Assembly: GCF_026712245.1 (NCBI RefSeq)
Contig: NZ_JAPPUY010000001.1
Coordinates: forward strand, 434,001 to 498,000
Source: Roseateles hydrophilus
GTDB lineage: Bacteria > Pseudomonadota > Gammaproteobacteria > Burkholderiales > Burkholderiaceae_C
DNA: 64,000 bases
Reading direction: 5' to 3'
The translations under genes and the position numbers were made by a program. This document shows positions 1 through 64,000 of the stretch, piece after piece (within the stretch, counting starts at the first letter, position 1; the number at the start of each line of letters is the position of its first letter). A model generated the notes under the pieces. It was not told where the DNA came from and made no database searches. It worked only from the letters and a program-made list of their open reading frames with translations.

Positions 1-461
1 ATCGAGCGGGCTGGGTGGTTCTCGGGGTTGTTGAGCGCCGAGAAGCTGTACCAGTCGGTCTCGATCTCGGGGCCGTCGGCCACGTCGAAACCCATCGACG
101 AGAAGATGGCTTCGATGCGCTCCATGGCGCGGGTGATGGGGTGCAGGCCGCCGGTGCCGCGCTGGCGGCCGGGCAGGGTGACGTCCAGGGCTTCGGCCTT
201 GAGTTGCTTCTCCAACTCGGCAGCGGCCAGCGCGTCACGACGGGCGGTGAGGGCGGCCTCGATGGCGACCTTGGTCTGGTTGATCTCGGCGCCGCGGGTC
301 TTCTTTTCCTCGATGCTCAGGGCGCCCAGGCCCTTCATCAGTTCGGTCACACGGCCGGACTTGCCCAGGTAGCGCGCCTTGGCGTTCTCCAGTTCGGCGG
401 GCGTGGGGGCGGCGGCAAAGTCGGCCTGTGCCGCTTGCAGCAAAGCGTCGAGATCAGACAT
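1..461 (-). CDS. pheS: Phenylalanyl-tRNA synthetase alpha subunit, N-terminal part
   Basis: The first 153 codons of the alpha chain of phenylalanyl-tRNA synthetase, which charges tRNA-Phe; the 3' part and presumably pheT lie beyond the left edge. The protein opens [20 protein letters not shown], followed by the helical tRNA-binding arm and then the region with [19 protein letters not shown] that leads into the class II catalytic core. It is the last visible gene of the thrS-infC-rpmI-rplT-pheS series, the usual proteobacterial order. The ATG at 461 is the only good start, 21 bases past a terminator-like hairpin. No pheM-type phenylalanine leader peptide is visible between rplT and pheS. Confidence 0.95.
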
Positions 462-481
462 TCGGGAATTCGGAATGAGAA

Positions 482-507
482 AGGGCCGACCCTGGTGGGC
501 CGGCCCT
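482..507 (-). terminator. Hairpin between rplT and pheS, terminator or attenuator
   Basis: Read on the minus strand, AGGGCCG and CGGCCCT form a 7-bp stem, extended inside by CCC/GGG around an ACCA loop, and followed directly by TTTCTCATT. The position, 42 bases after the rplT stop and 21 before the pheS start, suggests it lowers readthrough from the ribosomal protein genes into pheS. Function is inferred from structure only. Confidence 0.6.
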
Positions 508-548
508 CAAAAGTTGCGGGCTCCAGCTCGCGCCGGAGCAGTTCGCAA

Positions 549-905
549 TCAGGCGAGCGCGGCCTTCACCTTGGCGAAGATGCTGGCGAAACCAGCCGGG
601 TCGTTGACGGCCAGATCGGCGAGGACCTTGCGGTCGATCTCGATCTGGGCCTTCTTCAGACCCGCCACGAACTTGCTGTAGGACAGGCCCAGGCCACGCG
701 AGGCGGCGTTGATACGGGCGATCCACAGCTGACGGAAGACGCGCTTCTTGGTGCGGCGGTCACGGTAGGCGTATTGGCCCGCCTTCATCACCGCCTGCTT
801 GGCGATGCGGAAAACGTTCTTACGACGACCGCGGAAGCCCTTGGCCAGGGCCAGGACCTTCTTGTGACGGGCGCGAGCGGTAACACCACGTTTGACGCGA
901 GGCAT
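549..905 (-). CDS. rplT: 50S ribosomal protein L20
   Basis: L20, 118 residues, the usual length. It binds 23S rRNA early in large-subunit assembly. The sequence starts [20 protein letters not shown] and carries the long basic N-terminal helix followed by the globular domain with [20 protein letters not shown]. In E. coli L20 represses translation of rpmI-rplT by binding the messenger; the same control is possible here but no specific site was identified. It lies 26 bases after rpmI. Confidence 0.98.
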
Positions 906-931
906 ATGTTTCTCCTTCTAGTCTTGGTGGA

Positions 932-1135
932 TTACAGGCCGGCGAAAGGCAACATTTGAGCCATGTGGCCCATGTTGGTTTCGTGCACGTTCACAGCGCC
1001 GCGCAGCTGACGCTTGTTCTTCGTGGTCTTCTTGGTCAGGATGTGGCGCTTGAACGCCTGACCGCGCTTGACGGTGCCACCCGGACGAACGCGAAAACGC
1101 TTCTTCGCGCTGCTCTTGGTCTTCATCTTGGGCAT
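932..1135 (-). CDS. rpmI: 50S ribosomal protein L35
   Basis: L35, 67 residues, very basic, beginning [20 protein letters not shown], which is the family signature. It is a late-assembling component of the large ribosomal subunit. It lies between infC and rplT in the conserved operon order. A ribosome-binding AAAAGGAG stretch lies just upstream of the ATG. Confidence 0.98.
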
Positions 1136-1212
1136 GTGAATGCTCCTTTTAAGTGTGTCCCTGGGGCGATGCCGGTGAACCCGACATGCTTGTTGGCCTC
1201 AGGAGACTTGTG

Positions 1213-1240
1213 AACCGGCAGGCGACCAAACCTGCCGGTT
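1213..1240 (-). terminator. Perfect 10-bp hairpin between infC and rpmI
   Basis: AACCGGCAGG and CCTGCCGGTT form a perfect 10-bp stem with an 8-base loop, starting 14 bases after the infC stop codon. No U tract follows on the minus strand, so it may be an mRNA-stabilising or processing structure rather than a true terminator. Confidence 0.5.
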
Positions 1241-1254
1241 GAACTCTGTCGATC

Positions 1255-1800
1255 TCAGCGCTTCTTGGGCGCCAGGACCATGATCATCTGCCGACCTTCG
1301 AGCTTCGGCATGTTCTCGACCACCGCCACATCAGCCAGCTCGTCGCGAATCCGCTCCAGCAGGCGCATGCCGATGTCCTGGTGCGTGATTTCGCGGCCCC
1401 GGTAGCGCAGCGTGACCTTGCCCTTGTCACCGTCTTCAGCGATGAAGCGGCGCAAGTTGCGCATCTTGATCTGGTAGTCACCTTCGTCCGTGCCCGGGCG
1501 GAACTTGACTTCCTTGATCTCGATGATCTTTTGCTTGGCCTTGGCTTCAGCGGCGCGCTTTTGTTCCTGGTACTTGAACTTGCCGTAGTCCATCAGCCGG
1601 CAGACCGGCGGATTGGCGGTGGCAGAGATCTCGACCAGGTCCACGTCCAGGTCGCCCGCCATGCGCAGGGCTTCCTGGATGCTGACGATCCCGATGGGTT
1701 CATTCTCGGGGCCGTTCAGACGGACTTCGGGAGCCATGATTTCGCGGTTCAGGCGGTGCTTGCGCTCCGGAATCGCGCGACGGTCGGCAAACGTAGCGAT
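1255..1800 (-). CDS. infC: Translation initiation factor IF-3 with non-AUG start
   Basis: IF-3 binds the 30S subunit, prevents premature joining and checks the initiator codon-anticodon pair. The C-terminal domain contains [20 protein letters not shown] and ends with [13 protein letters not shown]. The first in-frame ATG (at 1737) would cut off the conserved N-terminal segment. Reading further upstream in frame gives [19 protein letters not shown], matching the IF-3 N-domain, back to an ATC codon at 1800-1798 with AAAGG eight bases before it. Starting there gives 181 residues, the normal size. IF-3 genes are known to use AUU-type starts for self-regulation, because IF-3 discriminates against them, so ATC is the preferred call. 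It follows thrS by 71 bases. Confidence 0.93.
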
Positions 1801-1818
1801 GGTGTGGACCTTTCAACA

Positions 1819-1839
1819 AGGCCCCAAGGCGAGGGGCCT
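1819..1839 (-). promoter_or_regulatory. 7-bp hairpin in the thrS-infC gap
   Basis: AGGCCCC and GGGGCCT form a perfect stem around a 7-base loop, ending about 18 bases before the infC ATC start. On the minus strand it is followed by TGTTGAAAGG, which overlaps the approach to the infC ribosome-binding site. It could be a weak terminator for thrS or a translational control structure for infC. Only the structure is seen. Confidence 0.4.
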
Positions 1840-1871
1840 CAAACAAAACAAAGCGCGCCCGGACGGCTCTT

Positions 1872-3779
1872 TCAGACCTTGTTGGTGATGTCTGCGGAGA
1901 TCCTGTCGAGGAAGTCCTGCAGGGGCATCACGCCGAGATCCTGGTTGCCACGGGCGCGTACCGCAACGCTGCCATTCGCCTTTTCCTTGTCACCCACGAC
2001 GAGGATGTACGGCAGCTTTTGCATGGAATGCTGGCGGATTTTATAGGTGATCTTCTCGTTGCGCAAATCGGCTGAGGCCCTAAGCCCTTGTTTTTGCAGC
2101 GATTTCACAATTTCCGCGACGTAATCGGCCTGCGCATCCGTAATGTTGGCGACGACAACCTGCGTCGGCGCCAGCCACGTGGGCAGTGCGCCGGCGTGTT
2201 GTTCGATCAGGATGCCGATGAATCGCTCCAGGCTGCCGACGATGGCGCGGTGCAGCATCACGGGGTTCTTGTGCTGGCCGTCTTCATCCACGAACTCGGC
2301 GCCGAGGCGGCCGGGCATGGAGAAGTCGACCTGCATCGTGCCGCACTGCCACTGGCGGCCCAGCGCGTCTTTCAGCGTGTACTCGATCTTGGGGCCGTAG
2401 AAGGCGCCGTCGCCCGGGGCGATGACGAAGTCCACGCCCGAGGCGCGCAGGCTTTCCATCAGCGCGTGCTCGGCCTTGTCCCAGATCTCGTCGGAGCCGA
2501 TGCGGGCATCCGGCCGCGTGGCGACCTTGTAGATGATGTCCGTGAAGCCGAAGTCTTGGTAGACCTTCTGCAGCAGCGCCGTGTAGGCCACGCACTCGGG
2601 CAGGATCTGATCTTCCGTGCAGAAGATGTGGCCGTCGTCTTGCGTGAAGCCGCGCACGCGCATGATGCCGTGCAGGCCGCCGGTGGGCTCGTTGCGGTGG
2701 CACTGGCCGAACTCGCCGAAGCGCAGCGGCAGGTCGCGGTAGCTCTTCACGCCGTGCTTGAAGATCAGGATGTGACCGGGGCAGTTCATCGGCTTGAGCG
2801 CGTAGTCGCGCTTTTCCGACTCGGTCGTGAACATGTTGTCGCGGTACTTGTCCCAGTGGCCCGTGGCTTCCCACAGCGTCTTGTCGAGCAGCTGCGGGCC
2901 CTTGACCTCCTGGTAGCCGTTGTCGCGGTAGACGCGGCGCATGTACTGCTCGACCTCCTGCCACACCGTCCAGCCCTTGGGGTGCCAGAACACGACGCCG
3001 GGGGCGTGCTCGTCGATGTGGAAGAGGTCCAGCTCCTTGCCGAGCTTGCGGTGGTCGCGCTTCTCGGCTTCCTCCAGCATCGTCAGGTACTTCTGCAGGT
3101 CGTCCTTCGTCGCCCAGGCTGTGCCGTAGACGCGCTGCAGCATCTCGTTGCGGTGGTCGCCGCGCCAGTAGGCACCGGCGACCTTCATCAGCTTGAAGTG
3201 CTTGAGCTTGCCCGTGCTGGGCACGTGCGGGCCGCGGCAGAGGTCTTCGAACTTGCCTTCGGCGTACAGCGACACATCCTGGTCGGCCGGGATGCTGCCG
3301 ATGATCTCGGCCTTGTAGTTCTCGCCCAGGGCCTTGAAGTGGGCCACGGCTTCGTCGCGCGGCAGCACGCGGCGCACGACCTTCTCGTCCTTCTTGGCCA
3401 GTTCGGTCATCTTGGACTCGATGGCGGCCAGGTCGTCCGGCGTGAAGGGGCGTTTGTACGAGAAGTCGTAGTAAAAGCCGTGCTCGATGACCGGGCCGAT
3501 GGTGACCTGGGCGTCGGGGTAGAGCTCCTTGACGGCGTAGGCCAGTAGGTGGGCTGTGGAGTGGCGGATGAGTTCCAGGCCGTCTTCGTCCTTGTCGGTG
3601 ACGATGGACAGCTGAACGTCGCGGTCGATGACGTGGCTCAGGTCAACGACCTTGCCGTCGACCTTGCCGCCTAGCGCGGCCTTGGCCAGGCCGGCGCCGA
3701 TGCTGGCGGCCACATCGCCCACCGTCAGCGCGGCGGGGTACTCACGGCGAGAGCCGTCGGGGAGTTGAATCGAGATCAT
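1872..3779 (-). CDS. thrS: Threonyl-tRNA synthetase
   Basis: ThrRS charges tRNA-Thr in the cytoplasm. At 635 residues it is full length. The order is an N-terminal TGS domain ([20 protein letters not shown]), the editing domain with [16 protein letters not shown] and the zinc-type [15 protein letters not shown] segment, the class II catalytic core ([38 protein letters not shown]), and the anticodon-binding domain at the C-terminus ([19 protein letters not shown]). GGAG lies six bases before the ATG. It heads the infC-rpmI-rplT-pheS operon. Its leader region contains a threonine-rich peptide and an intrinsic terminator, which suggests control by threonine attenuation. Confidence 0.98.
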
Positions 3780-3810
3780 GGGGTGCTCCGTTCGTGGGGC
3801 AGAAATGAAA

Positions 3811-3833
3811 AAGCGCGGCCACTTGCCGCGCTT
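3811..3833 (-). terminator. Intrinsic terminator (attenuator) in the thrS leader
   Basis: On the minus strand AAGCGCGG, a 7-base loop CAAGTGG and CCGCGCTT form a perfect 8-bp stem, continued by TTTCATTT so that five T residues follow the stem. It lies 31 bases before the thrS start and 40 bases after the leader-peptide stop codon. The 5' arm (with 3825-3830) can instead pair with 3865-3870 (GCCGCG with CGCGGC), which would prevent the terminator, as in classical attenuators. Confidence 0.82.
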
Positions 3834-3873
3834 GGTTTCTTGCCCGAAGGCAGGCGTGACGAGCCGCGGCCGA

Positions 3874-3912
3874 CTAGGTACCGGTGAAGGTGGTCGTAGT
3901 TCGCGGTGTCAT
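3874..3912 (-). CDS. Threonine-rich leader peptide of thrS ([12 protein letters not shown])
   Basis: A 12-codon reading frame in the thrS leader: ATG ACA CCG CGA ACT ACG ACC ACC TTC ACC GGT ACC TAG. Seven of 12 residues are threonine and all four threonine codons are used. AAAGG lies ten bases upstream. Downstream come a UUCG-capped hairpin (3841-3852) and the intrinsic terminator. The CCGCG of codons 3-4 (3902-3906) can pair with 3864-3868, which in turn overlaps the antiterminator strand 3865-3870. A ribosome stalled on the threonine run would mask the first segment and favour antitermination. The frame is seen directly; the regulatory role is inferred from the architecture of amino-acid operon leaders such as thrL. 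Confidence 0.82.
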
Positions 3913-3958
3913 AACCAGGGTGCCTTTCTCGCTCTTGTGAGGGGAGGGAATCCAAATT

Positions 3959-5056
3959 CTAAAGGCTCATGGCCTGGACGTTGCCTTGGCGCGTGAGCGC
4001 GGCGAATTCTTCGGCCAGGCGGTGGCTGGACGCCACGGCCTCGCGCCAGCGCCGGCGGCGTTCGTCGGCGTCCAGGTGGATGAAGTCGTTGCGGTCCGGC
4101 AGCTTGCCGCCGGGCAGGCTGGCGATCCACTCGGGCGACGGGCACAGCAGCACGACGTTGTCCAGGAAGGCGGTGGCGCGATGGCGGTGCTTGAGTGCCT
4201 TGTCCAGCCAGCCGGGCACCACCTGGCGCTGGAAGTGCGGGTAGAGCACCAGGGGCGCGCCGCTGGACTGCAGGGCGCGGTAGTCGAGGTGCAGGTGGTA
4301 GTCGGTGATGCCGCCGTCCCAGTAGGCGCCGCGCGGTGCGCCGGGCAGGTCGTGCTGGGCCTGCAGCCAGAACGGGATGGAGCAGCTCGCCAGCAGCGCG
4401 CCACGCAGGTTGGTGCGCGACAGGTGCACCTCGCGCGTCGTGAAGTCGTTGAGCTTCAGCGGCAGGCGGTCGCGGGCGTCGGAGAAGATGACGCGCTCCA
4501 GGAAGCGCCCCAGCAGCGGACGTGACACCGCATTGGCCGCAAATGCGCCCAGGTAGCCCAGCGGCGTGCGCACTCGACCTTCTCGCGCCAGCAGGCCCAG
4601 GCCCTTGTTCTGGCCGCGCGACGTGACGATGTGCAGCCGATAGCGTGGATGGGCCAGCACCTCGGCCTCGCGGCCTTCGAAGATGTCGGCCAGGATCTCG
4701 CCGAAGCGCCGGCTGACACCCTCGGGGCGCGGTCGCTTCTCCCCCGGCAGTACGTCGTACTGCTGCGTCACGTAGGCCTCGGCCATCGTGTTGAACGCAT
4801 CGGCCACGTCGCGGTGGGCGAGGGCTGCGGTGGCCATGCGCCAAGCGCCGATGCTGGCGCCGACCAGGTGCACGGGCTGGCGGCTTTGCGGCAGCCAGTC
4901 GCCGAAGATGAAGCGATCCAGGCCGTTGAGGATCAGACCCTTGGGGCCACCGGCGGCAGCCGGGATCAGGCCGATGTCGTCAGGACGCAGGCCACGCTCG
5001 GCCAGCCGCGTGCGGGCGGTGCGACCGGCAAATACTTGGAGGGCAGGAACAGTCAT
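3959..5056 (-). CDS. Patatin-like phospholipase family protein
   Basis: A 365-residue lipid acyl hydrolase of the patatin type. The oxyanion glycine-rich segment is IPAAAGGPKGL (about residues 31-41), the nucleophile serine is Ser68 in GASIGAWR (the GxSxG elbow), and the dyad aspartate is Asp247 in YWDGGITDYH. No signal peptide is evident, so it is probably cytoplasmic or membrane-peripheral. The substrate is unknown. It lies upstream of the thrS leader on the same strand with only 46 bases between, so the thrS promoter may overlap its 3' end. Confidence 0.85.
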   Translation of the reverse strand: MTVPALQVFAGRTARTRLAERGLRPDDIGLIPAAAGGPKGLILNGLDRFIFGDWLPQSRQPVHLVGASIGAWRMATAALAHRDVADAFNTMAEAYVTQQYDVLPGEKRPRPEGVSRRFGEILADIFEGREAEVLAHPRYRLHIVTSRGQNKGLGLLAREGRVRTPLGYLGAFAANAVSRPLLGRFLERVIFSDARDRLPLKLNDFTTREVHLSRTNLRGALLASCSIPFWLQAQHDLPGAPRGAYWDGGITDYHLHLDYRALQSSGAPLVLYPHFQRQVVPGWLDKALKHRHRATAFLDNVVLLCPSPEWIASLPGGKLPDRNDFIHLDADERRRRWREAVASSHRLAEEFAALTRQGNVQAMSL

Positions 5057-5117
5057 CGCCCGACAAGATAGCCGACACCGGCCGCGCGGCGTGACGCGGC
5101 CGGGACGGCGAGTTGCG

Positions 5118-7364
5118 TCAGAACTTGTGTTCCCAGTTCACCGACCACCAAGGCACCGGCTCGCGCTGGTTCAGGTTGTAGTCCGGCGTGCCGACGATGA
5201 CGACGCGCGTGCCCTGCTTGGGCTGGAACAGGCCGTTGACGCTGACGCGCACGCTGTCCTGCTTGCTGACCTGCATGGCGGCGAAGGCGTCCAGCGAGCG
5301 CGAGGCCAGCGAGGTCTGGCTTTGCAGCACGCTCTGGCGCACGTCAAACTCGGGTGCGATCTGGGCGCTGAAGCCCATGTTGATCGGCAGGCTCTTGAGC
5401 CGGTAGTCGGCGCCGAAGTTGAACTGCCAGGGCTGCTGGCCCTCCAGGCGGTTGTCGGGGCCGGGGATGTCGCCGACGGAGGATCGGTACAGGTTCAGCG
5501 AGGCGCGCAGGTTCAGCGCGGTGCTGGGCTCGAACAGGCTCGGGAACAGCTCGGCGGCGCGGCCCTTGACCTCCAGCTCCAGGCCTTGCGTCGTGGCCTT
5601 GCTGAGGTTGATCTGCGTGATGACGTAGCGCTGCGTGTCGGCATAGGGCACCGTCATCAGGCGGGGCTTGTCGGTGCGGATCAGATTGGTGATGCGGCGG
5701 TGGAACACGCCCACCGACACCAGGCCGCCTGCCGGCAGGTATTTCTCAAAGGCCACGTCCAGGCCGGTGGCCAGCTCCGGCTTCAGCAGCGGATTGCCCA
5801 TGCGGTCCGGGGCGAGCTCGGTGTTGATGCGCGCATTCGGGCCGCGCACTTCATAGTCGGTGTTGATGGTTGGGCGGGCAATCAGCTGCTGGATGTCCGC
5901 CGCCTTGTAGCTGCGGGTCAGGCTGGCGCGCACGAGGTCGCGGCCCTTGGGGTCGGGCTTGAAGTTCAGGTGCAGCAGCGGTGTCGTGACCTTGCTGGTG
6001 CTGGTGAACTGGCTGCCATCCCCCTCGCTGGCCATCTTGATCTGCTCGTGGCGCACGCCGGCGTAGGCGGACCACTGCTTGTTGATCTCCCACTCGTCCT
6101 GCAGGTAGAAGGCCGAGCGGGTGATGGTCGCGTTGAAGGGCTGGCCTTCGACGCCCGTCAGCAGGTCTTCCAACTGCGGGTTGGTCTTGCGGTAGTCGAT
6201 CTGCTGCGTGCGGCGGCGTTCGTCGCGGGTGCGGCGCTCCAACTCGGCGCCGGTCGTGATGGTGTGGGCGTCACCTGCGTACTGGCTGTACTTGCCGGAC
6301 AGGCTGGTGTTGCGGTTGCTGTTGTCGCCCGACGTGAAGCGGTCGATGGCTTGCGAGCCGTCCTTGTTGCGGCCGAAGAAGTCGAAGTCGAAGTTCGCGC
6401 CGCCGCTGCCGGTGCCGGCGCGCAGTTCGATGCGACGGTCCTCACCGAAACGGTTGTTGTATTGCAGGTTGACGCGGTTGGCCGAGAAGGTGCCGCGGTT
6501 GCGCGTGGTGTCCACCAGGCTCTGCGGCAGCACGCTGCTGGCGCCCGAGAACAGCACGGTGGTGGTGTTCTCGCCCTCGTTGCGGAAGCGGTTCTGCACG
6601 AAGAAGCCTTGCAGCGTCAGCGTCTCGTCGTCGTCGAGCTTCCAGTTCAGGCGCGGCGAGATGTTGAAGCCGCGACCGAAGGCGCGGTCGCGCCCGACAT
6701 TGCTCATGCCGGTCACGCCCTTGTCGCGCACGCGGTCGCCTTCGGTCTCGTTGACGAAGTTCCACTGGTAGACCGAGATCGGCAGCACGAAGCCCACGCC
6801 GCCGACGACGCGATCGCCGTAGGTGAAGCCGGCATTGATGACCGGCTTCTCGCTCGCGTAGGCCAGGCCCAGGCGCAGATCCTTCTGCACGACGCGCGGC
6901 GCGTCCTTCAGGATGATGTTCAGCGTGCCGGCGATGGCCTGGGCGCTCTGGTCCGCCGTGGGCGCCTTGGTGACTTCCAGGCGCTCGACCTGCGCCGGGT
7001 TCAGGTTGTCCAGGCTGAAGCCCGGAGGCGCCGGCTCGCCGTTGACAAGGATCTGCGTGTAGGCGCCGCCCAGGCCGCGCATGCGCAGCTGGCCGCCGGA
7101 GACGTTGATGCCCGGCAGGCGCTTGAGCACATCGGAAAGCTGCGTGTCGCCGTACTTGTCCAGCTCCTCGCGGCCGTACAGCTGCTTGGCCACGGGCTCG
7201 CGGCGGCGCAGGTCGGTGTCGGTCTGCGTGCGCGAGACAGACACGCGCTCCAGTTGCTGGTTGCCGGGTGTCGGCGACGTGTTGTTCGCGCGGTCGACTT
7301 CCTGCTGAGCCAGAACCAGGGCGGGACTGAGCAGGAGCAGCAGGGCGAGGGCAGGGGTTTTCAA
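5118..7364 (-). CDS. TonB-dependent outer-membrane receptor
   Basis: A 748-residue outer-membrane receptor. The signal peptide is [20 protein letters not shown]. The plug domain follows ([40 protein letters not shown]), then a beta-barrel of about 550 residues ending with SVNWEHKF, the aromatic C-terminus typical of barrels. The likely start is TTG at 7364 with GGAG six bases before it; further upstream the frame loses signal-peptide character. The substrate cannot be read from the sequence: the gene stands alone, with no siderophore or sugar genes touching it. Confidence 0.86.
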
Positions 7365-7515
7365 GCAGGACTCCGTGGATTCGGGAAGGTGCGCACCATA
7401 GCGGGCCCGCCAGCCGGCTGCAGCCGCGCTGCGACCGATTGCCGATTGGCGGGTGTCAGTCGACGACCCGTGGCGCGGGCCGCATCTTGACAGCCCTTCG
7501 TGTCCGTGCCGAAGG

Positions 7516-9843
<2,328 letters not shown>

Positions 9844-9963
9844 GAGGCTCTCGGAAGCGCGAAAAAAGCCGGCGATTTTGCCATGTGGCCCCGCGGGCGA
9901 CCGGGCTTGTCCGGCCCGCTGCCGGCATGGACACTGGCTCGCTCAACCCCGACGGAGAGGCGC

Positions 9964-10473
9964 ATGTTCGACAAACCCCGCGTGCTGGCGTTGTCCAAGC
10001 GATTGATGGATGGCGTCGTCGATGCCGACGAGTTCTACAACGAGCTGACCCTGCTGCTGGCCGAGCAGATGGGCAGCAGCCGCGCGAGTCTGTGGGTCTA
10101 TCCCGACCCCGTGGCACGCGACCGCATCCAGTGCCTGCGGCTGTACGACCGCGACCAGGACAGCTGGAGCCAGGGCGCCGAACTGCGCGAGGCGGACTTC
10201 GGCCCATATTTCGCTGCGATGCGGCGCGACAACCTCATCGTCGCCAGCGAGGCGCGCAGCCACCCGACGACGGACTGCTTCACCAGCGCCTACTTCGAAC
10301 CGCTGGGCATCTATTCGCTGCTGGATGTCGGCATCAACATCGGCGGCCAGCCCTGGGGCCTGTTCTGCTGCGAGAACACGCATGACGTGCTGACCTGGAG
10401 CGACCAGCACGTCGAGTACCTGCGCCAGGTCGGCGCCTTGCTGGGCTTTGCGCTGAAGAAGGCTCAGGGCTGA
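9964..10473 (+). CDS. GAF-domain protein
   Basis: A 169-residue protein made almost entirely of one GAF sensor domain: MFDKPRVLALSKRLMDGVVD at the start, then MGSSRASLWVYPDPVARDRI and GQPWGLFCCENTHDVLTWSD in the core. GAF domains bind small ligands or act as regulatory modules. There is no attached output domain, so its partner is unknown. CGGAGAGG lies close to the ATG. Its 3' end overlaps the convergent flavoprotein gene by ten bases. Confidence 0.8.
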   Translation: MFDKPRVLALSKRLMDGVVDADEFYNELTLLLAEQMGSSRASLWVYPDPVARDRIQCLRLYDRDQDSWSQGAELREADFGPYFAAMRRDNLIVASEARSHPTTDCFTSAYFEPLGIYSLLDVGINIGGQPWGLFCCENTHDVLTWSDQHVEYLRQVGALLGFALKKAQG

Positions 10474-11714
10474 GCCAGCCAGCCCAGCAGGCCGGTGGCC
10501 GCCGTGCGGCCGCTGGCCATGCTGGCGGTCAGCAGGTAGCCGCCCGTCGGGGCTTCCCAGTCCAGCATCTCGCCGGCGACGAACACGCCGGGCACGGCCT
10601 GCAGCATCAGCCCGCTGGTCAGCGCCTCGAAGCGCACGCCGCCCGCGGTGCTGATGGCCTCGGCCACGGGACGGGGCGCGTGCAGTGTCAGTGGCAGGGT
10701 CTTCAGTGCGGCGGCCAGCGTCGCGGGGTCCAGCATCTGTTCGCGCGTCAACAGCTCATGCAGCAGGCCCAGCTTCAGCGGGCTCAGGTTCAGCCGGCTC
10801 TTCAGGTGCGACGACAGCGAGCGGCTGCCGCGCGGGTGGCGCACCTCGGCCAGCACGCGTTCGGGCGTCAGTTGCGGCAGCAGGTCCAGTGTCAGCGTGG
10901 CGCGGCCGTCGCGGGCGATCTGCTCGCGCAGCGCGGCGCTGGCGGCGTAGACCAGCGAGCCCTCGATGCCGGTGGCCGTGATGACGAACTCGCCCGGTCG
11001 GCTGTCGAAGCCTGCGGTGGCCAGCGCCACCGGCTTGACTGGCTGGCCGGCGAACTCGGTCGCGAAGCGCTCGCTCCAGCCGGGGGCGCCGGCGTGGGCG
11101 GCGGTGGGGCCGACGTCGAAGCCACAGTTGGCCGGCTGCAGCGGTGCGACGTCCACGCCGCGTGCGGCCAGCCAGGGCGCCCAGGCGCCGTCGGAGCCGA
11201 GCTGCGGCCAGGAGGCGCCGCCCAGCGCCAGCAGCGTGGCGCGTGGTGCGACGAGGCGTTCGCCGTCGGGGGTGTCGAAGCGCAGCGAGCCGTCGTCGGC
11301 CCAGCCCGTCCAGCGGTGGCGCATCGCGAACTTCACGCCGGCGGCACGCAGCCGCTGCAGCCAGGCGCGCAGCAGCGGCGCGGCCTTGAGGTCGGTGGGG
11401 AACACGCGGCCCGAGGTGCCCACGAAGGTTTGCACGCCCAGCTCTGCGGCCCAGGTGCGCAGTGCGTCGGCATCGAATTCACGCAGCAGCGGCTCGATGT
11501 GTGCAGCGCGCGCGCCGAAGCGGCCGAGGAAGGGCGCGAACGGCTCGGCGTGCGTGAGGTTGAGGCCGCCCTTGCCGGCCAGCAGGAACTTGCGGCCGAC
11601 GCTGGGCTTGGCGTCAAAGACGGTGACGGCGTGGCCGGCGGTGGCCAGCACCTCGGCGGCCATCAGGCCGGCGGGGCCGCCGCCGATGATGGCGATGGAA
11701 TCGGGGGAGCTCAT
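10464..11714 (-). CDS. HI0933-family FAD-dependent flavoprotein
   Basis: A 416-residue flavoprotein with the N-terminal dinucleotide fold IAIIGGGPAGLMAAEVLATA, the family motif VGRKFLLAGKGGLNLTH, and a C-terminal FAD contact GVFVAGEMLDWEAPTGGYLL. This corresponds to the HI0933/BaiN-like group, in the subset known as TIGR03862. Members are probable NAD(P)/FAD oxidoreductases; the natural substrate is generally unknown. It is convergent with the GAF gene and separated by 20 bases from the SDR gene upstream on the same strand. Confidence 0.88.
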   Translation of the reverse strand: MSSPDSIAIIGGGPAGLMAAEVLATAGHAVTVFDAKPSVGRKFLLAGKGGLNLTHAEPFAPFLGRFGARAAHIEPLLREFDADALRTWAAELGVQTFVGTSGRVFPTDLKAAPLLRAWLQRLRAAGVKFAMRHRWTGWADDGSLRFDTPDGERLVAPRATLLALGGASWPQLGSDGAWAPWLAARGVDVAPLQPANCGFDVGPTAAHAGAPGWSERFATEFAGQPVKPVALATAGFDSRPGEFVITATGIEGSLVYAASAALREQIARDGRATLTLDLLPQLTPERVLAEVRHPRGSRSLSSHLKSRLNLSPLKLGLLHELLTREQMLDPATLAAALKTLPLTLHAPRPVAEAISTAGGVRFEALTSGLMLQAVPGVFVAGEMLDWEAPTGGYLLTASMASGRTAATGLLGWLAQP

Positions 11715-11733
11715 GCCCCCGATTGTCCCTGCC

Positions 11734-12621
11734 TCACTCGGCGCGCAGCTTGGCCCGCAGCGCCGCGCCGATCTCGGGCTTGTCGGCGAAGGCGTCGGTG
11801 GGGTTGCGCAGCTGCATCACGTCTTCCAGCCGCGTCTGCACGCCGGCCAGCGCCTGGGGGTGACTGAAGATGTAGAACTTGCCGTGGTCGATGGCGTCGA
11901 ACACCAGCGCCGCCACATCTGCCGCGGTCAGCTTGCCCGAGGACACGGCCTTGTCGGTCTGCGCCTGCGAGATGAGCTGGCTCTTGGTGGGCTTGGCCAT
12001 CGGCAGGTCGGCAGGCCGGTTGCGGTGGCTCTGGCTGATGCCGGTGGGCACGAAGAAGGGGCACAGCACCGACGCATGGACCTGGTCGGTCACGAGGGAC
12101 AGGTCTTGATAGAGCGTCTCGGACAGCGACACCACCGCGTGCTTGGACACGTTGTACACGCCCATGTTGGGCGGGTTCAGCATGCCGGCCATGGAGGCGG
12201 TGTTGACGATGTGGCCGCGGTACGCGGGATCGGCCTTCGCCGCGGCCAGCATCATGGGCGTGAACAGCCGCACGCCGTGCACCACGCCCATCAGGTTCAC
12301 GCCCAGCACCCATTCCCAGTCGCTGAGCGCGTTCTCCCAGATCAGGCCGCCGGAGCCGACGCCGGCGTTGTTGAAGACGAAGTGCGGCGCGCCGAAGCGC
12401 GCTTCGACCGCCTTGGCCAGCGCTTCCATCTGGTCGGCCTTGGCCACGTCGACGACGCGGGCCAGCACCTCGACGCCTGCGAACTCGGCCACGGCCTTGT
12501 CCAGCGCGTCGGCCTGCACATCCACGAGCACGAGGTTCATGCCGCGCTGGGCGGCGAGGCGGGCGGTTTCCAGGCCGAAGCCGGAGCCGGCGCCGGTGAT
12601 GACTGCGGTTTGCTTGCTCAT
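11734..12621 (-). CDS. Short-chain dehydrogenase/reductase
   Basis: A 295-residue classical SDR: cofactor motif TGAGSGFG (residues 9-16), the NNAG motif, the catalytic Ser in NTASMAG and the YNVSK active site. The VDV acid after beta-2 (LVLVDVQAD) suggests NAD preference. The C-terminus is longer than the 250-residue norm. The ATG overlaps the stop of the upstream GNAT gene by four bases (ATGA), so the two are translationally coupled. The substrate is unknown. Confidence 0.88.
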   Translation of the reverse strand: MSKQTAVITGAGSGFGLETARLAAQRGMNLVLVDVQADALDKAVAEFAGVEVLARVVDVAKADQMEALAKAVEARFGAPHFVFNNAGVGSGGLIWENALSDWEWVLGVNLMGVVHGVRLFTPMMLAAAKADPAYRGHIVNTASMAGMLNPPNMGVYNVSKHAVVSLSETLYQDLSLVTDQVHASVLCPFFVPTGISQSHRNRPADLPMAKPTKSQLISQAQTDKAVSSGKLTAADVAALVFDAIDHGKFYIFSHPQALAGVQTRLEDVMQLRNPTDAFADKPEIGAALRAKLRAE

Positions 12622-13067
12622 GGCAGGGGCTTTCTCATTTCGATGTGGGGGATGCCGTCTTCGACATAGGGCTCGCCCGAGGGCGCGAAGCCGAAGCTGG
12701 CATAGAAGCGTTCCAGGTGGGCCTGGGCGTGCAGCGTGATGGCGTGGCCGGGCCACAGGGCTTCGCAGCGCGCGACGGACTCGGCCATCAGCGCACGGCC
12801 GCTGCCACCGCCGCGCGCGGCGGGCGACGTGACGACGCGGCCGATGAGCGCGTCGGGCGCCTTCACGCCGGGCGGGATCAGCCGTGTGTAGGCCAGCAGC
12901 TGGCCGTCATCGCCCACGCCGAGCAGATGCCAGGTGAGCGGGTCCAGGCCGTCGATCTCCAGGAACACGCAGTGCTGCTCGACGACGAAGACCTCGGCGC
13001 GCAGCCGGAGCACGTCGTGCAGCTGCTGCACCGTCAGCTCGGCAAACGGGACGCAGGTCCAGTTCAT
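12618..13067 (-). CDS. GNAT acetyltransferase, ElaA-like
   Basis: A 149-residue acetyltransferase resembling ElaA: LRLRAEVFVVEQHCVFLEID near the N-terminus and the acetyl-CoA loop RVVTSPAARGGGSGRALMAE, with YASFGFAPSGEPYVEDGIPH at the end. The start ATG shares one base with the stop of the oxidoreductase gene upstream (TGATG), and its own stop overlaps the SDR start, giving a tightly coupled three-gene operon. The acceptor substrate is unknown. Confidence 0.87.
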   Translation of the reverse strand: MNWTCVPFAELTVQQLHDVLRLRAEVFVVEQHCVFLEIDGLDPLTWHLLGVGDDGQLLAYTRLIPPGVKAPDALIGRVVTSPAARGGGSGRALMAESVARCEALWPGHAITLHAQAHLERFYASFGFAPSGEPYVEDGIPHIEMRKPLP

Positions 13068-14086
13068 CAGACCAGCTTGACGAGCTGCTTGCCGAAGTTC
13101 TTGCCCTTGAGTAGGCCCATGAAGGCCTCGGGCGCGTTCTCTAGGCCTTGGGCCACGGACTCGCGGTACTTGAGCTTGCCGGTGGCGACCAGGCCGCCCA
13201 GCTCCTTCAGCGCCTCGGGCCACACCTCCATGTGCTCGGACACGATGAAGCCCTCGACCTTCATGCGGTTCACGAGGATGAGCTGCGGCGCGGCCATGGG
13301 GATGGGCTGGCCGTCGTAGCCGGAAATCATGCCGCACATGGCCACGCGGCTGAACGCGTTGGCGCGCAGCAGCACGGCGTCCAGGATGTAGCCGCCGACG
13401 TTCTCGAAGTAGCCGTCGATGCCGTTCGGGCACTCGGCCTTCAGCGCGGCGGACAGCGAGCGCACGTCGCCATGCTGCTTGTAGTCGATGCAGGCATCAA
13501 AACCCAGTTCCTCGACCACGTAGCGGCACTTGTCAGCGCCGCCGGCAATGCCGACCGCGCGGGCGCCGCGCGCCTTGGCGAGCTGGCCGACAGCCGAGCC
13601 GACAGCGCCGCTGGCGGCGCTCACCACCACCGTCTCGCCGGCCTTTGGGTTGATGATCTTCACGAGGCCGTACCAGGCGGTCACGCCGGGCATGCCGACG
13701 GCGCCGAGGTAGGCGGACAGCGGGATGTGCGTCGTGTCCACCTTCTGCAGCACGCCGCGCTGCGTGGCGTCGACGGTCTGGAACTCCTGCCAGCCGCCCA
13801 TGCCGACGACCTTGTCGCCCACGCCGAAGTGGCTGTTCTTGGACTCGACGACCTCGCCGACCGTGCCGCCGATCATGACCTCGTCGATCGCCTGCGACGC
13901 CGCATAGCTCTTGCTGTCGTTCATGCGGCCGCGCATGTACGGGTCCAGGCTCAGGAAGTGGTTGCGCACGCGCACCTGGCCGTCGGCCAGCGGGGCGAGG
14001 GCGGCCTCGACGAGGCGGAAGTTGTCGGGCGTGACCTCACCCTTGGGGCGGGAGGCGAGGACGATCTGGCGGTTGGTGGTGCTCAT
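13067..14086 (-). CDS. NADP-dependent MDR-family oxidoreductase
   Basis: A 339-residue zinc-free medium-chain reductase of the CurA/leukotriene B4 dehydrogenase type. It contains NHFLSLDPYMRGRM, the cofactor-binding VVVSAASGAVGSAVGQLAKA, and DGYFENVGGYILDAVL. Such enzymes reduce activated carbon-carbon double bonds. The start at 14086 has GGAG six bases upstream; an ATG further out at 14137 is in frame but has no support. First gene of the MDR-GNAT-SDR operon. Confidence 0.9.
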   Translation of the reverse strand: MSTTNRQIVLASRPKGEVTPDNFRLVEAALAPLADGQVRVRNHFLSLDPYMRGRMNDSKSYAASQAIDEVMIGGTVGEVVESKNSHFGVGDKVVGMGGWQEFQTVDATQRGVLQKVDTTHIPLSAYLGAVGMPGVTAWYGLVKIINPKAGETVVVSAASGAVGSAVGQLAKARGARAVGIAGGADKCRYVVEELGFDACIDYKQHGDVRSLSAALKAECPNGIDGYFENVGGYILDAVLLRANAFSRVAMCGMISGYDGQPIPMAAPQLILVNRMKVEGFIVSEHMEVWPEALKELGGLVATGKLKYRESVAQGLENAPEAFMGLLKGKNFGKQLVKLV

Positions 14087-14170
14087 GCGGGTCTCCAGGG
14101 CCGAGGGCGTCCCGGCCAGCGGAGGGCATTGAAGCATGGGCCGAGGGACGCGGCGCGTCCCATCGGCGAC

Positions 14171-14194
14171 AGAAAAGCACGGTCGTGCTTTTCT
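14171..14194 (-). terminator. Terminator after the IclR-family gene
   Basis: AGAAAAGCAC, loop GACC and GTGCTTTTCT form a perfect 10-bp stem seven bases after the stop of the regulator gene. The A/T-rich outer part provides a run of T residues on either strand, so it may act in both directions, although the gene on the other side is transcribed away from it. Confidence 0.75.
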
Positions 14195-14200
14195 GGGGGC

Positions 14201-15007
14201 TCAGTCGGCCGACTTGAGCGGGAAGTTGGTGCAGCCCAGCTTCTCGGAGATGTCGCGGCTGGCCTTCTGCAGCATCTTCACGACCTCGGGCGCGCGCGCC
14301 TCGTCGAAGCGGAAGGTGGGGAAGGACACGCTCATGCCGGCGATGGGTTGGCCCAGGCGGTCGAAGATGGGCACGCCCAGGCAGCGGATGTGGTCGTCGA
14401 ATTCCTCGCGGTCTTCGCCGAAGCCCTGGGCCTTGACCTGGGCGAGCTCGGCCAGGAAGGCTGGGCGCTCGGTGATGGTCTTGTCACGGAAGCGCTTGAA
14501 CTCGGCGCCGTCCAGGATGGCATCGCGGCGCTCGGGGTGCTCCCAGGCCATCAGCACCTTGCCGATGGCCGTGCAGTGGATGGGCGCGCGGCGGCCGACG
14601 CGCGAGTACATGCCCAGCATGTGGCGCGAGTCCACCTTGTGGATGTAGATGATCTCGCTGTCAATGAGGCTGCCCAGGTGGACGGTCTCGCCGGTGGCAT
14701 CGGCCAGCATCTGCATGGGGTGCTTGGCCAGGTCCACGAGGTCGGGCGAGGGCAGGGCCTTGGCGCCGATCTCGAACATGCGCATGGCCAGGCCGTAGCG
14801 CTCGCTGTCGGCCTCCTGGCGCACATAGCCCAGGCTCTTCATGGTCTGCAGGAAACGGTAGACCGTGGCCTTGGGCATGGCCAGGCGAACGGACAGGTCG
14901 GTGATGCCGATGTCGCTGCGTTCGCCCAAGGCGTTCAGGATGGCGAACACCTTCAGTACGGCGGCAACCGATTCCGGCTGTTTCGAATCACCAATGTCCT
15001 CGTCCAT
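14201..15007 (-). CDS. IclR-family regulator, probable KdgR-type pectin regulator
   Basis: A 268-residue IclR-type regulator. The N-terminal winged helix-turn-helix spans about residues 15-75 (ITDLSVRLAMPKATVYRFLQ), followed by the effector-binding domain with APIHCTAIGKVLMAWEHPER and GMSVSFPTFRFDEARAP. IclR regulators of this type include KdgR, which senses 2-keto-3-deoxygluconate and controls pectin genes. Here it is the last gene of the kduD-ogl-CE8-PL1 run, 51 bases after the pectate lyase, which supports that role. A perfect inverted repeat 23 bases upstream of its start may allow self-regulation. The KdgR assignment is inferred from context. Confidence 0.87.
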   Translation of the reverse strand: MDEDIGDSKQPESVAAVLKVFAILNALGERSDIGITDLSVRLAMPKATVYRFLQTMKSLGYVRQEADSERYGLAMRMFEIGAKALPSPDLVDLAKHPMQMLADATGETVHLGSLIDSEIIYIHKVDSRHMLGMYSRVGRRAPIHCTAIGKVLMAWEHPERRDAILDGAEFKRFRDKTITERPAFLAELAQVKAQGFGEDREEFDDHIRCLGVPIFDRLGQPIAGMSVSFPTFRFDEARAPEVVKMLQKASRDISEKLGCTNFPLKSAD

Positions 15008-15029
15008 GTTTTGGTTCTTTCGGGCGCTT

Positions 15030-15040
15030 GTTCCAGGAAC
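15030..15040. promoter_or_regulatory. Perfect inverted repeat upstream of the IclR gene
   Basis: GTTCCAGGAAC is a perfect 11-base palindrome in the 51-base gap between the pectate lyase and the regulator. Its GTTCC and GGAAC halves also occur in the two inverted repeats upstream of kduD. It could be an autoregulatory site, but the half-site spacing differs from the other three candidates. Confidence 0.35.
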
Positions 15041-15058
15041 TGAGGGGCGGATTCTGAC

Positions 15059-16288
15059 TCAGGCCCGGCGTGGGCCGGCACCGGCGCGGATTTGCTCAAC
15101 AAGACGATCGAGCGCCGGGAAGGCCAAGGCGCTGGTGTCGTAGGCATCCGCAGGGCGCCAGCCGACGTCGGTGGACAGCCCGGCTGCGCCCAGCGTCACC
15201 GCCCGTCCATTGAGGCGGTTGCCGCCGCCGTCGGCCAGCGCGCTGCCCTTGAGGCGGCGAATCAGCCGGTCGGCGCCGATGCCGTCGGGCAGCAGCCAGC
15301 TGTTGGCCTCGGCCACGATGCGGGACTGGTGGCCGATGCCCAGCGAGTAGCCGAAGTCCTCGGCGCGGTCGGCCGTGAACAGGTTGCCCGCCACATGCAC
15401 GCGGCCGAAGCGCACACGCGGCGTGCGCTCCTTACAGCCGTGGAAGTGGTTGTGGTGCAGCGTGACGCGCAGCTTGCCGTCGTCGCTGCTGTGCTTGTCG
15501 TCGCCGCCGATGAGCATGGTCTTGTCATGGCTCTGGAAGCGGCACCACGAGACGGTGACGAGGTCGCTGCCCAGCGTGATGTCCAGCAGGCCGTCGTGGT
15601 GCTGCACCGGGCGGCCCAGGCGCGTGGCGGCCAGGTGGTCGGGCCGGTCGCCGTCGTCGAGGTGGCAGTGGTGCACCCATACGCGCTCGGCGCCGGTCAG
15701 GCTGACGGGGTCGTAGGCAGAGTTCCACTCGCCATGGCCGTTGTCGCGCGGCTCCCACTCGGGGAAGTGGTCGTAGGCGTCATGCAGGCGCAGGTCGCGC
15801 AGCACGATGTTGCTGACCTTGTCCAGCAGCAGCGTGCCGTGCCGGAAGCCGGCGCCGGGCGCGGCGCCCATCACCGTGGTGTTGGACGGCAGGCGCACGA
15901 CGATGGCCTTGGCCTGGCGCTTGGCCGAGCGCGCGCGGGCGTCTTCCAGCGGGCCGGCGGGGTCACCGCGGCCCCAGGTGGCGGGGTCGAACGCACGGTC
16001 GAAGGCGGCGGCGTCGAAGGCCGGGTCGCGCCACTGCTCGGCGTCGCCGGGGCCCAGGTCGATCATCGTGTGGATGCGCAGGATCTTGGGCGTGTCGCCC
16101 AGGCGCAGTGCGGCGTCCAGGCCGGCGCGGTCGCGGATGTCCAGGATGTGCTCGGGCCGGGCGCCCGCGCCGCCGGTGGTGTGGCCCACCGCGGCCCAGC
16201 CCAGCGGGCGTTCGTCGGCTGTCGGCAGCGCGGCGCAGCCGGGCAGGGCGGCCAGTGCCAGCAGTTCGCGGCGGGTCAGGCGGGTCAT
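15059..16288 (-). CDS. Pectate lyase, PL1 family
   Basis: A 409-residue secreted beta-helix lyase that cleaves de-esterified polygalacturonate by calcium-dependent beta-elimination. The N-terminus MTRLTRRELLALAALPGCAA has a twin-arginine-like or lipoprotein-like signal; a cysteine follows LPG. Family features are NSAYDPVSLTGAERVWVHHC, the calcium-binding HHDGLLDITLGSDLVTVSWC, HDKTMLIGGDDK and RTPRVRFGRVHVAGN with the catalytic arginine. The ATG overlaps the stop of the methylesterase gene by four bases. It is a close relative of the N-terminal half of the fusion protein at 23472-26273. Confidence 0.93.
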   Translation of the reverse strand: MTRLTRRELLALAALPGCAALPTADERPLGWAAVGHTTGGAGARPEHILDIRDRAGLDAALRLGDTPKILRIHTMIDLGPGDAEQWRDPAFDAAAFDRAFDPATWGRGDPAGPLEDARARSAKRQAKAIVVRLPSNTTVMGAAPGAGFRHGTLLLDKVSNIVLRDLRLHDAYDHFPEWEPRDNGHGEWNSAYDPVSLTGAERVWVHHCHLDDGDRPDHLAATRLGRPVQHHDGLLDITLGSDLVTVSWCRFQSHDKTMLIGGDDKHSSDDGKLRVTLHHNHFHGCKERTPRVRFGRVHVAGNLFTADRAEDFGYSLGIGHQSRIVAEANSWLLPDGIGADRLIRRLKGSALADGGGNRLNGRAVTLGAAGLSTDVGWRPADAYDTSALAFPALDRLVEQIRAGAGPRRA

Positions 16289-17379
16289 CGGTTGTTGTAC
16301 TCGTACAGGCGGTTGGTGGCCGCGTCGAAAGGCCGGCGCGAGGTGCTGGCCTGCCACGGGCCCACATGGGCGCCGATCTCGCTGTCGCGCACGACGGCCA
16401 GGCCGTTGGGGCTGACGCCGGCCACCCAGGTGCCGTGCTTGACGCCGGCATCCCAGGCGCGGCCGAGGGCGCTGGCGCCGGGGGCGATGCCGGGTTCGCC
16501 GATGAGGCGGCTGTGGGTGATGAGGAAGCCCTGCGTCACGTCTGGGGCGGTGCTGGGCGCCAGGATGATGCCGCCGTGGCCGGGCGTGCGCCGGTTGGCG
16601 CGGGTCAGGACGGTGCTGTGCTCGATGACCAGCGTGGCATTGCCGAAGATGAAGTCCACGTCGCCCGCGATCAGGCTGTGGCGGATCAGCTGACGGGCCG
16701 GCGCCTGCGGCGTGCGGCGCTTCACGTAGAGCGTGTCCTGATGGCCGAGCAGGCGCACGTTGCCGAGCTGCAGGCGGTCGCCCATCAGCGTCAGCGCGAC
16801 GGCCTGCGCGCCGCCGCTCTCGCCCACGCCGGGCGGGTAGGCCTCGCCACGGCGCACGCCGTCCATGGCGTCGTTGGCGATGGTCAGGTGCAGCAGCTGC
16901 ACGTCATCGCTTTGCACCAGCACACTGGTGCTGCCGCTGGTGCCGATGGTGGTTTTGCCGAGCTCGGGCCAGCAGGGGTGGGCGGGCTCGGTCTCGCCCT
17001 TCGGCTTGCCGGAGAAGCGGTTGTCCACCAGCACGACGGCGGCCGCGTCGATCGCGCTGCCGACCAGCGCGAGCGGGGCCTTGTCCTTGATGCAGAGCGG
17101 GCCGCGGTAGGTGCCGGGCTGGATGTGGATGACCCAGCGCTTGCCGGTGCCCTGGCCGGCTGCGGGTACTTTGTCGATGGCGGCCTGCACGGACTCGCCC
17201 GGCCGGACCGTGAGGTCGGGCGCGGCGGCGCCGAGGTCGGCCAGCGGCGCGGGCGTCCAGTCGCCGAGGTAGGCGGCCACCGTGTGCTGGGCGGCCTGCT
17301 CGGCGCTCAGCTGCGGGCGTGTCTGCGCCTGGCTGGCGCCGGCCAGCACGACGAAGGCCAGGGCGGGCAGCAGCCTCAC
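16285..17379 (-). CDS. Pectin methylesterase, CE8 family
   Basis: A 364-residue exported enzyme that removes methyl esters from pectin, making it a substrate for pectate lyase. The signal peptide RLLPALAFVVLAGASQAQ is followed by the CE8 beta-helix, with the catalytic segments LLGHQDTLYVKR, GDVDFIFGNATLVIEHS and ALGRAWD all intact. The start is a GTG at 17379 whose bases overlap the stop of oligogalacturonate lyase (GTGA); the gene in turn overlaps the pectate lyase, so the three are translationally coupled. Confidence 0.93.
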   Translation of the reverse strand: MRLLPALAFVVLAGASQAQTRPQLSAEQAAQHTVAAYLGDWTPAPLADLGAAAPDLTVRPGESVQAAIDKVPAAGQGTGKRWVIHIQPGTYRGPLCIKDKAPLALVGSAIDAAAVVLVDNRFSGKPKGETEPAHPCWPELGKTTIGTSGSTSVLVQSDDVQLLHLTIANDAMDGVRRGEAYPPGVGESGGAQAVALTLMGDRLQLGNVRLLGHQDTLYVKRRTPQAPARQLIRHSLIAGDVDFIFGNATLVIEHSTVLTRANRRTPGHGGIILAPSTAPDVTQGFLITHSRLIGEPGIAPGASALGRAWDAGVKHGTWVAGVSPNGLAVVRDSEIGAHVGPWQASTSRRPFDAATNRLYEYNNR

Positions 17380-18545
17380 AGGTCCACCAGGTAGAGCGCC
17401 GGCTCCACGCCGTTCTCGCGCTCCTTGTCGCAGCTGAACAGCACCTGCTTCTCGTCGGGTGTGAAGCTGGGGTGGGGGTGCGTGACCTGGCGGTCGTCCT
17501 TGTAGACGCCCCAGCCGCTGTCGTGGCGGGCGAGCTTGCGCGTGGTGCCGGCCTTGAGGTCGAAGACGTGCAGGTAGGGGTCGCCGGTCAGCATCTCGTT
17601 GCTGGCCGTGCTGTCGTTGCTGACCTTGCCGCAGCCGTCCCCGACGATGAGCGTGCCGTCGTGGTTGCTCATCAGGTGAGAGCACTGAGGCATGGCGGTG
17701 AGCACCTTGTTCTCCAGCGTGACCGGGTCCAGGCTGCAGATCCAGCGCTCGGGCGAGCTGTGGTTGTATGACACATAGATCATGGCGCTGCCGTCCGGCA
17801 CCCAGAACTCGTGGGTGCAGCTCTCGCCGTCGAGGTGCTCCTTGCCGCAGCGGCGCTTGGTGCCGTCCTCGTTGATGAACCACATGCGCGCGTCGATGAG
17901 GTCGTGCGGGCCTTCGTGGCAGTAGGCAACGGTGTTGTCGTCGAACGGGCGGTACTGCGGATGGCCCAGCCAGCCGCGCTGCTCCAGGATGACGGTGCGC
18001 TGGCCGGTGGCCAGGTCCACACTGAACAGCCGGCACAGCGGCTGCTTGTGGAACATCTCGTTGAACTTCTGCCAGGTGCTCAGCGGGAACCAGTCGCTGG
18101 CGGCGATCTCGATGCCGACGATCTTGGTGCAGGCGCTGTTGGGGACCCAGGTGCCGTAGCCCACCCAGCCGTCCGGCACGACGTAGAGGACTTCCTCCTT
18201 CAGCGTGGCCAGGTCCAGGCGGATGAACTGGCGCGTGGCGCGCACGAAGTACAGGGACTTGTCATCGGGGCTCAGGAAGCCGCCGAAGGTGTTCTCGCCG
18301 GCGCCATCGGTCAGCTGGATGCAGCGCTGCGTGTCCAGGTCCAGCAGGTGGTAGTTCCAGTTGGGGCTGGGGTTGGGGCCGAACTCGCCGCCGAACACCA
18401 GCTTGCGGCCGTCGCTCGTGAAGCACTTCTGATAGAAGTAATTGCGATGGCAGGTGACCTCGGGCGGCGTCAGCCGCGTGACGCGGGCGCCGGTGTCGGG
18501 GTCCACACGGGTGAGGAATTCAAACTTGCGTTCGGTGGCTTTCAT
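17376..18545 (-). CDS. ogl: Oligogalacturonate lyase, PL22
   Basis: A 389-residue cytoplasmic beta-propeller lyase that splits unsaturated digalacturonate into 5-keto-4-deoxyuronate. It opens KFEFLTRVDPDTGARVTRLT and contains CHRNYFYQKCFTSDGRKLVF, VGIEIAASDWFPLSTWQKF, YCHEGPHDLIDARMWFIN and the histidine-rich HDSGWGVYKDDRQVTHPHPS. The length matches the family, and there is no signal peptide, consistent with action after import. It follows kduD, with repeat copy A filling most of the 170-base gap. Confidence 0.95.
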   Translation of the reverse strand: MKATERKFEFLTRVDPDTGARVTRLTPPEVTCHRNYFYQKCFTSDGRKLVFGGEFGPNPSPNWNYHLLDLDTQRCIQLTDGAGENTFGGFLSPDDKSLYFVRATRQFIRLDLATLKEEVLYVVPDGWVGYGTWVPNSACTKIVGIEIAASDWFPLSTWQKFNEMFHKQPLCRLFSVDLATGQRTVILEQRGWLGHPQYRPFDDNTVAYCHEGPHDLIDARMWFINEDGTKRRCGKEHLDGESCTHEFWVPDGSAMIYVSYNHSSPERWICSLDPVTLENKVLTAMPQCSHLMSNHDGTLIVGDGCGKVSNDSTASNEMLTGDPYLHVFDLKAGTTRKLARHDSGWGVYKDDRQVTHPHPSFTPDEKQVLFSCDKERENGVEPALYLVDL

Positions 18546-18576
18546 GTCGTGAGCCTCGGTGATGCGTTAGGGCCCG

Positions 18577-18711
18577 CGGGCCGAGCGCCGGGCCGCTGCC
18601 AAGCCGGCCCGTCTGGCGATGTGCGAGCGGCTCAAGGCCGCAAGCATCGCCGTCCCCTCGGGGGATCGCCTGGGCTCGCCCGCGTCCAGCGGCGCGAGAC
18701 CAGGCGAGGGG
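18577..18711 (+). repeat. Structured intercistronic repeat, copy A
   Basis: First of three related segments of about 135 bases. It begins CGGGCCGAGCGCC and ends GGCGAGGGG. The central part contains GGCGATG pairing with CATCGCC around an inner GCGGC/GCCGC stem. It lies between kduD and ogl, two genes of the same operon, ending four bases before the kduD stop codon coordinate. Orientation given is arbitrary but the same for all three copies, and opposite to the genes around them. Confidence 0.88.
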
Positions 18712-18715
18712 CGTT

Positions 18716-19477
18716 TTACCGTGCGAGCCAACCACCGTCCACGGCGATGGTGTAGCCGTTGACGTAGTCCGACGCGGGCGACGACAGGAACACGACCGGG
18801 CCGGCCAGGTCCTCGGGCTTGCCCCAGCGGCCGGCGGGGATGCGCTCCAGGATGGCGGCGTTGCGGTTCTCGTCGGCGCGCAGCTGGGCCGTGTTGTTGG
18901 TGGCCATGTAGCCCGGGGCGATGGCGTTCACGTTGATGCCGTGTGCGGCCCATTCGTTGGCCATCAGGCGCGTGATGCCCATGACGCCGCTCTTGCTGGC
19001 GGTGTAGGACGGCACGCGGATGCCACCCTGGAAGCTCAGCATCGACGCGATGTTGATGATCTTGCCGCCCTTGCCCTGGGCGATGAAGACCTTGGCCACG
19101 GCCTGAGACAGGAAGAAGACCGACTTCAGGTTCAGGTCCATCACGTCATCCCAGTCAGCCTCGGAGAACTTGATGGCGTCCTCGCGGCGGATGATGCCGG
19201 CGTTGTTGACAAGGATGTGCACCTCGCCGTTCAGTGCCTTGGCCTGGGCCACCAGGTCGGGGATGCAGCTGATGTCGCCCAGGTTGGCGCGCAGGTCCAG
19301 GAACTTGCGGCCCAGGGCCTCGACGGCGGCCTTGGTTTCGTCAGGCTCGGACACGTTGACGCCCACGACATCGGCGCCCGCCTGCGCGAGCGCGACGGCC
19401 ATGCCCTGGCCCAGGCCCGTGTTGCAGCCGGTGACGATGGCCGTCTTGCCGGCCAGGTTGAAGTGTTGAAGAACCAT
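18716..19477 (-). CDS. kduD: 2-dehydro-3-deoxy-D-gluconate 5-dehydrogenase
   Basis: A 253-residue SDR that reduces 2,5-diketo-3-deoxygluconate to 2-keto-3-deoxygluconate in pectin catabolism. It carries TGCNTGLGQG for NAD binding, NNAGIIRRED, the Tyr/Lys active site YTASKSG and APGYMATNNT, and ends VNGYTIAVDGGWLAR. Length equals known KduD. It is the first gene of the leftward pectin run, divergent from the TonB receptor gene, with two candidate operators in the 440-base gap. The isomerase KduI that supplies its substrate is not in the window. Confidence 0.94.
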   Translation of the reverse strand: MVLQHFNLAGKTAIVTGCNTGLGQGMAVALAQAGADVVGVNVSEPDETKAAVEALGRKFLDLRANLGDISCIPDLVAQAKALNGEVHILVNNAGIIRREDAIKFSEADWDDVMDLNLKSVFFLSQAVAKVFIAQGKGGKIINIASMLSFQGGIRVPSYTASKSGVMGITRLMANEWAAHGINVNAIAPGYMATNNTAQLRADENRNAAILERIPAGRWGKPEDLAGPVVFLSSPASDYVNGYTIAVDGGWLAR

Positions 19478-19599
19478 TGTTGTTGTCCGAGGCGCGCGGG
19501 GCACCAGTTGCGTCGATGAAGGGTGGCGGGCCGGGGCATGCCTTGCGGCGTGGTGGGCGGGCCACCTGTCCGGCGAGTGCCGTGAAGGAGATTTGGAAT

Positions 19600-19614
19600 T
19601 GAAACGCAGTTCCA
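19600..19614. promoter_or_regulatory. Candidate IclR/KdgR operator, kduD-proximal
   Basis: TGAAACGCAGTTCCA: two six-base half-sites (TGAAAC and TGGAAC on the opposite strand) separated by three bases. The symmetry extends outward, since 19591-19601 matches the reverse complement of 19607-19617 at 9 of 11 positions. The same 6-3-6 layout is found at 19679 and 45444. Confidence 0.5.
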
Positions 19615-19678
19615 GATCTTTTGCCGTTCGAAGCTTAGACCGTCGGAGCAGCGCCACGGAATCATGGTTTCTATTTAG

Positions 19679-19693
19679 TGAACCACTGTTCCG
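19679..19693. promoter_or_regulatory. Candidate IclR/KdgR operator, TonB-receptor-proximal
   Basis: TGAACCACTGTTCCG: half-sites TGAACC and CGGAAC in 6-3-6 arrangement. It is also part of a wider imperfect inverted repeat (19658-19669 with 19681-19692, 9 of 12 positions). It overlaps the presumed -35 region of the rightward promoter, a position suited to repression. Confidence 0.5.
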
Positions 19694-19917
19694 ATTTTGA
19701 CATCTTCACCCTATCATCGTCCACAAGCCAGCGATCAAGCCGGCCTGTTTGCGTCGCTGCGGCCCCTGGGGCTGCGGCAAAACCGGTGCCCGCACTGCTG
19801 CGGAGCCGGCGATCAGAACCGACGGGTGCCCTGCGTGCGCCCGGGCCCGCGCCCCCATTCAAGACCCCGAGCCGCCAGCGCCTGTCGCGCTAGGAGGCCA
19901 TGCACCAGGAGACCCTC

Positions 19918-22854
19918 ATGCCCGCATTCCGTCCGTCCCGCCGTCTGGCCCTCAGCCCTGTGGCGCTGGCCGCCGCCTTCGTCGTCGCGCCCGCCTGGGC
20001 GCAGCAGGCGGCCGCGCCCGCCGCGCAGCTGGAAACCGTCACCGTCACCGGCATCCGCGCCTCGCTGGAGAGCGCGCTGAACGCCAAGCGGCAGGAGAAG
20101 GGCATCGTCGATGTCGTCAAGGCCGAGGACATGGGCAAGTTCCCCGACACCAACCTGGCCGAGTCGCTGCAGCGCATCCCCGGCGTGGTGATCGACCGCG
20201 ATGCCGGTGAGGGCCGCAACATCACGGTGCGCGGCCTGGGCGGTGACTTCACCCGCACCCGCATCAACGGCATCGAGGCGCTGGCCACGACCGGCGGCAC
20301 CGACAGCTCGGGCGGTGCCAACCGCACCCGCGCCTTCGACTTCAACGTCTTCGCGGCCGACCTGTTCAGCTCGCTGACCGTGCGCAAGAGCAGCTCGGCC
20401 GATGTGGACGAGGGCTCGCTGGGCGCTACGGTGGACCTGCAGACGGCGCGCCCCTTCGACATGAAGGGTTTCGTGGCGGCCGTGTCCGTGAAGGGCACCT
20501 ACAACGAGCTGCGCGGCAAGACCACGCCCAAGACTTCGTTCCTGATCTCCAACACCTTTGCCGACAAGAAGATCGGCGTGCTGTTCTCGGGCGCCTACTC
20601 CAAGCGTGAGGTCTACGAAGAGGGCTTCAGCACGGTGCGCTGGGACAACGGCCCGTCCAGCGGCGGCTGGTGCTCGCCGGTGGGCGTGACGCCGGCCAGC
20701 CCGGTGAACCCGACCACGCCGGCCACGCCTGCCAATCAATGCGGCGCGTCCACCACGGCCACCCGCCTGCCCAACACGCCCGAGAACGTCGCTGCCTACA
20801 ACGCCGCCTCGCTGGCCACCAACTTCCACCCGCGCCTGCCGCGCTACGGCCGCCTGACGCATGACCAGTCCCGCCTGGGCTTGACCGGCTCGGTGCAGGT
20901 GCGCCTGTCGGACACCACGCTGGTGACGGCCGACATGATGTATTCCAAGCTGGATGCGACGCGCCAGGAAGACTTCCTGCAGGCCATCTCCTTCAGCCGC
21001 AACCTGTCCGCGGGTGGCAAGCAGCAGACCAGCGTGCTGGCCGCCGAATACAACGCCGCCGGCCAGATGGTCTACGGCAAGTTCAATGGCGTGGACATCC
21101 GCTCCGAATCGCGCTTTGACAAGCTCAGCACCGAGTTCACCCAGCCCACGCTGACGGTGGAGCAGGACATCGGCGACACGCTCAAGGCCACCGTGCGCCT
21201 GGGCACGGCCCAGTCGCGCTTCAACAACCCCATCCAGACCACGACGACGCTGGATGCGCCCAACGTGGACGGCTATGTGTTCGACGCCCGCGGCAACGAC
21301 CGCGCGCCGCTGATCACCTACGGCAACCTGAACCCCAACGACGCGAGCGGCGCACTGCAGATCCGCGGCGTGCCGGTGGGCTCCAGCAGCATCACCAACT
21401 TCACGCCCAGTGAAGTGCGCATCCGCCCCAACGGCGTGACCAACAAGCAGGACGTCGCCACCTTCGACCTGGCCTGGGATGCGATGGATGGCCTGACGCT
21501 CAAGGGCGGCGTCAGCTACAAGCGCTTCAGCTTCACCAGCTACGACTTCCGGCGCACGGTGGAAACCATGAACACGCTGCCCGCCAACGCGCTGCCCAAC
21601 GCGCTGGTGACGCGCGTGGAAGGCTTCGGCAAGGGCCAGAACCTGCCGGCCGGCTCGGTCACCTCCTGGGTCATTCCGAACCTGGACGCCATCGCCGCGC
21701 TGTACGACATCTACTGCAACTGCCTGAAGACCGGCGCGGCCGGCGGACCCGGCGACTACCGCCTGACCTCCATCACCAACGGCAATGCCCGCGGCGGCAA
21801 CCGGGCCATCACCGAGACCGACACCGGCGCCTGGTTCATGGCCGATTTCGAGACCCGCCTGGCCGGCATGCCCGTGCGCGGCAACGCCGGCGTGCGCCAC
21901 GTCAAGACGGCCATCGTTGCCAACGGCTACCTCGCCACGGGCGGCGGCAGCCTCGTGACGGCCGAGCGCCAGTACAACGACTGGCTGCCCTCGGCCAACG
22001 TGTCGGTCAACCTGGCGAAGGACCTGGTGGCCCGCGCGGCCGTGGCCAAGGTCATGTCGCGCCCGCCGCTGCAGAGCCTGAACCCCGGCGGCACGCTGTC
22101 CACCACCGGCACGCTGACCTACACCGGCGGCAACCCCGCGCTGGACCCGTTCCGCGCCACCACCGTGGACGCCAGCCTCGAGTGGTACCACGCCAAGAAC
22201 GCCTTCATCGGCCTGGGTCTGTTCCAGAAGGACATCAAGAGCTACGTGCTGACCAAGGGCTACGACGCGCCCTACAAGGACAGCGGCCTGCCCATGTCGC
22301 TGCTGCCCAGCAACTTCACGGGTGACGAGGTCTTCCGCTTCAGCGCGCCCGTCAACACCCCGGGCGGGAAGCTCAGCGGCTTCGAGATCAACGTGCAGCA
22401 GCCCTTCAGCTTCCTGCCGGGCTGGGGCAAGAACTTCGGCGTGCTGGCCAACTACACGCAGGTCAAGTCCAAGATGGCCTATGTGCTGTCGACCACCGCG
22501 GTGGGCGCCTCCACCGTCACGGAAGACCTGGTCAACCTGTCGCCGCGCTCCTGGAACGCGTCGATCTACTACGACGACGGCACCTTCAGCGGCCGCGTGT
22601 CCACCTCGGCACGTGCGGCTTTCCTGACGGCCGTGCCGGCCGGCAACAACCAGGACGTCGCGGGCAAGAACAAGACGTTCAACGTCGACCTGTCGATGGG
22701 CTACAAGATCAACAAGCAGCTGGAGGTCACGTTCGAGGCCACCAACCTGACCAACCAGCCCAACGACCAGTTCATCTCGCGCGCGATGGACAACGTGGTG
22801 GTGAACAACTACACCGGTCGCGAGTTCATCATCGGCGGTCGCTACAAGTTCTGA
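19918..22854 (+). CDS. TonB-dependent receptor, probable pectin oligosaccharide uptake
   Basis: A 978-residue receptor of the large carbohydrate-type group found in Xanthomonas and Caulobacter. The signal peptide runs through LALSPVALAAAFVVAPAWAQ; the plug has GIVDVVKAEDMGKFPDTNLA, LAESLQRIPGVVIDRDAGEG and NITVRGLGGDFTRTRING; the barrel ends TGREFIIGGRYKF. The ATG at 19918 is preferred because AGGAGA lies five bases upstream; an in-frame ATG at 19900 has AGGAGG only two bases before it. It is the first gene of the rightward pectin operon, so its cargo is probably an oligogalacturonide, an inference from position. Confidence 0.9.
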   Translation: MPAFRPSRRLALSPVALAAAFVVAPAWAQQAAAPAAQLETVTVTGIRASLESALNAKRQEKGIVDVVKAEDMGKFPDTNLAESLQRIPGVVIDRDAGEGRNITVRGLGGDFTRTRINGIEALATTGGTDSSGGANRTRAFDFNVFAADLFSSLTVRKSSSADVDEGSLGATVDLQTARPFDMKGFVAAVSVKGTYNELRGKTTPKTSFLISNTFADKKIGVLFSGAYSKREVYEEGFSTVRWDNGPSSGGWCSPVGVTPASPVNPTTPATPANQCGASTTATRLPNTPENVAAYNAASLATNFHPRLPRYGRLTHDQSRLGLTGSVQVRLSDTTLVTADMMYSKLDATRQEDFLQAISFSRNLSAGGKQQTSVLAAEYNAAGQMVYGKFNGVDIRSESRFDKLSTEFTQPTLTVEQDIGDTLKATVRLGTAQSRFNNPIQTTTTLDAPNVDGYVFDARGNDRAPLITYGNLNPNDASGALQIRGVPVGSSSITNFTPSEVRIRPNGVTNKQDVATFDLAWDAMDGLTLKGGVSYKRFSFTSYDFRRTVETMNTLPANALPNALVTRVEGFGKGQNLPAGSVTSWVIPNLDAIAALYDIYCNCLKTGAAGGPGDYRLTSITNGNARGGNRAITETDTGAWFMADFETRLAGMPVRGNAGVRHVKTAIVANGYLATGGGSLVTAERQYNDWLPSANVSVNLAKDLVARAAVAKVMSRPPLQSLNPGGTLSTTGTLTYTGGNPALDPFRATTVDASLEWYHAKNAFIGLGLFQKDIKSYVLTKGYDAPYKDSGLPMSLLPSNFTGDEVFRFSAPVNTPGGKLSGFEINVQQPFSFLPGWGKNFGVLANYTQVKSKMAYVLSTTAVGASTVTEDLVNLSPRSWNASIYYDDGTFSGRVSTSARAAFLTAVPAGNNQDVAGKNKTFNVDLSMGYKINKQLEVTFEATNLTNQPNDQFISRAMDNVVVNNYTGREFIIGGRYKF

Positions 22855-22864
22855 GAGGGCTGCC

Positions 22865-23434
22865 ATGAAGCGCCTTTCACTGCTTGCGGCAGCCGGGCTG
22901 CTGATGGCGTCGGCGGCGTCTGCCGCCGTGCTGGTGCCGGGCACGCCCGTCACCGGCACGCTGGACGGTGCCGCCGCCGGCCTGCTGGGCGCCGATCTCG
23001 GCTACCAGCCCGAGGCCGGCAGCAACACCACGGCGGTGCTCGATCTCGTCGACGGCCTGGACAGCATGGAGTTCATCGCTGCGGATGCCAGCCTCGCGCT
23101 GGACATCAACAGCGACGGGCGGCTGCGCCTGTGGGACAACACCGGCACCGGCCTGCTGGGCACCCACACCGTCGAGCTCAGCTTCGCCGACGCCACGCTG
23201 CGCCTGGCGCTGCCCACCCTCAGCGCGCTCACGCCGCTGCTGTCGGGCAGTCTGCAGTTCGAGCTGCTGAGCCCGCAGTCCGTCCGCCTGACGCTGACGG
23301 ATGCCCGCATCGACACGAACTTCGCCTACGTCGATGCCCAGCTGGCCCTGGCGCCCGTGCCCGAGCCTGCACCCGCGGCCCTGCTGGCCCTGGGCCTGCT
23401 CGGCCTCGCGCTGCGCCGCCGGTCGCACCGGTAA
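22865..23434 (+). CDS. PEP-CTERM sorting-domain protein
   Basis: A 189-residue exported protein of unknown function. It has an N-terminal signal peptide (RLSLLAAAGLLMASAASAAV) and a classic PEP-CTERM tail: VPEP at residues 165-168, a hydrophobic segment AALLALGLLGLAL and the basic end RRRSHR. Such tails are processed by exosortase, usually in strains that make extracellular polysaccharide. The middle is acidic and predicted to be beta-rich. It sits ten bases after the TonB receptor and 37 before the lyase-esterase fusion, so it is probably co-expressed with pectin degradation. No exosortase gene is in the window. Confidence 0.82.
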   Translation: MKRLSLLAAAGLLMASAASAAVLVPGTPVTGTLDGAAAGLLGADLGYQPEAGSNTTAVLDLVDGLDSMEFIAADASLALDINSDGRLRLWDNTGTGLLGTHTVELSFADATLRLALPTLSALTPLLSGSLQFELLSPQSVRLTLTDARIDTNFAYVDAQLALAPVPEPAPAALLALGLLGLALRRRSHR

Positions 23435-23471
23435 GCACCCCCGTCTTCTCCCTCCTTTTTCAGGAGACCGT

Positions 23472-26273
23472 ATGAAGCTGCACCTTGCGGCGCTGAGCGC
23501 GCTGCTGGCCCTGCCTTTGCCTGCGTTTTCCCAGGTTGACCCGGCGCGCGAGGTCGCGCCGGCCGATGGCTTTGCCGCCCTGGGCGGCGGCACCACCGGC
23601 GGTTCGACCGCCAGCCTGAGCCAGATCTACACCGTCACCAACCGCCAGCAACTGCTGACCGCGCTGGCCAACGGCGGCACGCTGCCCAAGATCGTCAAGG
23701 TCGTGGGCCGCATCGACATGAGCGAAGGCCAGCCCTTTGCCAGCCGCGCCGACCAGGACCAGCGCGCCGGTGTGCGCCTGCCATCCAACACAACGCTGAT
23801 CGGCGCCGGCCCGGGTGCGGGCCTGGCCAACGGCCGCATCGAAATCATCGGCGTGGCCAACGTCATCGTGCGCAACCTGGCCATCATGGCACCTTGCGAC
23901 GTGGCGCCCGTGTGGGACCCGACCGACGGCAGCACCGGCAGCTGGAACGCAGCCTACGACGCCATCTCGGTGCAGGGTGCCGAGCGCGTCTGGATCGACC
24001 GCAACACCATCACCGACGCGCCGATCACCGACGACCAGTTGCCCATTGAGAACGGCAAGCCGCGCCAGTGCCACGACGGTGCGATCGATATCACGCGTGG
24101 TGCCAACTACGTGACGGTCAGCCACAACGTCATCGACCGGCACGACAAAACCATGCTGATCGGCCACTCCGATAGCTACACGGCGGACATCGGCCGCCTC
24201 AAGGTCACCATCGCCAACAACGTGTTCACCAACGTCGCGCAGCGCGCGCCGCGCGTGCGCTACGGCCAGGTGCACCTGCTGAACAACTACCACGTGGGCA
24301 GCAAGACCGCCCCGGTCTATGCGCACAGCTACAGCGTGGGCATCGGCACCGGTGCGCGCGTGATCTCGCATGCCAACGTGCACGCCATCACCGGCGCGGC
24401 GCCGGGCTGCGCCGCGGTCGTGCAGACGCTCAACCCCGACGCCGCCAGCAGTTTTGCCGACGCCGGCTCCACGCTCAACGGTGCGCCCCTGGGCGCCTGC
24501 GCCGTGTCGGCCAACGTGGGCTGGAGCGTGCCCTATGCCTTCACTGCGCGGCCGGCGGCGCTGGTCAAGGCCAATGCGCTGGCGCGTGCTGGTGCCGGCA
24601 AGATCAGCACCCAGATCAGCGGCACCGGCGGCGTGGGCGTGGTGCCCGGTAGCGTTGAGCCGGCGCGCAACGCGACCGGTGTGCACATCGACACGCCGCT
24701 GGCCATCGCCTTCGATGCCGCACCCGTGCTGACCGGCAACGGCGCCATCACCGTGCGCCGCGCGAGCGACGGCGTGGTGGTGGACCGGCTGGACCTGTCC
24801 ACCGCACCGTCGTCCACCGACACCCAGACCGTCATCCCCCGCACCAACCTCGAGATCGACGCGCTGGCGCTGGGCGCCATGCCCGAGAACGCGGCGCGGG
24901 CGCGCTTCGTCTGGTACCGGCCGGTCAGCGTGCTTGGCAATCAGGCCGTCATCCGGCTGCGCAGCAACCGCCTGGCTTTTGACACCGCCTACACGGTCAG
25001 CGTGGATGCGGCTGCCTTCAGCGGCAGCATCAACAACTCGCCGTTCGCGGGCCTGAGCTGGAGCTTCACCACGCGCAGCGCGCCGGCCAGCAAGACCAGC
25101 GTCACCGTGGATGACGACGGCACGACGGCCGACTTCCGCAGCGTGCAGGGCGCGCTGAACTGGATCATGGCCTGGTGCTCCACCGGCAGCCCAGCCAGCA
25201 GCTGCAACACGGTGGCCACGCCCAAGACCATCAGCATCCGCAACGGCCTCTACCCCGAGCTGCTGATGCTGCGCAACGTCGCCAACCTCAGCCTCGTGGG
25301 CGAGAGCCGCGACGGCGTGCAGGTGGGGCGGTTGAACTTCGAGTCGCTGAACAGCGGCAGCGGCGCCAGCACCGCTGCGGCCGGCACGGCGCTGAGCACC
25401 GGCCGCGTCGCGGGTCACCGCGTGCTCGGCGGCGGGCGCTCGGTGCTGCTGGTCGAGAACGCCGACCTGTTCACGCTGCGCAACTTCACGCTCGTCAACC
25501 CGCATGCCCGCGCGTCCCTCTACGACAACCAGGCCGAGGCGATCTACTTCAACACCAGCACCACGGCGGCTGCGCACCGCATGGTGGCGCGCGAGATGAA
25601 CTTCATCTCCGAGCAGGACACGCTGCAGCTCAAGGGCTATGTGTGGGTCTACAACTCGCTGGTGGCCGGCAACGTGGACTTCATCTGGGGCAACGTGATG
25701 GCCGCGCTGTTCGAGGACTGCGAGATCCGCAGCGTGCTGGACGCGTCCAGCAGCTCGCCCGGCTACATCCTGCAGGCGCGCGCCACGGCCGGTGACACGG
25801 GCTTCGTGTTCCTGAACAGCCAGCTCACGGCCGGCCCGGGTGTCACCGCGGCCTACCTGGCACGCAGCGGCGGCACCAGCAGCACCGCCTACGTCGACAA
25901 CATCGCCTTCATCAACAGCCGCATCGGCCCGCACATCCTGCCCATCGGCTGGTGCAGCGGCACCGGCACGAGCAAGACCGGCACGGGGCAGGGCGCCTGC
26001 AGCTCCAACCCGCCGCCCTGGGCCGGTACCGCCAACGGCGGCGCCACCGACGCCGCCGGCTGGCGCGAGTCGGGCAGCCGCGATCTGGATGGCAACCCGC
26101 TGAACACCAGCGCCCGCCTGGGCCTGGCCACGGTCACCGTGGGCGGCGTGCCCGCCACCGTGCAGCTGGCCAAGACGCTGGACAGCACGGCCGGCCTGAC
26201 CAGCCGGGCCGACATCTTCCGCAAATCCACCATCGCCACCGGCTCGCCCGGCGGCTGGGTGCCGGCGCCCTGA
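23472..26273 (+). CDS. Bifunctional pectate lyase (PL1) - pectin methylesterase (CE8) fusion
   Basis: A 933-residue secreted protein with a signal peptide (KLHLAALSALLALPLPAFSQ). Residues about 30-360 are a PL1 pectate lyase (CHDGAIDITRGANYVTVSHN, RHDKTMLIGHSDS, QRAPRVRYGQVHLLNN). Residues about 390-530 resemble a bacterial Ig-like linker (EPARNATGVHIDTPLAIAFD, TAYTVSVDAAAFSG, SWSFTT). Residues about 540-930 are a CE8 methylesterase (DDDGTTADFRSVQGALNWI, FISEQDTLQLKG, GNVDFIWGN). The usual LGRxW motif of CE8 appears as YLARSGG, with the arginine kept. The fusion would couple demethylation to cleavage. AGGAGA precedes the ATG. Confidence 0.92.
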   Translation: MKLHLAALSALLALPLPAFSQVDPAREVAPADGFAALGGGTTGGSTASLSQIYTVTNRQQLLTALANGGTLPKIVKVVGRIDMSEGQPFASRADQDQRAGVRLPSNTTLIGAGPGAGLANGRIEIIGVANVIVRNLAIMAPCDVAPVWDPTDGSTGSWNAAYDAISVQGAERVWIDRNTITDAPITDDQLPIENGKPRQCHDGAIDITRGANYVTVSHNVIDRHDKTMLIGHSDSYTADIGRLKVTIANNVFTNVAQRAPRVRYGQVHLLNNYHVGSKTAPVYAHSYSVGIGTGARVISHANVHAITGAAPGCAAVVQTLNPDAASSFADAGSTLNGAPLGACAVSANVGWSVPYAFTARPAALVKANALARAGAGKISTQISGTGGVGVVPGSVEPARNATGVHIDTPLAIAFDAAPVLTGNGAITVRRASDGVVVDRLDLSTAPSSTDTQTVIPRTNLEIDALALGAMPENAARARFVWYRPVSVLGNQAVIRLRSNRLAFDTAYTVSVDAAAFSGSINNSPFAGLSWSFTTRSAPASKTSVTVDDDGTTADFRSVQGALNWIMAWCSTGSPASSCNTVATPKTISIRNGLYPELLMLRNVANLSLVGESRDGVQVGRLNFESLNSGSGASTAAAGTALSTGRVAGHRVLGGGRSVLLVENADLFTLRNFTLVNPHARASLYDNQAEAIYFNTSTTAAAHRMVAREMNFISEQDTLQLKGYVWVYNSLVAGNVDFIWGNVMAALFEDCEIRSVLDASSSSPGYILQARATAGDTGFVFLNSQLTAGPGVTAAYLARSGGTSSTAYVDNIAFINSRIGPHILPIGWCSGTGTSKTGTGQGACSSNPPPWAGTANGGATDAAGWRESGSRDLDGNPLNTSARLGLATVTVGGVPATVQLAKTLDSTAGLTSRADIFRKSTIATGSPGGWVPAP

Positions 26274-26313
26274 ACGGGGCCCCACAACAACACGACACCA
26301 GGAGAACCGAACC

Positions 26314-29208
26314 ATGACCCACGCCCGCCTTCCCAGCCGGCTCACGCTGTGCGCTGCGGCCGCCCTTGCGCTGACCGGCGCCGCCCAGGCGCAGGAGACT
26401 GCCGCCCCCGTCACCATGGAGCGCATCCAGGTGACCGGCTCGTCCATCAAGCGGCTGGCCGGTGAGACGGCGCTGCCGGTGTCGGTCAACAAGCCCGAGG
26501 AGCTGGAGGCACGCGGCCACACCGAGCTCAAGGACCTGCTGCTGGAGCTGCCGCAGTCGCAGTCGCTGGGCTTCAACTCCGGCGCGGCCGGCCCGGTGCT
26601 GAACCTGCGCGGCCTGGGCCCGATGCGCACGCTGACGCTGCTCAACGGCCGCCGCCTGGCCAACGAGCCGCTGCAGGACCAGTACGTCTCGGTCAACGTC
26701 ATCCCGCGCATGGCGCTGGATCGCGCCGAGACGCTGCGCGACGGCGCCTCGTCCATCTACGGCTCCGACGCCATCGGCGGCGTGCAGAACTTCGTCATGA
26801 AGGACACGTTCAAGGGCGCCAAGCTGAAGCTGGACTTCAACGCCCCCGAGCGCAACAGCCCGGGCCAGACCAAGTCTGTGGCGGCGATTGCCGGCTTTGG
26901 CGACCTGGCCGCCGACGGCTGGAACGTCTACGGCTCGCTGGATCACCAGACCAAGTCGGCCCTGATGCAGGGCGACCGCCCCGAGCTGTACGACGGCTCG
27001 GCGCTGAACCAGCTGGGCCTGCTCGTGGCGCCCAGCAACAAGAACCAGAGCCCGATCGCGAACTACGGCTTCAGCGCCACCGCGAACAGCAACTACAACT
27101 CCAGCTTCGCCACCGGCTGCGTGGCGCCGTACTCGCTGCCCACGCTGGGCGCCGGCAGCGTCGCCACGCCGGCCACCTATGGCAACGCCGGCTGCTACCG
27201 CGACCCCAACTTCTTCACCGCCATCAGCGACGGCAGCAAGATCACCAACCTGTTCGGCAAGGCCAGCCTGAACGTGGGCCAGGGCCACCGTGTCAGCCTG
27301 GAGCTGCTGCACTCGGCGTTCACGGTCGAGAAGTACCGCGGCATGCAGGCCAACAGCTCGTCCAACGAGCCGTTCACGTACTACACCATCCCGTCCACCA
27401 GCAAGTTCTATCCCGGCAAGGGCATCACGCCGCTGGTCAACGTGGTGGGCAGCAACACCGGCAGCAACTCGCCGGCCATGTTCATCGATGCGACCAAGAC
27501 GCCCGGTACCGTCAGCCCGCTGAACATGAACAACCGGCTGGTCTACTTCCAGTGGGGCCCGGGCGAGCTGGGCCCGGCCTACCGCAATGACGAGCAGATC
27601 AACGACCGCCTGGTGCTCAGCGCCGAAGGCTCGGTGTGGAACTGGGACTACCGCGTGGGCCTGAACTACGGCCACTCGCAGCGCAACACCGCCACGGGCG
27701 GCGGCTACATCCTGTACAGCAAGGCGCAGGAGGGCTTCACCAACGGCACGCTGAACCCCTTCGGCCCGCAGGACGCCGCCGGCCTGGAGTACCTCAAGAG
27801 CATCGAGCTGCGCGACTACGTCTACCGCAAGAACGAGGCCTACAACAAGGCCGTCGATGCGACGTTCACGCGCGAGCTGATGCAGCTCCAGGGTGGCCCG
27901 CTGGTGCTGGCCGTGACGGGCGAGCTGCGCCGCGACGAGGCCAAGGTGCACGCCGCGCCGCTGGACTACGTGGGCAAGCTGGCCAACGGCAACTACAACA
28001 TCAGCAGTGCTGGCGTCGTCGTCAAGGACGACATCGTCGGTGAGAACCCGACCGGCGTGGCCGCCAAGCTGCACCGCGACATCAAGTCCGCCGTCATCGA
28101 GCTGGACGCACCGCTGACCAAGCAGTGGAGCGTCAACGGCGCCGTGCGCTCCGACACCTACAGTGACCTCAAGACCACCACGGTCAACCCCAAGCTGTCG
28201 GTGCGCTACCAGCCGACGACCGAGCTGATGCTGCGTGCATCGGCGAACACGGGCTTCCGGGCGCCGTCCATCATGGACATTCAGAACCCGACGCCCGAAG
28301 TGCGCCAGGTGCGCATGGACGATCCGACGCTGTGCCCCAGCGCCACGCCGCTGATCTCGGCCTCCGGCACGCCGGTGTCGGGCTTCACCTACGCCCAGGT
28401 CTGCGACGTGATGACCGACTACTGGACCAAGTCGCCCGACAACAGCCACCTCAAGCCCGAGAAGTCCAAGGGCTGGGCCATCGGCGGCGCGTTCGAGCCG
28501 GTGCGCGGCCTGCTGGTGACGGTGGACTACTGGAGCATCAAGCTCAGCGATGTGCTGGGCGCGCTGACCTTGTCCGAGGTGCAGCAGCAGCCGGCCAAGT
28601 ACGCCGCCAACATCATTCGCAAGGCCGACGGCACCATCAACTACATCCTGACCAGCCAGGCCAACCGCGGTGACATGAACATGCGCGGCCTGGACATCGC
28701 CGCCACCTACCAGCTGCGCACCAACGGCTGGGGCACGTTCAACTTCAAGCTCGACGGCACCTACTACGACAAGTACGCGCTGTCGGTGGAGAAGGGCGGC
28801 GTGATGCTGGACAACGTCGGCATCCTGACCGGCGACGCCCGCTACGTGGGCCCCAACGCCGGCCTGGCGACCACACAGCAGATCGTCTACCGCTGGAAGC
28901 ACACCGGCGCGGTGGCCTGGCGCCTGGGCCACTGGTCCACGCAGCTTTCGCAGCGCTACAGCAGCGGCCTGACCGACCTGACCCCGCGCGGCACGTCCAC
29001 CTACACCGATGTGAAGGCCTACAAGCAGTACAACCTCAGCGCCAGCTACTCGGGCATCAAGAACCTGAAGCTGAGCGTGGGCGTCAACAACGTCACCAAC
29101 GTGAACCCCGTGCTGACGGCCAACACCGGCTACAACGGCTACCTGACCAGCAATGCCGACGTGCTGGGCCGTGCCTACCGCGTCACGGCCGAGTACACGT
29201 TCTTCTGA
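26314..29208 (+). CDS. TonB-dependent receptor, second of the pectin locus
   Basis: A 964-residue receptor with signal peptide LTLCAAAALALTGAAQAQET, a plug with VTGSSIKRLAGETALPVSVN, LNLRGLGPMRTLTLLNGRRL and LRDGASSIYGSDAIGGVQNF, and a long barrel with TGFRAPSIMDIQNPTPEVRQ, ending RVTAEYTFF. This plug type (GSSIKR, ASSIYGSDAIGG) is common in receptors for plant polysaccharide fragments and vitamins. It differs clearly from the first receptor, so the two may take different ligands. AGGAG lies upstream of the ATG, and the lyase gene follows after eight bases. Confidence 0.9.
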   Translation: MTHARLPSRLTLCAAAALALTGAAQAQETAAPVTMERIQVTGSSIKRLAGETALPVSVNKPEELEARGHTELKDLLLELPQSQSLGFNSGAAGPVLNLRGLGPMRTLTLLNGRRLANEPLQDQYVSVNVIPRMALDRAETLRDGASSIYGSDAIGGVQNFVMKDTFKGAKLKLDFNAPERNSPGQTKSVAAIAGFGDLAADGWNVYGSLDHQTKSALMQGDRPELYDGSALNQLGLLVAPSNKNQSPIANYGFSATANSNYNSSFATGCVAPYSLPTLGAGSVATPATYGNAGCYRDPNFFTAISDGSKITNLFGKASLNVGQGHRVSLELLHSAFTVEKYRGMQANSSSNEPFTYYTIPSTSKFYPGKGITPLVNVVGSNTGSNSPAMFIDATKTPGTVSPLNMNNRLVYFQWGPGELGPAYRNDEQINDRLVLSAEGSVWNWDYRVGLNYGHSQRNTATGGGYILYSKAQEGFTNGTLNPFGPQDAAGLEYLKSIELRDYVYRKNEAYNKAVDATFTRELMQLQGGPLVLAVTGELRRDEAKVHAAPLDYVGKLANGNYNISSAGVVVKDDIVGENPTGVAAKLHRDIKSAVIELDAPLTKQWSVNGAVRSDTYSDLKTTTVNPKLSVRYQPTTELMLRASANTGFRAPSIMDIQNPTPEVRQVRMDDPTLCPSATPLISASGTPVSGFTYAQVCDVMTDYWTKSPDNSHLKPEKSKGWAIGGAFEPVRGLLVTVDYWSIKLSDVLGALTLSEVQQQPAKYAANIIRKADGTINYILTSQANRGDMNMRGLDIAATYQLRTNGWGTFNFKLDGTYYDKYALSVEKGGVMLDNVGILTGDARYVGPNAGLATTQQIVYRWKHTGAVAWRLGHWSTQLSQRYSSGLTDLTPRGTSTYTDVKAYKQYNLSASYSGIKNLKLSVGVNNVTNVNPVLTANTGYNGYLTSNADVLGRAYRVTAEYTFF

Positions 29209-29216
29209 GGATCGCG

Positions 29217-30524
29217 ATGACGTTCAAGATGCTGGCCCTGGCCGGGCTCGTGCTGGCGCTGTCGGCCCCGATGGCGCCGCCCGTTCACGCGGCCGGCATT
29301 GCCCACAAGGGCTGGACGCAGACCGAGGGCGGCCGAGGCGGCCGCATCATCAAGGTGACGACGCTAGCCGCCGACGGCCCGGGCAGCCTGAAGGCCGCCA
29401 TCGAGGCCAGCGGCCCGCGCATCGTCGTGTTCGAGGTGGGCGGCGTGATCGACATGGGCGGCCAGCCCCTGAAGATCACGCAGCCCTACCTGACGCTGGC
29501 CGGCCAGACCGCGCCCGACCCGGGCATCCACATCATCAAGGCCGAGACGACCATCGCGACGCACGATGTCGTCATCCAGCACCTGAGCTTCCGCCCGGGC
29601 GAGTTCGGCCGGCCCAAGAAGGGCGGCGGCGACCAGGACGGCATCTCCGCGCTGGGCGGCGCACGCGACGTCATCGTCGACCACTGCAGCTTCTCCTGGG
29701 CCACGGACGAGAACCTCTCCGCCAGCGGTCCGCGCTTCGAGGGCGCCACGCCCGAGGACTGGCGCCGTGCCACCTCGCATCGCATCACCTACAGCCACAA
29801 CCTGCTGTACGAGGGCCTGGGCCATTCGGTGCACGAGAAGGGTGAGCACAGCAAGGGCAGCCTCATCCACGACAACACCAGCGGCGTGCTGCTGTACGGC
29901 AACGTCTACGCGTCCAACCGCCAGCGCAATGCGCTGTTCAAGGGCGGTGCGCAGGGCGCGATGGTCAACAACCTCATCTTCAACCCGGGCGACCGCGCAG
30001 TGCACTACAACCTGCTGGCGCATGAGTGGACCGGCCAGCCCTGGCAGGTCGGCCGCCTGACGCTGGTGGGCAACGCGCTGCGCCACGGCCCCAGCACCGT
30101 GCCCGGCACGGCCTTCTTCACGATGCTGGGCCAGGGCGACCTGGCGCTGCACATGACCGACAACCTTGCGCACGACACCCAGGGCCGGCCCGTGCCGCTG
30201 CTGGGCAACAACGCGCAGACGACGGGCAAGCTCATCGTGCTGCCGCAGCCCGAGCTGCCCGCTGGCCTGGCCATCCGCCCGGCGGCCGACCTGGCGCGCG
30301 AGCTGCCGCCCCTGGTCGGCGCACGCCCCTGGGCCCGCGACCCGCTGGATGCCAAGCTGCTGGCCGATCTGGCCCAGGGCCGCGGCAAGCTGATCGACTC
30401 GGAAGTCGAGAACGCGCTGGGCTACCCGCGCCACGCGCCGACCCGGCGTGCGTTCAAGCCCGACGACTGGAACCTCGACGACATGAGCCCCAAGGCCGGC
30501 TGGCCCGGTCTCGCCCAACGCTGA
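29217..30524 (+). CDS. Pectate lyase, PL1-like, paralogue 1
   Basis: A 435-residue secreted right-handed beta-helix lyase. After the signal peptide (LALAGLVLALSAPMAPPVHA) come KGWTQTEGGRGGRIIKVTTL, GPRIVVFEVGGVIDMGGQPL, LAGQTAPDPGIHIIKAET, DVIVDHCSFSWATDENLSAS and HEKGEHSKGSLIHDN. The sequence is closely related to the protein encoded at 43130-44476 but not to the classical PL1 enzymes elsewhere in the locus. It lies eight bases from both neighbours in the rightward operon. Family is firm; exact bond specificity is not. Confidence 0.88.
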   Translation: MTFKMLALAGLVLALSAPMAPPVHAAGIAHKGWTQTEGGRGGRIIKVTTLAADGPGSLKAAIEASGPRIVVFEVGGVIDMGGQPLKITQPYLTLAGQTAPDPGIHIIKAETTIATHDVVIQHLSFRPGEFGRPKKGGGDQDGISALGGARDVIVDHCSFSWATDENLSASGPRFEGATPEDWRRATSHRITYSHNLLYEGLGHSVHEKGEHSKGSLIHDNTSGVLLYGNVYASNRQRNALFKGGAQGAMVNNLIFNPGDRAVHYNLLAHEWTGQPWQVGRLTLVGNALRHGPSTVPGTAFFTMLGQGDLALHMTDNLAHDTQGRPVPLLGNNAQTTGKLIVLPQPELPAGLAIRPAADLARELPPLVGARPWARDPLDAKLLADLAQGRGKLIDSEVENALGYPRHAPTRRAFKPDDWNLDDMSPKAGWPGLAQR

Positions 30525-30532
30525 CCCCCGCG

Positions 30533-31297
30533 ATGAAACTCCTGCTCCCCTCCCTGCTCGCGCTGCTGACGGCTGCCGCCTCAGCCCAGCCTGCGCCCGC
30601 CACCTCGGCGCCCAAGGCGGCCGAAACCACCGCCAACGTCGCCACCGGCCCGCGCGTCATCCTGGTCGGCGACTCCACGATGGCGCCGCGCAGTGGCTAC
30701 GGCAACGCGCTCTGCGCACGGCTGCAGCAGGTGGCCTGCATCAACCTGGCGCGGGGCGGGCGATCCAGCATGAGCTTCCGCGCCGAGGGGCTGTGGAACA
30801 CCGTGATGGCCCTGCTGAACGAAGGCCAGGCTGCTGGTGCAGCGCGGCAGAAGACCTTGGTGCTGATCCAGTTCGGCCACAACGACCAGCCCGGCAAGCC
30901 CGGCCGCTCGACCGACCTGGCCACCGAGTTCGGCCCCAACATGGCCGGCTATGTGAAGGACGTGAAGGCTGCCGGCGGCGATGTGGTGCTGCTGACGCCG
31001 TTGACCCGCCGCACCTTCAAGGCCGGCGAGCTGCCCAACGACCTGCGCCCCTGGGCCGAGGCCATCCTGAAGGTGGGTGCCGAGCATGGCGTGCCGGTGC
31101 TGGATCTGAACGCCATCAGCCACGCCGCCGTGGCCGCGATGGGCCAGGCCGCGGCCGATACCTTGGCCGAGGCACCGCCGCGGTTCGACCGCACCCACCT
31201 CGGCCCCAAGGGCGCCACGCTGTTCTCCGGACAGGTGCTGGACGGCCTGCTGCCGCTGCGGCCCGAGCTGGCCACCGCCCGCACACTGCAGCCCTGA
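30533..31297 (+). CDS. Rhamnogalacturonan acetylesterase-like SGNH hydrolase (CE12)
   Basis: A 254-residue exported esterase. Signal peptide KLLLPSLLALLTAAASAQ. The SGNH blocks are all present: VILVGDSTMAP (nucleophile Ser), INLARGGRSSMSFR (Gly), IQFGHNDQPGK (Asn) and FDRTHLGPKGA (Asp and His). CE12 enzymes remove acetyl groups from the rhamnogalacturonan part of pectin. It is the last gene of the rightward pectin operon, eight bases after the lyase. A hairpin follows. Confidence 0.9.
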   Translation: MKLLLPSLLALLTAAASAQPAPATSAPKAAETTANVATGPRVILVGDSTMAPRSGYGNALCARLQQVACINLARGGRSSMSFRAEGLWNTVMALLNEGQAAGAARQKTLVLIQFGHNDQPGKPGRSTDLATEFGPNMAGYVKDVKAAGGDVVLLTPLTRRTFKAGELPNDLRPWAEAILKVGAEHGVPVLDLNAISHAAVAAMGQAAADTLAEAPPRFDRTHLGPKGATLFSGQVLDGLLPLRPELATARTLQP

Positions 31298-31309
31298 GCG
31301 ACTCGGCCC

Positions 31310-31329
31310 GCGTGCGGAATTTCGCACGC
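31310..31329 (+). terminator. Hairpin after the CE12 gene
   Basis: GCGTGCG and CGCACGC form a perfect 7-bp stem with loop GAATTT, 13 bases after the stop codon. No T run follows, so termination may need Rho or the structure may protect the messenger. The 97-base gap contains no other recognised signal. Confidence 0.4.
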
Positions 31330-31394
31330 TGCCGGCGACTGCGCGGCTTATCCCCGCGTCAGCTTGGCCGTCATTTGTCGGGATACGATGGTGC

Positions 31395-33632
31395 ATGCAC
31401 TCGGGCGACGGATTGCAAACGACACCAGCCGGCGATGAGCCGGAGATCGAGTTCATGCCGGAGTCGGATGCTGGCGAAAGCCGGGCCGTCTCGCCGTGGA
31501 CGGTGCTCATCGTTGACGACGACCCCGAGGTTCACGAGAGCACCACGTTCGCACTGCGCGACGTCGAGATCCTCGGCCGCCCGCTGCGACTGCTGCATGC
31601 GTATTCGGCGGCGGAGTCGCTGGCCGTGCTGCAGCGTGAAACCCAGGTGGCGGTCATCCTGCTCGACGTGGTCATGGAGACCGTGTCCGCCGGGCTGGAT
31701 GTCATCGAGGAGATCCGTGGCCGTCTGGGGCTGCAGGACACACGCATCATCCTGCGCACCGGACAACCCGGCTTCGCGCCCGACGAGCGCACGGTCGCGG
31801 CCTACGACATCAACGACTACCGCACCAAGAGCGAGCTGACGCGTGCCAAGCTCTTCGTCGCGCTGTTCACCGCCATCCGCGCCTACGACCAGCTGCACCA
31901 GGGCCTGACGCAGCGCCACTTCCTGCAGGGCACGCTGGACCTGACGAGCCGGCTGTCCAGCCTGCCCGATCTGGTGCACTTCGCGCGCGGCCTGGTGGCC
32001 GGGCTGGAGCAGCCGCTGGGCGTGCCGGTGCTGGCCCATGTGTTCGAGGTGCCGCCGGGCGAGCTGCCGGCGGATCTGCGCCTGTTGGCCGGCCCGCCCG
32101 AGGCAGCCGCAGCGGCCACGTTGGCAACGCTGGGCGACGCCTGGTGCGCCGCGCGGGTGTGGCAGTGCGCGGCCAGCCGTGGCATCTGCATGGAAACCAA
32201 TTCGCTGGCCGCCTGGATCGGACTGCCGGGCGACCGCGGGCTGGTGGTGGTGGCGCGGGCGCAGAAACCGGTGGCCAATGTGTCGCTGCAGCTGATGGAG
32301 GTGCTGTGCCGCAACCTCGATCTCAGCGCGTCCACCGTCGTGCTCAGCGAGCACCTGCGGCTGCTGGCCTATTTCGACCCGCTGCTGGGCCTGCCCAACC
32401 GCACCGCGCTGCTGGAGGAACTGGCCCGGCGCCTGCCTGACAGAGCGGCTGTGCTGGCGCTGCTCGATATTGATGGCTTCGCCGGCATCAACGACATGTT
32501 CGGCGACGATTGTGGCGACCAACTGCTGCAGGCCTTCGCGGCGCGCGTGCGCGCGCTGGTGGGTGAGCAGGCCTTCCTGGCGCGCACAGGCCCCGACCAG
32601 CTGGCGCTGCTGACGGACGGCCTGCCGGCCGATGGGCCGGATCTGGGCGAGCTGTGCCGCGAGTCCTTCCAGGTCGGGCAGGAGCCGCTGCGCATCACGG
32701 CCGGCATCGGTCTGGTGCAGCTCTTTGGCGCGGCGACGCTGCCGGCCCAGGCGCTGCAGCAGGCGTCGCTCGCGCTCAAGCGCGCCAAAGACCAGGGCCG
32801 GGGCGGCATGGCCTGGTTTGATGCCGATTACGAAGCCAATGCGCGCGCCCGCATGCAGCTGCTGCAGGCCTTTGCCGACGCGCCCACGCGCGAGCAGCTG
32901 TCGCTGGCCTTCCAGCCGCAATGGGACATCGCCAGCGGCCGCATCTGCGGTGTGGAAGCACTGCTGCGCTGGCGCGACGCCAGCGGCACCATGGTGCCGC
33001 CGGATCGCTTCATCCCGGTCATCGAGAGCGCCGGCCTCATCGTCGAGACCGGCGAGTGGGTGTTGCGTACGGCGCTGCAGGCGCTGCTGACGCTGCGCGA
33101 GGCCGGCTGGGGCGAGTTGCGCATGGGCGTCAACGTGTCGGTGCTGCAACTTCAGGCCGGTGATTTCGTCGGCACGGTGCGCCAGGCGCTGGCCGACAGC
33201 GGCCTGCCGGCACAGGTGCTGGAGCTGGAGATCACCGAGTCGCTCGCCGTCACGGGCGAGGCGCAACTGCTCGACACCCTGCATGCGCTCAAGGCTCTGG
33301 GCGTGTCGCTGGCCATCGATGACTTCGGCACGGGCTACTCGTCGCTGAGCTACCTGGATCGCATGCCGGTGGACCGGGTCAAGATCGACCGCTCGTTCAC
33401 GCGCGGCCTGCGTGGCGATGGCCGCAGCAACCGCATCGCGGAGCTGATGGTCTCCATCGGCCATCACCTGAACATGCGCGTGCTGGCCGAGGGCATAGAG
33501 ACGCCCGAGCAGGCCCAGGCACTGGCCCTGCTGGGCTGCGACGAGGGCCAGGGCTACCTGCGGGCCCGGCCCATGCCGCTCGCCGAGCTGCAGGCCTGGC
33601 TGCAAGCCCAGCCCGGCGGACCGGCCGCATGA
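31395..33632 (+). CDS. Response regulator with degenerate GGDEF and EAL phosphodiesterase domains
   Basis: A 745-residue regulator. The receiver domain spans about residues 36-155 with acidic pocket VDDDPE (41-46), phospho-acceptor Asp91 in ILLDVVME and Lys145. A DUF3369-like domain follows (about 165-320), then a GGDEF domain whose signature is RTGPDQ near residue 397, so it should not make c-di-GMP. The EAL domain keeps GVEALLRW (EAL at 521-523) and DDFGTGYSSLSYL, so c-di-GMP hydrolysis is likely. It overlaps the next gene by four bases and forms a signalling set with a binding protein and a sensor kinase. No strong ribosome site precedes the chosen ATG. Confidence 0.9.
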   Translation: MHSGDGLQTTPAGDEPEIEFMPESDAGESRAVSPWTVLIVDDDPEVHESTTFALRDVEILGRPLRLLHAYSAAESLAVLQRETQVAVILLDVVMETVSAGLDVIEEIRGRLGLQDTRIILRTGQPGFAPDERTVAAYDINDYRTKSELTRAKLFVALFTAIRAYDQLHQGLTQRHFLQGTLDLTSRLSSLPDLVHFARGLVAGLEQPLGVPVLAHVFEVPPGELPADLRLLAGPPEAAAAATLATLGDAWCAARVWQCAASRGICMETNSLAAWIGLPGDRGLVVVARAQKPVANVSLQLMEVLCRNLDLSASTVVLSEHLRLLAYFDPLLGLPNRTALLEELARRLPDRAAVLALLDIDGFAGINDMFGDDCGDQLLQAFAARVRALVGEQAFLARTGPDQLALLTDGLPADGPDLGELCRESFQVGQEPLRITAGIGLVQLFGAATLPAQALQQASLALKRAKDQGRGGMAWFDADYEANARARMQLLQAFADAPTREQLSLAFQPQWDIASGRICGVEALLRWRDASGTMVPPDRFIPVIESAGLIVETGEWVLRTALQALLTLREAGWGELRMGVNVSVLQLQAGDFVGTVRQALADSGLPAQVLELEITESLAVTGEAQLLDTLHALKALGVSLAIDDFGTGYSSLSYLDRMPVDRVKIDRSFTRGLRGDGRSNRIAELMVSIGHHLNMRVLAEGIETPEQAQALALLGCDEGQGYLRARPMPLAELQAWLQAQPGGPAA

Positions 33633-34732
33633 GGCGCCGCGACGCCGTGCTCGCGGCGTTGCCGTGGCTGGCGGCTTGCAGCCCGCCGCCACCGTGGCCG
33701 CTCGGTTTGCTGGCCGGCATCACCGGCCGCACGGCCGACCTGGGCGCGGCGGCCTACCACGGCGCCCGGCTCGCGGTGGACGACATCAACGCCGCTGGCG
33801 GCGTGGCCGGGCGGCCGCTGGCGCTGCATGTGGCCGACGACGTGCAGGACGCCGATACCGCACGCCAAGCCGTACGGCGGCTGGTGGGGGAGGGTGTGGT
33901 TGCGCTGGTCGGGCCTGCCACCAGCGGTATGGCCGAGGCCATCCTGGCCGACGTCAACGCGGCATCGCTGGTCACTGTCAGCCCGTCGGCCACGACAACG
34001 CTGCTCAGCGGCAAGGACGACTTCTTCCTGCGCGTGTGCCCGAGCATCGGCGACTTTGTGGCCGTGCAGGTGCGCGACGACCACCGCCGTGGCGCGCGGC
34101 GTGTGGCCGTCGTGCTGGACCTGAGCAACCAGGCCTACTCCGCAGACTGGGCGCGCCGCTATGCGGACGTGGCTGGCCGCCTGGGCATGACGGTGGTGCT
34201 CCAGGCGACGATGCGCGCTGGCGATGACGCGAGCTACCTGCAGGCCGCGTCGGCGGTGTTGGCGGCCCGGCCGGACCATGTGCTCCTGGTCTGCAGCGCC
34301 GTGGACACCGCGCGCCTGGTCCAAGCCCTGCGCAACGGCGGGCTGAGCGGGGTGCGCTGGAGCACTTCCAGCTGGGGCGGCACCGAGTCACTGATCCAAC
34401 TCGGCGGCGCGAGCGTCGAAGGCGTGCGCACGCCGCAGTATTTCGACCGCGACGATCGCTCCCCGGCCTACCTGGCTTTCGCGTCGCGCTACCGCGAGCG
34501 CTTTTCCGAGTCTCCCGGCTATGCATCGGTGAGCGCGTACGACGCGGTGCAGGCCGTCGCCCAGGCGTTGGCCCGTGCCGGCGCCGGTGCGGCCGCCTTG
34601 AAGCGGGCCTTGCTGGAAGGCGGGCCTTATGTGGGCTTGCAGGAGTCCTGGCGCTTTGACGCCTACGGTGACTCCCGGCGCAAGCTGCGTGTTGCTGAAG
34701 TGATCCATGGCCGGTTTCAAGTCGTCGCTTGA
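33629..34732 (+). CDS. Periplasmic ligand-binding lipoprotein, branched-chain amino acid type
   Basis: A 367-residue binding protein of the Leu/Ile/Val receptor fold. The N-terminus MRRRDAVLAALPWLAACS ends in a lipobox-like LAAC, so it is probably anchored to a membrane in the periplasm. Typical features are GAAAYHGARLAVDDINAAGG, VALVGPATSGMAEAILADVN and SVSAYDAVQAVAQALARAG. No ABC permease or ATPase is nearby. It overlaps the regulator upstream (ATGA) and the kinase downstream by 26 bases, so it most likely presents a ligand to the sensor kinase rather than serving transport. Confidence 0.85.
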   Translation: MRRRDAVLAALPWLAACSPPPPWPLGLLAGITGRTADLGAAAYHGARLAVDDINAAGGVAGRPLALHVADDVQDADTARQAVRRLVGEGVVALVGPATSGMAEAILADVNAASLVTVSPSATTTLLSGKDDFFLRVCPSIGDFVAVQVRDDHRRGARRVAVVLDLSNQAYSADWARRYADVAGRLGMTVVLQATMRAGDDASYLQAASAVLAARPDHVLLVCSAVDTARLVQALRNGGLSGVRWSTSSWGGTESLIQLGGASVEGVRTPQYFDRDDRSPAYLAFASRYRERFSESPGYASVSAYDAVQAVAQALARAGAGAAALKRALLEGGPYVGLQESWRFDAYGDSRRKLRVAEVIHGRFQVVA

Positions 34733-37502
34733 GGCGCTGGCCGCGCGCGGCCTGGGCGTGCGGGCGTGGCTGGCAGGCACGCTGGTGCTCACCGTCACGG
34801 TCATCTTCGTGCTGGTGGGCGGCACCATCCTCGCGTACCGGCTGCCGCAGATCGAACGCAACACGCGCGCTGAGCTGCAGACGCGCGCGCAGGCGGCGTC
34901 GTTGCAGTTGGGCCATTTCCTGACGGCCGTCGAACTGGCGCCACGCCACCTTGTGGGCGCCGCCGCAACGGCGCAGGCGGCGGAGCTGCCCGCGCTGGCC
35001 AACCGCTTCGCCCGCGAGGGCGACTTGTTCGACGCGGTGTACCTGCTGGCCGCCAACGACCGCGTGGAGGCCTTGGGACTGCCTTCAGGCAACGAAGCGC
35101 TGGCCTCGTCGCTGGTGGGCCTGGATCTGGGCCGCAGCGCCTTTGTGCGCGCGTTGCGGGCGCGCGCCGCAGGCGACGCTGCCGCGCAGGCCGTGGTGTG
35201 GACGGACGAGTACCTCTCCGTGCTCAGTGGCACCCGTGCCGTCGCCATGGGCCTGCGCTTCGGCGACCGCATCGCCATCTTCGAGCTGTCACCGCAGCGC
35301 CTGCTGCGCATCCTGCTGGGCGATGGCGCAGAGGCCGATCTCGGCCTGCTGGTGGTCGACGGTGCGGGGCATTTCCTGGGCGCCAGCCAGCGCGACGGCT
35401 TTGGCTGGGCCTTCGATGATTTCCGCACGTCAGCGGTGTTCAAGGCGGTGCTGCAGCGGCAGCCGCTGCCGGAATCGATCGCGGCCGAAGACGGGCGGCG
35501 CTTGCTGGTGGGCGCGGTGCAGGTGCCGCGGCTGGGCTGGGTCATCCAGACCATTGCCGACGGCGGCATGGCCCATGAGTCCTACCGGGCCACGGTGTGG
35601 ATGGTGTTCGCGGGCTTTTGCGTGGCGCTGGCCGTGGCCCTGCTGGTCGCGCCGTTCTCGGCGGCGCGCATGGCCAGGCCGCTGGCCGAGGCGGCGGCCA
35701 CGGCGCATGAGCTGGCGCAGGGCAACTTCGGCGTACGCCGGCCGCGGCGGCGTCAGGTGCGCGAGATCAGCGCGCTGCTGTCCGACCTGGACCGCATGGC
35801 GCTCAGCCTGGAGCAGCGCCAGGTGCAGCTGCAGCACACGGCGGATCGCTTGAATGCCGTCATCGAGCTGGTGCCGTCGGTGGCCATCCAGTGGTACTCG
35901 GTGGATGGACGCGTCGTCTACTGGAACGCGGCGTCCGAGGCCATCTATGGCTTCAGCCGCGAGGAGGCCATGGGCACCTGCGTGCTGGAGCGCTCGCTGA
36001 TGTTTGCGGACAAGGGGCAGGCGGGCGTGTTCCTGGATGTGCTGGCTGAGGTGGACCGCACCGGCCAACCGTTCGGGCCGGCAGACTTCTCGCTGCGCCA
36101 CAAGAGCGGCCGTGAGGTGGTGGCCAATTGCGTGGTGTTTGCCATCCCGGCCGACGACGGCGGCAAGATCTTCGCCTGCATCGACATCGACGTGACCGAG
36201 CGCATCGAGGCCGAGACGGCGCTGCGCGAGAGCGAGCGCAAGCTGGAGGCCATCTTCGAGTCGTCACCGGCGGCGCTGTCGGTGTCGGACATGAACGACA
36301 ACTTCGCGCTGCTGGCCGTCAATCGCGCCTGGGAGGTCATCATGCGGCGCGACCGCGCGCAGGCGCTGGGCAAGAACGGCCGGGAGGTGGGGCTGTGGAA
36401 GGACCTGGCGGTGCGTGACCGCTTCGTCGCCATGCTGAACAGTCCGGAGCGGCGTGCCGACCTGGAGGCGGAGCTGCTGGACGGCGATGGCCGCACGCGG
36501 CTGATCCACATCGTGGCGCAGGTGCTGGAAATCGGCGAGCAGCGCCTGGCGTTGATCTCGGCCGAGGACATCACGGATGCGCGGCGGTCGGCGGACGAGA
36601 TCCGCATGCTCAACGCGGAGCTGGACGCCCGCGTCGCCAAGCGCACCGCCGAGCTGGGCCGCGTGAACGACGAGCTGGAGCGTCGCCTCGCCGAGCTGCA
36701 GCTGACCCAGCAGCAGCTGGTGCAGGCGGAGAAGCTGTCGGCGCTGGGCCGCCTGGTGGCGGGCGTGGCCCATGAGCTGAACACGCCCATCGGCAACGGC
36801 CTGATGGCGGTGTCCACGCTGCAGGACCAGGTGGTGCGTTTCCGCGCCGGCATGGCGGCCGGCTTGCGGCGCTCCACGCTGGAGGAGTTCCTGACCCAGG
36901 TGGCACACGGCTCGGCCATCGGCATCCGCAACCTGGGGCGCGCGGCCGAGCTGATCACCAGCTTCAAGCAGGTGGCCGTGGACCAGACCACCTCACAGCG
37001 CCGCACCTTCATGGTCCGCGAGCTGGTGGACGAGATCGTGCTGACGCTGACCCCGTCGCTGCGCCGCATGCCCTACCGCATCGAGGTCGAGCTGGGCGAC
37101 CCCGAGGCCTGGATGGAGAGCTACCCCGGCCCGCTGGGCCAGGTGTTGACCAACCTGATCAACAACGCGTTGCTGCATGCCTTCGAGGGGCGCGACGAGG
37201 GGCGCATCGTCGTAGGCTGCGAGCGCCTGGGGCCGGAGCAGCTGCGCATGTGGGTGCAGGACGATGGCGTGGGCATCGAGGCCGACGCGCTGGGCCGCAT
37301 CTTCGACCCCTTCTTCACCACGCGCATGGGCCGCGGTGGCACCGGCCTGGGCCTGCACATCGTCCACGGCCTGGTGGTGGGGCAGCTGGGCGGGCAGATC
37401 GACGTGGACAGTGTGCCCGGCCGCGGCACGCGCTTCACGCTGACGCTGCCGGTCATGGCGCCGCTGCCGGCGCCGCCCAGCACCCGGCCTCAGCCGCTCT
37501 GA
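34707..37502 (+). CDS. Membrane sensor histidine kinase with two PAS domains
   Basis: A 931-residue kinase. A transmembrane helix lies at about residues 20-45, a periplasmic sensor region at 46-295, and a second helix near 298-318 (MVFAGFCVALAVALLVAPF). A HAMP segment, two PAS domains (about 380-500 and 510-630) and a coiled coil follow. The phospho-acceptor is His689 in GVAHELNTPIGNGL. The ATPase domain has NLINNALLHAFEG, DDGVGI and FTTRMGRGGTGLGLHIVHG. It has no attached receiver; the partner is probably the response regulator two genes upstream. Its end overlaps the convergent hydrolase gene by 13 bases. Confidence 0.92.
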   Translation: MAGFKSSLEALAARGLGVRAWLAGTLVLTVTVIFVLVGGTILAYRLPQIERNTRAELQTRAQAASLQLGHFLTAVELAPRHLVGAAATAQAAELPALANRFAREGDLFDAVYLLAANDRVEALGLPSGNEALASSLVGLDLGRSAFVRALRARAAGDAAAQAVVWTDEYLSVLSGTRAVAMGLRFGDRIAIFELSPQRLLRILLGDGAEADLGLLVVDGAGHFLGASQRDGFGWAFDDFRTSAVFKAVLQRQPLPESIAAEDGRRLLVGAVQVPRLGWVIQTIADGGMAHESYRATVWMVFAGFCVALAVALLVAPFSAARMARPLAEAAATAHELAQGNFGVRRPRRRQVREISALLSDLDRMALSLEQRQVQLQHTADRLNAVIELVPSVAIQWYSVDGRVVYWNAASEAIYGFSREEAMGTCVLERSLMFADKGQAGVFLDVLAEVDRTGQPFGPADFSLRHKSGREVVANCVVFAIPADDGGKIFACIDIDVTERIEAETALRESERKLEAIFESSPAALSVSDMNDNFALLAVNRAWEVIMRRDRAQALGKNGREVGLWKDLAVRDRFVAMLNSPERRADLEAELLDGDGRTRLIHIVAQVLEIGEQRLALISAEDITDARRSADEIRMLNAELDARVAKRTAELGRVNDELERRLAELQLTQQQLVQAEKLSALGRLVAGVAHELNTPIGNGLMAVSTLQDQVVRFRAGMAAGLRRSTLEEFLTQVAHGSAIGIRNLGRAAELITSFKQVAVDQTTSQRRTFMVRELVDEIVLTLTPSLRRMPYRIEVELGDPEAWMESYPGPLGQVLTNLINNALLHAFEGRDEGRIVVGCERLGPEQLRMWVQDDGVGIEADALGRIFDPFFTTRMGRGGTGLGLHIVHGLVVGQLGGQIDVDSVPGRGTRFTLTLPVMAPLPAPPSTRPQPL

Positions 37503-38590
37503 GTGCCGGCAGCGCGCAGCCAGCGGGCGCTGTGCTGCTGCAAGTCCACGCCGAAGTGATGGCCGCCGGGGCTCACGTGCGTGCTGAACGCCGCGCTGCC
37601 GCGCCAGGCGCGGCCCAGGCGCTCCCAGGCGGCCTGCGTGGCATCCCACGGGAACAGCTTGTCCTGCGGTGAGCCGAACAGCAGCAGCGGGCGTGGCGCG
37701 ATGAGCGCGGCCACGTCCGGGTGGTCCAGCTCGGCGGCCAGGCCCGGGTGGGCCATGCTGAAGGACGACTGCCCCACCAGCGTGTGCTCGCCCGGCCGCA
37801 GCAGGCCCTCACGGGTGCACATCCAGTGCGCGGCGACGCAGGCGGACACCTCGTCGCAGACGGCAGCCAGCTGCCAGGCCCGGAAAGCGCCCATCGAGAA
37901 GCCCAGCACGGCCACGCGCTGTGCGTCCACCTCGGGCTGCTCGCGCAGCCAGCGGTGGGCGCGCAGGTCGTCGCTGGCGATGACGCCGGCCCAGTGCTGG
38001 CCCAGCTGCAGCAGGTGGTTGGCCAGCGCCTGCTGGTCGTCGCGTTTGAAGCCCGGGCGGCTGCGCTCGCCCCAGCCCAGCGCGTCGATGGCCAGCACGG
38101 CGAAGCCGGCCTGCACCAGCGTGTCGCCGATGAACTGGCTGCCGAAGTAGCGCTCGGCCCACTGCATGGCCGCGCGGCTGTCGCCGAGCGGGCGGATCAG
38201 CTTTTCCTTGCCGATGTCGAAGCGCGCGCCGTGGTCGTGCAGCAGCAGCACGGCCGGGTGCGGGCCGGGGCCGGCCGGGCGCAGGTACAGCGCCGGCACG
38301 CGGTCGCCGAGCGCGCCGCGCAGCGTCAGCTGGCGGGCGGTGTGGCCGTCGCGGGCCTGTTCGGCCAGCACCTCGGTGGCGAAGCCACTGCCGTCGTCGC
38401 CGGGCCGCAGCATGAGGCGGCGTGCCGTGGCCAGCGCCGGGGCCCGCCAGCCCGACTCGGGCCGCCACACCTGGCGCGGCTGCCAGCGCCGCTGCAGTGC
38501 GGCGAGCGTGTCGTCCAGGCCGTCGGCCAGCGCCAGCGCCGGCGTCAGGCCGGCTGCCAGCAGCGCGCGACGTCTCAGCCCGCCACCCAT
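37490..38590 (-). CDS. Alpha/beta hydrolase, dienelactone hydrolase or acetylesterase-like
   Basis: A 366-residue hydrolase with an N-terminal export signal (GLRRRALLAAGLTPALALA). The oxyanion region is HPAVLLLHDHGARFDIGK, the nucleophile serine is in VLGFSMGAFRAWQ, the acid is in LFGSPQDKLFPWD and the histidine in SPGGHHFGVDL. Being the last gene of the kdgK operon, it may be a pectin or hemicellulose ester hydrolase, an inference from context. The proposed ATG lies inside the 3' end of dctM (16-base overlap) and has no clear ribosome site of its own. Confidence 0.8.
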   Translation of the reverse strand: MGGGLRRRALLAAGLTPALALADGLDDTLAALQRRWQPRQVWRPESGWRAPALATARRLMLRPGDDGSGFATEVLAEQARDGHTARQLTLRGALGDRVPALYLRPAGPGPHPAVLLLHDHGARFDIGKEKLIRPLGDSRAAMQWAERYFGSQFIGDTLVQAGFAVLAIDALGWGERSRPGFKRDDQQALANHLLQLGQHWAGVIASDDLRAHRWLREQPEVDAQRVAVLGFSMGAFRAWQLAAVCDEVSACVAAHWMCTREGLLRPGEHTLVGQSSFSMAHPGLAAELDHPDVAALIAPRPLLLFGSPQDKLFPWDATQAAWERLGRAWRGSAAFSTHVSPGGHHFGVDLQQHSARWLRAAGTQSG

Positions 38591-39879
38591 GCCGGCAGCG
38601 CCAGCGACAGCGCCGGGATGTAGGTGGCCGCCAGCAGCGTGACCAGCAGCGCGCCGTAGAACGGGGCGATGGAGCGCATCACCTCGCCCACGCTGACGCC
38701 GCCGATCGCGCAGCCGACGAACTGCGTGCTGCCCACGGGCGGCGTGTTCAGGCCCAGCGCGCAGTTCAGCAGCATGACGACGCCAAACTGCGTCGGGTCC
38801 ATGCCGGCCTTCATGCAGATGGGCAGGAAGATGGGCGTGCAGATCAGGATGGTGGCCGCCATGTCCAGGAAGGTGCCCAGCAGGAACAGCAGCACGTTGA
38901 CCCACAGGAAGATCAGCCAGGCCTGGTTGCCGCTCATCTGCTCCAGCCACTCGCCGGTCTTCTGCGGCACCTCGTACAGCGCCAGGAAGTAGCCGAACGC
39001 GGCCGAGATGCCGATCAGCAGCAGCACCACGCCGGTGGTCTTGCAGGCCTTGGCGCAGGCGGCCAGGAAGCCCTGCCAGCTGAGCGTGCGGTAGACCAGG
39101 CCGGTGACGATCAGCGCCCAGCACACGGCCGTGGCGGCCGACTCGGTGGCGGTGAACACGCCGCTCAGGATGCCGCCCAGGATGATGACGATGACCATCA
39201 GCCCCGGCAGCGCCGCGACGAAGGCCGAGAACACCAGCGCCCAGCCAGGGAAGGCGCCATGCGTCGGGTAGCCGCGCTTGACGGCCACGGTGTAGGCGGC
39301 CACGAGGTTGGCGATGGTGAGCAGCAGCGCCGGCAGCAGCGCGGCCAGGATGAGGTTGAACACGCTCACTGCCGCGATGCCGGCCGTGGCCAGCACGTAG
39401 ATGATGAGGTTGTGCGAGGTCGGCATCAGCGCGCCGACCAGGGCCGAGTGCGTGGTCACGTTGACCGCGTAGTCGGCGCCGTAGCCCTCGCGCTTCATCA
39501 GCGGAATCATCACCGAGCCCATCGCCGAGACGTCGGCCAGCGGCGAGCCGGCGACGCCGCCGAACAGCGTGCAGCCCACCACATTGCTCATCCCCAGGCC
39601 GCCGCGCACATGGCCCACCAGCCGGTTGGCGAAGGTGACGATGCGCTCGGCGATGCCGCCATGCAGCATGAGCTCGCCCGCGAAGATGAAGAACGGGATC
39701 GCGAGGAACGAGAAGATCTGCATGCCGCCCACCATCTTCTGGAAGACGATGGCCATGGGCAGATCGGCGGCCAGCACCGTGGCGACGGAGGCCAGCCCGA
39801 TAGAGAAGGCGACGGGCACGCCCAACAGCAGCAGCAGCACGAAGCTGCCACACATGACCCAGAGTTCTAGGTTGTCCAT
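38575..39879 (-). CDS. dctM: TRAP transporter large permease, DctM
   Basis: The 434-residue large membrane subunit of a tripartite ATP-independent periplasmic transporter, with about 12 membrane helices. Family segments are GVPVAFSIGLASVATVLAA, NRLVGHVRGGLGMSNVVGC, GVFTATESAATAVCWALIV and NCALGLNTPPVGSTQFVGC. It works with DctQ and DctP and uses an ion gradient. The ATG at 39879 is preferred over an in-frame GTG at 39903. It is separated from dctQ by 188 bases, mostly occupied by repeat copy B. Confidence 0.94.
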   Translation of the reverse strand: MDNLELWVMCGSFVLLLLLGVPVAFSIGLASVATVLAADLPMAIVFQKMVGGMQIFSFLAIPFFIFAGELMLHGGIAERIVTFANRLVGHVRGGLGMSNVVGCTLFGGVAGSPLADVSAMGSVMIPLMKREGYGADYAVNVTTHSALVGALMPTSHNLIIYVLATAGIAAVSVFNLILAALLPALLLTIANLVAAYTVAVKRGYPTHGAFPGWALVFSAFVAALPGLMVIVIILGGILSGVFTATESAATAVCWALIVTGLVYRTLSWQGFLAACAKACKTTGVVLLLIGISAAFGYFLALYEVPQKTGEWLEQMSGNQAWLIFLWVNVLLFLLGTFLDMAATILICTPIFLPICMKAGMDPTQFGVVMLLNCALGLNTPPVGSTQFVGCAIGGVSVGEVMRSIAPFYGALLVTLLAATYIPALSLALPAWVAG

Positions 39880-39920
39880 CTCAGTTGTCCATTTCGCTTT
39901 CACAGTGCCCGCGACTCGTG

Positions 39921-40056
39921 CGGGCCGAGCGCCGGGCCGCTCCCAAGCCGGCCCGCCTGGCGATGTGCTTGCCGGTCAATCCGGCAAGCATCGCCGTCCC
40001 CCAGGGGGACCGGCCGGGCTTGCCGGCGTTCAGCCGGCGCAAGACCGGGCGAGGGG
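39921..40056 (+). repeat. Structured intercistronic repeat, copy B
   Basis: Second copy of the repeat, again CGGGCCGAGCGCC at one end and GGCGAGGGG at the other. The central hairpin is the best preserved: GGCGATG with CATCGCC and, inside, CTTGCCGG with CCGGCAAG around TCAAT, a 15-bp stem with a TG bulge. It occupies the gap between dctQ and dctM, two genes of one operon, ending 12 bases from the dctQ stop. Confidence 0.9.
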
Positions 40057-40067
40057 CTGGGTTCATC

Positions 40068-40562
40068 TCAGACCCCCGCCTCTTTCACTTCTTCGTTGCG
40101 CCACAGCGCGATCAGGTGTTCGATGCAGAACAGCACGATGAGCCCGCCGGCAATGACCAGCGGCAGGTAGTCCAGCCCCTCGGGCACGCCCAGCAGCGGC
40201 TTGGGCTCGGCCCATTTCAGCGTCATCCATTCCCAGCCGGCTGAGGCCATCAGCACGGCGAAGGTGATGACGCACAGGTGGATCAGTGCCTCGGCCACGC
40301 GCTGCGCGCCGCGCGGCAGCAGCGCCACCAGCGACTCCATGCCCAGGTGGCCCGCATCGCGCACGCCCACGGCCACCGCGAGCGAGGTGATGTAGAGCAC
40401 CAGCAGCAGCGCCACCGGCTCGGTCCACGTGGGTGAATCGTTCATCACGTAGCGGCCCAGCACCTGCCACTGGACGCAGGCCACCAGCAGCACCAGGCCC
40501 AGCACGGCCGTGCGCAGCGACCAGCGCGACAGCGCCGCGCAGAGCGTCGTGTACGCCGTCAT
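40068..40562 (-). CDS. dctQ: TRAP transporter small permease, DctQ
   Basis: The 164-residue small membrane subunit, with four predicted helices, among them TAVLGLVLLVACVQWQVLG and LPLVIAGGLIVLFCIEHLIA. The conserved GRYVMNDSPTWTEPVALLL matches the DctQ family. Its ATG shares a base with the dctP stop codon (TGATG), so the two are coupled. Confidence 0.93.
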   Translation of the reverse strand: MTAYTTLCAALSRWSLRTAVLGLVLLVACVQWQVLGRYVMNDSPTWTEPVALLLVLYITSLAVAVGVRDAGHLGMESLVALLPRGAQRVAEALIHLCVITFAVLMASAGWEWMTLKWAEPKPLLGVPEGLDYLPLVIAGGLIVLFCIEHLIALWRNEEVKEAGV

Positions 40563-41521
40563 CACTTGATGTCTTGAATCGCCTTGACGAGCTTCTGCAG
40601 GTCTGGCGTGTTGACGAACTTGGCGATGACGGGCTGCACGGCCTGGCGCAGCGGCTCGCGCTCGGCGTCGACGATCTGCGCGCCGCCAGCCTTCACGGCG
40701 GCCAGCGCCTTGGCTTCCTGTGCATCCCACTTCTCGCGCTGCACCTGCACCGAGGCCTTGGCGGCGGCGCGCAGCTGGGCCTGCTGTTCGGGCTTGAGCT
40801 TGTCCCACACGCGCTTGCTGATGAACAGCGCGTCGGGCGTCATGGAGTGCTCGGTGCGGCTGTAGAACTTGGCCGCCTCGAAGTGACGGAAGCCCTCGTA
40901 GCTGGGGATGTTGTTCTCGGCCGCGTCGATGAGGTTGGTCTTGAGGCCGGTGTAGACCTCGCCGATGGGCATGGGCGACGGGTTGGCGCCCAGGGCCTGC
41001 ATGGCGGCCACCCACAGGTCGGTCTGCTGCACGCGGATCTTCAGGCCCTTCATGTCGGCCAGCGTCTTGATGGGCTTGCGCGCATAGACCGAGCGGGCGC
41101 CCGAGTCGTACAGCGCCAGGCCCACCAGGCCCTGGTGCTCGCAGGCTTTGAGGATCTCTTCGCCGGGCGCGCCGTCGTAGGCCTTGCGCATGTGGGCCGT
41201 GTCGCGGAACAGGAAGGGCAGGGCCGGCACCAGCGTCTTGGGGCACATGGCCGACAGCGGGCCCAGGTTCACGCGCGTCATCGCCAGCGCGCCGAGCTTG
41301 ACCTGATCGATGGTCTCCTTCTCGCTGCCGAGCGCGCCCTTGTTGAAGACCTTCACGGTCAGCGCGCCGCCGCTGCTCTTGGCCAGCACCTGGCCCAGGT
41401 GCTTGACGGCGGCCACGGTGGGGTAGTCGTCGCTGTTGTGCACGTCGGCGGATTTCAGTTCCAGCGCGCTGGCGCTGGAAGCGAGCAGCGCCGCCGACAG
41501 CAGGGTGAGGGTCTTGGTCAT
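40562..41521 (-). CDS. dctP: TRAP transporter substrate-binding protein, DctP
   Basis: A 319-residue periplasmic binding protein with signal peptide [19 protein letters not shown]. It has the DctP features [40 protein letters not shown] and the substrate-gripping region [20 protein letters not shown]. Known relatives bind uronic acids such as galacturonate and glucuronate. The location between kdgK, pectate lyase and GH43 suggests a uronate or its unsaturated derivative. AAGGAGA lies upstream of the ATG. Confidence 0.94.
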
Positions 41522-41531
41522 GGTTGTCTCC

Positions 41532-43133
41532 TTAGCCGAGTGCGCGGTAGCGCAGATTCGAAAAACGGGCGGTGCCCTGGCCGGCGGCATAGAGCGCCGG
41601 GCGCAGGCTGGCAAAACCGCCGGCCACGTTGTGGTGATAGCCGCTCACGTCCATTTGCACCGGGAACTTGGCCCAGGGCTGGCTCGCATCGAGACGGCTG
41701 TAGAGGGTGAGCACATGGCGCACGCACTTCAGCTTCAGCTGCAGGCGGCGCTCGATGCCGGCGGGCCGGGCGGCGGCGCGCAGGTCCTGGCCGTAGCGCA
41801 GCAGCCGGTAGCCCTTGGCGTGGGCGCCCATGCCGGCATACAGGCGCGGGCCGTAGAACATCATCAGGCCGATCTGCACGCCCTCGTCGAAGTCCGCGTC
41901 GAGCTCGACTTCGAAGGCCGGATCGCCCTGGATGAAGCCCAGCGGCGGGCTGTCGCCGGGGTCCTTGCCGGTGGCGCGCAGGTGCAGCTGGCCGTCGGCC
42001 ACGCGCACGCGCGCCATCTGGCCCGCGCCGCCGCTCAGGAACTGCCAATGGGTCTTGAGCGTGCTGCCGGCAAAGTCGTCCGACAGCGGCATGCCGTGCG
42101 GCACGGCGCGGCCGCCACGCGGCTTGGCCAGCGGCCGCCCGTCGTCCGCGTCGACATGGAACCAGCCGTCGGCGCTGAAGCGCGCGGGCGCCAGCAGCGT
42201 TTGCCGGCCCAGTGTGTGGAAGCTGTTCTCGTAGCCGTGATACAGCATCCACCAGTCGCCCTGCGGGCCCTGGACGAGGCTGCCGTGGCCGCGCGACCAC
42301 CAGCGCTCGCGCGACGAACGCGTGCGCATCAGCGGGTTGTGCGGCGCCTGTTCCCAGGGGCCGTCCAGGCTGCGGCTGCGCGCGGCGATGACCATGTGCC
42401 CGGTGGGCGGCCCGGCCGTGCCGCCGACAGCCAGCACCATGTGCCACCAGCCGCCGTGGAACAGCATCTTGGGGCCCTCGGGCGAGAAGGCCTCGACGTC
42501 CCAGTCCTCGGGGTAGCGCCAGGGGTCGTAGACATGCTCGACGGCGCCCGCCACGCGCAGGCCGTCGGCGCTGAGCTTGACGCGGTCACCGCCGCTCAGG
42601 AACAGCCAGCGCTGGCCGTCCTCGCCCACCACATGTGTGGGATCGATGTGCTTGTGCAGGCCCAGCGGCTGCGGCCTGGACCACGGGCCCTCGATGCGGT
42701 CCGCCCAGGTGACGAGGATGTCGTTGGGCTGCGCCTTGACGGGCAGGTAGAGGTAGTAGCGGCCGTTGTGTTTGCACAGGTCGGGCGCCCACACGCTGCC
42801 CACGGGCTCCAGCAGCGCATTCGCGAGGGGGCGCCAGTTGACGAGGTCGCGCGAGTGCCAGATCAGCAGCCCGGGCAGGGCCTCGAAGCTGGAGTGGGTG
42901 AGGTAGTAGTCGTCGCCATCCTTCAGCACCGACGGGTCGGGCCGGTCGCCGGCCAGCACCGGGTTCAGGTAGCGGCCGTCACCCAGGTCGGCCTTGCGTT
43001 GACCCTCCAGACCTTGCGGCCAGGGTTGGCAGGGCGGCAGGTAGGGCAGGCCCGGCGCGTCGCTGCAGTCCGCAGCGGCCAGGCCCGGTGAAGCCGCCAG
43101 CAGCGCCAGCAAGTCACGGCGCTGCAGCGTCAT
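41532..43133 (-). CDS. Glycoside hydrolase family 43
   Basis: A 533-residue exported five-bladed propeller enzyme, probably an arabinofuranosidase, xylosidase or related exo-enzyme acting on pectin side chains. After the signal ([17 protein letters not shown]) the propeller has [20 protein letters not shown] with the base aspartate, [39 protein letters not shown] and [20 protein letters not shown] with the acid glutamate. The last 190 residues (from [19 protein letters not shown]) form a beta-sandwich like that of other GH43 proteins. The ATG overlaps the stop of the lyase gene (ATGA). Confidence 0.9.
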
Positions 43134-44476
43134 CGCGCCCCCGGCTTGAACAGCGAGGCCCAGCCGGCCTTGGGCGACATGTCGGCGAGCTGCCAGTCGG
43201 CCTCGACGAAGGCGCGCTGCGTGGCGCGGCGCTTGGGCAGACCGTCGGGGTTGTTCTGGGTTTCGTCGTCGATCAGCGTGCCGCGGTCCTCGGCGATGTC
43301 GGACAGCTGCTTGAAGTCCAGCGGGTCGCGCGCCCACGGCCGCGAGCCGGCGTACAGCGGCAGCAGCCGCTCCAGCTCGCGTGGCGACACCCAGCTCAGG
43401 CCGGCAGGCAGATAGGGCTCGCGCACCGCGATGATCTGCGCGCTGCTGGCGGTGTAGCGGCCGGTCAGCGGCAGGGGCTGGCCCTGGCGGTCCAGCGCCA
43501 GGTTGTCCTGCTCGTACAGCTGCACATCGCCCACGCCGCCCAGCGTGAACAGCGGCAGCCGCTCGGCCGTGCCGGGGCCGGCGCGGTAGACGTTGCCTAC
43601 CAGCGTGAGCTGGCCGGTCTGGTAGGGCTGATCCAGCCACTCGTGCGCGATGAGGTTGTAGTGCACCGCGCGCGAGCCGGGGTTGTAGATCAGGTTGTTG
43701 ACCATCGCGCCCCAGGCGCCGCCCTTGAACAGCGCGTTGCGCTCGCGGTTGGATGCGTAGATGTTGCCCAGCAGCAGGATGCGGTTGGCGTTGTCGTGGA
43801 TCAGCGTGCCCTTGCTGTGCTCGCCCTTGCCGTGCACCGACTCGCCCAGGCCCTCGTAGATGAGGTTGTGGCTGTAGGTAATGGCGTGCGAGGTGGTGTC
43901 TCGCCAGGCGTCGGGCGTGGCGCCCTTGAAGCGCGGGCCGCCGACGGAGAGGTTCTCGTCGGTCGCCCATGAGAAGCTGCAGTGGTCCACGATGATGCGG
44001 CGTGCGCCTTCGGACGTGGTGATGCCGTCGTGGTCGCGGCCACTGCGCTTGGGCCGGCCATAGGCGCCGGGGCGGATGCTCAGGTGCTGCAGGATGACGT
44101 CGGCGGCCGCGAGGTTCAGCTCGCCGCGCACCAGCGTGATGCCGGGGTCGGGCGCTGTCTGGCCGGCGATGGTGACGCGGCCTTCGCGCAGCGTGTAGCT
44201 GGCGCCGCCCATGTCGATGACGCCGCCCACCTCGAACACGACGATGCGCGGGCCCGGCGTGTCCAGCGCGGCCTTCAGGCTGCCGGGGCCGTCGGCGGCC
44301 AGCGTGGTCACGCGCAGGATCTTGCCGCCCTGGCCGCCGGTGGTCTGCGCCCAGCCGGTGTGCACGAAGCTGGCCGGGTGCAGGGCGGCCGTGCCCTGCG
44401 CCTGGGCCTGGGCCTGGCACAGGCCAGTGGACAAGGCCAGCGCCAGCAGCAGCGTCAGCGTCCGGGCGGCGCGCAT
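43130..44476 (-). CDS. Pectate lyase, PL1-like, paralogue 2
   Basis: A 448-residue secreted beta-helix lyase, paralogous to the protein at 29217-30524. Signal peptide TLTLLLALALSTGLCQAQAQ. Shared motifs are TGGQGGKILRVTTLAADGPG, IVVFEVGGVIDMGG, IAGQTAPDPGITLV, DHDGITTSEGARRIIVDHCS and SWATDENLSVGG. The ATG shares a base with the kdgK stop (TGATG), so the intracellular kinase and the secreted lyase are made together. Confidence 0.88.
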   Translation of the reverse strand: MRAARTLTLLLALALSTGLCQAQAQAQGTAALHPASFVHTGWAQTTGGQGGKILRVTTLAADGPGSLKAALDTPGPRIVVFEVGGVIDMGGASYTLREGRVTIAGQTAPDPGITLVRGELNLAAADVILQHLSIRPGAYGRPKRSGRDHDGITTSEGARRIIVDHCSFSWATDENLSVGGPRFKGATPDAWRDTTSHAITYSHNLIYEGLGESVHGKGEHSKGTLIHDNANRILLLGNIYASNRERNALFKGGAWGAMVNNLIYNPGSRAVHYNLIAHEWLDQPYQTGQLTLVGNVYRAGPGTAERLPLFTLGGVGDVQLYEQDNLALDRQGQPLPLTGRYTASSAQIIAVREPYLPAGLSWVSPRELERLLPLYAGSRPWARDPLDFKQLSDIAEDRGTLIDDETQNNPDGLPKRRATQRAFVEADWQLADMSPKAGWASLFKPGAR

Positions 44477-45432
44477 CAGCCGGCCATCAGGTCTTGCATC
44501 ACGTCGCGCGGGATCAGCGCGCCCGGATGCTGGATCACCCGCGCGGCCAGCCGGTTGCCGAAGGCGGCAGCCTCTGCCTGCGTGGCGCCGGCCAAGCGGC
44601 GGCTCAGGTAGCCGGCGGCGAAGGAGTCGCCGGCCGCCGTGGTGTCGACCACGCGCGGCACCGTCTCGGTCGCGACTTCCTGCCACTGCCCGTCGCCGCC
44701 CACGATGGCCGGCAGGCCGCCGCGTTTGATGGCGATCTCCGGCACCGGCAAGGCCTGCGCGGCGCTGACGGCGGCGGCCAGGTCGGGCAGGCCGTGCAGG
44801 GCCTGGTGGTCGTCGGCGGTGATGAGGGCGACGGATGCTGTCGCGAACGCGCGGCCATACCAGTAGCGTGCATCGGCCACCGAGTCCCACAGTCGCGGGC
44901 GGTAGTTGTTGTCGAAGGCCACCAGCTTGCCGGCCGCACGCATGTGGGCCATCAGCGCGAGCACGCGCTCGCGGCCGGCCTGCGGCAGGATGGCCAGGCT
45001 GATGCCCGACAGGTAGAGCGCGTCCAGCGCATCGGCCTGCTCTTCCAGCGCGGTGGTGGCGGCGTCAAAGAAGGAGCGCGCGGCGGCCTGGCCGCGCCAG
45101 TAGTGAAAGCGGCGCTCGCCGCCCTCGTCCAGCTCGATCAGGTACAGCCCCGGCACGCGGCCCGGCAGCCGCTGCACCAGGCCGGTCAGCACACCCTCGG
45201 CCTGCCAGCGCTGCAGCATGCCAGCGCTCAGCGAGTCGTCACCCAGCGCCGTGGCGTAGTGCACCCGCAGGTTGGCGCCGCCGCAGCGCGCCAGGTAGAC
45301 GGCGGTGTTCAGCGTGTCGCCGCCAAAGGTTTGCCGCAGGTTGCCGAAGGCGGGGCCCTGCAGCTCCAGCATGCATTCGCCCAGCGCGGCCAGAGAGACG
45401 GGCCGCGTCGAGGTCGAGGGAAAGAGATTCAC
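44476..45432 (-). CDS. kdgK: 2-keto-3-deoxygluconate kinase
   Basis: A PfkB-family sugar kinase that phosphorylates 2-keto-3-deoxygluconate, the product of KduD, to KDPG. It has TFGGDTLNTAVYLARCG near the N-terminus, the sugar and ATP sites ALYLSGISLAILPQAGRE and AFDNNYRPRLWDSVAD, and the catalytic VDTTAAGDSFAAGYLSRRL. The GTG at 45432 (318 residues) is chosen. An in-frame TTG at 45459 would place the start inside a candidate operator. Neither has a strong ribosome site. It heads the leftward operon with lyase, GH43, TRAP genes and hydrolase. Confidence 0.92.
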   Translation of the reverse strand: MNLFPSTSTRPVSLAALGECMLELQGPAFGNLRQTFGGDTLNTAVYLARCGGANLRVHYATALGDDSLSAGMLQRWQAEGVLTGLVQRLPGRVPGLYLIELDEGGERRFHYWRGQAAARSFFDAATTALEEQADALDALYLSGISLAILPQAGRERVLALMAHMRAAGKLVAFDNNYRPRLWDSVADARYWYGRAFATASVALITADDHQALHGLPDLAAAVSAAQALPVPEIAIKRGGLPAIVGGDGQWQEVATETVPRVVDTTAAGDSFAAGYLSRRLAGATQAEAAAFGNRLAARVIQHPGALIPRDVMQDLMAG

Positions 45433-45443
45433 GATTCGGAAAA

Positions 45444-45458
45444 TGAAACAGCGGTTCA
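45444..45458. promoter_or_regulatory. Candidate IclR/KdgR operator at kdgK
   Basis: TGAAACAGCGGTTCA: half-sites TGAAAC and TGAACC with a three-base spacer, just upstream of the kdgK start. It strongly resembles the ATGAAACA..TGTTTCAT type of KdgR box known in enterobacteria. TATCTT at 45461-45466 on the minus strand may be a -10 box, so the site would cover the transcription start. Confidence 0.55.
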
Positions 45459-45496
45459 ATAAGATAGCGTAACCGGTTCATTCCCTGCCCTCTGGT

Positions 45497-45515
45497 TTAC
45501 CCCGGCGGCGGGTAA
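45497..45515 (-). terminator. Short hairpin after the MCE operon
   Basis: TTACCC and GGGTAA pair around a 7-base GC loop, three bases after the stop of the auxiliary lipoprotein gene. It may end that operon before the kdgK promoter. There is no T run, so confidence is low. Confidence 0.35.
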
Positions 45516-45518
45516 CGC

Positions 45519-46115
45519 TCAAGGAGACGAGCGGCATGCCCCCTCGGCCAGCCAGGCCTGCAGCTGCGGCAGCCAGTCGTCCACAGCCTGGGCGAGCGCC
45601 CGTGCGCCGCCCGGGGCATCGGGGGCTGCCGGGCGGGCCAGCTGCCAGCGCTGCTGCAATGGCGTGCCGCTGCCCTCGGGCCACAGCGTGGCCTGCACCT
45701 GCAGCAGCACCTCGCTGTGCATCGGGCTGGTGAAGCGCTGCTCGAACTCGTCCAGGTGCACGCTCAACAGCGCCGCGGGGCGGCCGGCGCAGCGCGGCAC
45801 GGGCGCCAGCTGCTGGCGCAGGCGCTGCGCCAGCAGGGCGGGCGGTGGCGCGCGCCAATGGCTGTCTCGGTAGTGGGCCGGCTGCTGGGCCTGCAGGTAG
45901 TTCAGCCGGTAGACCATGGCGTCGCTGGCCAGCCAGGGCGGTGCGGTGACGTCCGCGATGCGCCAGGCCAGCGGCCCGCCGCCGGCCGAGGCAGCAGCGG
46001 GTGCCGGGCCCAGGTCGAAGGCCACGCGCGGCGGGGCCGATGGCGTGAAGGCGCAGCCGGCGGCGGTCAGCGCAAAGAGCAGGGCCGGCAGCAGCGGCCG
46101 GGCAGGGCGTTTCAT
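45519..46115 (-). CDS. ABC-type transport auxiliary lipoprotein
   Basis: A 198-residue lipoprotein of the PqiC/DUF330-like group. The lipobox is LTAAGC within RPLLPALLFALTAAGCAF. The rest contains WRIADVTAPPWLASDAMVYR and LAQRLRQQLAPV, as in auxiliary components that accompany MCE-domain lipid transporters and bridge to the outer membrane. The ATG overlaps the MCE stop (ATGA). It is the final gene of the operon. Confidence 0.82.
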   Translation of the reverse strand: MKRPARPLLPALLFALTAAGCAFTPSAPPRVAFDLGPAPAAASAGGGPLAWRIADVTAPPWLASDAMVYRLNYLQAQQPAHYRDSHWRAPPPALLAQRLRQQLAPVPRCAGRPAALLSVHLDEFEQRFTSPMHSEVLLQVQATLWPEGSGTPLQQRWQLARPAAPDAPGGARALAQAVDDWLPQLQAWLAEGACRSSP

Positions 46116-47080
46116 CGGGCCTCCGCGGTCTGGGGCTTGGGGGCGAACCCGGGCTCGCCCGGCCCAGGCGGCGGCGTGCCGCGCCCGAACAGCAGGCTCT
46201 GCGGCTGGTCGCCTAACTGCTGCGCGGTGCGCGCCACGCTGCGGCCGGCCGCGGCGAGGTCGTTCACCAGGGGCTGGTCGCGCACCGGCGTGTCGCCCAC
46301 CAGCGCCAGCTCCAGGTGGCGGCTGGTGGCCTGCACCTGCCGGGCGGCCGCATCCAGCCGGTCCAGCGTGGCGACGCGGGCCTGCAGGTCTTGCGCGAGT
46401 GCGCGGCTGCTGGCGGCCAGGTGCTCGATCTCCTGCAGCGCGGCGCTGGCGCGCGCGGCCGTGGTGTCGGCGTTGCGCAGCAGCCCCGGCAGCTCGCGTG
46501 CGGCGGGCTGCAGCGTGCTCATCAGCCGGCTCGTGTCGCCCGCGGCCTGGGCCAGTTGCGCCAGCGAGCGGTGCAGCTGGGCCTGGTTGTCGTCGCTGAG
46601 CAGCTGGTTGAGCCGTGCGGCCGTCTCGGCAAAGCCGGCCAGCAGCACCGGGCCGTTCTCGGCCAGCCGGTCCAGCAGCGTGGGCTGCAGCGCGATGCGC
46701 GCGCCGGGCGCGGCGCGTCGCAGCGGTGCCTGCACGTCGGCCTCGTCCAGGCTGATGAAGGACAGGCCCGTCACGCCCTGCAGCCCCAGTTGCGCGTGTG
46801 TCGTGGCGGACACCGGCGCGGCCGCGTCCACTGCAATGTCGACGAGGATCTGACGCGGGTCCCGCGGGTCGAAAGCGATGCGCTCCACCCAGCCCACCTC
46901 CACGCCGCGCAGCTTGACGGGCGCCTTCAGGTTCAGGCCCGGCACGCCGCTGCGCGACACGACGGTGTAGTGCGTACGCTCGGTGCGGTCGCCCTGGAAC
47001 CAGGCGACGCTGGCGGCCAGGGCCAGGCCCAGCAGCAGCAGGAACAGGCCGGCGGCCAGGGCGTGGGCTTTGTTTTCCAT
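46112..47080 (-). CDS. MCE/MlaD-family lipid transport protein
   Basis: A 322-residue inner-membrane-anchored protein with one N-terminal helix (ALAAGLFLLLLGLALAASVA) and one MCE domain (about residues 38-115: SGVPGLNLKAPVKLRGVEVG, ATTHAQLGLQGVTGLSFISL). A long helical tail follows (about 130-290). MCE proteins form hexameric rings or tunnels that shuttle lipids between membranes. It lies after the ABC ATPase gene and before the auxiliary lipoprotein gene. Confidence 0.9.
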   Translation of the reverse strand: MENKAHALAAGLFLLLLGLALAASVAWFQGDRTERTHYTVVSRSGVPGLNLKAPVKLRGVEVGWVERIAFDPRDPRQILVDIAVDAAAPVSATTHAQLGLQGVTGLSFISLDEADVQAPLRRAAPGARIALQPTLLDRLAENGPVLLAGFAETAARLNQLLSDDNQAQLHRSLAQLAQAAGDTSRLMSTLQPAARELPGLLRNADTTAARASAALQEIEHLAASSRALAQDLQARVATLDRLDAAARQVQATSRHLELALVGDTPVRDQPLVNDLAAAGRSVARTAQQLGDQPQSLLFGRGTPPPGPGEPGFAPKPQTAEAR

Positions 47081-47092
47081 GGTGTGTTGCAG

Positions 47093-48064
47093 TCAGCCGT
47101 TCATGGACTCGGGCCGAGCGCCGGGCCGCTCCCAAGCCGGCCCGTCTGGCGCTGCGGGCTGGTTGATCCGGCCAGCAGCGTCGTCCCCCCGGGGGACCGG
47201 CCAGGAGGGCCCGCGTTCAGCGGGGCCAGCCTGGGCGAGGGGCTGGCCATCCGTGCCGCCATCGTCGCTGGTGTCGTCCAGGCTGAGGCGGAAGCGCTTG
47301 ACGTCTTCCTCGGCGCAGCGCTCGGCATGGCCCAGGAAGAAATTGCGCACGAAAGGGTGGGGCAGACGCGCGACCTCGGCCAGTGGCCCGCAGGCCAGGA
47401 TGCGCTGCTCGGCCAGCACGGCCACGCGGTCGGCCACGGCGAACAGCGTGTCCACGTCGTGCGTCACCATGACGACGGTCAGCCCCAGCTCCTGGCGCAG
47501 CCGGCGCAGCAGCTTGACGAACTGCTTGGCGCTGTCCGGATCCAGCCCGGCGGTGGGCTCGTCCAGGAACAGCAGCTGCGGGTCCAGGATCAGCGCCCGG
47601 GCCAGCGACGCGCGCTTGACCATGCCGCCCGACAGCTCGGACGGCGCCTTGTGCGCGTCCTGCGGCCGCAGGCCCACCTGCGCCAGCTTGAGCATCACCA
47701 GTGGTCGCACCATGTCGGCCGGCACGCTCTTGAGCTCGCGCAGCGGCAGCGCGATGTTGTCGAACACGCTGAGCGCCGAGAACAGCGCGCCATGCTGGAA
47801 CAGCACGCCCCAGCGGTGGCGCACGCGCTCCAGGTCCTGCACGGCGCAGCGGCCCAGCGGGTGGCCGAAGATGCGGATGCTGCCCGCCTGCGGCACCTCC
47901 AGCCCCAGCAGCAGGCGCAGCAGCGTGGTCTTGCCGGAGCCCGAGCCACCGATCAGCGCCAGCACCTCGCCGCGGTGCACCGTGAGGTTGAGGTGGCGGT
48001 GGATGACGTGGCCGGCAAAGGCCGTCGTCAGGTTGTCGACCTCGATGACGGTGTCGGCACTCAC
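47093..48064 (-). CDS. ABC transporter ATPase, MlaF-like, with repeat-derived C-terminal tail
   Basis: A 323-residue ATPase with Walker A GGSGSGKTTLL, signature LSGGMVKR, Walker B LLFLDEPTAGLD and the switch VTHD. It is the motor of the MCE lipid transporter. The start is GTG at 48064, overlapping the permease stop (GTGA). The family normally ends near residue 270, after HPFVRNFFLGHAERC and KRFRLSLDD. Here about 50 further residues (AQAGPAERGPSWPVPRGDD and onward) are translated from repeat copy C. The tail is proline/glycine-rich and probably disordered. Confidence 0.9.
   Translation of the reverse strand: MSADTVIEVDNLTTAFAGHVIHRHLNLTVHRGEVLALIGGSGSGKTTLLRLLLGLEVPQAGSIRIFGHPLGRCAVQDLERVRHRWGVLFQHGALFSALSVFDNIALPLRELKSVPADMVRPLVMLKLAQVGLRPQDAHKAPSELSGGMVKRASLARALILDPQLLFLDEPTAGLDPDSAKQFVKLLRRLRQELGLTVVMVTHDVDTLFAVADRVAVLAEQRILACGPLAEVARLPHPFVRNFFLGHAERCAEEDVKRFRLSLDDTSDDGGTDGQPLAQAGPAERGPSWPVPRGDDAAGRINQPAAPDGPAWERPGARPESMNG
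47110..47242 (+). repeat. Structured intercistronic repeat, copy C, inside the ABC ATPase gene
   Basis: Third copy, with the same ends (CGGGCCGAGCGCC and GGCGAGGGG). The central hairpin uses GGCGCTG with CAGCGTC; compared with copies A and B the A-T pair has become C-G on both sides, a compensating change. It lies at the 3' end of the ATPase gene, 30 bases before the MCE gene start, and is translated as the last 50 or so residues. Confidence 0.88.
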
Positions 48065-49227
48065 AGGCCCACGTCCGAGAAGAGCACCGCGAAGATCGCG
48101 TCCACGACGATGACCATCGTGATCGCCGTCACCACCGACTGCGTGACGCTCTGCCCCAGGCTCTCGGTGTTGGGCTTCACGCGCAGGCCGAAGTGGCAGG
48201 CCAGCAGCGCGATCAGCCCGCCGAACAGCACCGACTTGACCCAGCCCAGCCACAGGTTCACGGGCTCCACCACGCCGGGCAGCGTGTGCAGGAATTGCGC
48301 CGGGTCCAGCCGCAACTGCGCACTCGCTGCCGCCATGCCGCCCAGCAGCATCAGCGCGCTCGTCCACAGCGCCACCAGCGGCAGCGACACCGCCAGCGCC
48401 ACCACCTTGGGCGCCACCAGCCGCACCGTGTGCGAGATGCCCATCACCGACAGCGCATCCAGCTCCTGCGTGACACGCATGACCCCGATCTGCGCCGTCA
48501 TCGCCGAGCCCGAGCGGCCCGCCACGATGATGGCCGCCAGCAGCGGCCCCAGCTCGCGCAGCACGGCCAGGCCGAGGATGTTGACGACGAAGATGTCGGC
48601 GCCATAGGTCTTGAGCTGGCGCGAGATCAGGTAGGACAGCGTGAGGCCGACGAGGAAGCCCACCAGCGCCGTGATGGGCAGGGCCTGCGCGCCGGTGCGG
48701 TAGACGTTGGCCGAGATCTCCCGCCAGCCGATGCGCAAGGGATGGCGCAGCAGCTGGCCCGCATCCAGCAGCAGCCGCCCCACCAGCGCGAGCAGGTCGA
48801 CGGCGTGGGCCGAGAGCGCCCGCAGCCCCGGCAGCGCGTTGCGCAGGCCCGGGCGCTGGCGCCGCGGCGGCGCGGCGAGCGCCTCGGGCTGCATGAACTG
48901 CGCGAACAGCGTCACATGCTCGGGCTGCCACAGCAGCCGGGCCGGCGGCTTGCCGCCCCAACCCTGCCACAGCGTCAGCGCGCCGGCCGTGTCGAGCCGG
49001 CGCAGCGCACGCAAGTCCCACAGCACGGGGCCGTCGCTGTCTCTTGCCGCGTGGGCGATGCGTTGGCGGAACTCCTCATGCCGGCCGCGCAGCGCCATCA
49101 GCGTCCAGTCACCGCGCACCTGCCATTCGCGGGTGCCGCCGGGCAGCAGCTGCGGCTCGGCATCCATGGCCCCCGCCGGCCCGTCGACGGACGGGTCGGG
49201 TCGTTCCAGCGGAGCGACATCGTGCAT
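48061..49227 (-). CDS. MlaE-family ABC permease with N-terminal STAS domain
   Basis: A 388-residue permease. The first 110 or so residues form a STAS-like domain (GPVLWDLRALRRLDTAGALT), followed by the MlaE permease (ALVGFLVGLTLSYLISRQLK, GLAVLRELGPLLAAIIVAGR, SGSAMTAQIGVMRVTQELDA, VVTAITMVIVVDAIFAVLF). In E. coli the STAS part is the separate protein MlaB, so this is a fused MlaB-MlaE arrangement. It is the first gene of the lipid transport operon. Confidence 0.9.
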   Translation of the reverse strand: MHDVAPLERPDPSVDGPAGAMDAEPQLLPGGTREWQVRGDWTLMALRGRHEEFRQRIAHAARDSDGPVLWDLRALRRLDTAGALTLWQGWGGKPPARLLWQPEHVTLFAQFMQPEALAAPPRRQRPGLRNALPGLRALSAHAVDLLALVGRLLLDAGQLLRHPLRIGWREISANVYRTGAQALPITALVGFLVGLTLSYLISRQLKTYGADIFVVNILGLAVLRELGPLLAAIIVAGRSGSAMTAQIGVMRVTQELDALSVMGISHTVRLVAPKVVALAVSLPLVALWTSALMLLGGMAAASAQLRLDPAQFLHTLPGVVEPVNLWLGWVKSVLFGGLIALLACHFGLRVKPNTESLGQSVTQSVVTAITMVIVVDAIFAVLFSDVGL

Positions 49228-49253
49228 GGCTGCAACGATAGCGCGTCGCGCGC

Positions 49254-50570
49254 TCAGTGCGGCGGTGGGGTCAGGTGTTGCAGCGCCTGGGCCACCGCGG
49301 CTGCAGCGGGCCGCTGGTCGACGTCAGCGGCGAGGCAGTCGGCCGCCCAGGCCGCCAGCGTGTCGCGCACGGCGCCGTGCTCGCCGCAGCAGGCCGCCAG
49401 TTCCTCCAGCAGGCAGCCCAGGGCGCGCACGTCCAGCGCCTTCAGCCGCTGCGCCTGGGCGGGCGGCACGCTGGCCAGGAAGGACGCCGCGCCGAAGTCG
49501 CCCAGCCGGCCCTCGCCCATGCCGTCATGCAGCATGTTGTGGGCGTAGAAGTCGCCATGCGTCAGGCCGCGGGCATGCAGGTGCGCCAGCGCGTCGGCCA
49601 TGCCGGCGGCCAGCCGCAGTGCGGCCGCCGGTGTGAAACGCAGCGCGGTGTCGTAGACATCCCGCGTGCAGGAGGCCAGGCTCGGCGGCGCGGCCAGCGT
49701 GCGGAAGACCGGCGGGATGAGCGGCATCAGCAGGCCGTCTGCGCCTTGCGGGTGTTCGCTCAGACGGGCCAGCGCCGGGATGAGCTGCGGGTGCGCGCCG
49801 GCCTGCAGGCAGGCCGCCAGTTCGGTGGCGGGCAGGCCGTCGCTGGTGACCGCGCCCTTGAACACCTTGAGCGCCACGGCCTGGCCGTCTGGTTGTAGTG
49901 CGCGGTGAATGTGGCCCGATGCCCCCTCGCCCAGCAGGGCCTGCAGCTGCAGCGCTGGCCAGCGCACCCGGGGCAGGGCCGCGTCATCGCGGGCCTGCTG
50001 CTCGGCGGCGGCGCTGAAGGGGTTGCCGCCATGTGCCAGCCAGGCCAGGCGAGGCAGCGTGAGCAGCGCGTCGGGCAGGGACTCCAGCCGGTTGGCGGAG
50101 ATGCGCAGCAACGCCAGCTGCGCGCAGGCCGCGAGGCTGGCGGGCAGGTGCGTCAGCCGGTTGCCGGCCAGCATCAGCTTCTGCAGCCGCGGCCGCTGGC
50201 CCAGCGCCTCGGGCAGCGCGGCGATGCGGTTGTCGGTCAGCGTCAGCCAGCGCAGGCGCGCGGGCAGTGCGGCGGCTGGCACCTCGGTGATCTGGTTGGC
50301 CTTGAAGCCCACCATCTCCAGCTGCTCGCAGCGGCCCAGCGCTTCGGGCAGCCGCGTGAAGCGGTTGTCAGAGCAGAACAGCACGCGCAGCCGGTGCAGG
50401 CGGTGCAGGTCGTCTGGCAGGTCTTGCAGCGCATTGCCGGAGAGGTCCAACACCTCCAGCGAGTCGGCCAGCGAGAAGACCTCGCGGGGCAGTTCGCGCA
50501 GGCCGGCGCGCAGGGTCAGCCGTTGTGCGCCGTTCAGGGCGCCGGCGCGCAGCTGGTCGAGGGAGTCCAT
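49254..50570 (-). CDS. Leucine-rich repeat protein with C-terminal protein kinase domain
   Basis: A 438-residue cytoplasmic protein. About residues 15-195 are leucine-rich repeats (SLEVLDLSGNALQDLPDDL, LRWLTLTDNRIAALPEAL, LLRISANRLESLPDALLTL). About 205-430 are a eukaryotic-like kinase: glycine loop LLGEGASGHIHRA, lysine in VALKVFKG, catalytic loop LTHGDFYAHNML with Asp and Asn retained, and metal site LGDFGAASF. The HGD form replaces HRD. The target is unknown; the repeats probably recognise protein partners. It is divergent from the HDOD gene. Confidence 0.88.
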   Translation of the reverse strand: MDSLDQLRAGALNGAQRLTLRAGLRELPREVFSLADSLEVLDLSGNALQDLPDDLHRLHRLRVLFCSDNRFTRLPEALGRCEQLEMVGFKANQITEVPAAALPARLRWLTLTDNRIAALPEALGQRPRLQKLMLAGNRLTHLPASLAACAQLALLRISANRLESLPDALLTLPRLAWLAHGGNPFSAAAEQQARDDAALPRVRWPALQLQALLGEGASGHIHRALQPDGQAVALKVFKGAVTSDGLPATELAACLQAGAHPQLIPALARLSEHPQGADGLLMPLIPPVFRTLAAPPSLASCTRDVYDTALRFTPAAALRLAAGMADALAHLHARGLTHGDFYAHNMLHDGMGEGRLGDFGAASFLASVPPAQAQRLKALDVRALGCLLEELAACCGEHGAVRDTLAAWAADCLAADVDQRPAAAAVAQALQHLTPPPH

Positions 50571-50695
50571 GGCACGGCGGCGCGGATGTGGCCCGCGCCC
50601 GTCAAAAAGTCGTGCACTCTAGCCGTTGCGGTGCCCGCGGTGCGGCTGCGCTGCAAGAAGCCCATTAGCATGCGTGCATAGCTAGGAGGTGCACC

Positions 50696-51514
50696 GTGCA
50701 ACTGAACGAACTTCTTGCGACCGATGCCTGGATTCCGTCCTTGCCCGAAGCGGTGCAGCAGATCCTCGCTGAACTGCAGCGCGACGAGCCGGATCTGCGG
50801 CGCGTCAACGAGCTGATGTCCTGCGAGGTCGGGCTGACCGTGCGCATCCTGCGGCTGGTGAACTCGGCGCGGTACAGCGCGGGTGGCGGGGTGGCTACCG
50901 TGGAGGCTGCCACTGCGCTGCTGGGCCTGCGCGCCACGCGCCAGCTGGTGCAGGCGGCGGCGGTGGGCGGCGCGTTCAAGGGCGTGCCCGGCGTGGACCT
51001 GGCCGAGTTCTGGCGACACAGCCTGGACGTCGCCAAGATCGCGCAGTCCCTGGCAGCCGAGTTCAAGCTCGACACCGGTGCCGCGTTCACGGCAGGCTTG
51101 TTGCACGGCGTGGGCGACCTCATCCTCAAGATGGCGATGCCCGAGCGCCCCTGCCTGCAACCGGCGTTTCCGAGCGACGACAGGCGCTACGAGGCCGAGT
51201 TGGCAGATCTGGGTTACGCCTATCCGGAGGTGGGCTCGGCGTTTGCGTCCCGCTGGCACTTCCCGGCCGAGATCGTCGAAGCGCTGCGCTATCAATGCGA
51301 TCCCACCGGGGGCAAGGACGTCGGCTTCTCCAGCCTGCTCTACCTGTCGAGCTGGAGCGCGCGTGCGCATGAACTGGACATCGACGGCGATGCGATGCTG
51401 GACACCTTCCCGCATGAGGCTGCCCAGGCCGTGGGCCTGACCGATCCGCAGCGCCTGTGCGACGGCCAGATCATTGCCTGGACGCCGATTGACGAGGCGC
51501 GCGACTTCTCCTGA
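50696..51514 (+). CDS. HDOD-domain protein
   Basis: A 272-residue protein with one HDOD domain: PSLPEAVQQILAELQRDEPD, VNELMSCEVGLTVRILRLVN, LRATRQLVQAAAVG and FTAGLLHGVGDLILKMAMPE. HDOD proteins act in signal transduction and are not active phosphohydrolases. The GTG start has AGGAGG eight bases before it. No linked effector gene is evident. Confidence 0.87.
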   Translation: MQLNELLATDAWIPSLPEAVQQILAELQRDEPDLRRVNELMSCEVGLTVRILRLVNSARYSAGGGVATVEAATALLGLRATRQLVQAAAVGGAFKGVPGVDLAEFWRHSLDVAKIAQSLAAEFKLDTGAAFTAGLLHGVGDLILKMAMPERPCLQPAFPSDDRRYEAELADLGYAYPEVGSAFASRWHFPAEIVEALRYQCDPTGGKDVGFSSLLYLSSWSARAHELDIDGDAMLDTFPHEAAQAVGLTDPQRLCDGQIIAWTPIDEARDFS

Positions 51515-51525
51515 CGGGGCCGGCG

Positions 51526-51867
51526 TCAGGCCTTCTTCACGAACTCCGACTTCAGGCCCATGGCGCCGACGCCGTCGATCTTGCAGTCGATGTCGTGATC
51601 GCCGTCGGTCAGGCGGATGTTCTTGACCTTGGTGCCGACCTTCACCACCAGCGACGAGCCCTTGACCTTCAGGTCCTTGATGACGGTGACGGTGTCGCCG
51701 TCCCGCAGCACGTTGCCGACGGCGTCCTTGATGACGCGCACTTCCTCGGCCACGGGCGCGGCGGCCTGCGCCGACCACTCATGCCCGCAGGACGGGCACA
51801 CCAGCATCGCGCCGTCCTCGTAGGTGTAGTCGGCTTGGCACTGGGGGCAGACGGGCAGGGTGCTCAT
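51526..51867 (-). CDS. YjdM/PhnA-family zinc-ribbon protein
   Basis: A 113-residue protein formerly called PhnA. The N-terminus has a zinc ribbon (CPQC and CPSC pairs) and the C-terminal part has the family core [20 protein letters not shown] and [19 protein letters not shown]. Its role is unclear; the old link to phosphonates is not well supported. It stands alone, 11 bases from the convergent HDOD gene. Confidence 0.93.
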
Positions 51868-51895
51868 GGCGGCTTTCAGACGTGCGGCTAAAGAA

Positions 51896-51927
51896 AAAGC
51901 CCCACAGGCTTTCGCATGTGAGGCTTT
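51896..51927 (-). terminator. Terminator of the tRNA-Asn pair
   Basis: On the minus strand AAAGCCTCACA and TGTGGGGCTTT form an 11-bp stem (one T-G pair) with a 10-base loop, followed by TTTTTCTTT. It lies four bases after the tRNA 3' end. Confidence 0.85.
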
Positions 51928-51931
51928 GATT

Positions 51932-52007
51932 TGGCTCCCCGACCTGGGCTCGAACCAGGGACCTACGGATTAACAGTCCGGCGCTCTACCGACTGAGCTA
52001 TCGAGGA
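51932..52007 (-). tRNA. tRNA-Asn(GTT), promoter-distal copy
   Basis: A 76-base cloverleaf starting TCCTCGATAGCTCAGTCGG, anticodon loop CTGTTAA with anticodon GTT, T-arm GGTTCGAGCC, and an encoded CCA end. It is identical in sequence to the copy at 52073-52148. Confidence 0.97.
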
Positions 52008-52072
52008 AAAGTTCTATGTAGGCATGACAAGCGGTTGCGTCATGCGTCTTGTCGTCTTTCGACGGATTTCTG

Positions 52073-52148
52073 TGGCTCCCCGACCTGGGCTCGAACCAGG
52101 GACCTACGGATTAACAGTCCGGCGCTCTACCGACTGAGCTATCGAGGA
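52073..52148 (-). tRNA. tRNA-Asn(GTT), promoter-proximal copy
   Basis: Identical to the copy at 51932-52007, including CCA. The 65-base spacer between them contains the inverted repeat CATGAC/GTCATG (52023-52028 and 52039-52044), which may help processing. Confidence 0.97.
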
Positions 52149-52160
52149 ACAGAGCCCATG

Positions 52161-52166
52161 ACTATA
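52161..52166 (-). promoter_or_regulatory. -10 box for the tRNA-Asn pair
   Basis: TATAGT on the minus strand, 12 bases before the first tRNA base, in an AT-richer patch. A poor -35 (CTGAAA) lies 17 bases further up, inside the end of the TonB receptor gene. Confidence 0.5.
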
Positions 52167-52184
52167 GCAGGAATTTTTTCAGTT

Positions 52185-54320
52185 TCAGAGCTTGATCTCC
52201 AAACTTGCTCGGAAAGTTCGTGGCGCGAGCGGGTAGAGGTAGCTGTGGTCGAACTGCCACGGGGCTTCGCGCCAGGCGCGGCGGTTGGTCAGGTTGTCGA
52301 CGGCGGCGCGCCAGATCCAGGTCTGATTGCCCTGCAGCTGCGTGTAGCGCAGGCCGGCATCGGCGACCGTCCAGGCCGGCACGGTGATGCCGTTGGCGGG
52401 CGTCGCGAAGCGCTGGCCTTCGTGCTGCAGTCCCAGGTGCGCCTGCAGGCCGGGCAGCAGGTCCTGGCGCAGCTGGGCCTTGAGCGTGGTTTGCGGCACG
52501 TTGGGCGGCACCAGGCCGTTGAGGCTGGCCTCGAGGCTGTGCTCGCGGCGCGCGCGCAGGCGGGTGGCGCTGGCGAACACGCCGCCGCCTTGCCACTTCA
52601 GGTCGGCGCTGGCTTCGACGCCGCGGTGCCGCGCGGCGCCGTCGGAGCGGCGCTCGCAGCTCAGTGCGACGTCGCAGCTGCCGATGTCGCGCCACAGCGG
52701 GCGGCGGATGTCGAACACGGTCAGTGCGCCCTCGACGCGCTGCGTGCCGGTCTTCAGGCCCAGCTCGGTCTGGCGGCTCTTGAGCGCGGGCAGGGCCTGG
52801 CCGGGCTTGACGTAGCGGCTGCGGTTGGGGACGACCTCGCTCTCCACGCCCTCGCCCCAGCTGGCATAGACCAGCCAGTCGGCCGCGATGGCGTGGCTGA
52901 GCGCGACCCACGGCGTCGTGACGCTCTGCGCGTAGTCGGTCGCGCGTGAGCCGTCGGTGCGCACGCTCTCGCGCTGCAGCCGTGTGTGGCGCAGGCCCAG
53001 CCAGGCCGTGGTGTCGGCCGTCAGTGCCACGCGGTCTCGCACGTAGAACTCGGTGCTGCGCTCGTCGCGGTTGGTGTTTTCGCTGGTCAGCTCGGGCTTG
53101 GGTGCGGTCACCACGGCGCCGCCGATGTTGCCCACGCCGGTGAAGTTGTAGGCCTGACGCTGGAAGCGGCTCTTGAACTGGCTGGTCAGCCCGCCCAGGG
53201 TCAGGTCATGCCGCAGGCCGGCCAGCTGCAGCGGGCCGCTGGCGGAGATGTCCAGCGCGCTCGTGTCGCGCCGCTCGTTCTCGCTGCGGTAGTCGTAGAG
53301 GTCGAAGCGGCCGTCGGGGCCGAAGCGGTCACAGTAGAAGGCGCCGGCAAAGTCGCTGGTTTCATTGCAGTCCAGGCCGAACGCGAAGGCATTGCGGTCG
53401 TCGCTGCGCAGACGCTGCAGGCCGGCGTGCACGCGCGCCTGCCAGCCCTGGCCGAGCTTGTGTTGCACGCGCAGCGACGCGTGCGTGTTGCTGAAGACAA
53501 CCGGCAGTGTCCACGGCTGGTTGTTGAGGTTGAGCTCGGGGTCGATGCGGCCGGCGTCGGGCAGCGTGTTGCCCAGCAGGCTGAAGCCATCCTGGCTGGG
53601 CTGGCTTTGGCGGTTGAGCTCGATCTCGGCTTCCACCAGCGTGTCGGCGCTGACGCGCCAGTCGGTGGCCAGCGCCGCGGTGTGCGAGCGTCCCTGGCCG
53701 TTGCGCAGTTGCGGGTCCAGGCGTGCGGCGGCGAGGTTCAGTCGCAGGCCGAACTCGCGGCTGGCACCGGCGCGTTGCGAGTGGTCCAGGCTGGCTTCCA
53801 CGGTGCCGCCCTGGATCGCGCCGAGCATCAGCACGGTGGCGTCCTCCGCCAGCGGGCGCTTGACTGCCAGGTTGACCAGGCCGGCCGGCGAGCTGGTGCC
53901 GGCCTGCATGCCCGAGCTGCCCTTGAGCACCTCGACGGCGGCCTTGTTGGCCAGCGACAGCGCGGTCTCGCCGTTGATGGGCAGGCCGTCGCGGCGCAGG
54001 TTGAAGCGGTTGTCCAGGTCGAAACCGCGCACCTTGAGCTGCGACCAGTAGCCCACGGCGTTGTAGGCGTCGGACACCGAGGCGTCGAGCTTGGTGATGC
54101 CGGCCAGCTGGCGGATGCCCAGGTCTTCCAGGCGTTCGGCCGACAGGCTCAGCGCCTGCATGGGCAGCCGCGCCGGCGGCGTGTCGAAGCCGGCGAGCGT
54201 GGGGGCGGCTTCGGTGGCGCGGCCGCTGACGCTGACTGTGGGCAGCGTCTGGGCCAGGGCAAGTTGCGAGCTCAGCAGCGCGGCAGCGGCGGCGAGACGG
54301 GAGAATGTTGGTTGTGCCAT
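52185..54320 (-). CDS. TonB-dependent receptor under TPP riboswitch control, probable thiamin uptake
   Basis: A 711-residue receptor. Signal peptide FSRLAAAAALLSSQLALAQT, plug with DLGIRQLAGITKLDASVSDA, FDLDNRFNLRRDGLPINGET and LKGSSGMQAGTSSPAGLVNL, and a barrel ending TFRASLEIKL. Its leader holds a TPP riboswitch, so it is expected to be made when thiamin is scarce and to carry thiamin or a precursor across the outer membrane. TPP-controlled TonB receptors are known in other bacteria. The ATG at 54320 is chosen from the signal peptide; no clear ribosome site precedes it. Confidence 0.88.
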   Translation of the reverse strand: MAQPTFSRLAAAAALLSSQLALAQTLPTVSVSGRATEAAPTLAGFDTPPARLPMQALSLSAERLEDLGIRQLAGITKLDASVSDAYNAVGYWSQLKVRGFDLDNRFNLRRDGLPINGETALSLANKAAVEVLKGSSGMQAGTSSPAGLVNLAVKRPLAEDATVLMLGAIQGGTVEASLDHSQRAGASREFGLRLNLAAARLDPQLRNGQGRSHTAALATDWRVSADTLVEAEIELNRQSQPSQDGFSLLGNTLPDAGRIDPELNLNNQPWTLPVVFSNTHASLRVQHKLGQGWQARVHAGLQRLRSDDRNAFAFGLDCNETSDFAGAFYCDRFGPDGRFDLYDYRSENERRDTSALDISASGPLQLAGLRHDLTLGGLTSQFKSRFQRQAYNFTGVGNIGGAVVTAPKPELTSENTNRDERSTEFYVRDRVALTADTTAWLGLRHTRLQRESVRTDGSRATDYAQSVTTPWVALSHAIAADWLVYASWGEGVESEVVPNRSRYVKPGQALPALKSRQTELGLKTGTQRVEGALTVFDIRRPLWRDIGSCDVALSCERRSDGAARHRGVEASADLKWQGGGVFASATRLRARREHSLEASLNGLVPPNVPQTTLKAQLRQDLLPGLQAHLGLQHEGQRFATPANGITVPAWTVADAGLRYTQLQGNQTWIWRAAVDNLTNRRAWREAPWQFDHSYLYPLAPRTFRASLEIKL

Positions 54321-54405
54321 CGGGATGCAAAAAGCGATGGCAGGTCGGCAAACCCGGTAGACGGCCGCGCCTCCTGGAGACGGAGAACGGAGGAGGACCG
54401 TAGTT

Positions 54406-54537
54406 CGGCTGCTTCCCTGCGCGAGGATTACCTCGAGCCCCCGTTTCCGGAGGGCCCTGAAGCGCGTTGCCGCGCTTCCAGTCAGGTTCAAAGGGACTGT
54501 CTCAGTCGGCCGAAGCCAACACCCCTAGCGAGAGCCG
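54406..54537 (-). promoter_or_regulatory. TPP riboswitch (THI element) with two extra hairpins
   Basis: The minus strand has CTAGGGGTG, the P3 hairpin GTTGGC-TTCG-GCCGAC, CTGAGA (54500-54505), CCCTTTGAACCTGA (54482-54495), then P5 GAGGTAATCCTC (54423-54434) and CAGGGAAGC (54411-54419), in the fixed order of TPP aptamers. P1 can form between 54533-54537 and 54406-54410. Between P4 and P5 is an insert with two hairpins: GAAGCGCG-GCAA-CGCGCTTC (54459-54478) and a GAAA-capped stem (54437-54455). The output mechanism over the 85 bases before the ATG is not clear. Confidence 0.92.
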
Positions 54538-54603
54538 CGCCTGGGGTTTCCTCCAGCCGCAGCGGGCCACAGTTTAAACGGCCCGCCACTACGATGCCTC
54601 GCA

Positions 54604-57600
54604 ATGACAAGAGACAGGGAGGGGAGCGTGGCGTCGGCTCCCGGTCTACAAGACATCGACGCCTGGCTGGACCGCGGCATGGCGCTGCAGGTGAACCCCT
54701 GGCTGGACACGCTGCGCGACAGCGCCGACGTGTCGGCACAGCTGGTCGCGGCGCGTGCGCTGCGCCACCTGGGGGACGACCGCGGCGGTGATGCGCTGGC
54801 GCTGCGCATCGGGCGTCGCCACCCGACCCATGCGGCAGCCCAGACCGGGCTGCTGCGCGTCGTGCTTGGCAACCGTGGTGCCTACGCGTACTGGCGCGCG
54901 GCCGAGGCCGGGCCGGTGCCGGCAGCGGCCACGCCCGCCGTGCGTGCCGAGCGCCTGTCGCTGCACGGGCTGTGGCTGGCTGACCTGCGCGACAGCAGCG
55001 CGGCGCTGGCGGCACATCGCGAGGCCTTGGCGCTGGACGCGGGTGACCCCTGGCTCTGGGTGGAGCACAGCTACATGCTGGCGCGGCTGGACCGACCGGA
55101 GGCCGCGCTGGACGCCGGCCGCGAGGCGCTGCGCCTGCGCCCCGGCTACCGCACGGCGCTGCAGCAGGTGGCGCAGCTGCTGTGGCAGATGCAGCGGCGC
55201 GACGAGGCCTTTGCACTGCTGCAGACCGCGCTGGCCGAGACCGGCAACGGCAGCGTGGCCTGGCAGTTGCACGGCATGGCGGCCGACGAGCAGCGACACG
55301 CCGAGGCGCTGGCGCTGCTGGACGCCGTGGCACGCGGCATGCCGCGTGCCGGGTCGCGCTGGGCCGGGCTGATCGCCGCGCGCCGCGCCGATGCGCTGCT
55401 GCACCTCGGGCGCCTGCCCGAGGCGCGCGAGCAGGCCCTGCAGGTGCCGGGCACTGGCTTCTACCCGCAGCTGGCGCAGCGCCTGGCCGCGCCCGACGCG
55501 CAGCCGCACCGGGTGCTGCTGCAGGTGCCCATGGTGAGGCAGCACTGGATGACCTGCGCGCCCGCCACGCTGACCGCGCTGGCCAACTTCTGGGGCCGAG
55601 AGGCCAACCATCTCGAGGTGGCCCAGGCCATCTGCTACGACGGCACGCCGGCCGCGTCGGAGCGGGCCTGGGCCGTCGAGCAGGGCTTCATCGCGCGCGA
55701 GTTCAAGCTGAACTGGGACAGCGCCTGCGCCCTGCTGGACGCCGGCTTGCCGTTCTCGCTGGCCACCCAGTCGGTGGGCAGCGGCCACCTGCAGGCGGTC
55801 GTGGGCTATGACCGCCTGCGCCGCACGCTGCTGATCCGCGATCCCAGCCTGCCGATGCATGCCGAGTACGAGGCCGAGCAGCTGCTCGATGCCCAGCAGG
55901 CCAGCGGCCCGCGGGCCATGTTGCTGCTGCCGCCCGAAGCCCTGCCGCGCCTGGCCGGCATCGCGCTGGCCGAAGCCGAAGCCTGGGACGAGGCCCATGC
56001 GGTGCAGGCCGCGCTGCAGGTGCATGACCGCGAGGCGGCGCTGCAGGCACTGGCCCGCCTGCAAACCGTTGATGCCGTCGGCGACTGCCTGCTGCGCGCG
56101 CAGCGCTCTCTGGCGATCTACGACGGCGACGAGCCGCGCATCCTGCAGGCCACCGAGGCCTTGCTGGCGCGCTATCCGGACGATGCAGGACTGCAGCTGA
56201 GCCGGCTGACCAGCTTGTCCGAGGTGCGGGGCCAGGCCGCTGCGCAGGCGCATCTGCAGGCTCTGGTGGCGCAGGGGCGGCCCGACACGCTGACGCTGTG
56301 CCGCTGGGCGGCGCAGCTGGCGCAGGATTCGCGCTGCCTGCCGCAAGCGCTGGCGGTGGTGCGCCAAGCGCTGCGCCGCGACGGCTGCAGCGCGCGGGCC
56401 TGGAGCGAGCTGGCCGACCGGCTCTGGCAGCAGGACGGCGCGGGGGCGGCCCTGCAGCCGCTGCGCTGGGCCAGCACGCTGCAGCCAACGCAGGAATGGG
56501 CCGCCAGCGCCTACGCCCGCGGCTGCCGCGTCGCTGGCGATGCCGCGCAGGGCCTGGCCTGGCTGCGAGAGCGTGTGGCCGTGTGGGGCGAGCGCGCCAG
56601 CGGCCCGGCCATCACGCTCGCCGAGGAGCTCGACACGCTGCAGGCCGGCCACGAAGCCGACGCGGTGCTGGACGCCGCGCTGCGGCAGCGCCCCGACGAC
56701 ACCGCGCTGCGCCTGCACCTGGCCGAGCGGCGCCTGCGCCAGCACCGGCTCGACGAGGTGGCCACCCTGCTCGACGGCTGCGTGCAGGCCCATGCGCCGG
56801 CCTTGCTGCGTGTGCGCGCGCTGCTGCTGGAGGCGCGCGGCGAATTCGAGGCGGCGCTGTCGGCCGTGCGCGAGGCCGTCGCGCTGGAGCCGCTGCAGCT
56901 GGCCCACCACCGGCTGCTGCTGCGGCTGCTGCGGCGGCTGCGCGGCCACGAGCAGGCCCTGGCCGAATGGCGCCCGCTGACGGACGCCCACCCGGCGCAC
57001 GTGGGCCTGCAGCGCCTGCTCTACGACGCCTTGCCCGACCAGCCCGACGCCATCAACGCGCAGCTGGCGCGCATGCATGCCCATCACCCGGGCCTGGCCT
57101 GGCTGCAGCGGGAGCGCGCCGTGCAGGCCTCGCGCCAGCAGCGGCTGGACGAGGCGGTGGCCCTGGCCGAGGCGGCCGCCGCGCTGGCGCCGGAGCTGGC
57201 GGTCAGCCACAGCGTGCTGGCCTATTGCCACCTGCGGCGCGACGGCTATGCCGCGGCCTTGCCGCACCTGCACGCCTGCCTGCGCCGGGATGTGGAGTTC
57301 GACATCGCCATGGAGCGGCTGCTGGCCGCGCCCGCCCCGCAGCAGGCCCGCGAGGCGGCGGATTTCCTCGCGGCCGAGTTGCGCCGCCAGCCCCTGCTGG
57401 GCGACGGCCTGCTGAGCTTCCAGCGCGAGGCCGGCGTGGGCTGGTCAGCCGAGGAGATGCTTGCGCTGCTGGAGGCGCTGTCGGCCCAATGGCCGGGCCT
57501 GTGGCAGGCGCCCGTCGCGGTGGCGCGGCAACTGCAGCAGCTGCAGCGCACCGATGCCGCGCTGGTGCTGCTGGGGCAGGCCTGCGAGCGCTTCCCACAG

Positions 57601-59526
57601 CTGCCGCGTGTGCACCTGGAGCATGCGCTCGCGTTGCAGCAGGCGCATCGCCCCGCAGAGGCCAAGGCCGCCTGTGCGGCGGCGCTGGCGCTGTCGCCCG
57701 GCTGGAACCAGGCCGTGCGTCTGCAGGTGGACCTGCTGGGCGACCATGGCCGTGACTGGGCCGCCGCGTGCACGGTGCTGGAGCAGGCCCTGAGCGACGC
57801 CTCGGGCTGGGACGACGCCGACCTGATCGCGCTGCTGGGCTGGGTGCGCGAGCAGATGGGCCAGGACGACGAGGCACTGGCGCTGGCGCGTCGATCGCTG
57901 CTGCAGAGCCCGCGTGTCAGCTGGGTGTGGGCGCTGGCCCGCCGCGTCTGCGAGCGGCGCGAGCGGCTCGCCGACTTCGACGCGCTGATCGCCGAGGTCG
58001 TGCGCAGCCGGCCGGGCGATGCCGATGCCTGGGCGGTGCAGGCCACGCGGGGACGCGACGACGAGGAGGCCCTGCAGGCCGCCGCGCGGGCGCTGGCGCT
58101 GGAGCCGCGTGCCGAGGCAGTCTGGGAGGCCCGTTTCGAGCGCCTGCTGCGGCTGGGGCGGCTGGATGACATCGAGGCCGCGCTGGGCGAGCTGCCGTGG
58201 CCGGCACCTGCGCCGCTGTCGCTGCGCCTGTGGGAGGCGCGCCTGCCCTGGGAGCGCGGTGACCACGCCCAGGCGCTGACCCGGATTGCCGCCCTGCGCG
58301 AGGAGGCGCCGCGCGACGAGGACCTGTGCGTGCAGCAGGCTGACTGGCTGGACAGCCGTGACGACCATGCCGGCTACCTGCGCGCCGCGCAGGAGCTGCT
58401 GGTGATCGCGCCGCTGTCGGCACGCTCGCATGCCTATGTCGGCCATGCGCTCGTCAAGAGCGAGCGCTGGCAGGAGGCGCTCGCGCCGCTGCAGCAGGCG
58501 CTGAGCCTGTCGCCCGGCTATGCCTTCGCGGCGCGCCAGCTGGTGCAGGCGGCGCGGGAGGCGGGCGCGCCGGCACAGGCCGAGCCGGCGCTGCAGACGC
58601 TGTGGCCTCACCGCCCGACGGTGGCCACGGCGTGCGACGGCATCGAGCTGGCCGCACGTGCCGGCAACCTGGCCCATGCGCGCGTCTGGCTGGAGCGCCT
58701 GTTCGCGCAGCAGGAGTTCGAGATCGAACGCTGCGGCGAAGCGCTGGCGGCCTGCCACGAGGCCGGTTGGGGTGCCGAGCTGCGCGCGCTGCAACGGCCT
58801 CATGTGGCTGGTGGCGGCGGGCCGGTCGGCGTGGCGCTGGACTGGCTGGTGCGGCAGGAGCAGCGCAGCTTCTGGTGGGCCTTGCAGCAAGGGTGGCGCT
58901 GGCAAGCGCGTGCGCAGGGGCCGCACCTGCTGCGGGCGCTGCTGCGCTGGCTGAAGGACACGGACTCGCGCTTTTGCGTGCGTGCGCTGATCTGGCGCTT
59001 CGAGCCCGCGCTGCGGGCCGACGACGATGCCTGGGGCGAGGCCAGCTATGTGCTGGCGTCGATGGAGGCGCATGGGGCGGTGGCGCACTGGCTGCGCGAC
59101 TGGCGTCAGCGCGAGCGGCCGCCGCTGTACGCCATCGGCAACCTGGCGGGGTCGCTGGGCGTGCTGCGGCGCTGGGACGCGCTGGCCGAGGTGGTGGCCG
59201 CCGGCCTGGCGCGCTCGCCGTACAACGAGGACCTGCGCCTGTGGGAGCTGGTGCTGCTGGCGCGCGAGCCGGCGCCGGAAGGCCTGGCCGCCGCGTTGAA
59301 GCGCTGCCATGAGTGGCAACCCGACAGCTGGATGGCGGCGCCGCTGGCGACGTTGCGCGCCTACCTCGCGCTGGCCCAGGGCCGCGACAGCATGGCCGCG
59401 TTGCGCCAGGCGGCCCGGGCCGGTGGCCCCAGCCAGGCCGAGGCCGTGCACCGGGAGCTGAAGCGGCTGGCGCTGGTGCGCCATGCGTCGGGCCTGCCGC
59501 GCTGGGTCGGCACCCTGTTGGCCTGA
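54604..59526 (+). CDS. Very large TPR protein with embedded C39-like cysteine peptidase domain
   Basis: A 1640-residue protein of unknown role. Residues about 35-300 are TPR-like helices (DPWLWVEHSYMLARLDRPEA). Residues about 308-450 look like a papain-type C39 domain: Cys318 in HWMTCAPATLTALANFWGR, His395 in SGHLQAVVGYDRL and Asp413 in LIRDPSLPM. From about 450 to the end are many more TPR-like repeats (LRLRPGY-, LALDAGD- and LALSPGW-type ends). There is no signal peptide and no ABC transporter, so it is not an ordinary bacteriocin exporter. The start ATG at 54604 is uncertain, as other in-frame starts are close. It is divergent from the TPP-controlled receptor. Confidence 0.83.
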   Translation: MTRDREGSVASAPGLQDIDAWLDRGMALQVNPWLDTLRDSADVSAQLVAARALRHLGDDRGGDALALRIGRRHPTHAAAQTGLLRVVLGNRGAYAYWRAAEAGPVPAAATPAVRAERLSLHGLWLADLRDSSAALAAHREALALDAGDPWLWVEHSYMLARLDRPEAALDAGREALRLRPGYRTALQQVAQLLWQMQRRDEAFALLQTALAETGNGSVAWQLHGMAADEQRHAEALALLDAVARGMPRAGSRWAGLIAARRADALLHLGRLPEAREQALQVPGTGFYPQLAQRLAAPDAQPHRVLLQVPMVRQHWMTCAPATLTALANFWGREANHLEVAQAICYDGTPAASERAWAVEQGFIAREFKLNWDSACALLDAGLPFSLATQSVGSGHLQAVVGYDRLRRTLLIRDPSLPMHAEYEAEQLLDAQQASGPRAMLLLPPEALPRLAGIALAEAEAWDEAHAVQAALQVHDREAALQALARLQTVDAVGDCLLRAQRSLAIYDGDEPRILQATEALLARYPDDAGLQLSRLTSLSEVRGQAAAQAHLQALVAQGRPDTLTLCRWAAQLAQDSRCLPQALAVVRQALRRDGCSARAWSELADRLWQQDGAGAALQPLRWASTLQPTQEWAASAYARGCRVAGDAAQGLAWLRERVAVWGERASGPAITLAEELDTLQAGHEADAVLDAALRQRPDDTALRLHLAERRLRQHRLDEVATLLDGCVQAHAPALLRVRALLLEARGEFEAALSAVREAVALEPLQLAHHRLLLRLLRRLRGHEQALAEWRPLTDAHPAHVGLQRLLYDALPDQPDAINAQLARMHAHHPGLAWLQRERAVQASRQQRLDEAVALAEAAAALAPELAVSHSVLAYCHLRRDGYAAALPHLHACLRRDVEFDIAMERLLAAPAPQQAREAADFLAAELRRQPLLGDGLLSFQREAGVGWSAEEMLALLEALSAQWPGLWQAPVAVARQLQQLQRTDAALVLLGQACERFPQLPRVHLEHALALQQAHRPAEAKAACAAALALSPGWNQAVRLQVDLLGDHGRDWAAACTVLEQALSDASGWDDADLIALLGWVREQMGQDDEALALARRSLLQSPRVSWVWALARRVCERRERLADFDALIAEVVRSRPGDADAWAVQATRGRDDEEALQAAARALALEPRAEAVWEARFERLLRLGRLDDIEAALGELPWPAPAPLSLRLWEARLPWERGDHAQALTRIAALREEAPRDEDLCVQQADWLDSRDDHAGYLRAAQELLVIAPLSARSHAYVGHALVKSERWQEALAPLQQALSLSPGYAFAARQLVQAAREAGAPAQAEPALQTLWPHRPTVATACDGIELAARAGNLAHARVWLERLFAQQEFEIERCGEALAACHEAGWGAELRALQRPHVAGGGGPVGVALDWLVRQEQRSFWWALQQGWRWQARAQGPHLLRALLRWLKDTDSRFCVRALIWRFEPALRADDDAWGEASYVLASMEAHGAVAHWLRDWRQRERPPLYAIGNLAGSLGVLRRWDALAEVVAAGLARSPYNEDLRLWELVLLAREPAPEGLAAALKRCHEWQPDSWMAAPLATLRAYLALAQGRDSMAALRQAARAGGPSQAEAVHRELKRLALVRHASGLPRWVGTLLA

Positions 59527-59545
59527 GTGAGCCTGAAGCTCGCCC

Positions 59546-59570
59546 GCCCGCCCGTCAGTCGACGGCGGGC
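59546..59570 (+). terminator. Hairpin between the convergent TPR and reductase genes
   Basis: GCCCGCC and GGCGGGC, extended inside by GTC/GAC around AGTC with one bulged C, give a 10-bp stem. It lies 19 bases after the TPR gene stop and overlaps the end of the reductase gene. There is no T run. Confidence 0.4.
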
Positions 59571-60610
59571 GTGACGCCCAGCCGCTCGTGCAGCTTGGGG
59601 CTGGTGGTGGTGTATTGCAGGTGGATGGGCTGCCCCGGGAACACGCGCTCGGCCGCCGCGAAGGCGGCCAGCGTGGCCTCGTGGAAGCCGCACAGCAGCA
59701 GTTTGCGCTTGCCGGGGTAGGTGTTGATGTCGCCCACCGCATGGATGCCGGGCTCGGAAGTCTCGAAGCGCGCGGTGTCCACGGTCAGCAGCTTGCGTTC
59801 CATGGCCAGCCCCCAGTCGGCGATGGGCCCCAGGCGCGGGCTCAGGCCCAGCCGGGCCAGCAACTGCGTCGCGGGCAGGGCCTGGGTGTGGCCGTCGGCG
59901 TCGAGCACGTCCAGGCCGGCGAGCCGGTCGCCCTGCAGGTGCAGTGCCAACGGCTGGCCGGCGATGACGCGCACGCGGCCCTGCTCGCGCAGCGCCGCCA
60001 GCCGCGCCAGCAGCGCGGCCGGTGCCTTAAAGGCGTCACGGCGATGCAGCAGCGTGACGGGGCGTGCTTCGGCCATGTCAACGGCAGCCTGCACGGCCGG
60101 CTCCTCGCCGCCCAGGATGAGCAGCGGCTCGCCGGGCGCGTCGGGCAGGGTGTCGGTGCTGTAGTGCAGCTGCCGCCCCTCCAGCGCGTCAGCGCCTTCC
60201 AGCCGAAGCCTGCGCGGCTGAAAGGCCCCCACGCCGGCGGCGATGAACACCGTCTTGGCCAGGAACACCTGGCCGGCCGAGGTCTCGGCGCGCAGCCGGC
60301 CATCGGGCTCGCGGCGCAGCGCACACACCTCCTGGCCCAGGTGCAGGCCGGGCGCGAAGGGGCGGATCTGCTGTTGCAGCCGCTCCACCAGCTCGCGCCC
60401 GCTGCACACCGGCAGGCCGGGCACGTCGTAGATGGGCTTGTCGGCGTACAGCTCGGCGCACTGACCGCCGACATGCGGCAGCGCGTCCACCACCTGGGCC
60501 GAGATGCCCAGCAGCCCCAGCTCGAACACCTGGAACAGCCCCACCGGGCCGGCGCCGATGATGAGGGCGTCGGTGTCGGTCACGGGGCGGGTGTCGTCGG
60601 CGGCGGCCAT
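59555..60610 (-). CDS. Ferredoxin/flavodoxin--NADP reductase, thioredoxin-reductase type
   Basis: A 351-residue FAD/NADPH flavoprotein with ALIIGAGPVGLFQVFELGLL, PHVGGQCAELYADKPIYDVP, the NADPH site LLILGGEEPAVQAAVDMAEA and the FAD contact GIHAVGDINTYPGKRKLLLC. It lacks the CxxC of thioredoxin reductase. It follows fdxA by 22 bases, so it probably reduces that ferredoxin. The pair ends a sulfate-assimilation operon and may feed electrons to sulfite reductase, an inference from position. Confidence 0.9.
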   Translation of the reverse strand: MAAADDTRPVTDTDALIIGAGPVGLFQVFELGLLGISAQVVDALPHVGGQCAELYADKPIYDVPGLPVCSGRELVERLQQQIRPFAPGLHLGQEVCALRREPDGRLRAETSAGQVFLAKTVFIAAGVGAFQPRRLRLEGADALEGRQLHYSTDTLPDAPGEPLLILGGEEPAVQAAVDMAEARPVTLLHRRDAFKAPAALLARLAALREQGRVRVIAGQPLALHLQGDRLAGLDVLDADGHTQALPATQLLARLGLSPRLGPIADWGLAMERKLLTVDTARFETSEPGIHAVGDINTYPGKRKLLLCGFHEATLAAFAAAERVFPGQPIHLQYTTTSPKLHERLGVTPAVD

Positions 60611-60632
60611 GCCGGGGCGTGGACGCCGGGCG

Positions 60633-60956
60633 TCAGCGGATCAGTTCGGCCAGCTTGCCCGTCTTGTCCTTCCACTCGTCGGCATCGGGCAGGGCGGGCT
60701 TGCGCTTGGTGATGCTGGGCCAGTTCTTGGCCAGGTCGGCGTTGAGCTTGATCATGTGGACCTGATCTCCCGGCACATCCTCCTCCGGCATGATCGCGTT
60801 GACCGGGCACTCGGGGATGCAGACGGCGCAGTCGATGCATTCGTCCGGGTCGATGGTCAGGAAGTTCGGGCCTTCGCGGAAGCAGTCGACCGGGCAGACG
60901 TCGACGCAGTCGGTGTATTTGCAGCGGATGCAGGCTTCGGTGACGACGTGGGTCAT
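60633..60956 (-). CDS. fdxA: Ferredoxin FdxA, 3Fe-4S/4Fe-4S type
   Basis: A 107-residue ferredoxin. The first cluster motif is [18 protein letters not shown] and the second [13 protein letters not shown]. The C-terminal extension ([20 protein letters not shown]) is typical of the 7Fe FdxA group. Its start overlaps the stop of the methyltransferase gene (ATGA). Confidence 0.96.
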
Positions 60957-61717
60957 GAGCGGCTCAGAGGGGTAAGTGTTTCGGGCGAAACGTCGATTTT
61001 ATTGGACGCCGGCAGGGCGCCGGTGCCGACGATGAGAACGGCGGGGCGGCCGCCGTGCAGGGCGGCTGCGTCGGCGAGGTCGCGCAGCCGGTGTTCGCTG
61101 CTCAAGGCGTCGGCGCAGCCGGCCCGGCTGACCACCAGCGCAGGCGTGTCGGCCGGCCAGCCGGCGGCCTGCAGCTTGGGGCCCAACGTGTCGAGCTGGC
61201 GGCCCGCCATGTAGAAGACCTCGGTGTCAGCCGACAGCGCCGCGCGCAGCTCGCCCTCGGCCGTCATGGCGGTGGTGAGGCTGACATTGCGGCCGCGGCC
61301 GCGGCGGGTCAGCGGGCGCTGCGTCAGCGCGGCTGCGGCCGAGGCGGCGGTGACGCCGGGGATGACTTCGCTGGCGATGCCGGCCGTGGCCAGCGCCTGC
61401 AGTTCTTCTTCCAGGCGGCCGAAGACGCTGGCGTCGCCGCCCTTGAGGCGCACGACGACAGCGTGCTCGCGGGCGGCCTGCACCAGCACCGCATTGATCT
61501 CGGCCTGCTTGGCCGAGTGCTCGAAGCCGCGCTTGCCGACATCGATCCAGCTCGCGTGGGGGGCGAGATCCTGCAGTGCCGGATCGGCCAGTGCGTCAGC
61601 CAGCACGATGTCGGCAGTGGCCAGCGCACGAGCGCCGCGCACCGTGATGAGGTCCGCCGCGCCGGGGCCGGCACTGACGAAGATCACCCGGCCCGTCGCG
61701 GCGCTCACGGCCGTCAC
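60953..61717 (-). CDS. cobA: Uroporphyrinogen-III C-methyltransferase
   Basis: A 254-residue SAM-dependent enzyme that converts uroporphyrinogen III to precorrin-2, the first step to siroheme (needed by sulfite reductase) or cobalamin. It has [20 protein letters not shown], the SAM site [20 protein letters not shown] and [20 protein letters not shown]. It stands alone, without the CysG dehydrogenase part. The start is GTG at 61717, overlapping the cysN stop. Location next to cysDN points to siroheme supply. Confidence 0.93.
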
Positions 61718-63003
61718 CAGTCTTCTTCGGCGGCCGCCGCCGGCTGCACGTCCACGAGCAGCGCGCCGCTGGTTCGGTGGCTGGCCGGGTCGACGACGAT
61801 CAGCGCGCCGCCGACGCGGTTGTCCACGAAGGGCTCGACGGGCAGCTCGTGCTGCACTTCCATCTGCACGCGGCCGATGGTGTTGACGGGCAGCTCGTGC
61901 GCGTCCTGCGGCGTCAACGTGTGGATGTCCAGCACGGAGTCGATCGCCGAGATGCGCGCCTGCACCCAGCGGTTGCCGTGGCGCACCCAGTACTTGCGGC
62001 CGGGCTTTGCGGCTTCGGTGTCCAGCCAGGCCAGCGTGGCCGGGAAGGTCTTGGTCTGCGTGGCCGAGCCGGGCGTGACGATCCAGTCGCCGCGGCTCAC
62101 GTCCAGTTGGCGGTCCAGCACCAGGCCGGCGGAGTCACCGGCTTCGGCGCTGGCGACGGTCTCGCCGGCCAGCCGCACTTCGGCGACGACGGCGGTCTGC
62201 TTGGACGGCAGCACCTCGATGGTGTCGCCCGCCTTCACGGCGCCGTGGGCGATACGGCCCCACAGCACGCGCGGCTGAACGCCGGTGCCATTGGACTGGT
62301 AGGCGTCCTTCTGCACGTACTGCACGGGCAGGGACAGCGGCGCGTCGGCGCGCTCGCTCAGCGTGGGCAGGCGCTCCAGCACCTGCAGCAGGCTCTCGCC
62401 GTTCCACCAGGGCGCGTCCAGCGGCTGGGTCACGTTGTCGCCGCGCAGCGCGCTGACGGGCACCGTGGCCGCCACGTTCAGGCCGGCGGCGGCAGCGAAT
62501 TTGTCCAGCGCGGCCTTGACCTTGGCGAAGCCGGCGCCCGGGTCGTCCAATGCATCGATCTTGTTGACGGCGAACACGATGCTGGGCACGCGCAGCAGCT
62601 GGGCCAGCAGCGAGTGGCGGCGCGTCTGCGGCAGCAGCGGCACGTCGTCCTGCGTCAGGTCGAGCTTGGTGATGTCTACCAGCACGACGGCGGCGTCGCT
62701 GCCGGCCGCGGCCGTGACCATGTTGCGCGTGTACTGCTCATGGCCGGGCGCGTCGGCAATGATGAACTTGCGCGTCTTGGTGGCGAAGTAGCGGTAGGCC
62801 ACGTCGATGGTGATGCCTTGCTCGCGCTCGGCTTCCAGGCCGTCGGTCAGCAGGCTCAGGTCGATGGGCCGGCCGGCGGCGCGGCGCTCGAGTGTGTCGA
62901 GCTGGTCGGCCAGGATGGCCTGGCCGTCGAACAGCAGGCGGCCGATCAGTGTGGACTTGCCGTCGTCGACGGAGCCCGCGGTGAGGAATCGCAAGGCCTT
63001 CAT
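61714..63003 (-). CDS. cysN: Sulfate adenylyltransferase large subunit
   Basis: A 429-residue GTPase subunit of ATP sulfurylase that activates sulfate to APS. G motifs: GSVDDGKSTLIGRLL, DAPGHEQYTRNMVTA and VNKIDALDD. There is no fused APS kinase (CysC) domain. The ATG shares one base with the cysD stop (TGATG), and the stop overlaps the cobA start (GTGA). Confidence 0.97.
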   Translation of the reverse strand: MKALRFLTAGSVDDGKSTLIGRLLFDGQAILADQLDTLERRAAGRPIDLSLLTDGLEAEREQGITIDVAYRYFATKTRKFIIADAPGHEQYTRNMVTAAAGSDAAVVLVDITKLDLTQDDVPLLPQTRRHSLLAQLLRVPSIVFAVNKIDALDDPGAGFAKVKAALDKFAAAAGLNVAATVPVSALRGDNVTQPLDAPWWNGESLLQVLERLPTLSERADAPLSLPVQYVQKDAYQSNGTGVQPRVLWGRIAHGAVKAGDTIEVLPSKQTAVVAEVRLAGETVASAEAGDSAGLVLDRQLDVSRGDWIVTPGSATQTKTFPATLAWLDTEAAKPGRKYWVRHGNRWVQARISAIDSVLDIHTLTPQDAHELPVNTIGRVQMEVQHELPVEPFVDNRVGGALIVVDPASHRTSGALLVDVQPAAAAEEDW

Positions 63004-63968
63004 CAGAAATACCCTTCCTTCTTGCGCTTCTCCATGGAAGCTTCACTCGTGCGGTCGTCCATGCGCGTGGCGCCGCGTTCGCTGACGGTGACGGTCAGCG
63101 TCTCGGCCACGACCTCGCTCGCATTTGCGGCGGGGCTCTCGACCGGGCAGGTGCAGGTCATGTCGCCCACGGTGCGGAAGCGCACCTGGACGGTCTCGAC
63201 GGTCTCGCCGGCCTCGGGCGGCGTCACGTCGGTCAGCGGCACCAGCAGGCCCTTGCGGCGGATGACCTGGCGTTCGTGCGCGTAGTACATCGGCGGCAGC
63301 GGGATGTTCTCGCGGGCGATGTAGAGCCACACGTCCAGCTCGGTCCAGTTGCTGATGGGGAAGCAGCGGAAGTGCTCGCCCGGGCGGATGCGCGTGTTGA
63401 ACAGCGTCCACAGCTCGGGGCGCTGCTCCTTGGGCTGCCATTGGCCGAAGCTGTCGCGGTGGCTGAAGATGCGCTCCTTGGCGCGCGCCTTCTCCTCGTC
63501 GCGGCGGGCGCCGCCGATGAGCGCGTCGAACTTGTGCTCCTCGATGGTCTCCAGCAGCGTCACCGTCTGGTGGCCGTTGCGGCTTTCCAGCGGGTGGGCG
63601 AGGCGGATGGTGCCCTTGGCCATGCTGTCTTCGAGGTGGCCGACGATCAGGCGCTCACCCATGTCGGCGACGCGCTGGTCACGGAAGGTGATGACCTCGG
63701 GGAAGTTGTGCCCCGTGTCGATGTGCACCATCGGGAAGGGCAGCTGGCCCGAGTAGCCGCTCGGATGCGCGGCGTTCTTCATCTTGAAGGCCTTCTCGGC
63801 CAGGCGCAGAACGACGCAGCTGTCCTTGCCGCCGGAGAACAGCAGGGCGGGGCGCTCGAAGCTCGCAGCCACCTCGCGCAGGATGAAGATGGCCTCTTCT
63901 TCCAGCGCATCCAGGTGCGCGTGGTCGACGTCGGCAATGAGTTGTTCGGGTTTCACAGCAGCATTCAT
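63003..63968 (-). CDS. cysD: Sulfate adenylyltransferase small subunit
   Basis: A 321-residue PP-loop subunit of ATP sulfurylase with ALLFSGGKDSCVVLRLAEKA, VHIDTGHNFPEVITFRD, GGARRDEEKARAKERIFSHR and FPISNWTELDVWLYIARENI. The start at 63968 is chosen since it overlaps the cysH stop (ATGA) and gives the standard N-terminus. An in-frame upstream start at 63989 would lie inside cysH. Confidence 0.97.
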   Translation of the reverse strand: MNAAVKPEQLIADVDHAHLDALEEEAIFILREVAASFERPALLFSGGKDSCVVLRLAEKAFKMKNAAHPSGYSGQLPFPMVHIDTGHNFPEVITFRDQRVADMGERLIVGHLEDSMAKGTIRLAHPLESRNGHQTVTLLETIEEHKFDALIGGARRDEEKARAKERIFSHRDSFGQWQPKEQRPELWTLFNTRIRPGEHFRCFPISNWTELDVWLYIARENIPLPPMYYAHERQVIRRKGLLVPLTDVTPPEAGETVETVQVRFRTVGDMTCTCPVESPAANASEVVAETLTVTVSERGATRMDDRTSEASMEKRKKEGYF

Positions 63969-64000
63969 GATTTGGCGTGCAGGCCGCATTCCTTGGATGA
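63965..64000 (-). CDS. cysH: C-terminal end of (phospho)adenylylsulfate reductase
   Basis: Only the last 11 codons are in the window: SSKECGLHAKS and a stop. The ECGLH motif holds the active-site cysteine of CysH-type APS/PAPS reductases, which is always near the C-terminus. The stop overlaps the cysD start. With no APS kinase fused to CysN, an APS reductase is plausible but cannot be decided here. Confidence 0.88.
   Translation of the reverse strand, partial: SSKECGLHAKS

Follow-up and report, generated by a model that had tools for sequence, protein, structure and literature searches.

A putative threonine-codon attenuator in front of thrS in Roseateles hydrophilus and related Burkholderiales

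Genes and leader features upstream of thrS

The window, by which we mean the whole 64,000-nucleotide stretch of the Roseateles hydrophilus genome that was analyzed, carries near its beginning a thrS gene that is preceded by a short leader (Table 1). The order thrS-infC-rpmI-rplT-pheS on the minus strand, as proposed in the initial annotation, agreed with the protein family models; pheS fell below the cut-off of its model because its protein is truncated by the window edge. The gene upstream of the leader in the window encodes a patatin-like, phospholipase-like protein (Pfam PF01734). Within the cluster, between rplT and pheS (540-461, minus strand), a G+C-rich hairpin followed by TTTCTC was noticed by eye. 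This hairpin was absent from the scanner list and no phenylalanine-rich frame was seen there; judged from its sequence, it is possibly a second terminator or attenuator.

Table 1. Features of the thrS cluster and leader in the window, and of the tRNA gene at two relatives' loci
Feature	Position	Strand	Basis
thrS, threonine--tRNA ligase, the regulated gene	1872..3779	minus	TIGR00418, 729.5 bits (cut-off 383.65)
infC, downstream in likely operon	1255..1737	minus	TIGR00168
rpmI, downstream	932..1135	minus	TIGR00001
rplT, downstream	549..905	minus	TIGR01032
pheS, first part, cut by window edge	3..461	minus	TIGR00468, 93.8 bits (cut-off 237.45)
Likely -10 hexamer TAGAAT of leader promoter; shares bases with the upstream gene's stop codon	3956..3961	minus	inferred
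Shine-Dalgarno of leader frame, GAGAAAGG	3923..3930	minus	read from sequence
Leader peptide frame, 12 codons, followed by stop TAG (3876-3874)	3912-3874	minus	read from sequence, conserved
Segment 1, UGAC (3911-3908) and CCGCG (3906-3902), also codons 1-4	3902..3911	minus	folding
Segment 2, GCCGCGG (3870-3864) and GUCA (3860-3857)	3857..3870	minus	folding; first part ribosome-covered at leader stop
UUCG hairpin nested in predicted antiterminator, not conserved as such	3841..3852	minus	folding
Intrinsic terminator; 5' arm (3833-3825) contains segment 3, 3' arm (3819-3811) is segment 4	3811..3833	minus	scanner and relatives
tRNA-Val(GAC), locus L149	2344-2420	minus	
tRNA-Val(GAC), locus L156	1202-1278	plus	

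The leader frame begins with ATG (3912-3910) and continues with ACA CCG CGA ACT ACG ACC ACC TTC ACC GGT ACC before the stop codon TAG. Direct reading confirmed the earlier description of a 12-residue peptide in which seven residues are threonine and all four threonine codons are used. When all open reading frames of 8 to 30 codons on both strands of the window were counted (1,073, taking every ATG, GTG and TTG start and including nested frames), the thrS leader frame had the highest threonine fraction. At least five threonines were present in 25 of the 1,073, and the thrS leader was the only one of these with a terminator within 110 nt downstream. Two of the threonine codons in the leader, ACA at codon 2 and ACT at codon 5, are nevertheless rare in the window, where ACA was counted 5 times and ACT twice among 146 threonine codons of seven genes. 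Genes for tRNA-Thr with the anticodons GGU, UGU and CGU were present among the 30 of 52 genome tRNA matches listed.

Probable signals for expression of the frame were also found. In 164 of 175 leaders an AAAGG-type motif ended 9-12 nt 5' of the start codon. The scanner reported no sigma-70 promoter above its threshold for the thrS leader in the window, and the sequence TAGAAT (3961-3956) is the likely -10 element of a leader promoter. Among the relatives, 107 of 175 leaders had a TANAAT hexamer between -75 and -25, counted from the leader ATG, and in 69 of those 107 the last such hexamer began at -51 to -48. A possible hairpin around the start codon (YGGU-UAUGAC-ACCG) was also seen. Gene annotation likely misses a small leader peptide of this sort.

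Conservation of the leader frame and its threonine codons

Sequences upstream of thrS were collected from the same genus, from the family of the window, from a second family and from further families of the order, together with 80 named records, among which the best matches were to Roseateles, Rubrivivax, Methylibium, Polaromonas and similar organisms. The exact start ATGACACCG, encoding MTPRT, was found in all 17 loci examined from the genus, in 77 of 97 family genomes and in 40 of 55 genomes of the second family. Of the 78 named loci that had 200 nt or more of upstream sequence (one of the 78 was mis-cut), 44 likewise contained it, as did 2 of 16 loci of a set with one genome for each other family, one of the two belonging to the second family. 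A looser definition (a frame that starts with ATG or GTG, encodes 7-27 residues with R-T within the first seven and has at least two threonines, the terminator not being required) added four leaders in the family, eight in the second family, six among the named loci and four in the other-family set, where shuffled sequence would be expected to give 3.6, 2.0, 3.6 and 0.8, respectively. With the diverged R-T leaders counted, the second family thus reached 48 of 55 (shuffles, 2.0), and in the family the genomes lacking a leader went from 20 of 97 for the exact form to 16 of 97 for the looser one. When 300 genomes of the order were searched for a 19-mer around the leader start, 13 had one copy each and the others none; all 13 genomes belong to the family of the window or to the second family. 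Apparent leaders outside the order (G473, G506 and G534), which came from a search of 229 genomes of the class with two mismatches allowed, were rejected as chance matches, since a reversed control hit seven genomes.

A terminator was found by the same test in 175 of 176 distinct leaders, the exception being L063. Thus, when relatives were checked for loss of the threonine frame or of the terminator, both were kept in most of them. The expectation that a threonine-rich frame would be conserved was borne out for the MTPRT(T) start; the long threonine run of the window is not general.

Codons 2 and 3 were fixed by the search pattern, and their conservation is therefore by construction. Beyond these positions, codon 4 was arginine in 174 of 175 leaders and codon 5 was threonine in all 175 (ACT in 158, ACG in 17). 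At codon 6, threonine was encoded in 142 of 175 leaders by all four of its codons (ACG 63, ACC 42, ACA 30, ACT 7), and codon 7 was threonine in 104. The synonymous changes at codons 5 and 6 indicate selection on threonine itself and not on the RNA only. By contrast, the invariance of ACACCGCGAAC is over-determined, because coding sequence and segment 1 coincide there. Peptides were 11-16 residues long in 159 of 175 leaders; in the two family sets they contained two to seven threonines, and threonine past codon 6 was frequent yet optional.

Competing RNA pairings predicted in the leader

The intrinsic terminator that had been proposed to follow the leader frame was present, with arms AAGCGCGGC (3833-3825) and GCCGCGCTT (3819-3811) forming nine pairs around a loop at 3824-3820 and with the tail TTTCATTT; it sits 31 nt 5' of the thrS ATG (3779). 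The scanner also listed the palindrome on the plus strand, with a poorer tail (GGTTTCTTGC). Both of the competing pairings in the initial annotation were found as described, CCGCG (3906-3902) with CGCGG (3868-3864) over 5 bp, and GCCGCG (3870-3865) with CGCGGC (3830-3825), the latter being segment 3, over 6 bp. The protector helix between segments 1 and 2 proved larger than first described, with UGAC (3911-3908) adding pairs to GUCA (3860-3857). The UUCG hairpin was present in the window, but at its position the relatives have other hairpins or none, as judged by eye from the alignments.

Folding predicted mutually exclusive protector, antiterminator and terminator helices, as had been suggested. 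In the ribosome-free RNA segment 1 was predicted to pair with segment 2, with a probability of 0.95 in the window; in a generic test against shuffled sequences the corresponding values were 0.66 versus 0.32 in the window's family and 0.41 versus 0.35 in the second family, where the test thus lends helix 1:2 no support. Placing a stalled ribosome at codon 5 or codon 7 led instead to a predicted pairing of GCCGCG with CGCGGC around the UUCG hairpin, and the energy in the window before the 3' arm of the terminator is made was -19.4 kcal/mol in the stalled state versus -11.4 kcal/mol with the ribosome at the stop codon. Duplex energies compared with shuffles gave a weak but consistent signal, the mean z being -1.38 for helix 1:2 and -1.15 for helix 2:3 in the window's family, and 0.07 for helix 1:2 and -1.84 for helix 2:3 in the second family.

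A regulated antiterminator was scored as the probability that the 5' side of the terminator pairs with sequence lying under a ribosome positioned at the stop codon. This measure was chosen after the results of the other measures given below and after the structures had been seen. By construction its value is zero in the stop state, and the control was a shuffled linker. With a stalled ribosome the window scored 0.98 (shuffles, 0.43), and the known attenuators of Escherichia coli scored 1.00 (thrL, stalled at codon 8) and 0.98 (pheM, codon 6). The means in four groups of leaders were 0.70, 0.67, 0.95 and 0.98, compared to 0.35-0.40 for shuffles. Of the 175 leaders, 142 scored 0.5 or more and 33 scored less; 149 lay above the mean of their own shuffles, but only 51 lay above all 20 of them. 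In the family set, which holds nearly one genome per genus and 68 distinct leaders, 48 of the 68 reached at least 0.5 (mean 0.65; shuffles, 0.37), and in the second family 37 of 38 did so (mean 0.95; shuffles, 0.39).

Other measures separated the ribosome states less well. The equilibrium probability of the terminator did so in the second family only, where it went from 0.92 with the ribosome at the stop codon to 0.29 with the ribosome stalled (shuffles, 0.79). In the window's family the means were 0.85 stalled and 0.93 at the stop, the window itself giving 0.94-0.96; the control terminators gave 0.96 throughout for thrL and 0.76-0.96 for pheM. Since the terminator of the window is the stable form in every ribosome state, any switch there must be kinetic, and thrL is alike in this respect. 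A simple measure, the share of the 5' arm that is paired while the 3' arm is still to be synthesized, indicated no switching in the window (0.82 stalled versus 0.80 at the stop), whereas in the controls it dropped from 0.75 to 0.01 for thrL and from 0.69 to 0.08 for pheM. The drop is missing in the window because the arm finds other, weaker partners in the stop state.

Across the relatives, segment 1 and the terminator were retained and segment 2 varied by group. Three designs were recognized: A2, around the window, with GGCCGCGGC as segment 2; A3, of the Acidovorax/Comamonas type, with GUUCGCGC; and A1, in the second family, in which segment 2 is CUAGUC, including the stop codon, together with a U-rich arm. 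The alternative pairings persisted, rebuilt with different sequences in different groups. Covariation was counted on hand-chosen alignments of the three designs. In A1, 87.9% of the antiterminator cells were paired (98.6% in the outer helix and 78.8% in the inner one) and the antiterminator covaried, with 22 cells changed on both sides versus 12.2 in shuffles; the terminator was 97.1% paired and showed weaker covariation, with one pair changed on both sides. The A3 alignment was paired at 92.3% for helix 1:2, 93.9% for helix 2:3 and 94.0% for the terminator, and A2 at 85.8% (45 relatives), 93.6% and 96.5%, respectively, each with three doubly changed terminator pairs. Sliding the A3 terminator by one column gave 9 doubly changed cells versus 8, but only 39% of the cells then paired.

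Helices 1:2 and 2:3 of A2 and A3 showed no covariation beyond that of shuffles (one cell in helix 2:3 of A3), since segment 1 does not vary and segment 3 hardly does; the sequences nonetheless argue for both helices by a complementarity far above that of slid versions. The anticipated compensating changes were thus found in the terminators and in the antiterminator of the second family and not in helices 1:2 and 2:3 of the window's own family. One further helix emerged in A3, a hairpin with the leader stop codon in its loop (L019 is an example), which was 80.8% paired, with five of six pairs doubly changed. It had 16 further pair types versus 9.7 in shuffles, and its pair types and covariation score were exceeded by 0 and 1 of 500 shuffles, respectively; doubly changed cells were not in excess (10 versus 8.7). 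A smaller stop-codon hairpin, CGAC-GCUA-GUCG, was noticed by eye in the second family. In locus L078, which is of the leaderless Limnohabitans type, the terminator GCACGGC..GCCGTGC appeared by eye to be a compensated change.

Interpretation of the thrS leader as a probable attenuator

It is established here that a short frame precedes thrS, that it is conserved and keeps its threonine codons, that the helices are complementary and that some of them covary. The conservation of frame and terminator, the synonymous threonine codons and the rebuilt pairings support the attenuator reading first given to the locus, and we consider it highly probable (roughly 0.87) that the thrS leader is a classical ribosome-mediated transcription attenuator that senses the charging of tRNA-Thr. 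Several of the elements by which leader-peptide attenuators are recognized were found: a frame with its own start codon and apparent Shine-Dalgarno sequence upstream of thrS; control codons for threonine that are selectively kept (codons 5 and 6); an intrinsic terminator between frame and gene; and, in the folding predictions for 142 of 175 leaders, an exclusive antiterminator whose formation would be blocked once a ribosome sits at the stop codon.

From sequence and folding we infer the following course of events, including the transcription start, the stalling, the termination and the size and sign of the response. RNA polymerase would start about 40 nt upstream of the leader and a ribosome would begin to translate MTPRTT. 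When threonyl-tRNA is scarce, the ribosome would halt at threonine codons 2, 5, 6 and those following and cover segment 1, such that segment 2, just past the stop codon, could pair with the 5' arm of the terminator and thrS would be transcribed. When threonyl-tRNA is plentiful, the ribosome would reach the stop codon and cover segment 2, and the terminator would form; it would also form when there is no translation, segments 1 and 2 then pairing with each other. The control may extend into infC-rpmI-rplT-pheS and, unless internal promoters uncouple these genes, could make the supply of ribosomal proteins and of an initiation factor depend on threonine charging in two families.

Attenuators of this type precede the trp, his, leu, ilv and thr operons of E. 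coli. Closest in anatomy is pheM-pheST of E. coli, where a short frame rich in cognate codons, with its stop next to segment 2, likewise precedes a synthetase gene, and where antiterminator and terminator are exclusive with the terminator as the stable form, as computed for the thrS leader. That system belongs to the same thrS-infC-rpmI-rplT-pheST cluster but is placed before pheS, and it senses another amino acid and serves another gene. The thrL leader of E. coli shares the threonine codons as sensor and the attenuator anatomy; it controls biosynthesis (thrABC), whereas the leader studied here precedes thrS, and the latter gave no match at E ≤5 to the Rfam family Thr_leader (RF00506). Indeed, no leader family of Rfam scored above threshold in the window or in the relatives' loci searched; the Leu_leader model reached 25 bits on L173 (threshold 50; E, 0.19). 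HPnc0260, below threshold on loci of the second family, was set aside because it overlaps the upstream tRNA gene on the opposite strand, the match at L149 being antisense to the tRNA.

The initial annotation regarded a leader peptide in front of thrS as a solution different from that of E. coli. Threonine leader peptides at this gene have a precedent: a thrL-thrS pair is listed for Streptomyces lividans, with a leader peptide (MKRVRPFLETTPGFVPAR) containing two threonines and a proposed threonine dependence (PMC8079986). The S. lividans leader, in another phylum and with another peptide, has a leaderless start and a hairpin without a uridine-rich terminator tail (PMC8079986), whereas the Burkholderiales element has an apparent Shine-Dalgarno sequence, a terminator and a putative antiterminator. 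No report of a thrS leader peptide in Burkholderiales was found in the open PMC papers searched, although Lopatovskaya et al. (2010) may predict one. Very likely, judging from the sequences compared, two families here share, by conservation, a long-known type of switch in front of a gene that is under another kind of control in E. coli. If so, one synthetase gene would have two unrelated feedback solutions within the proteobacteria, and the approximately 175 natural variants, with three antiterminator designs and one fixed leader start, would offer material for attenuator design.

Control of thrS by a translational operator that is bound by ThrRS is the known case, established in E. coli. That operator and the leader described here act on the same gene and both would feed back on threonylation capacity, the former through recognition of RNA by protein at the level of translation, the latter, as we read it, through ribosome position at the level of transcription. 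We considered the possibility that ThrRS binds a hairpin mimicking the anticodon arm of tRNA-Thr in Burkholderiales as well, the short frame being incidental. The window does contain CGU within CUCGUCA (3863-3857), and self-regulation by ThrRS in E. coli is mentioned in the literature (PMC2965389). However, the GUCA stretch is accounted for by its pairing with UGAC of the leader start, in part of the genus an A precedes the CGU, and inspection of the three alignments revealed no CGU loop common to all of them, the motif being unseen by eye in the other two. Moreover, an operator would need neither a threonine frame kept through synonymous changes nor a terminator in 175 of 176 leaders, and we regard this explanation as improbable.

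Slightly less probable is that an arrest peptide or the structure of the start region is the main determinant, with threonine supply secondary. MTPRT is better kept than the remaining peptide (codons 2 and 3 by construction), the start codon lies at the edge of helix 1:2 and some leaders are down to two threonines; still, threonine makes up 36% of codons 6-11 in the two family sets, and the conservation of codons 1-4 is equally explained by their role as segment 1. There is even less to favor a terminator of the upstream unit (the phospholipase-like gene here, tRNA-Val elsewhere) combined with a chance frame, even though inspection by eye of some further families of the order showed, after tRNA-Val and before thrS, a terminator-like hairpin without a recognizable leader (L026 and L030). 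For 140 of the 167 leaders with enough sequence for the comparison, tblastn (E ≤1e-5) gave no match to the window's upstream gene immediately before the leader, and yet the frame is kept, which indicates that the element travels with thrS and not with that gene; the leader also has its own Shine-Dalgarno sequence and likely -10 element and is the most threonine-rich of the short frames counted. A T-box, which controls thrS in Firmicutes, or another riboswitch sensing tRNA or a metabolite is highly improbable, as Rfam families (Thr_leader, T-box and others) gave no match at E ≤5 in window positions 1-10000 and unrelated low scores only at E ≤10 in 3760-4010, only tRNA genes reached a gathering score at 20 loci of relatives, and the leader is probably too short for a T-box.

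Loci without the attenuator leader were drawn from the family and named sets. In 29 of 42 loci that lacked the exact start or four near variants of it, a hairpin with a T-run was present in the last 120 bases before thrS (28 of 40 after removal of one mis-cut and one repeated locus), and in some of these the hairpin was not of the thrS type (L050 and L087). In nine Limnohabitans-type leaderless loci (L047, L054, L065, L066, L074, L079, L084, L088 and L209) the terminator was seen 15-26 nt before the start codon and, within the last 120 bases, a TANAAT hexamer began 69-84 nt before the thrS start codon; some 20 nt separate the likely start site from the beginning of the terminator there. It is conceivable, if doubtful, that the thrS terminator is a platform served by different sensors, namely the MTPRT leader in its three segment-2 designs and a decision made without a ribosome at the Limnohabitans-type loci.

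At a Polaromonas locus (L080), ATA stands in place of the leader start codon, yet the terminator and much of the leader are still present, which suggests recent loss of the leader. A tRNA-Val(GAC) gene was seen upstream of thrS and its leader in seven loci checked (L149, L156, L153, L112, L172, L105 and L028), and the leader may be cotranscribed with it there. In Ralstonia (L105, L111 and L113), a related frame, MIQAPRTTTASERQ or MIRAPRTTTASERQ, was found at a greater distance from thrS than in other loci (about 290 nt in L105 and L113), with a terminator-like hairpin visible by eye between the two.
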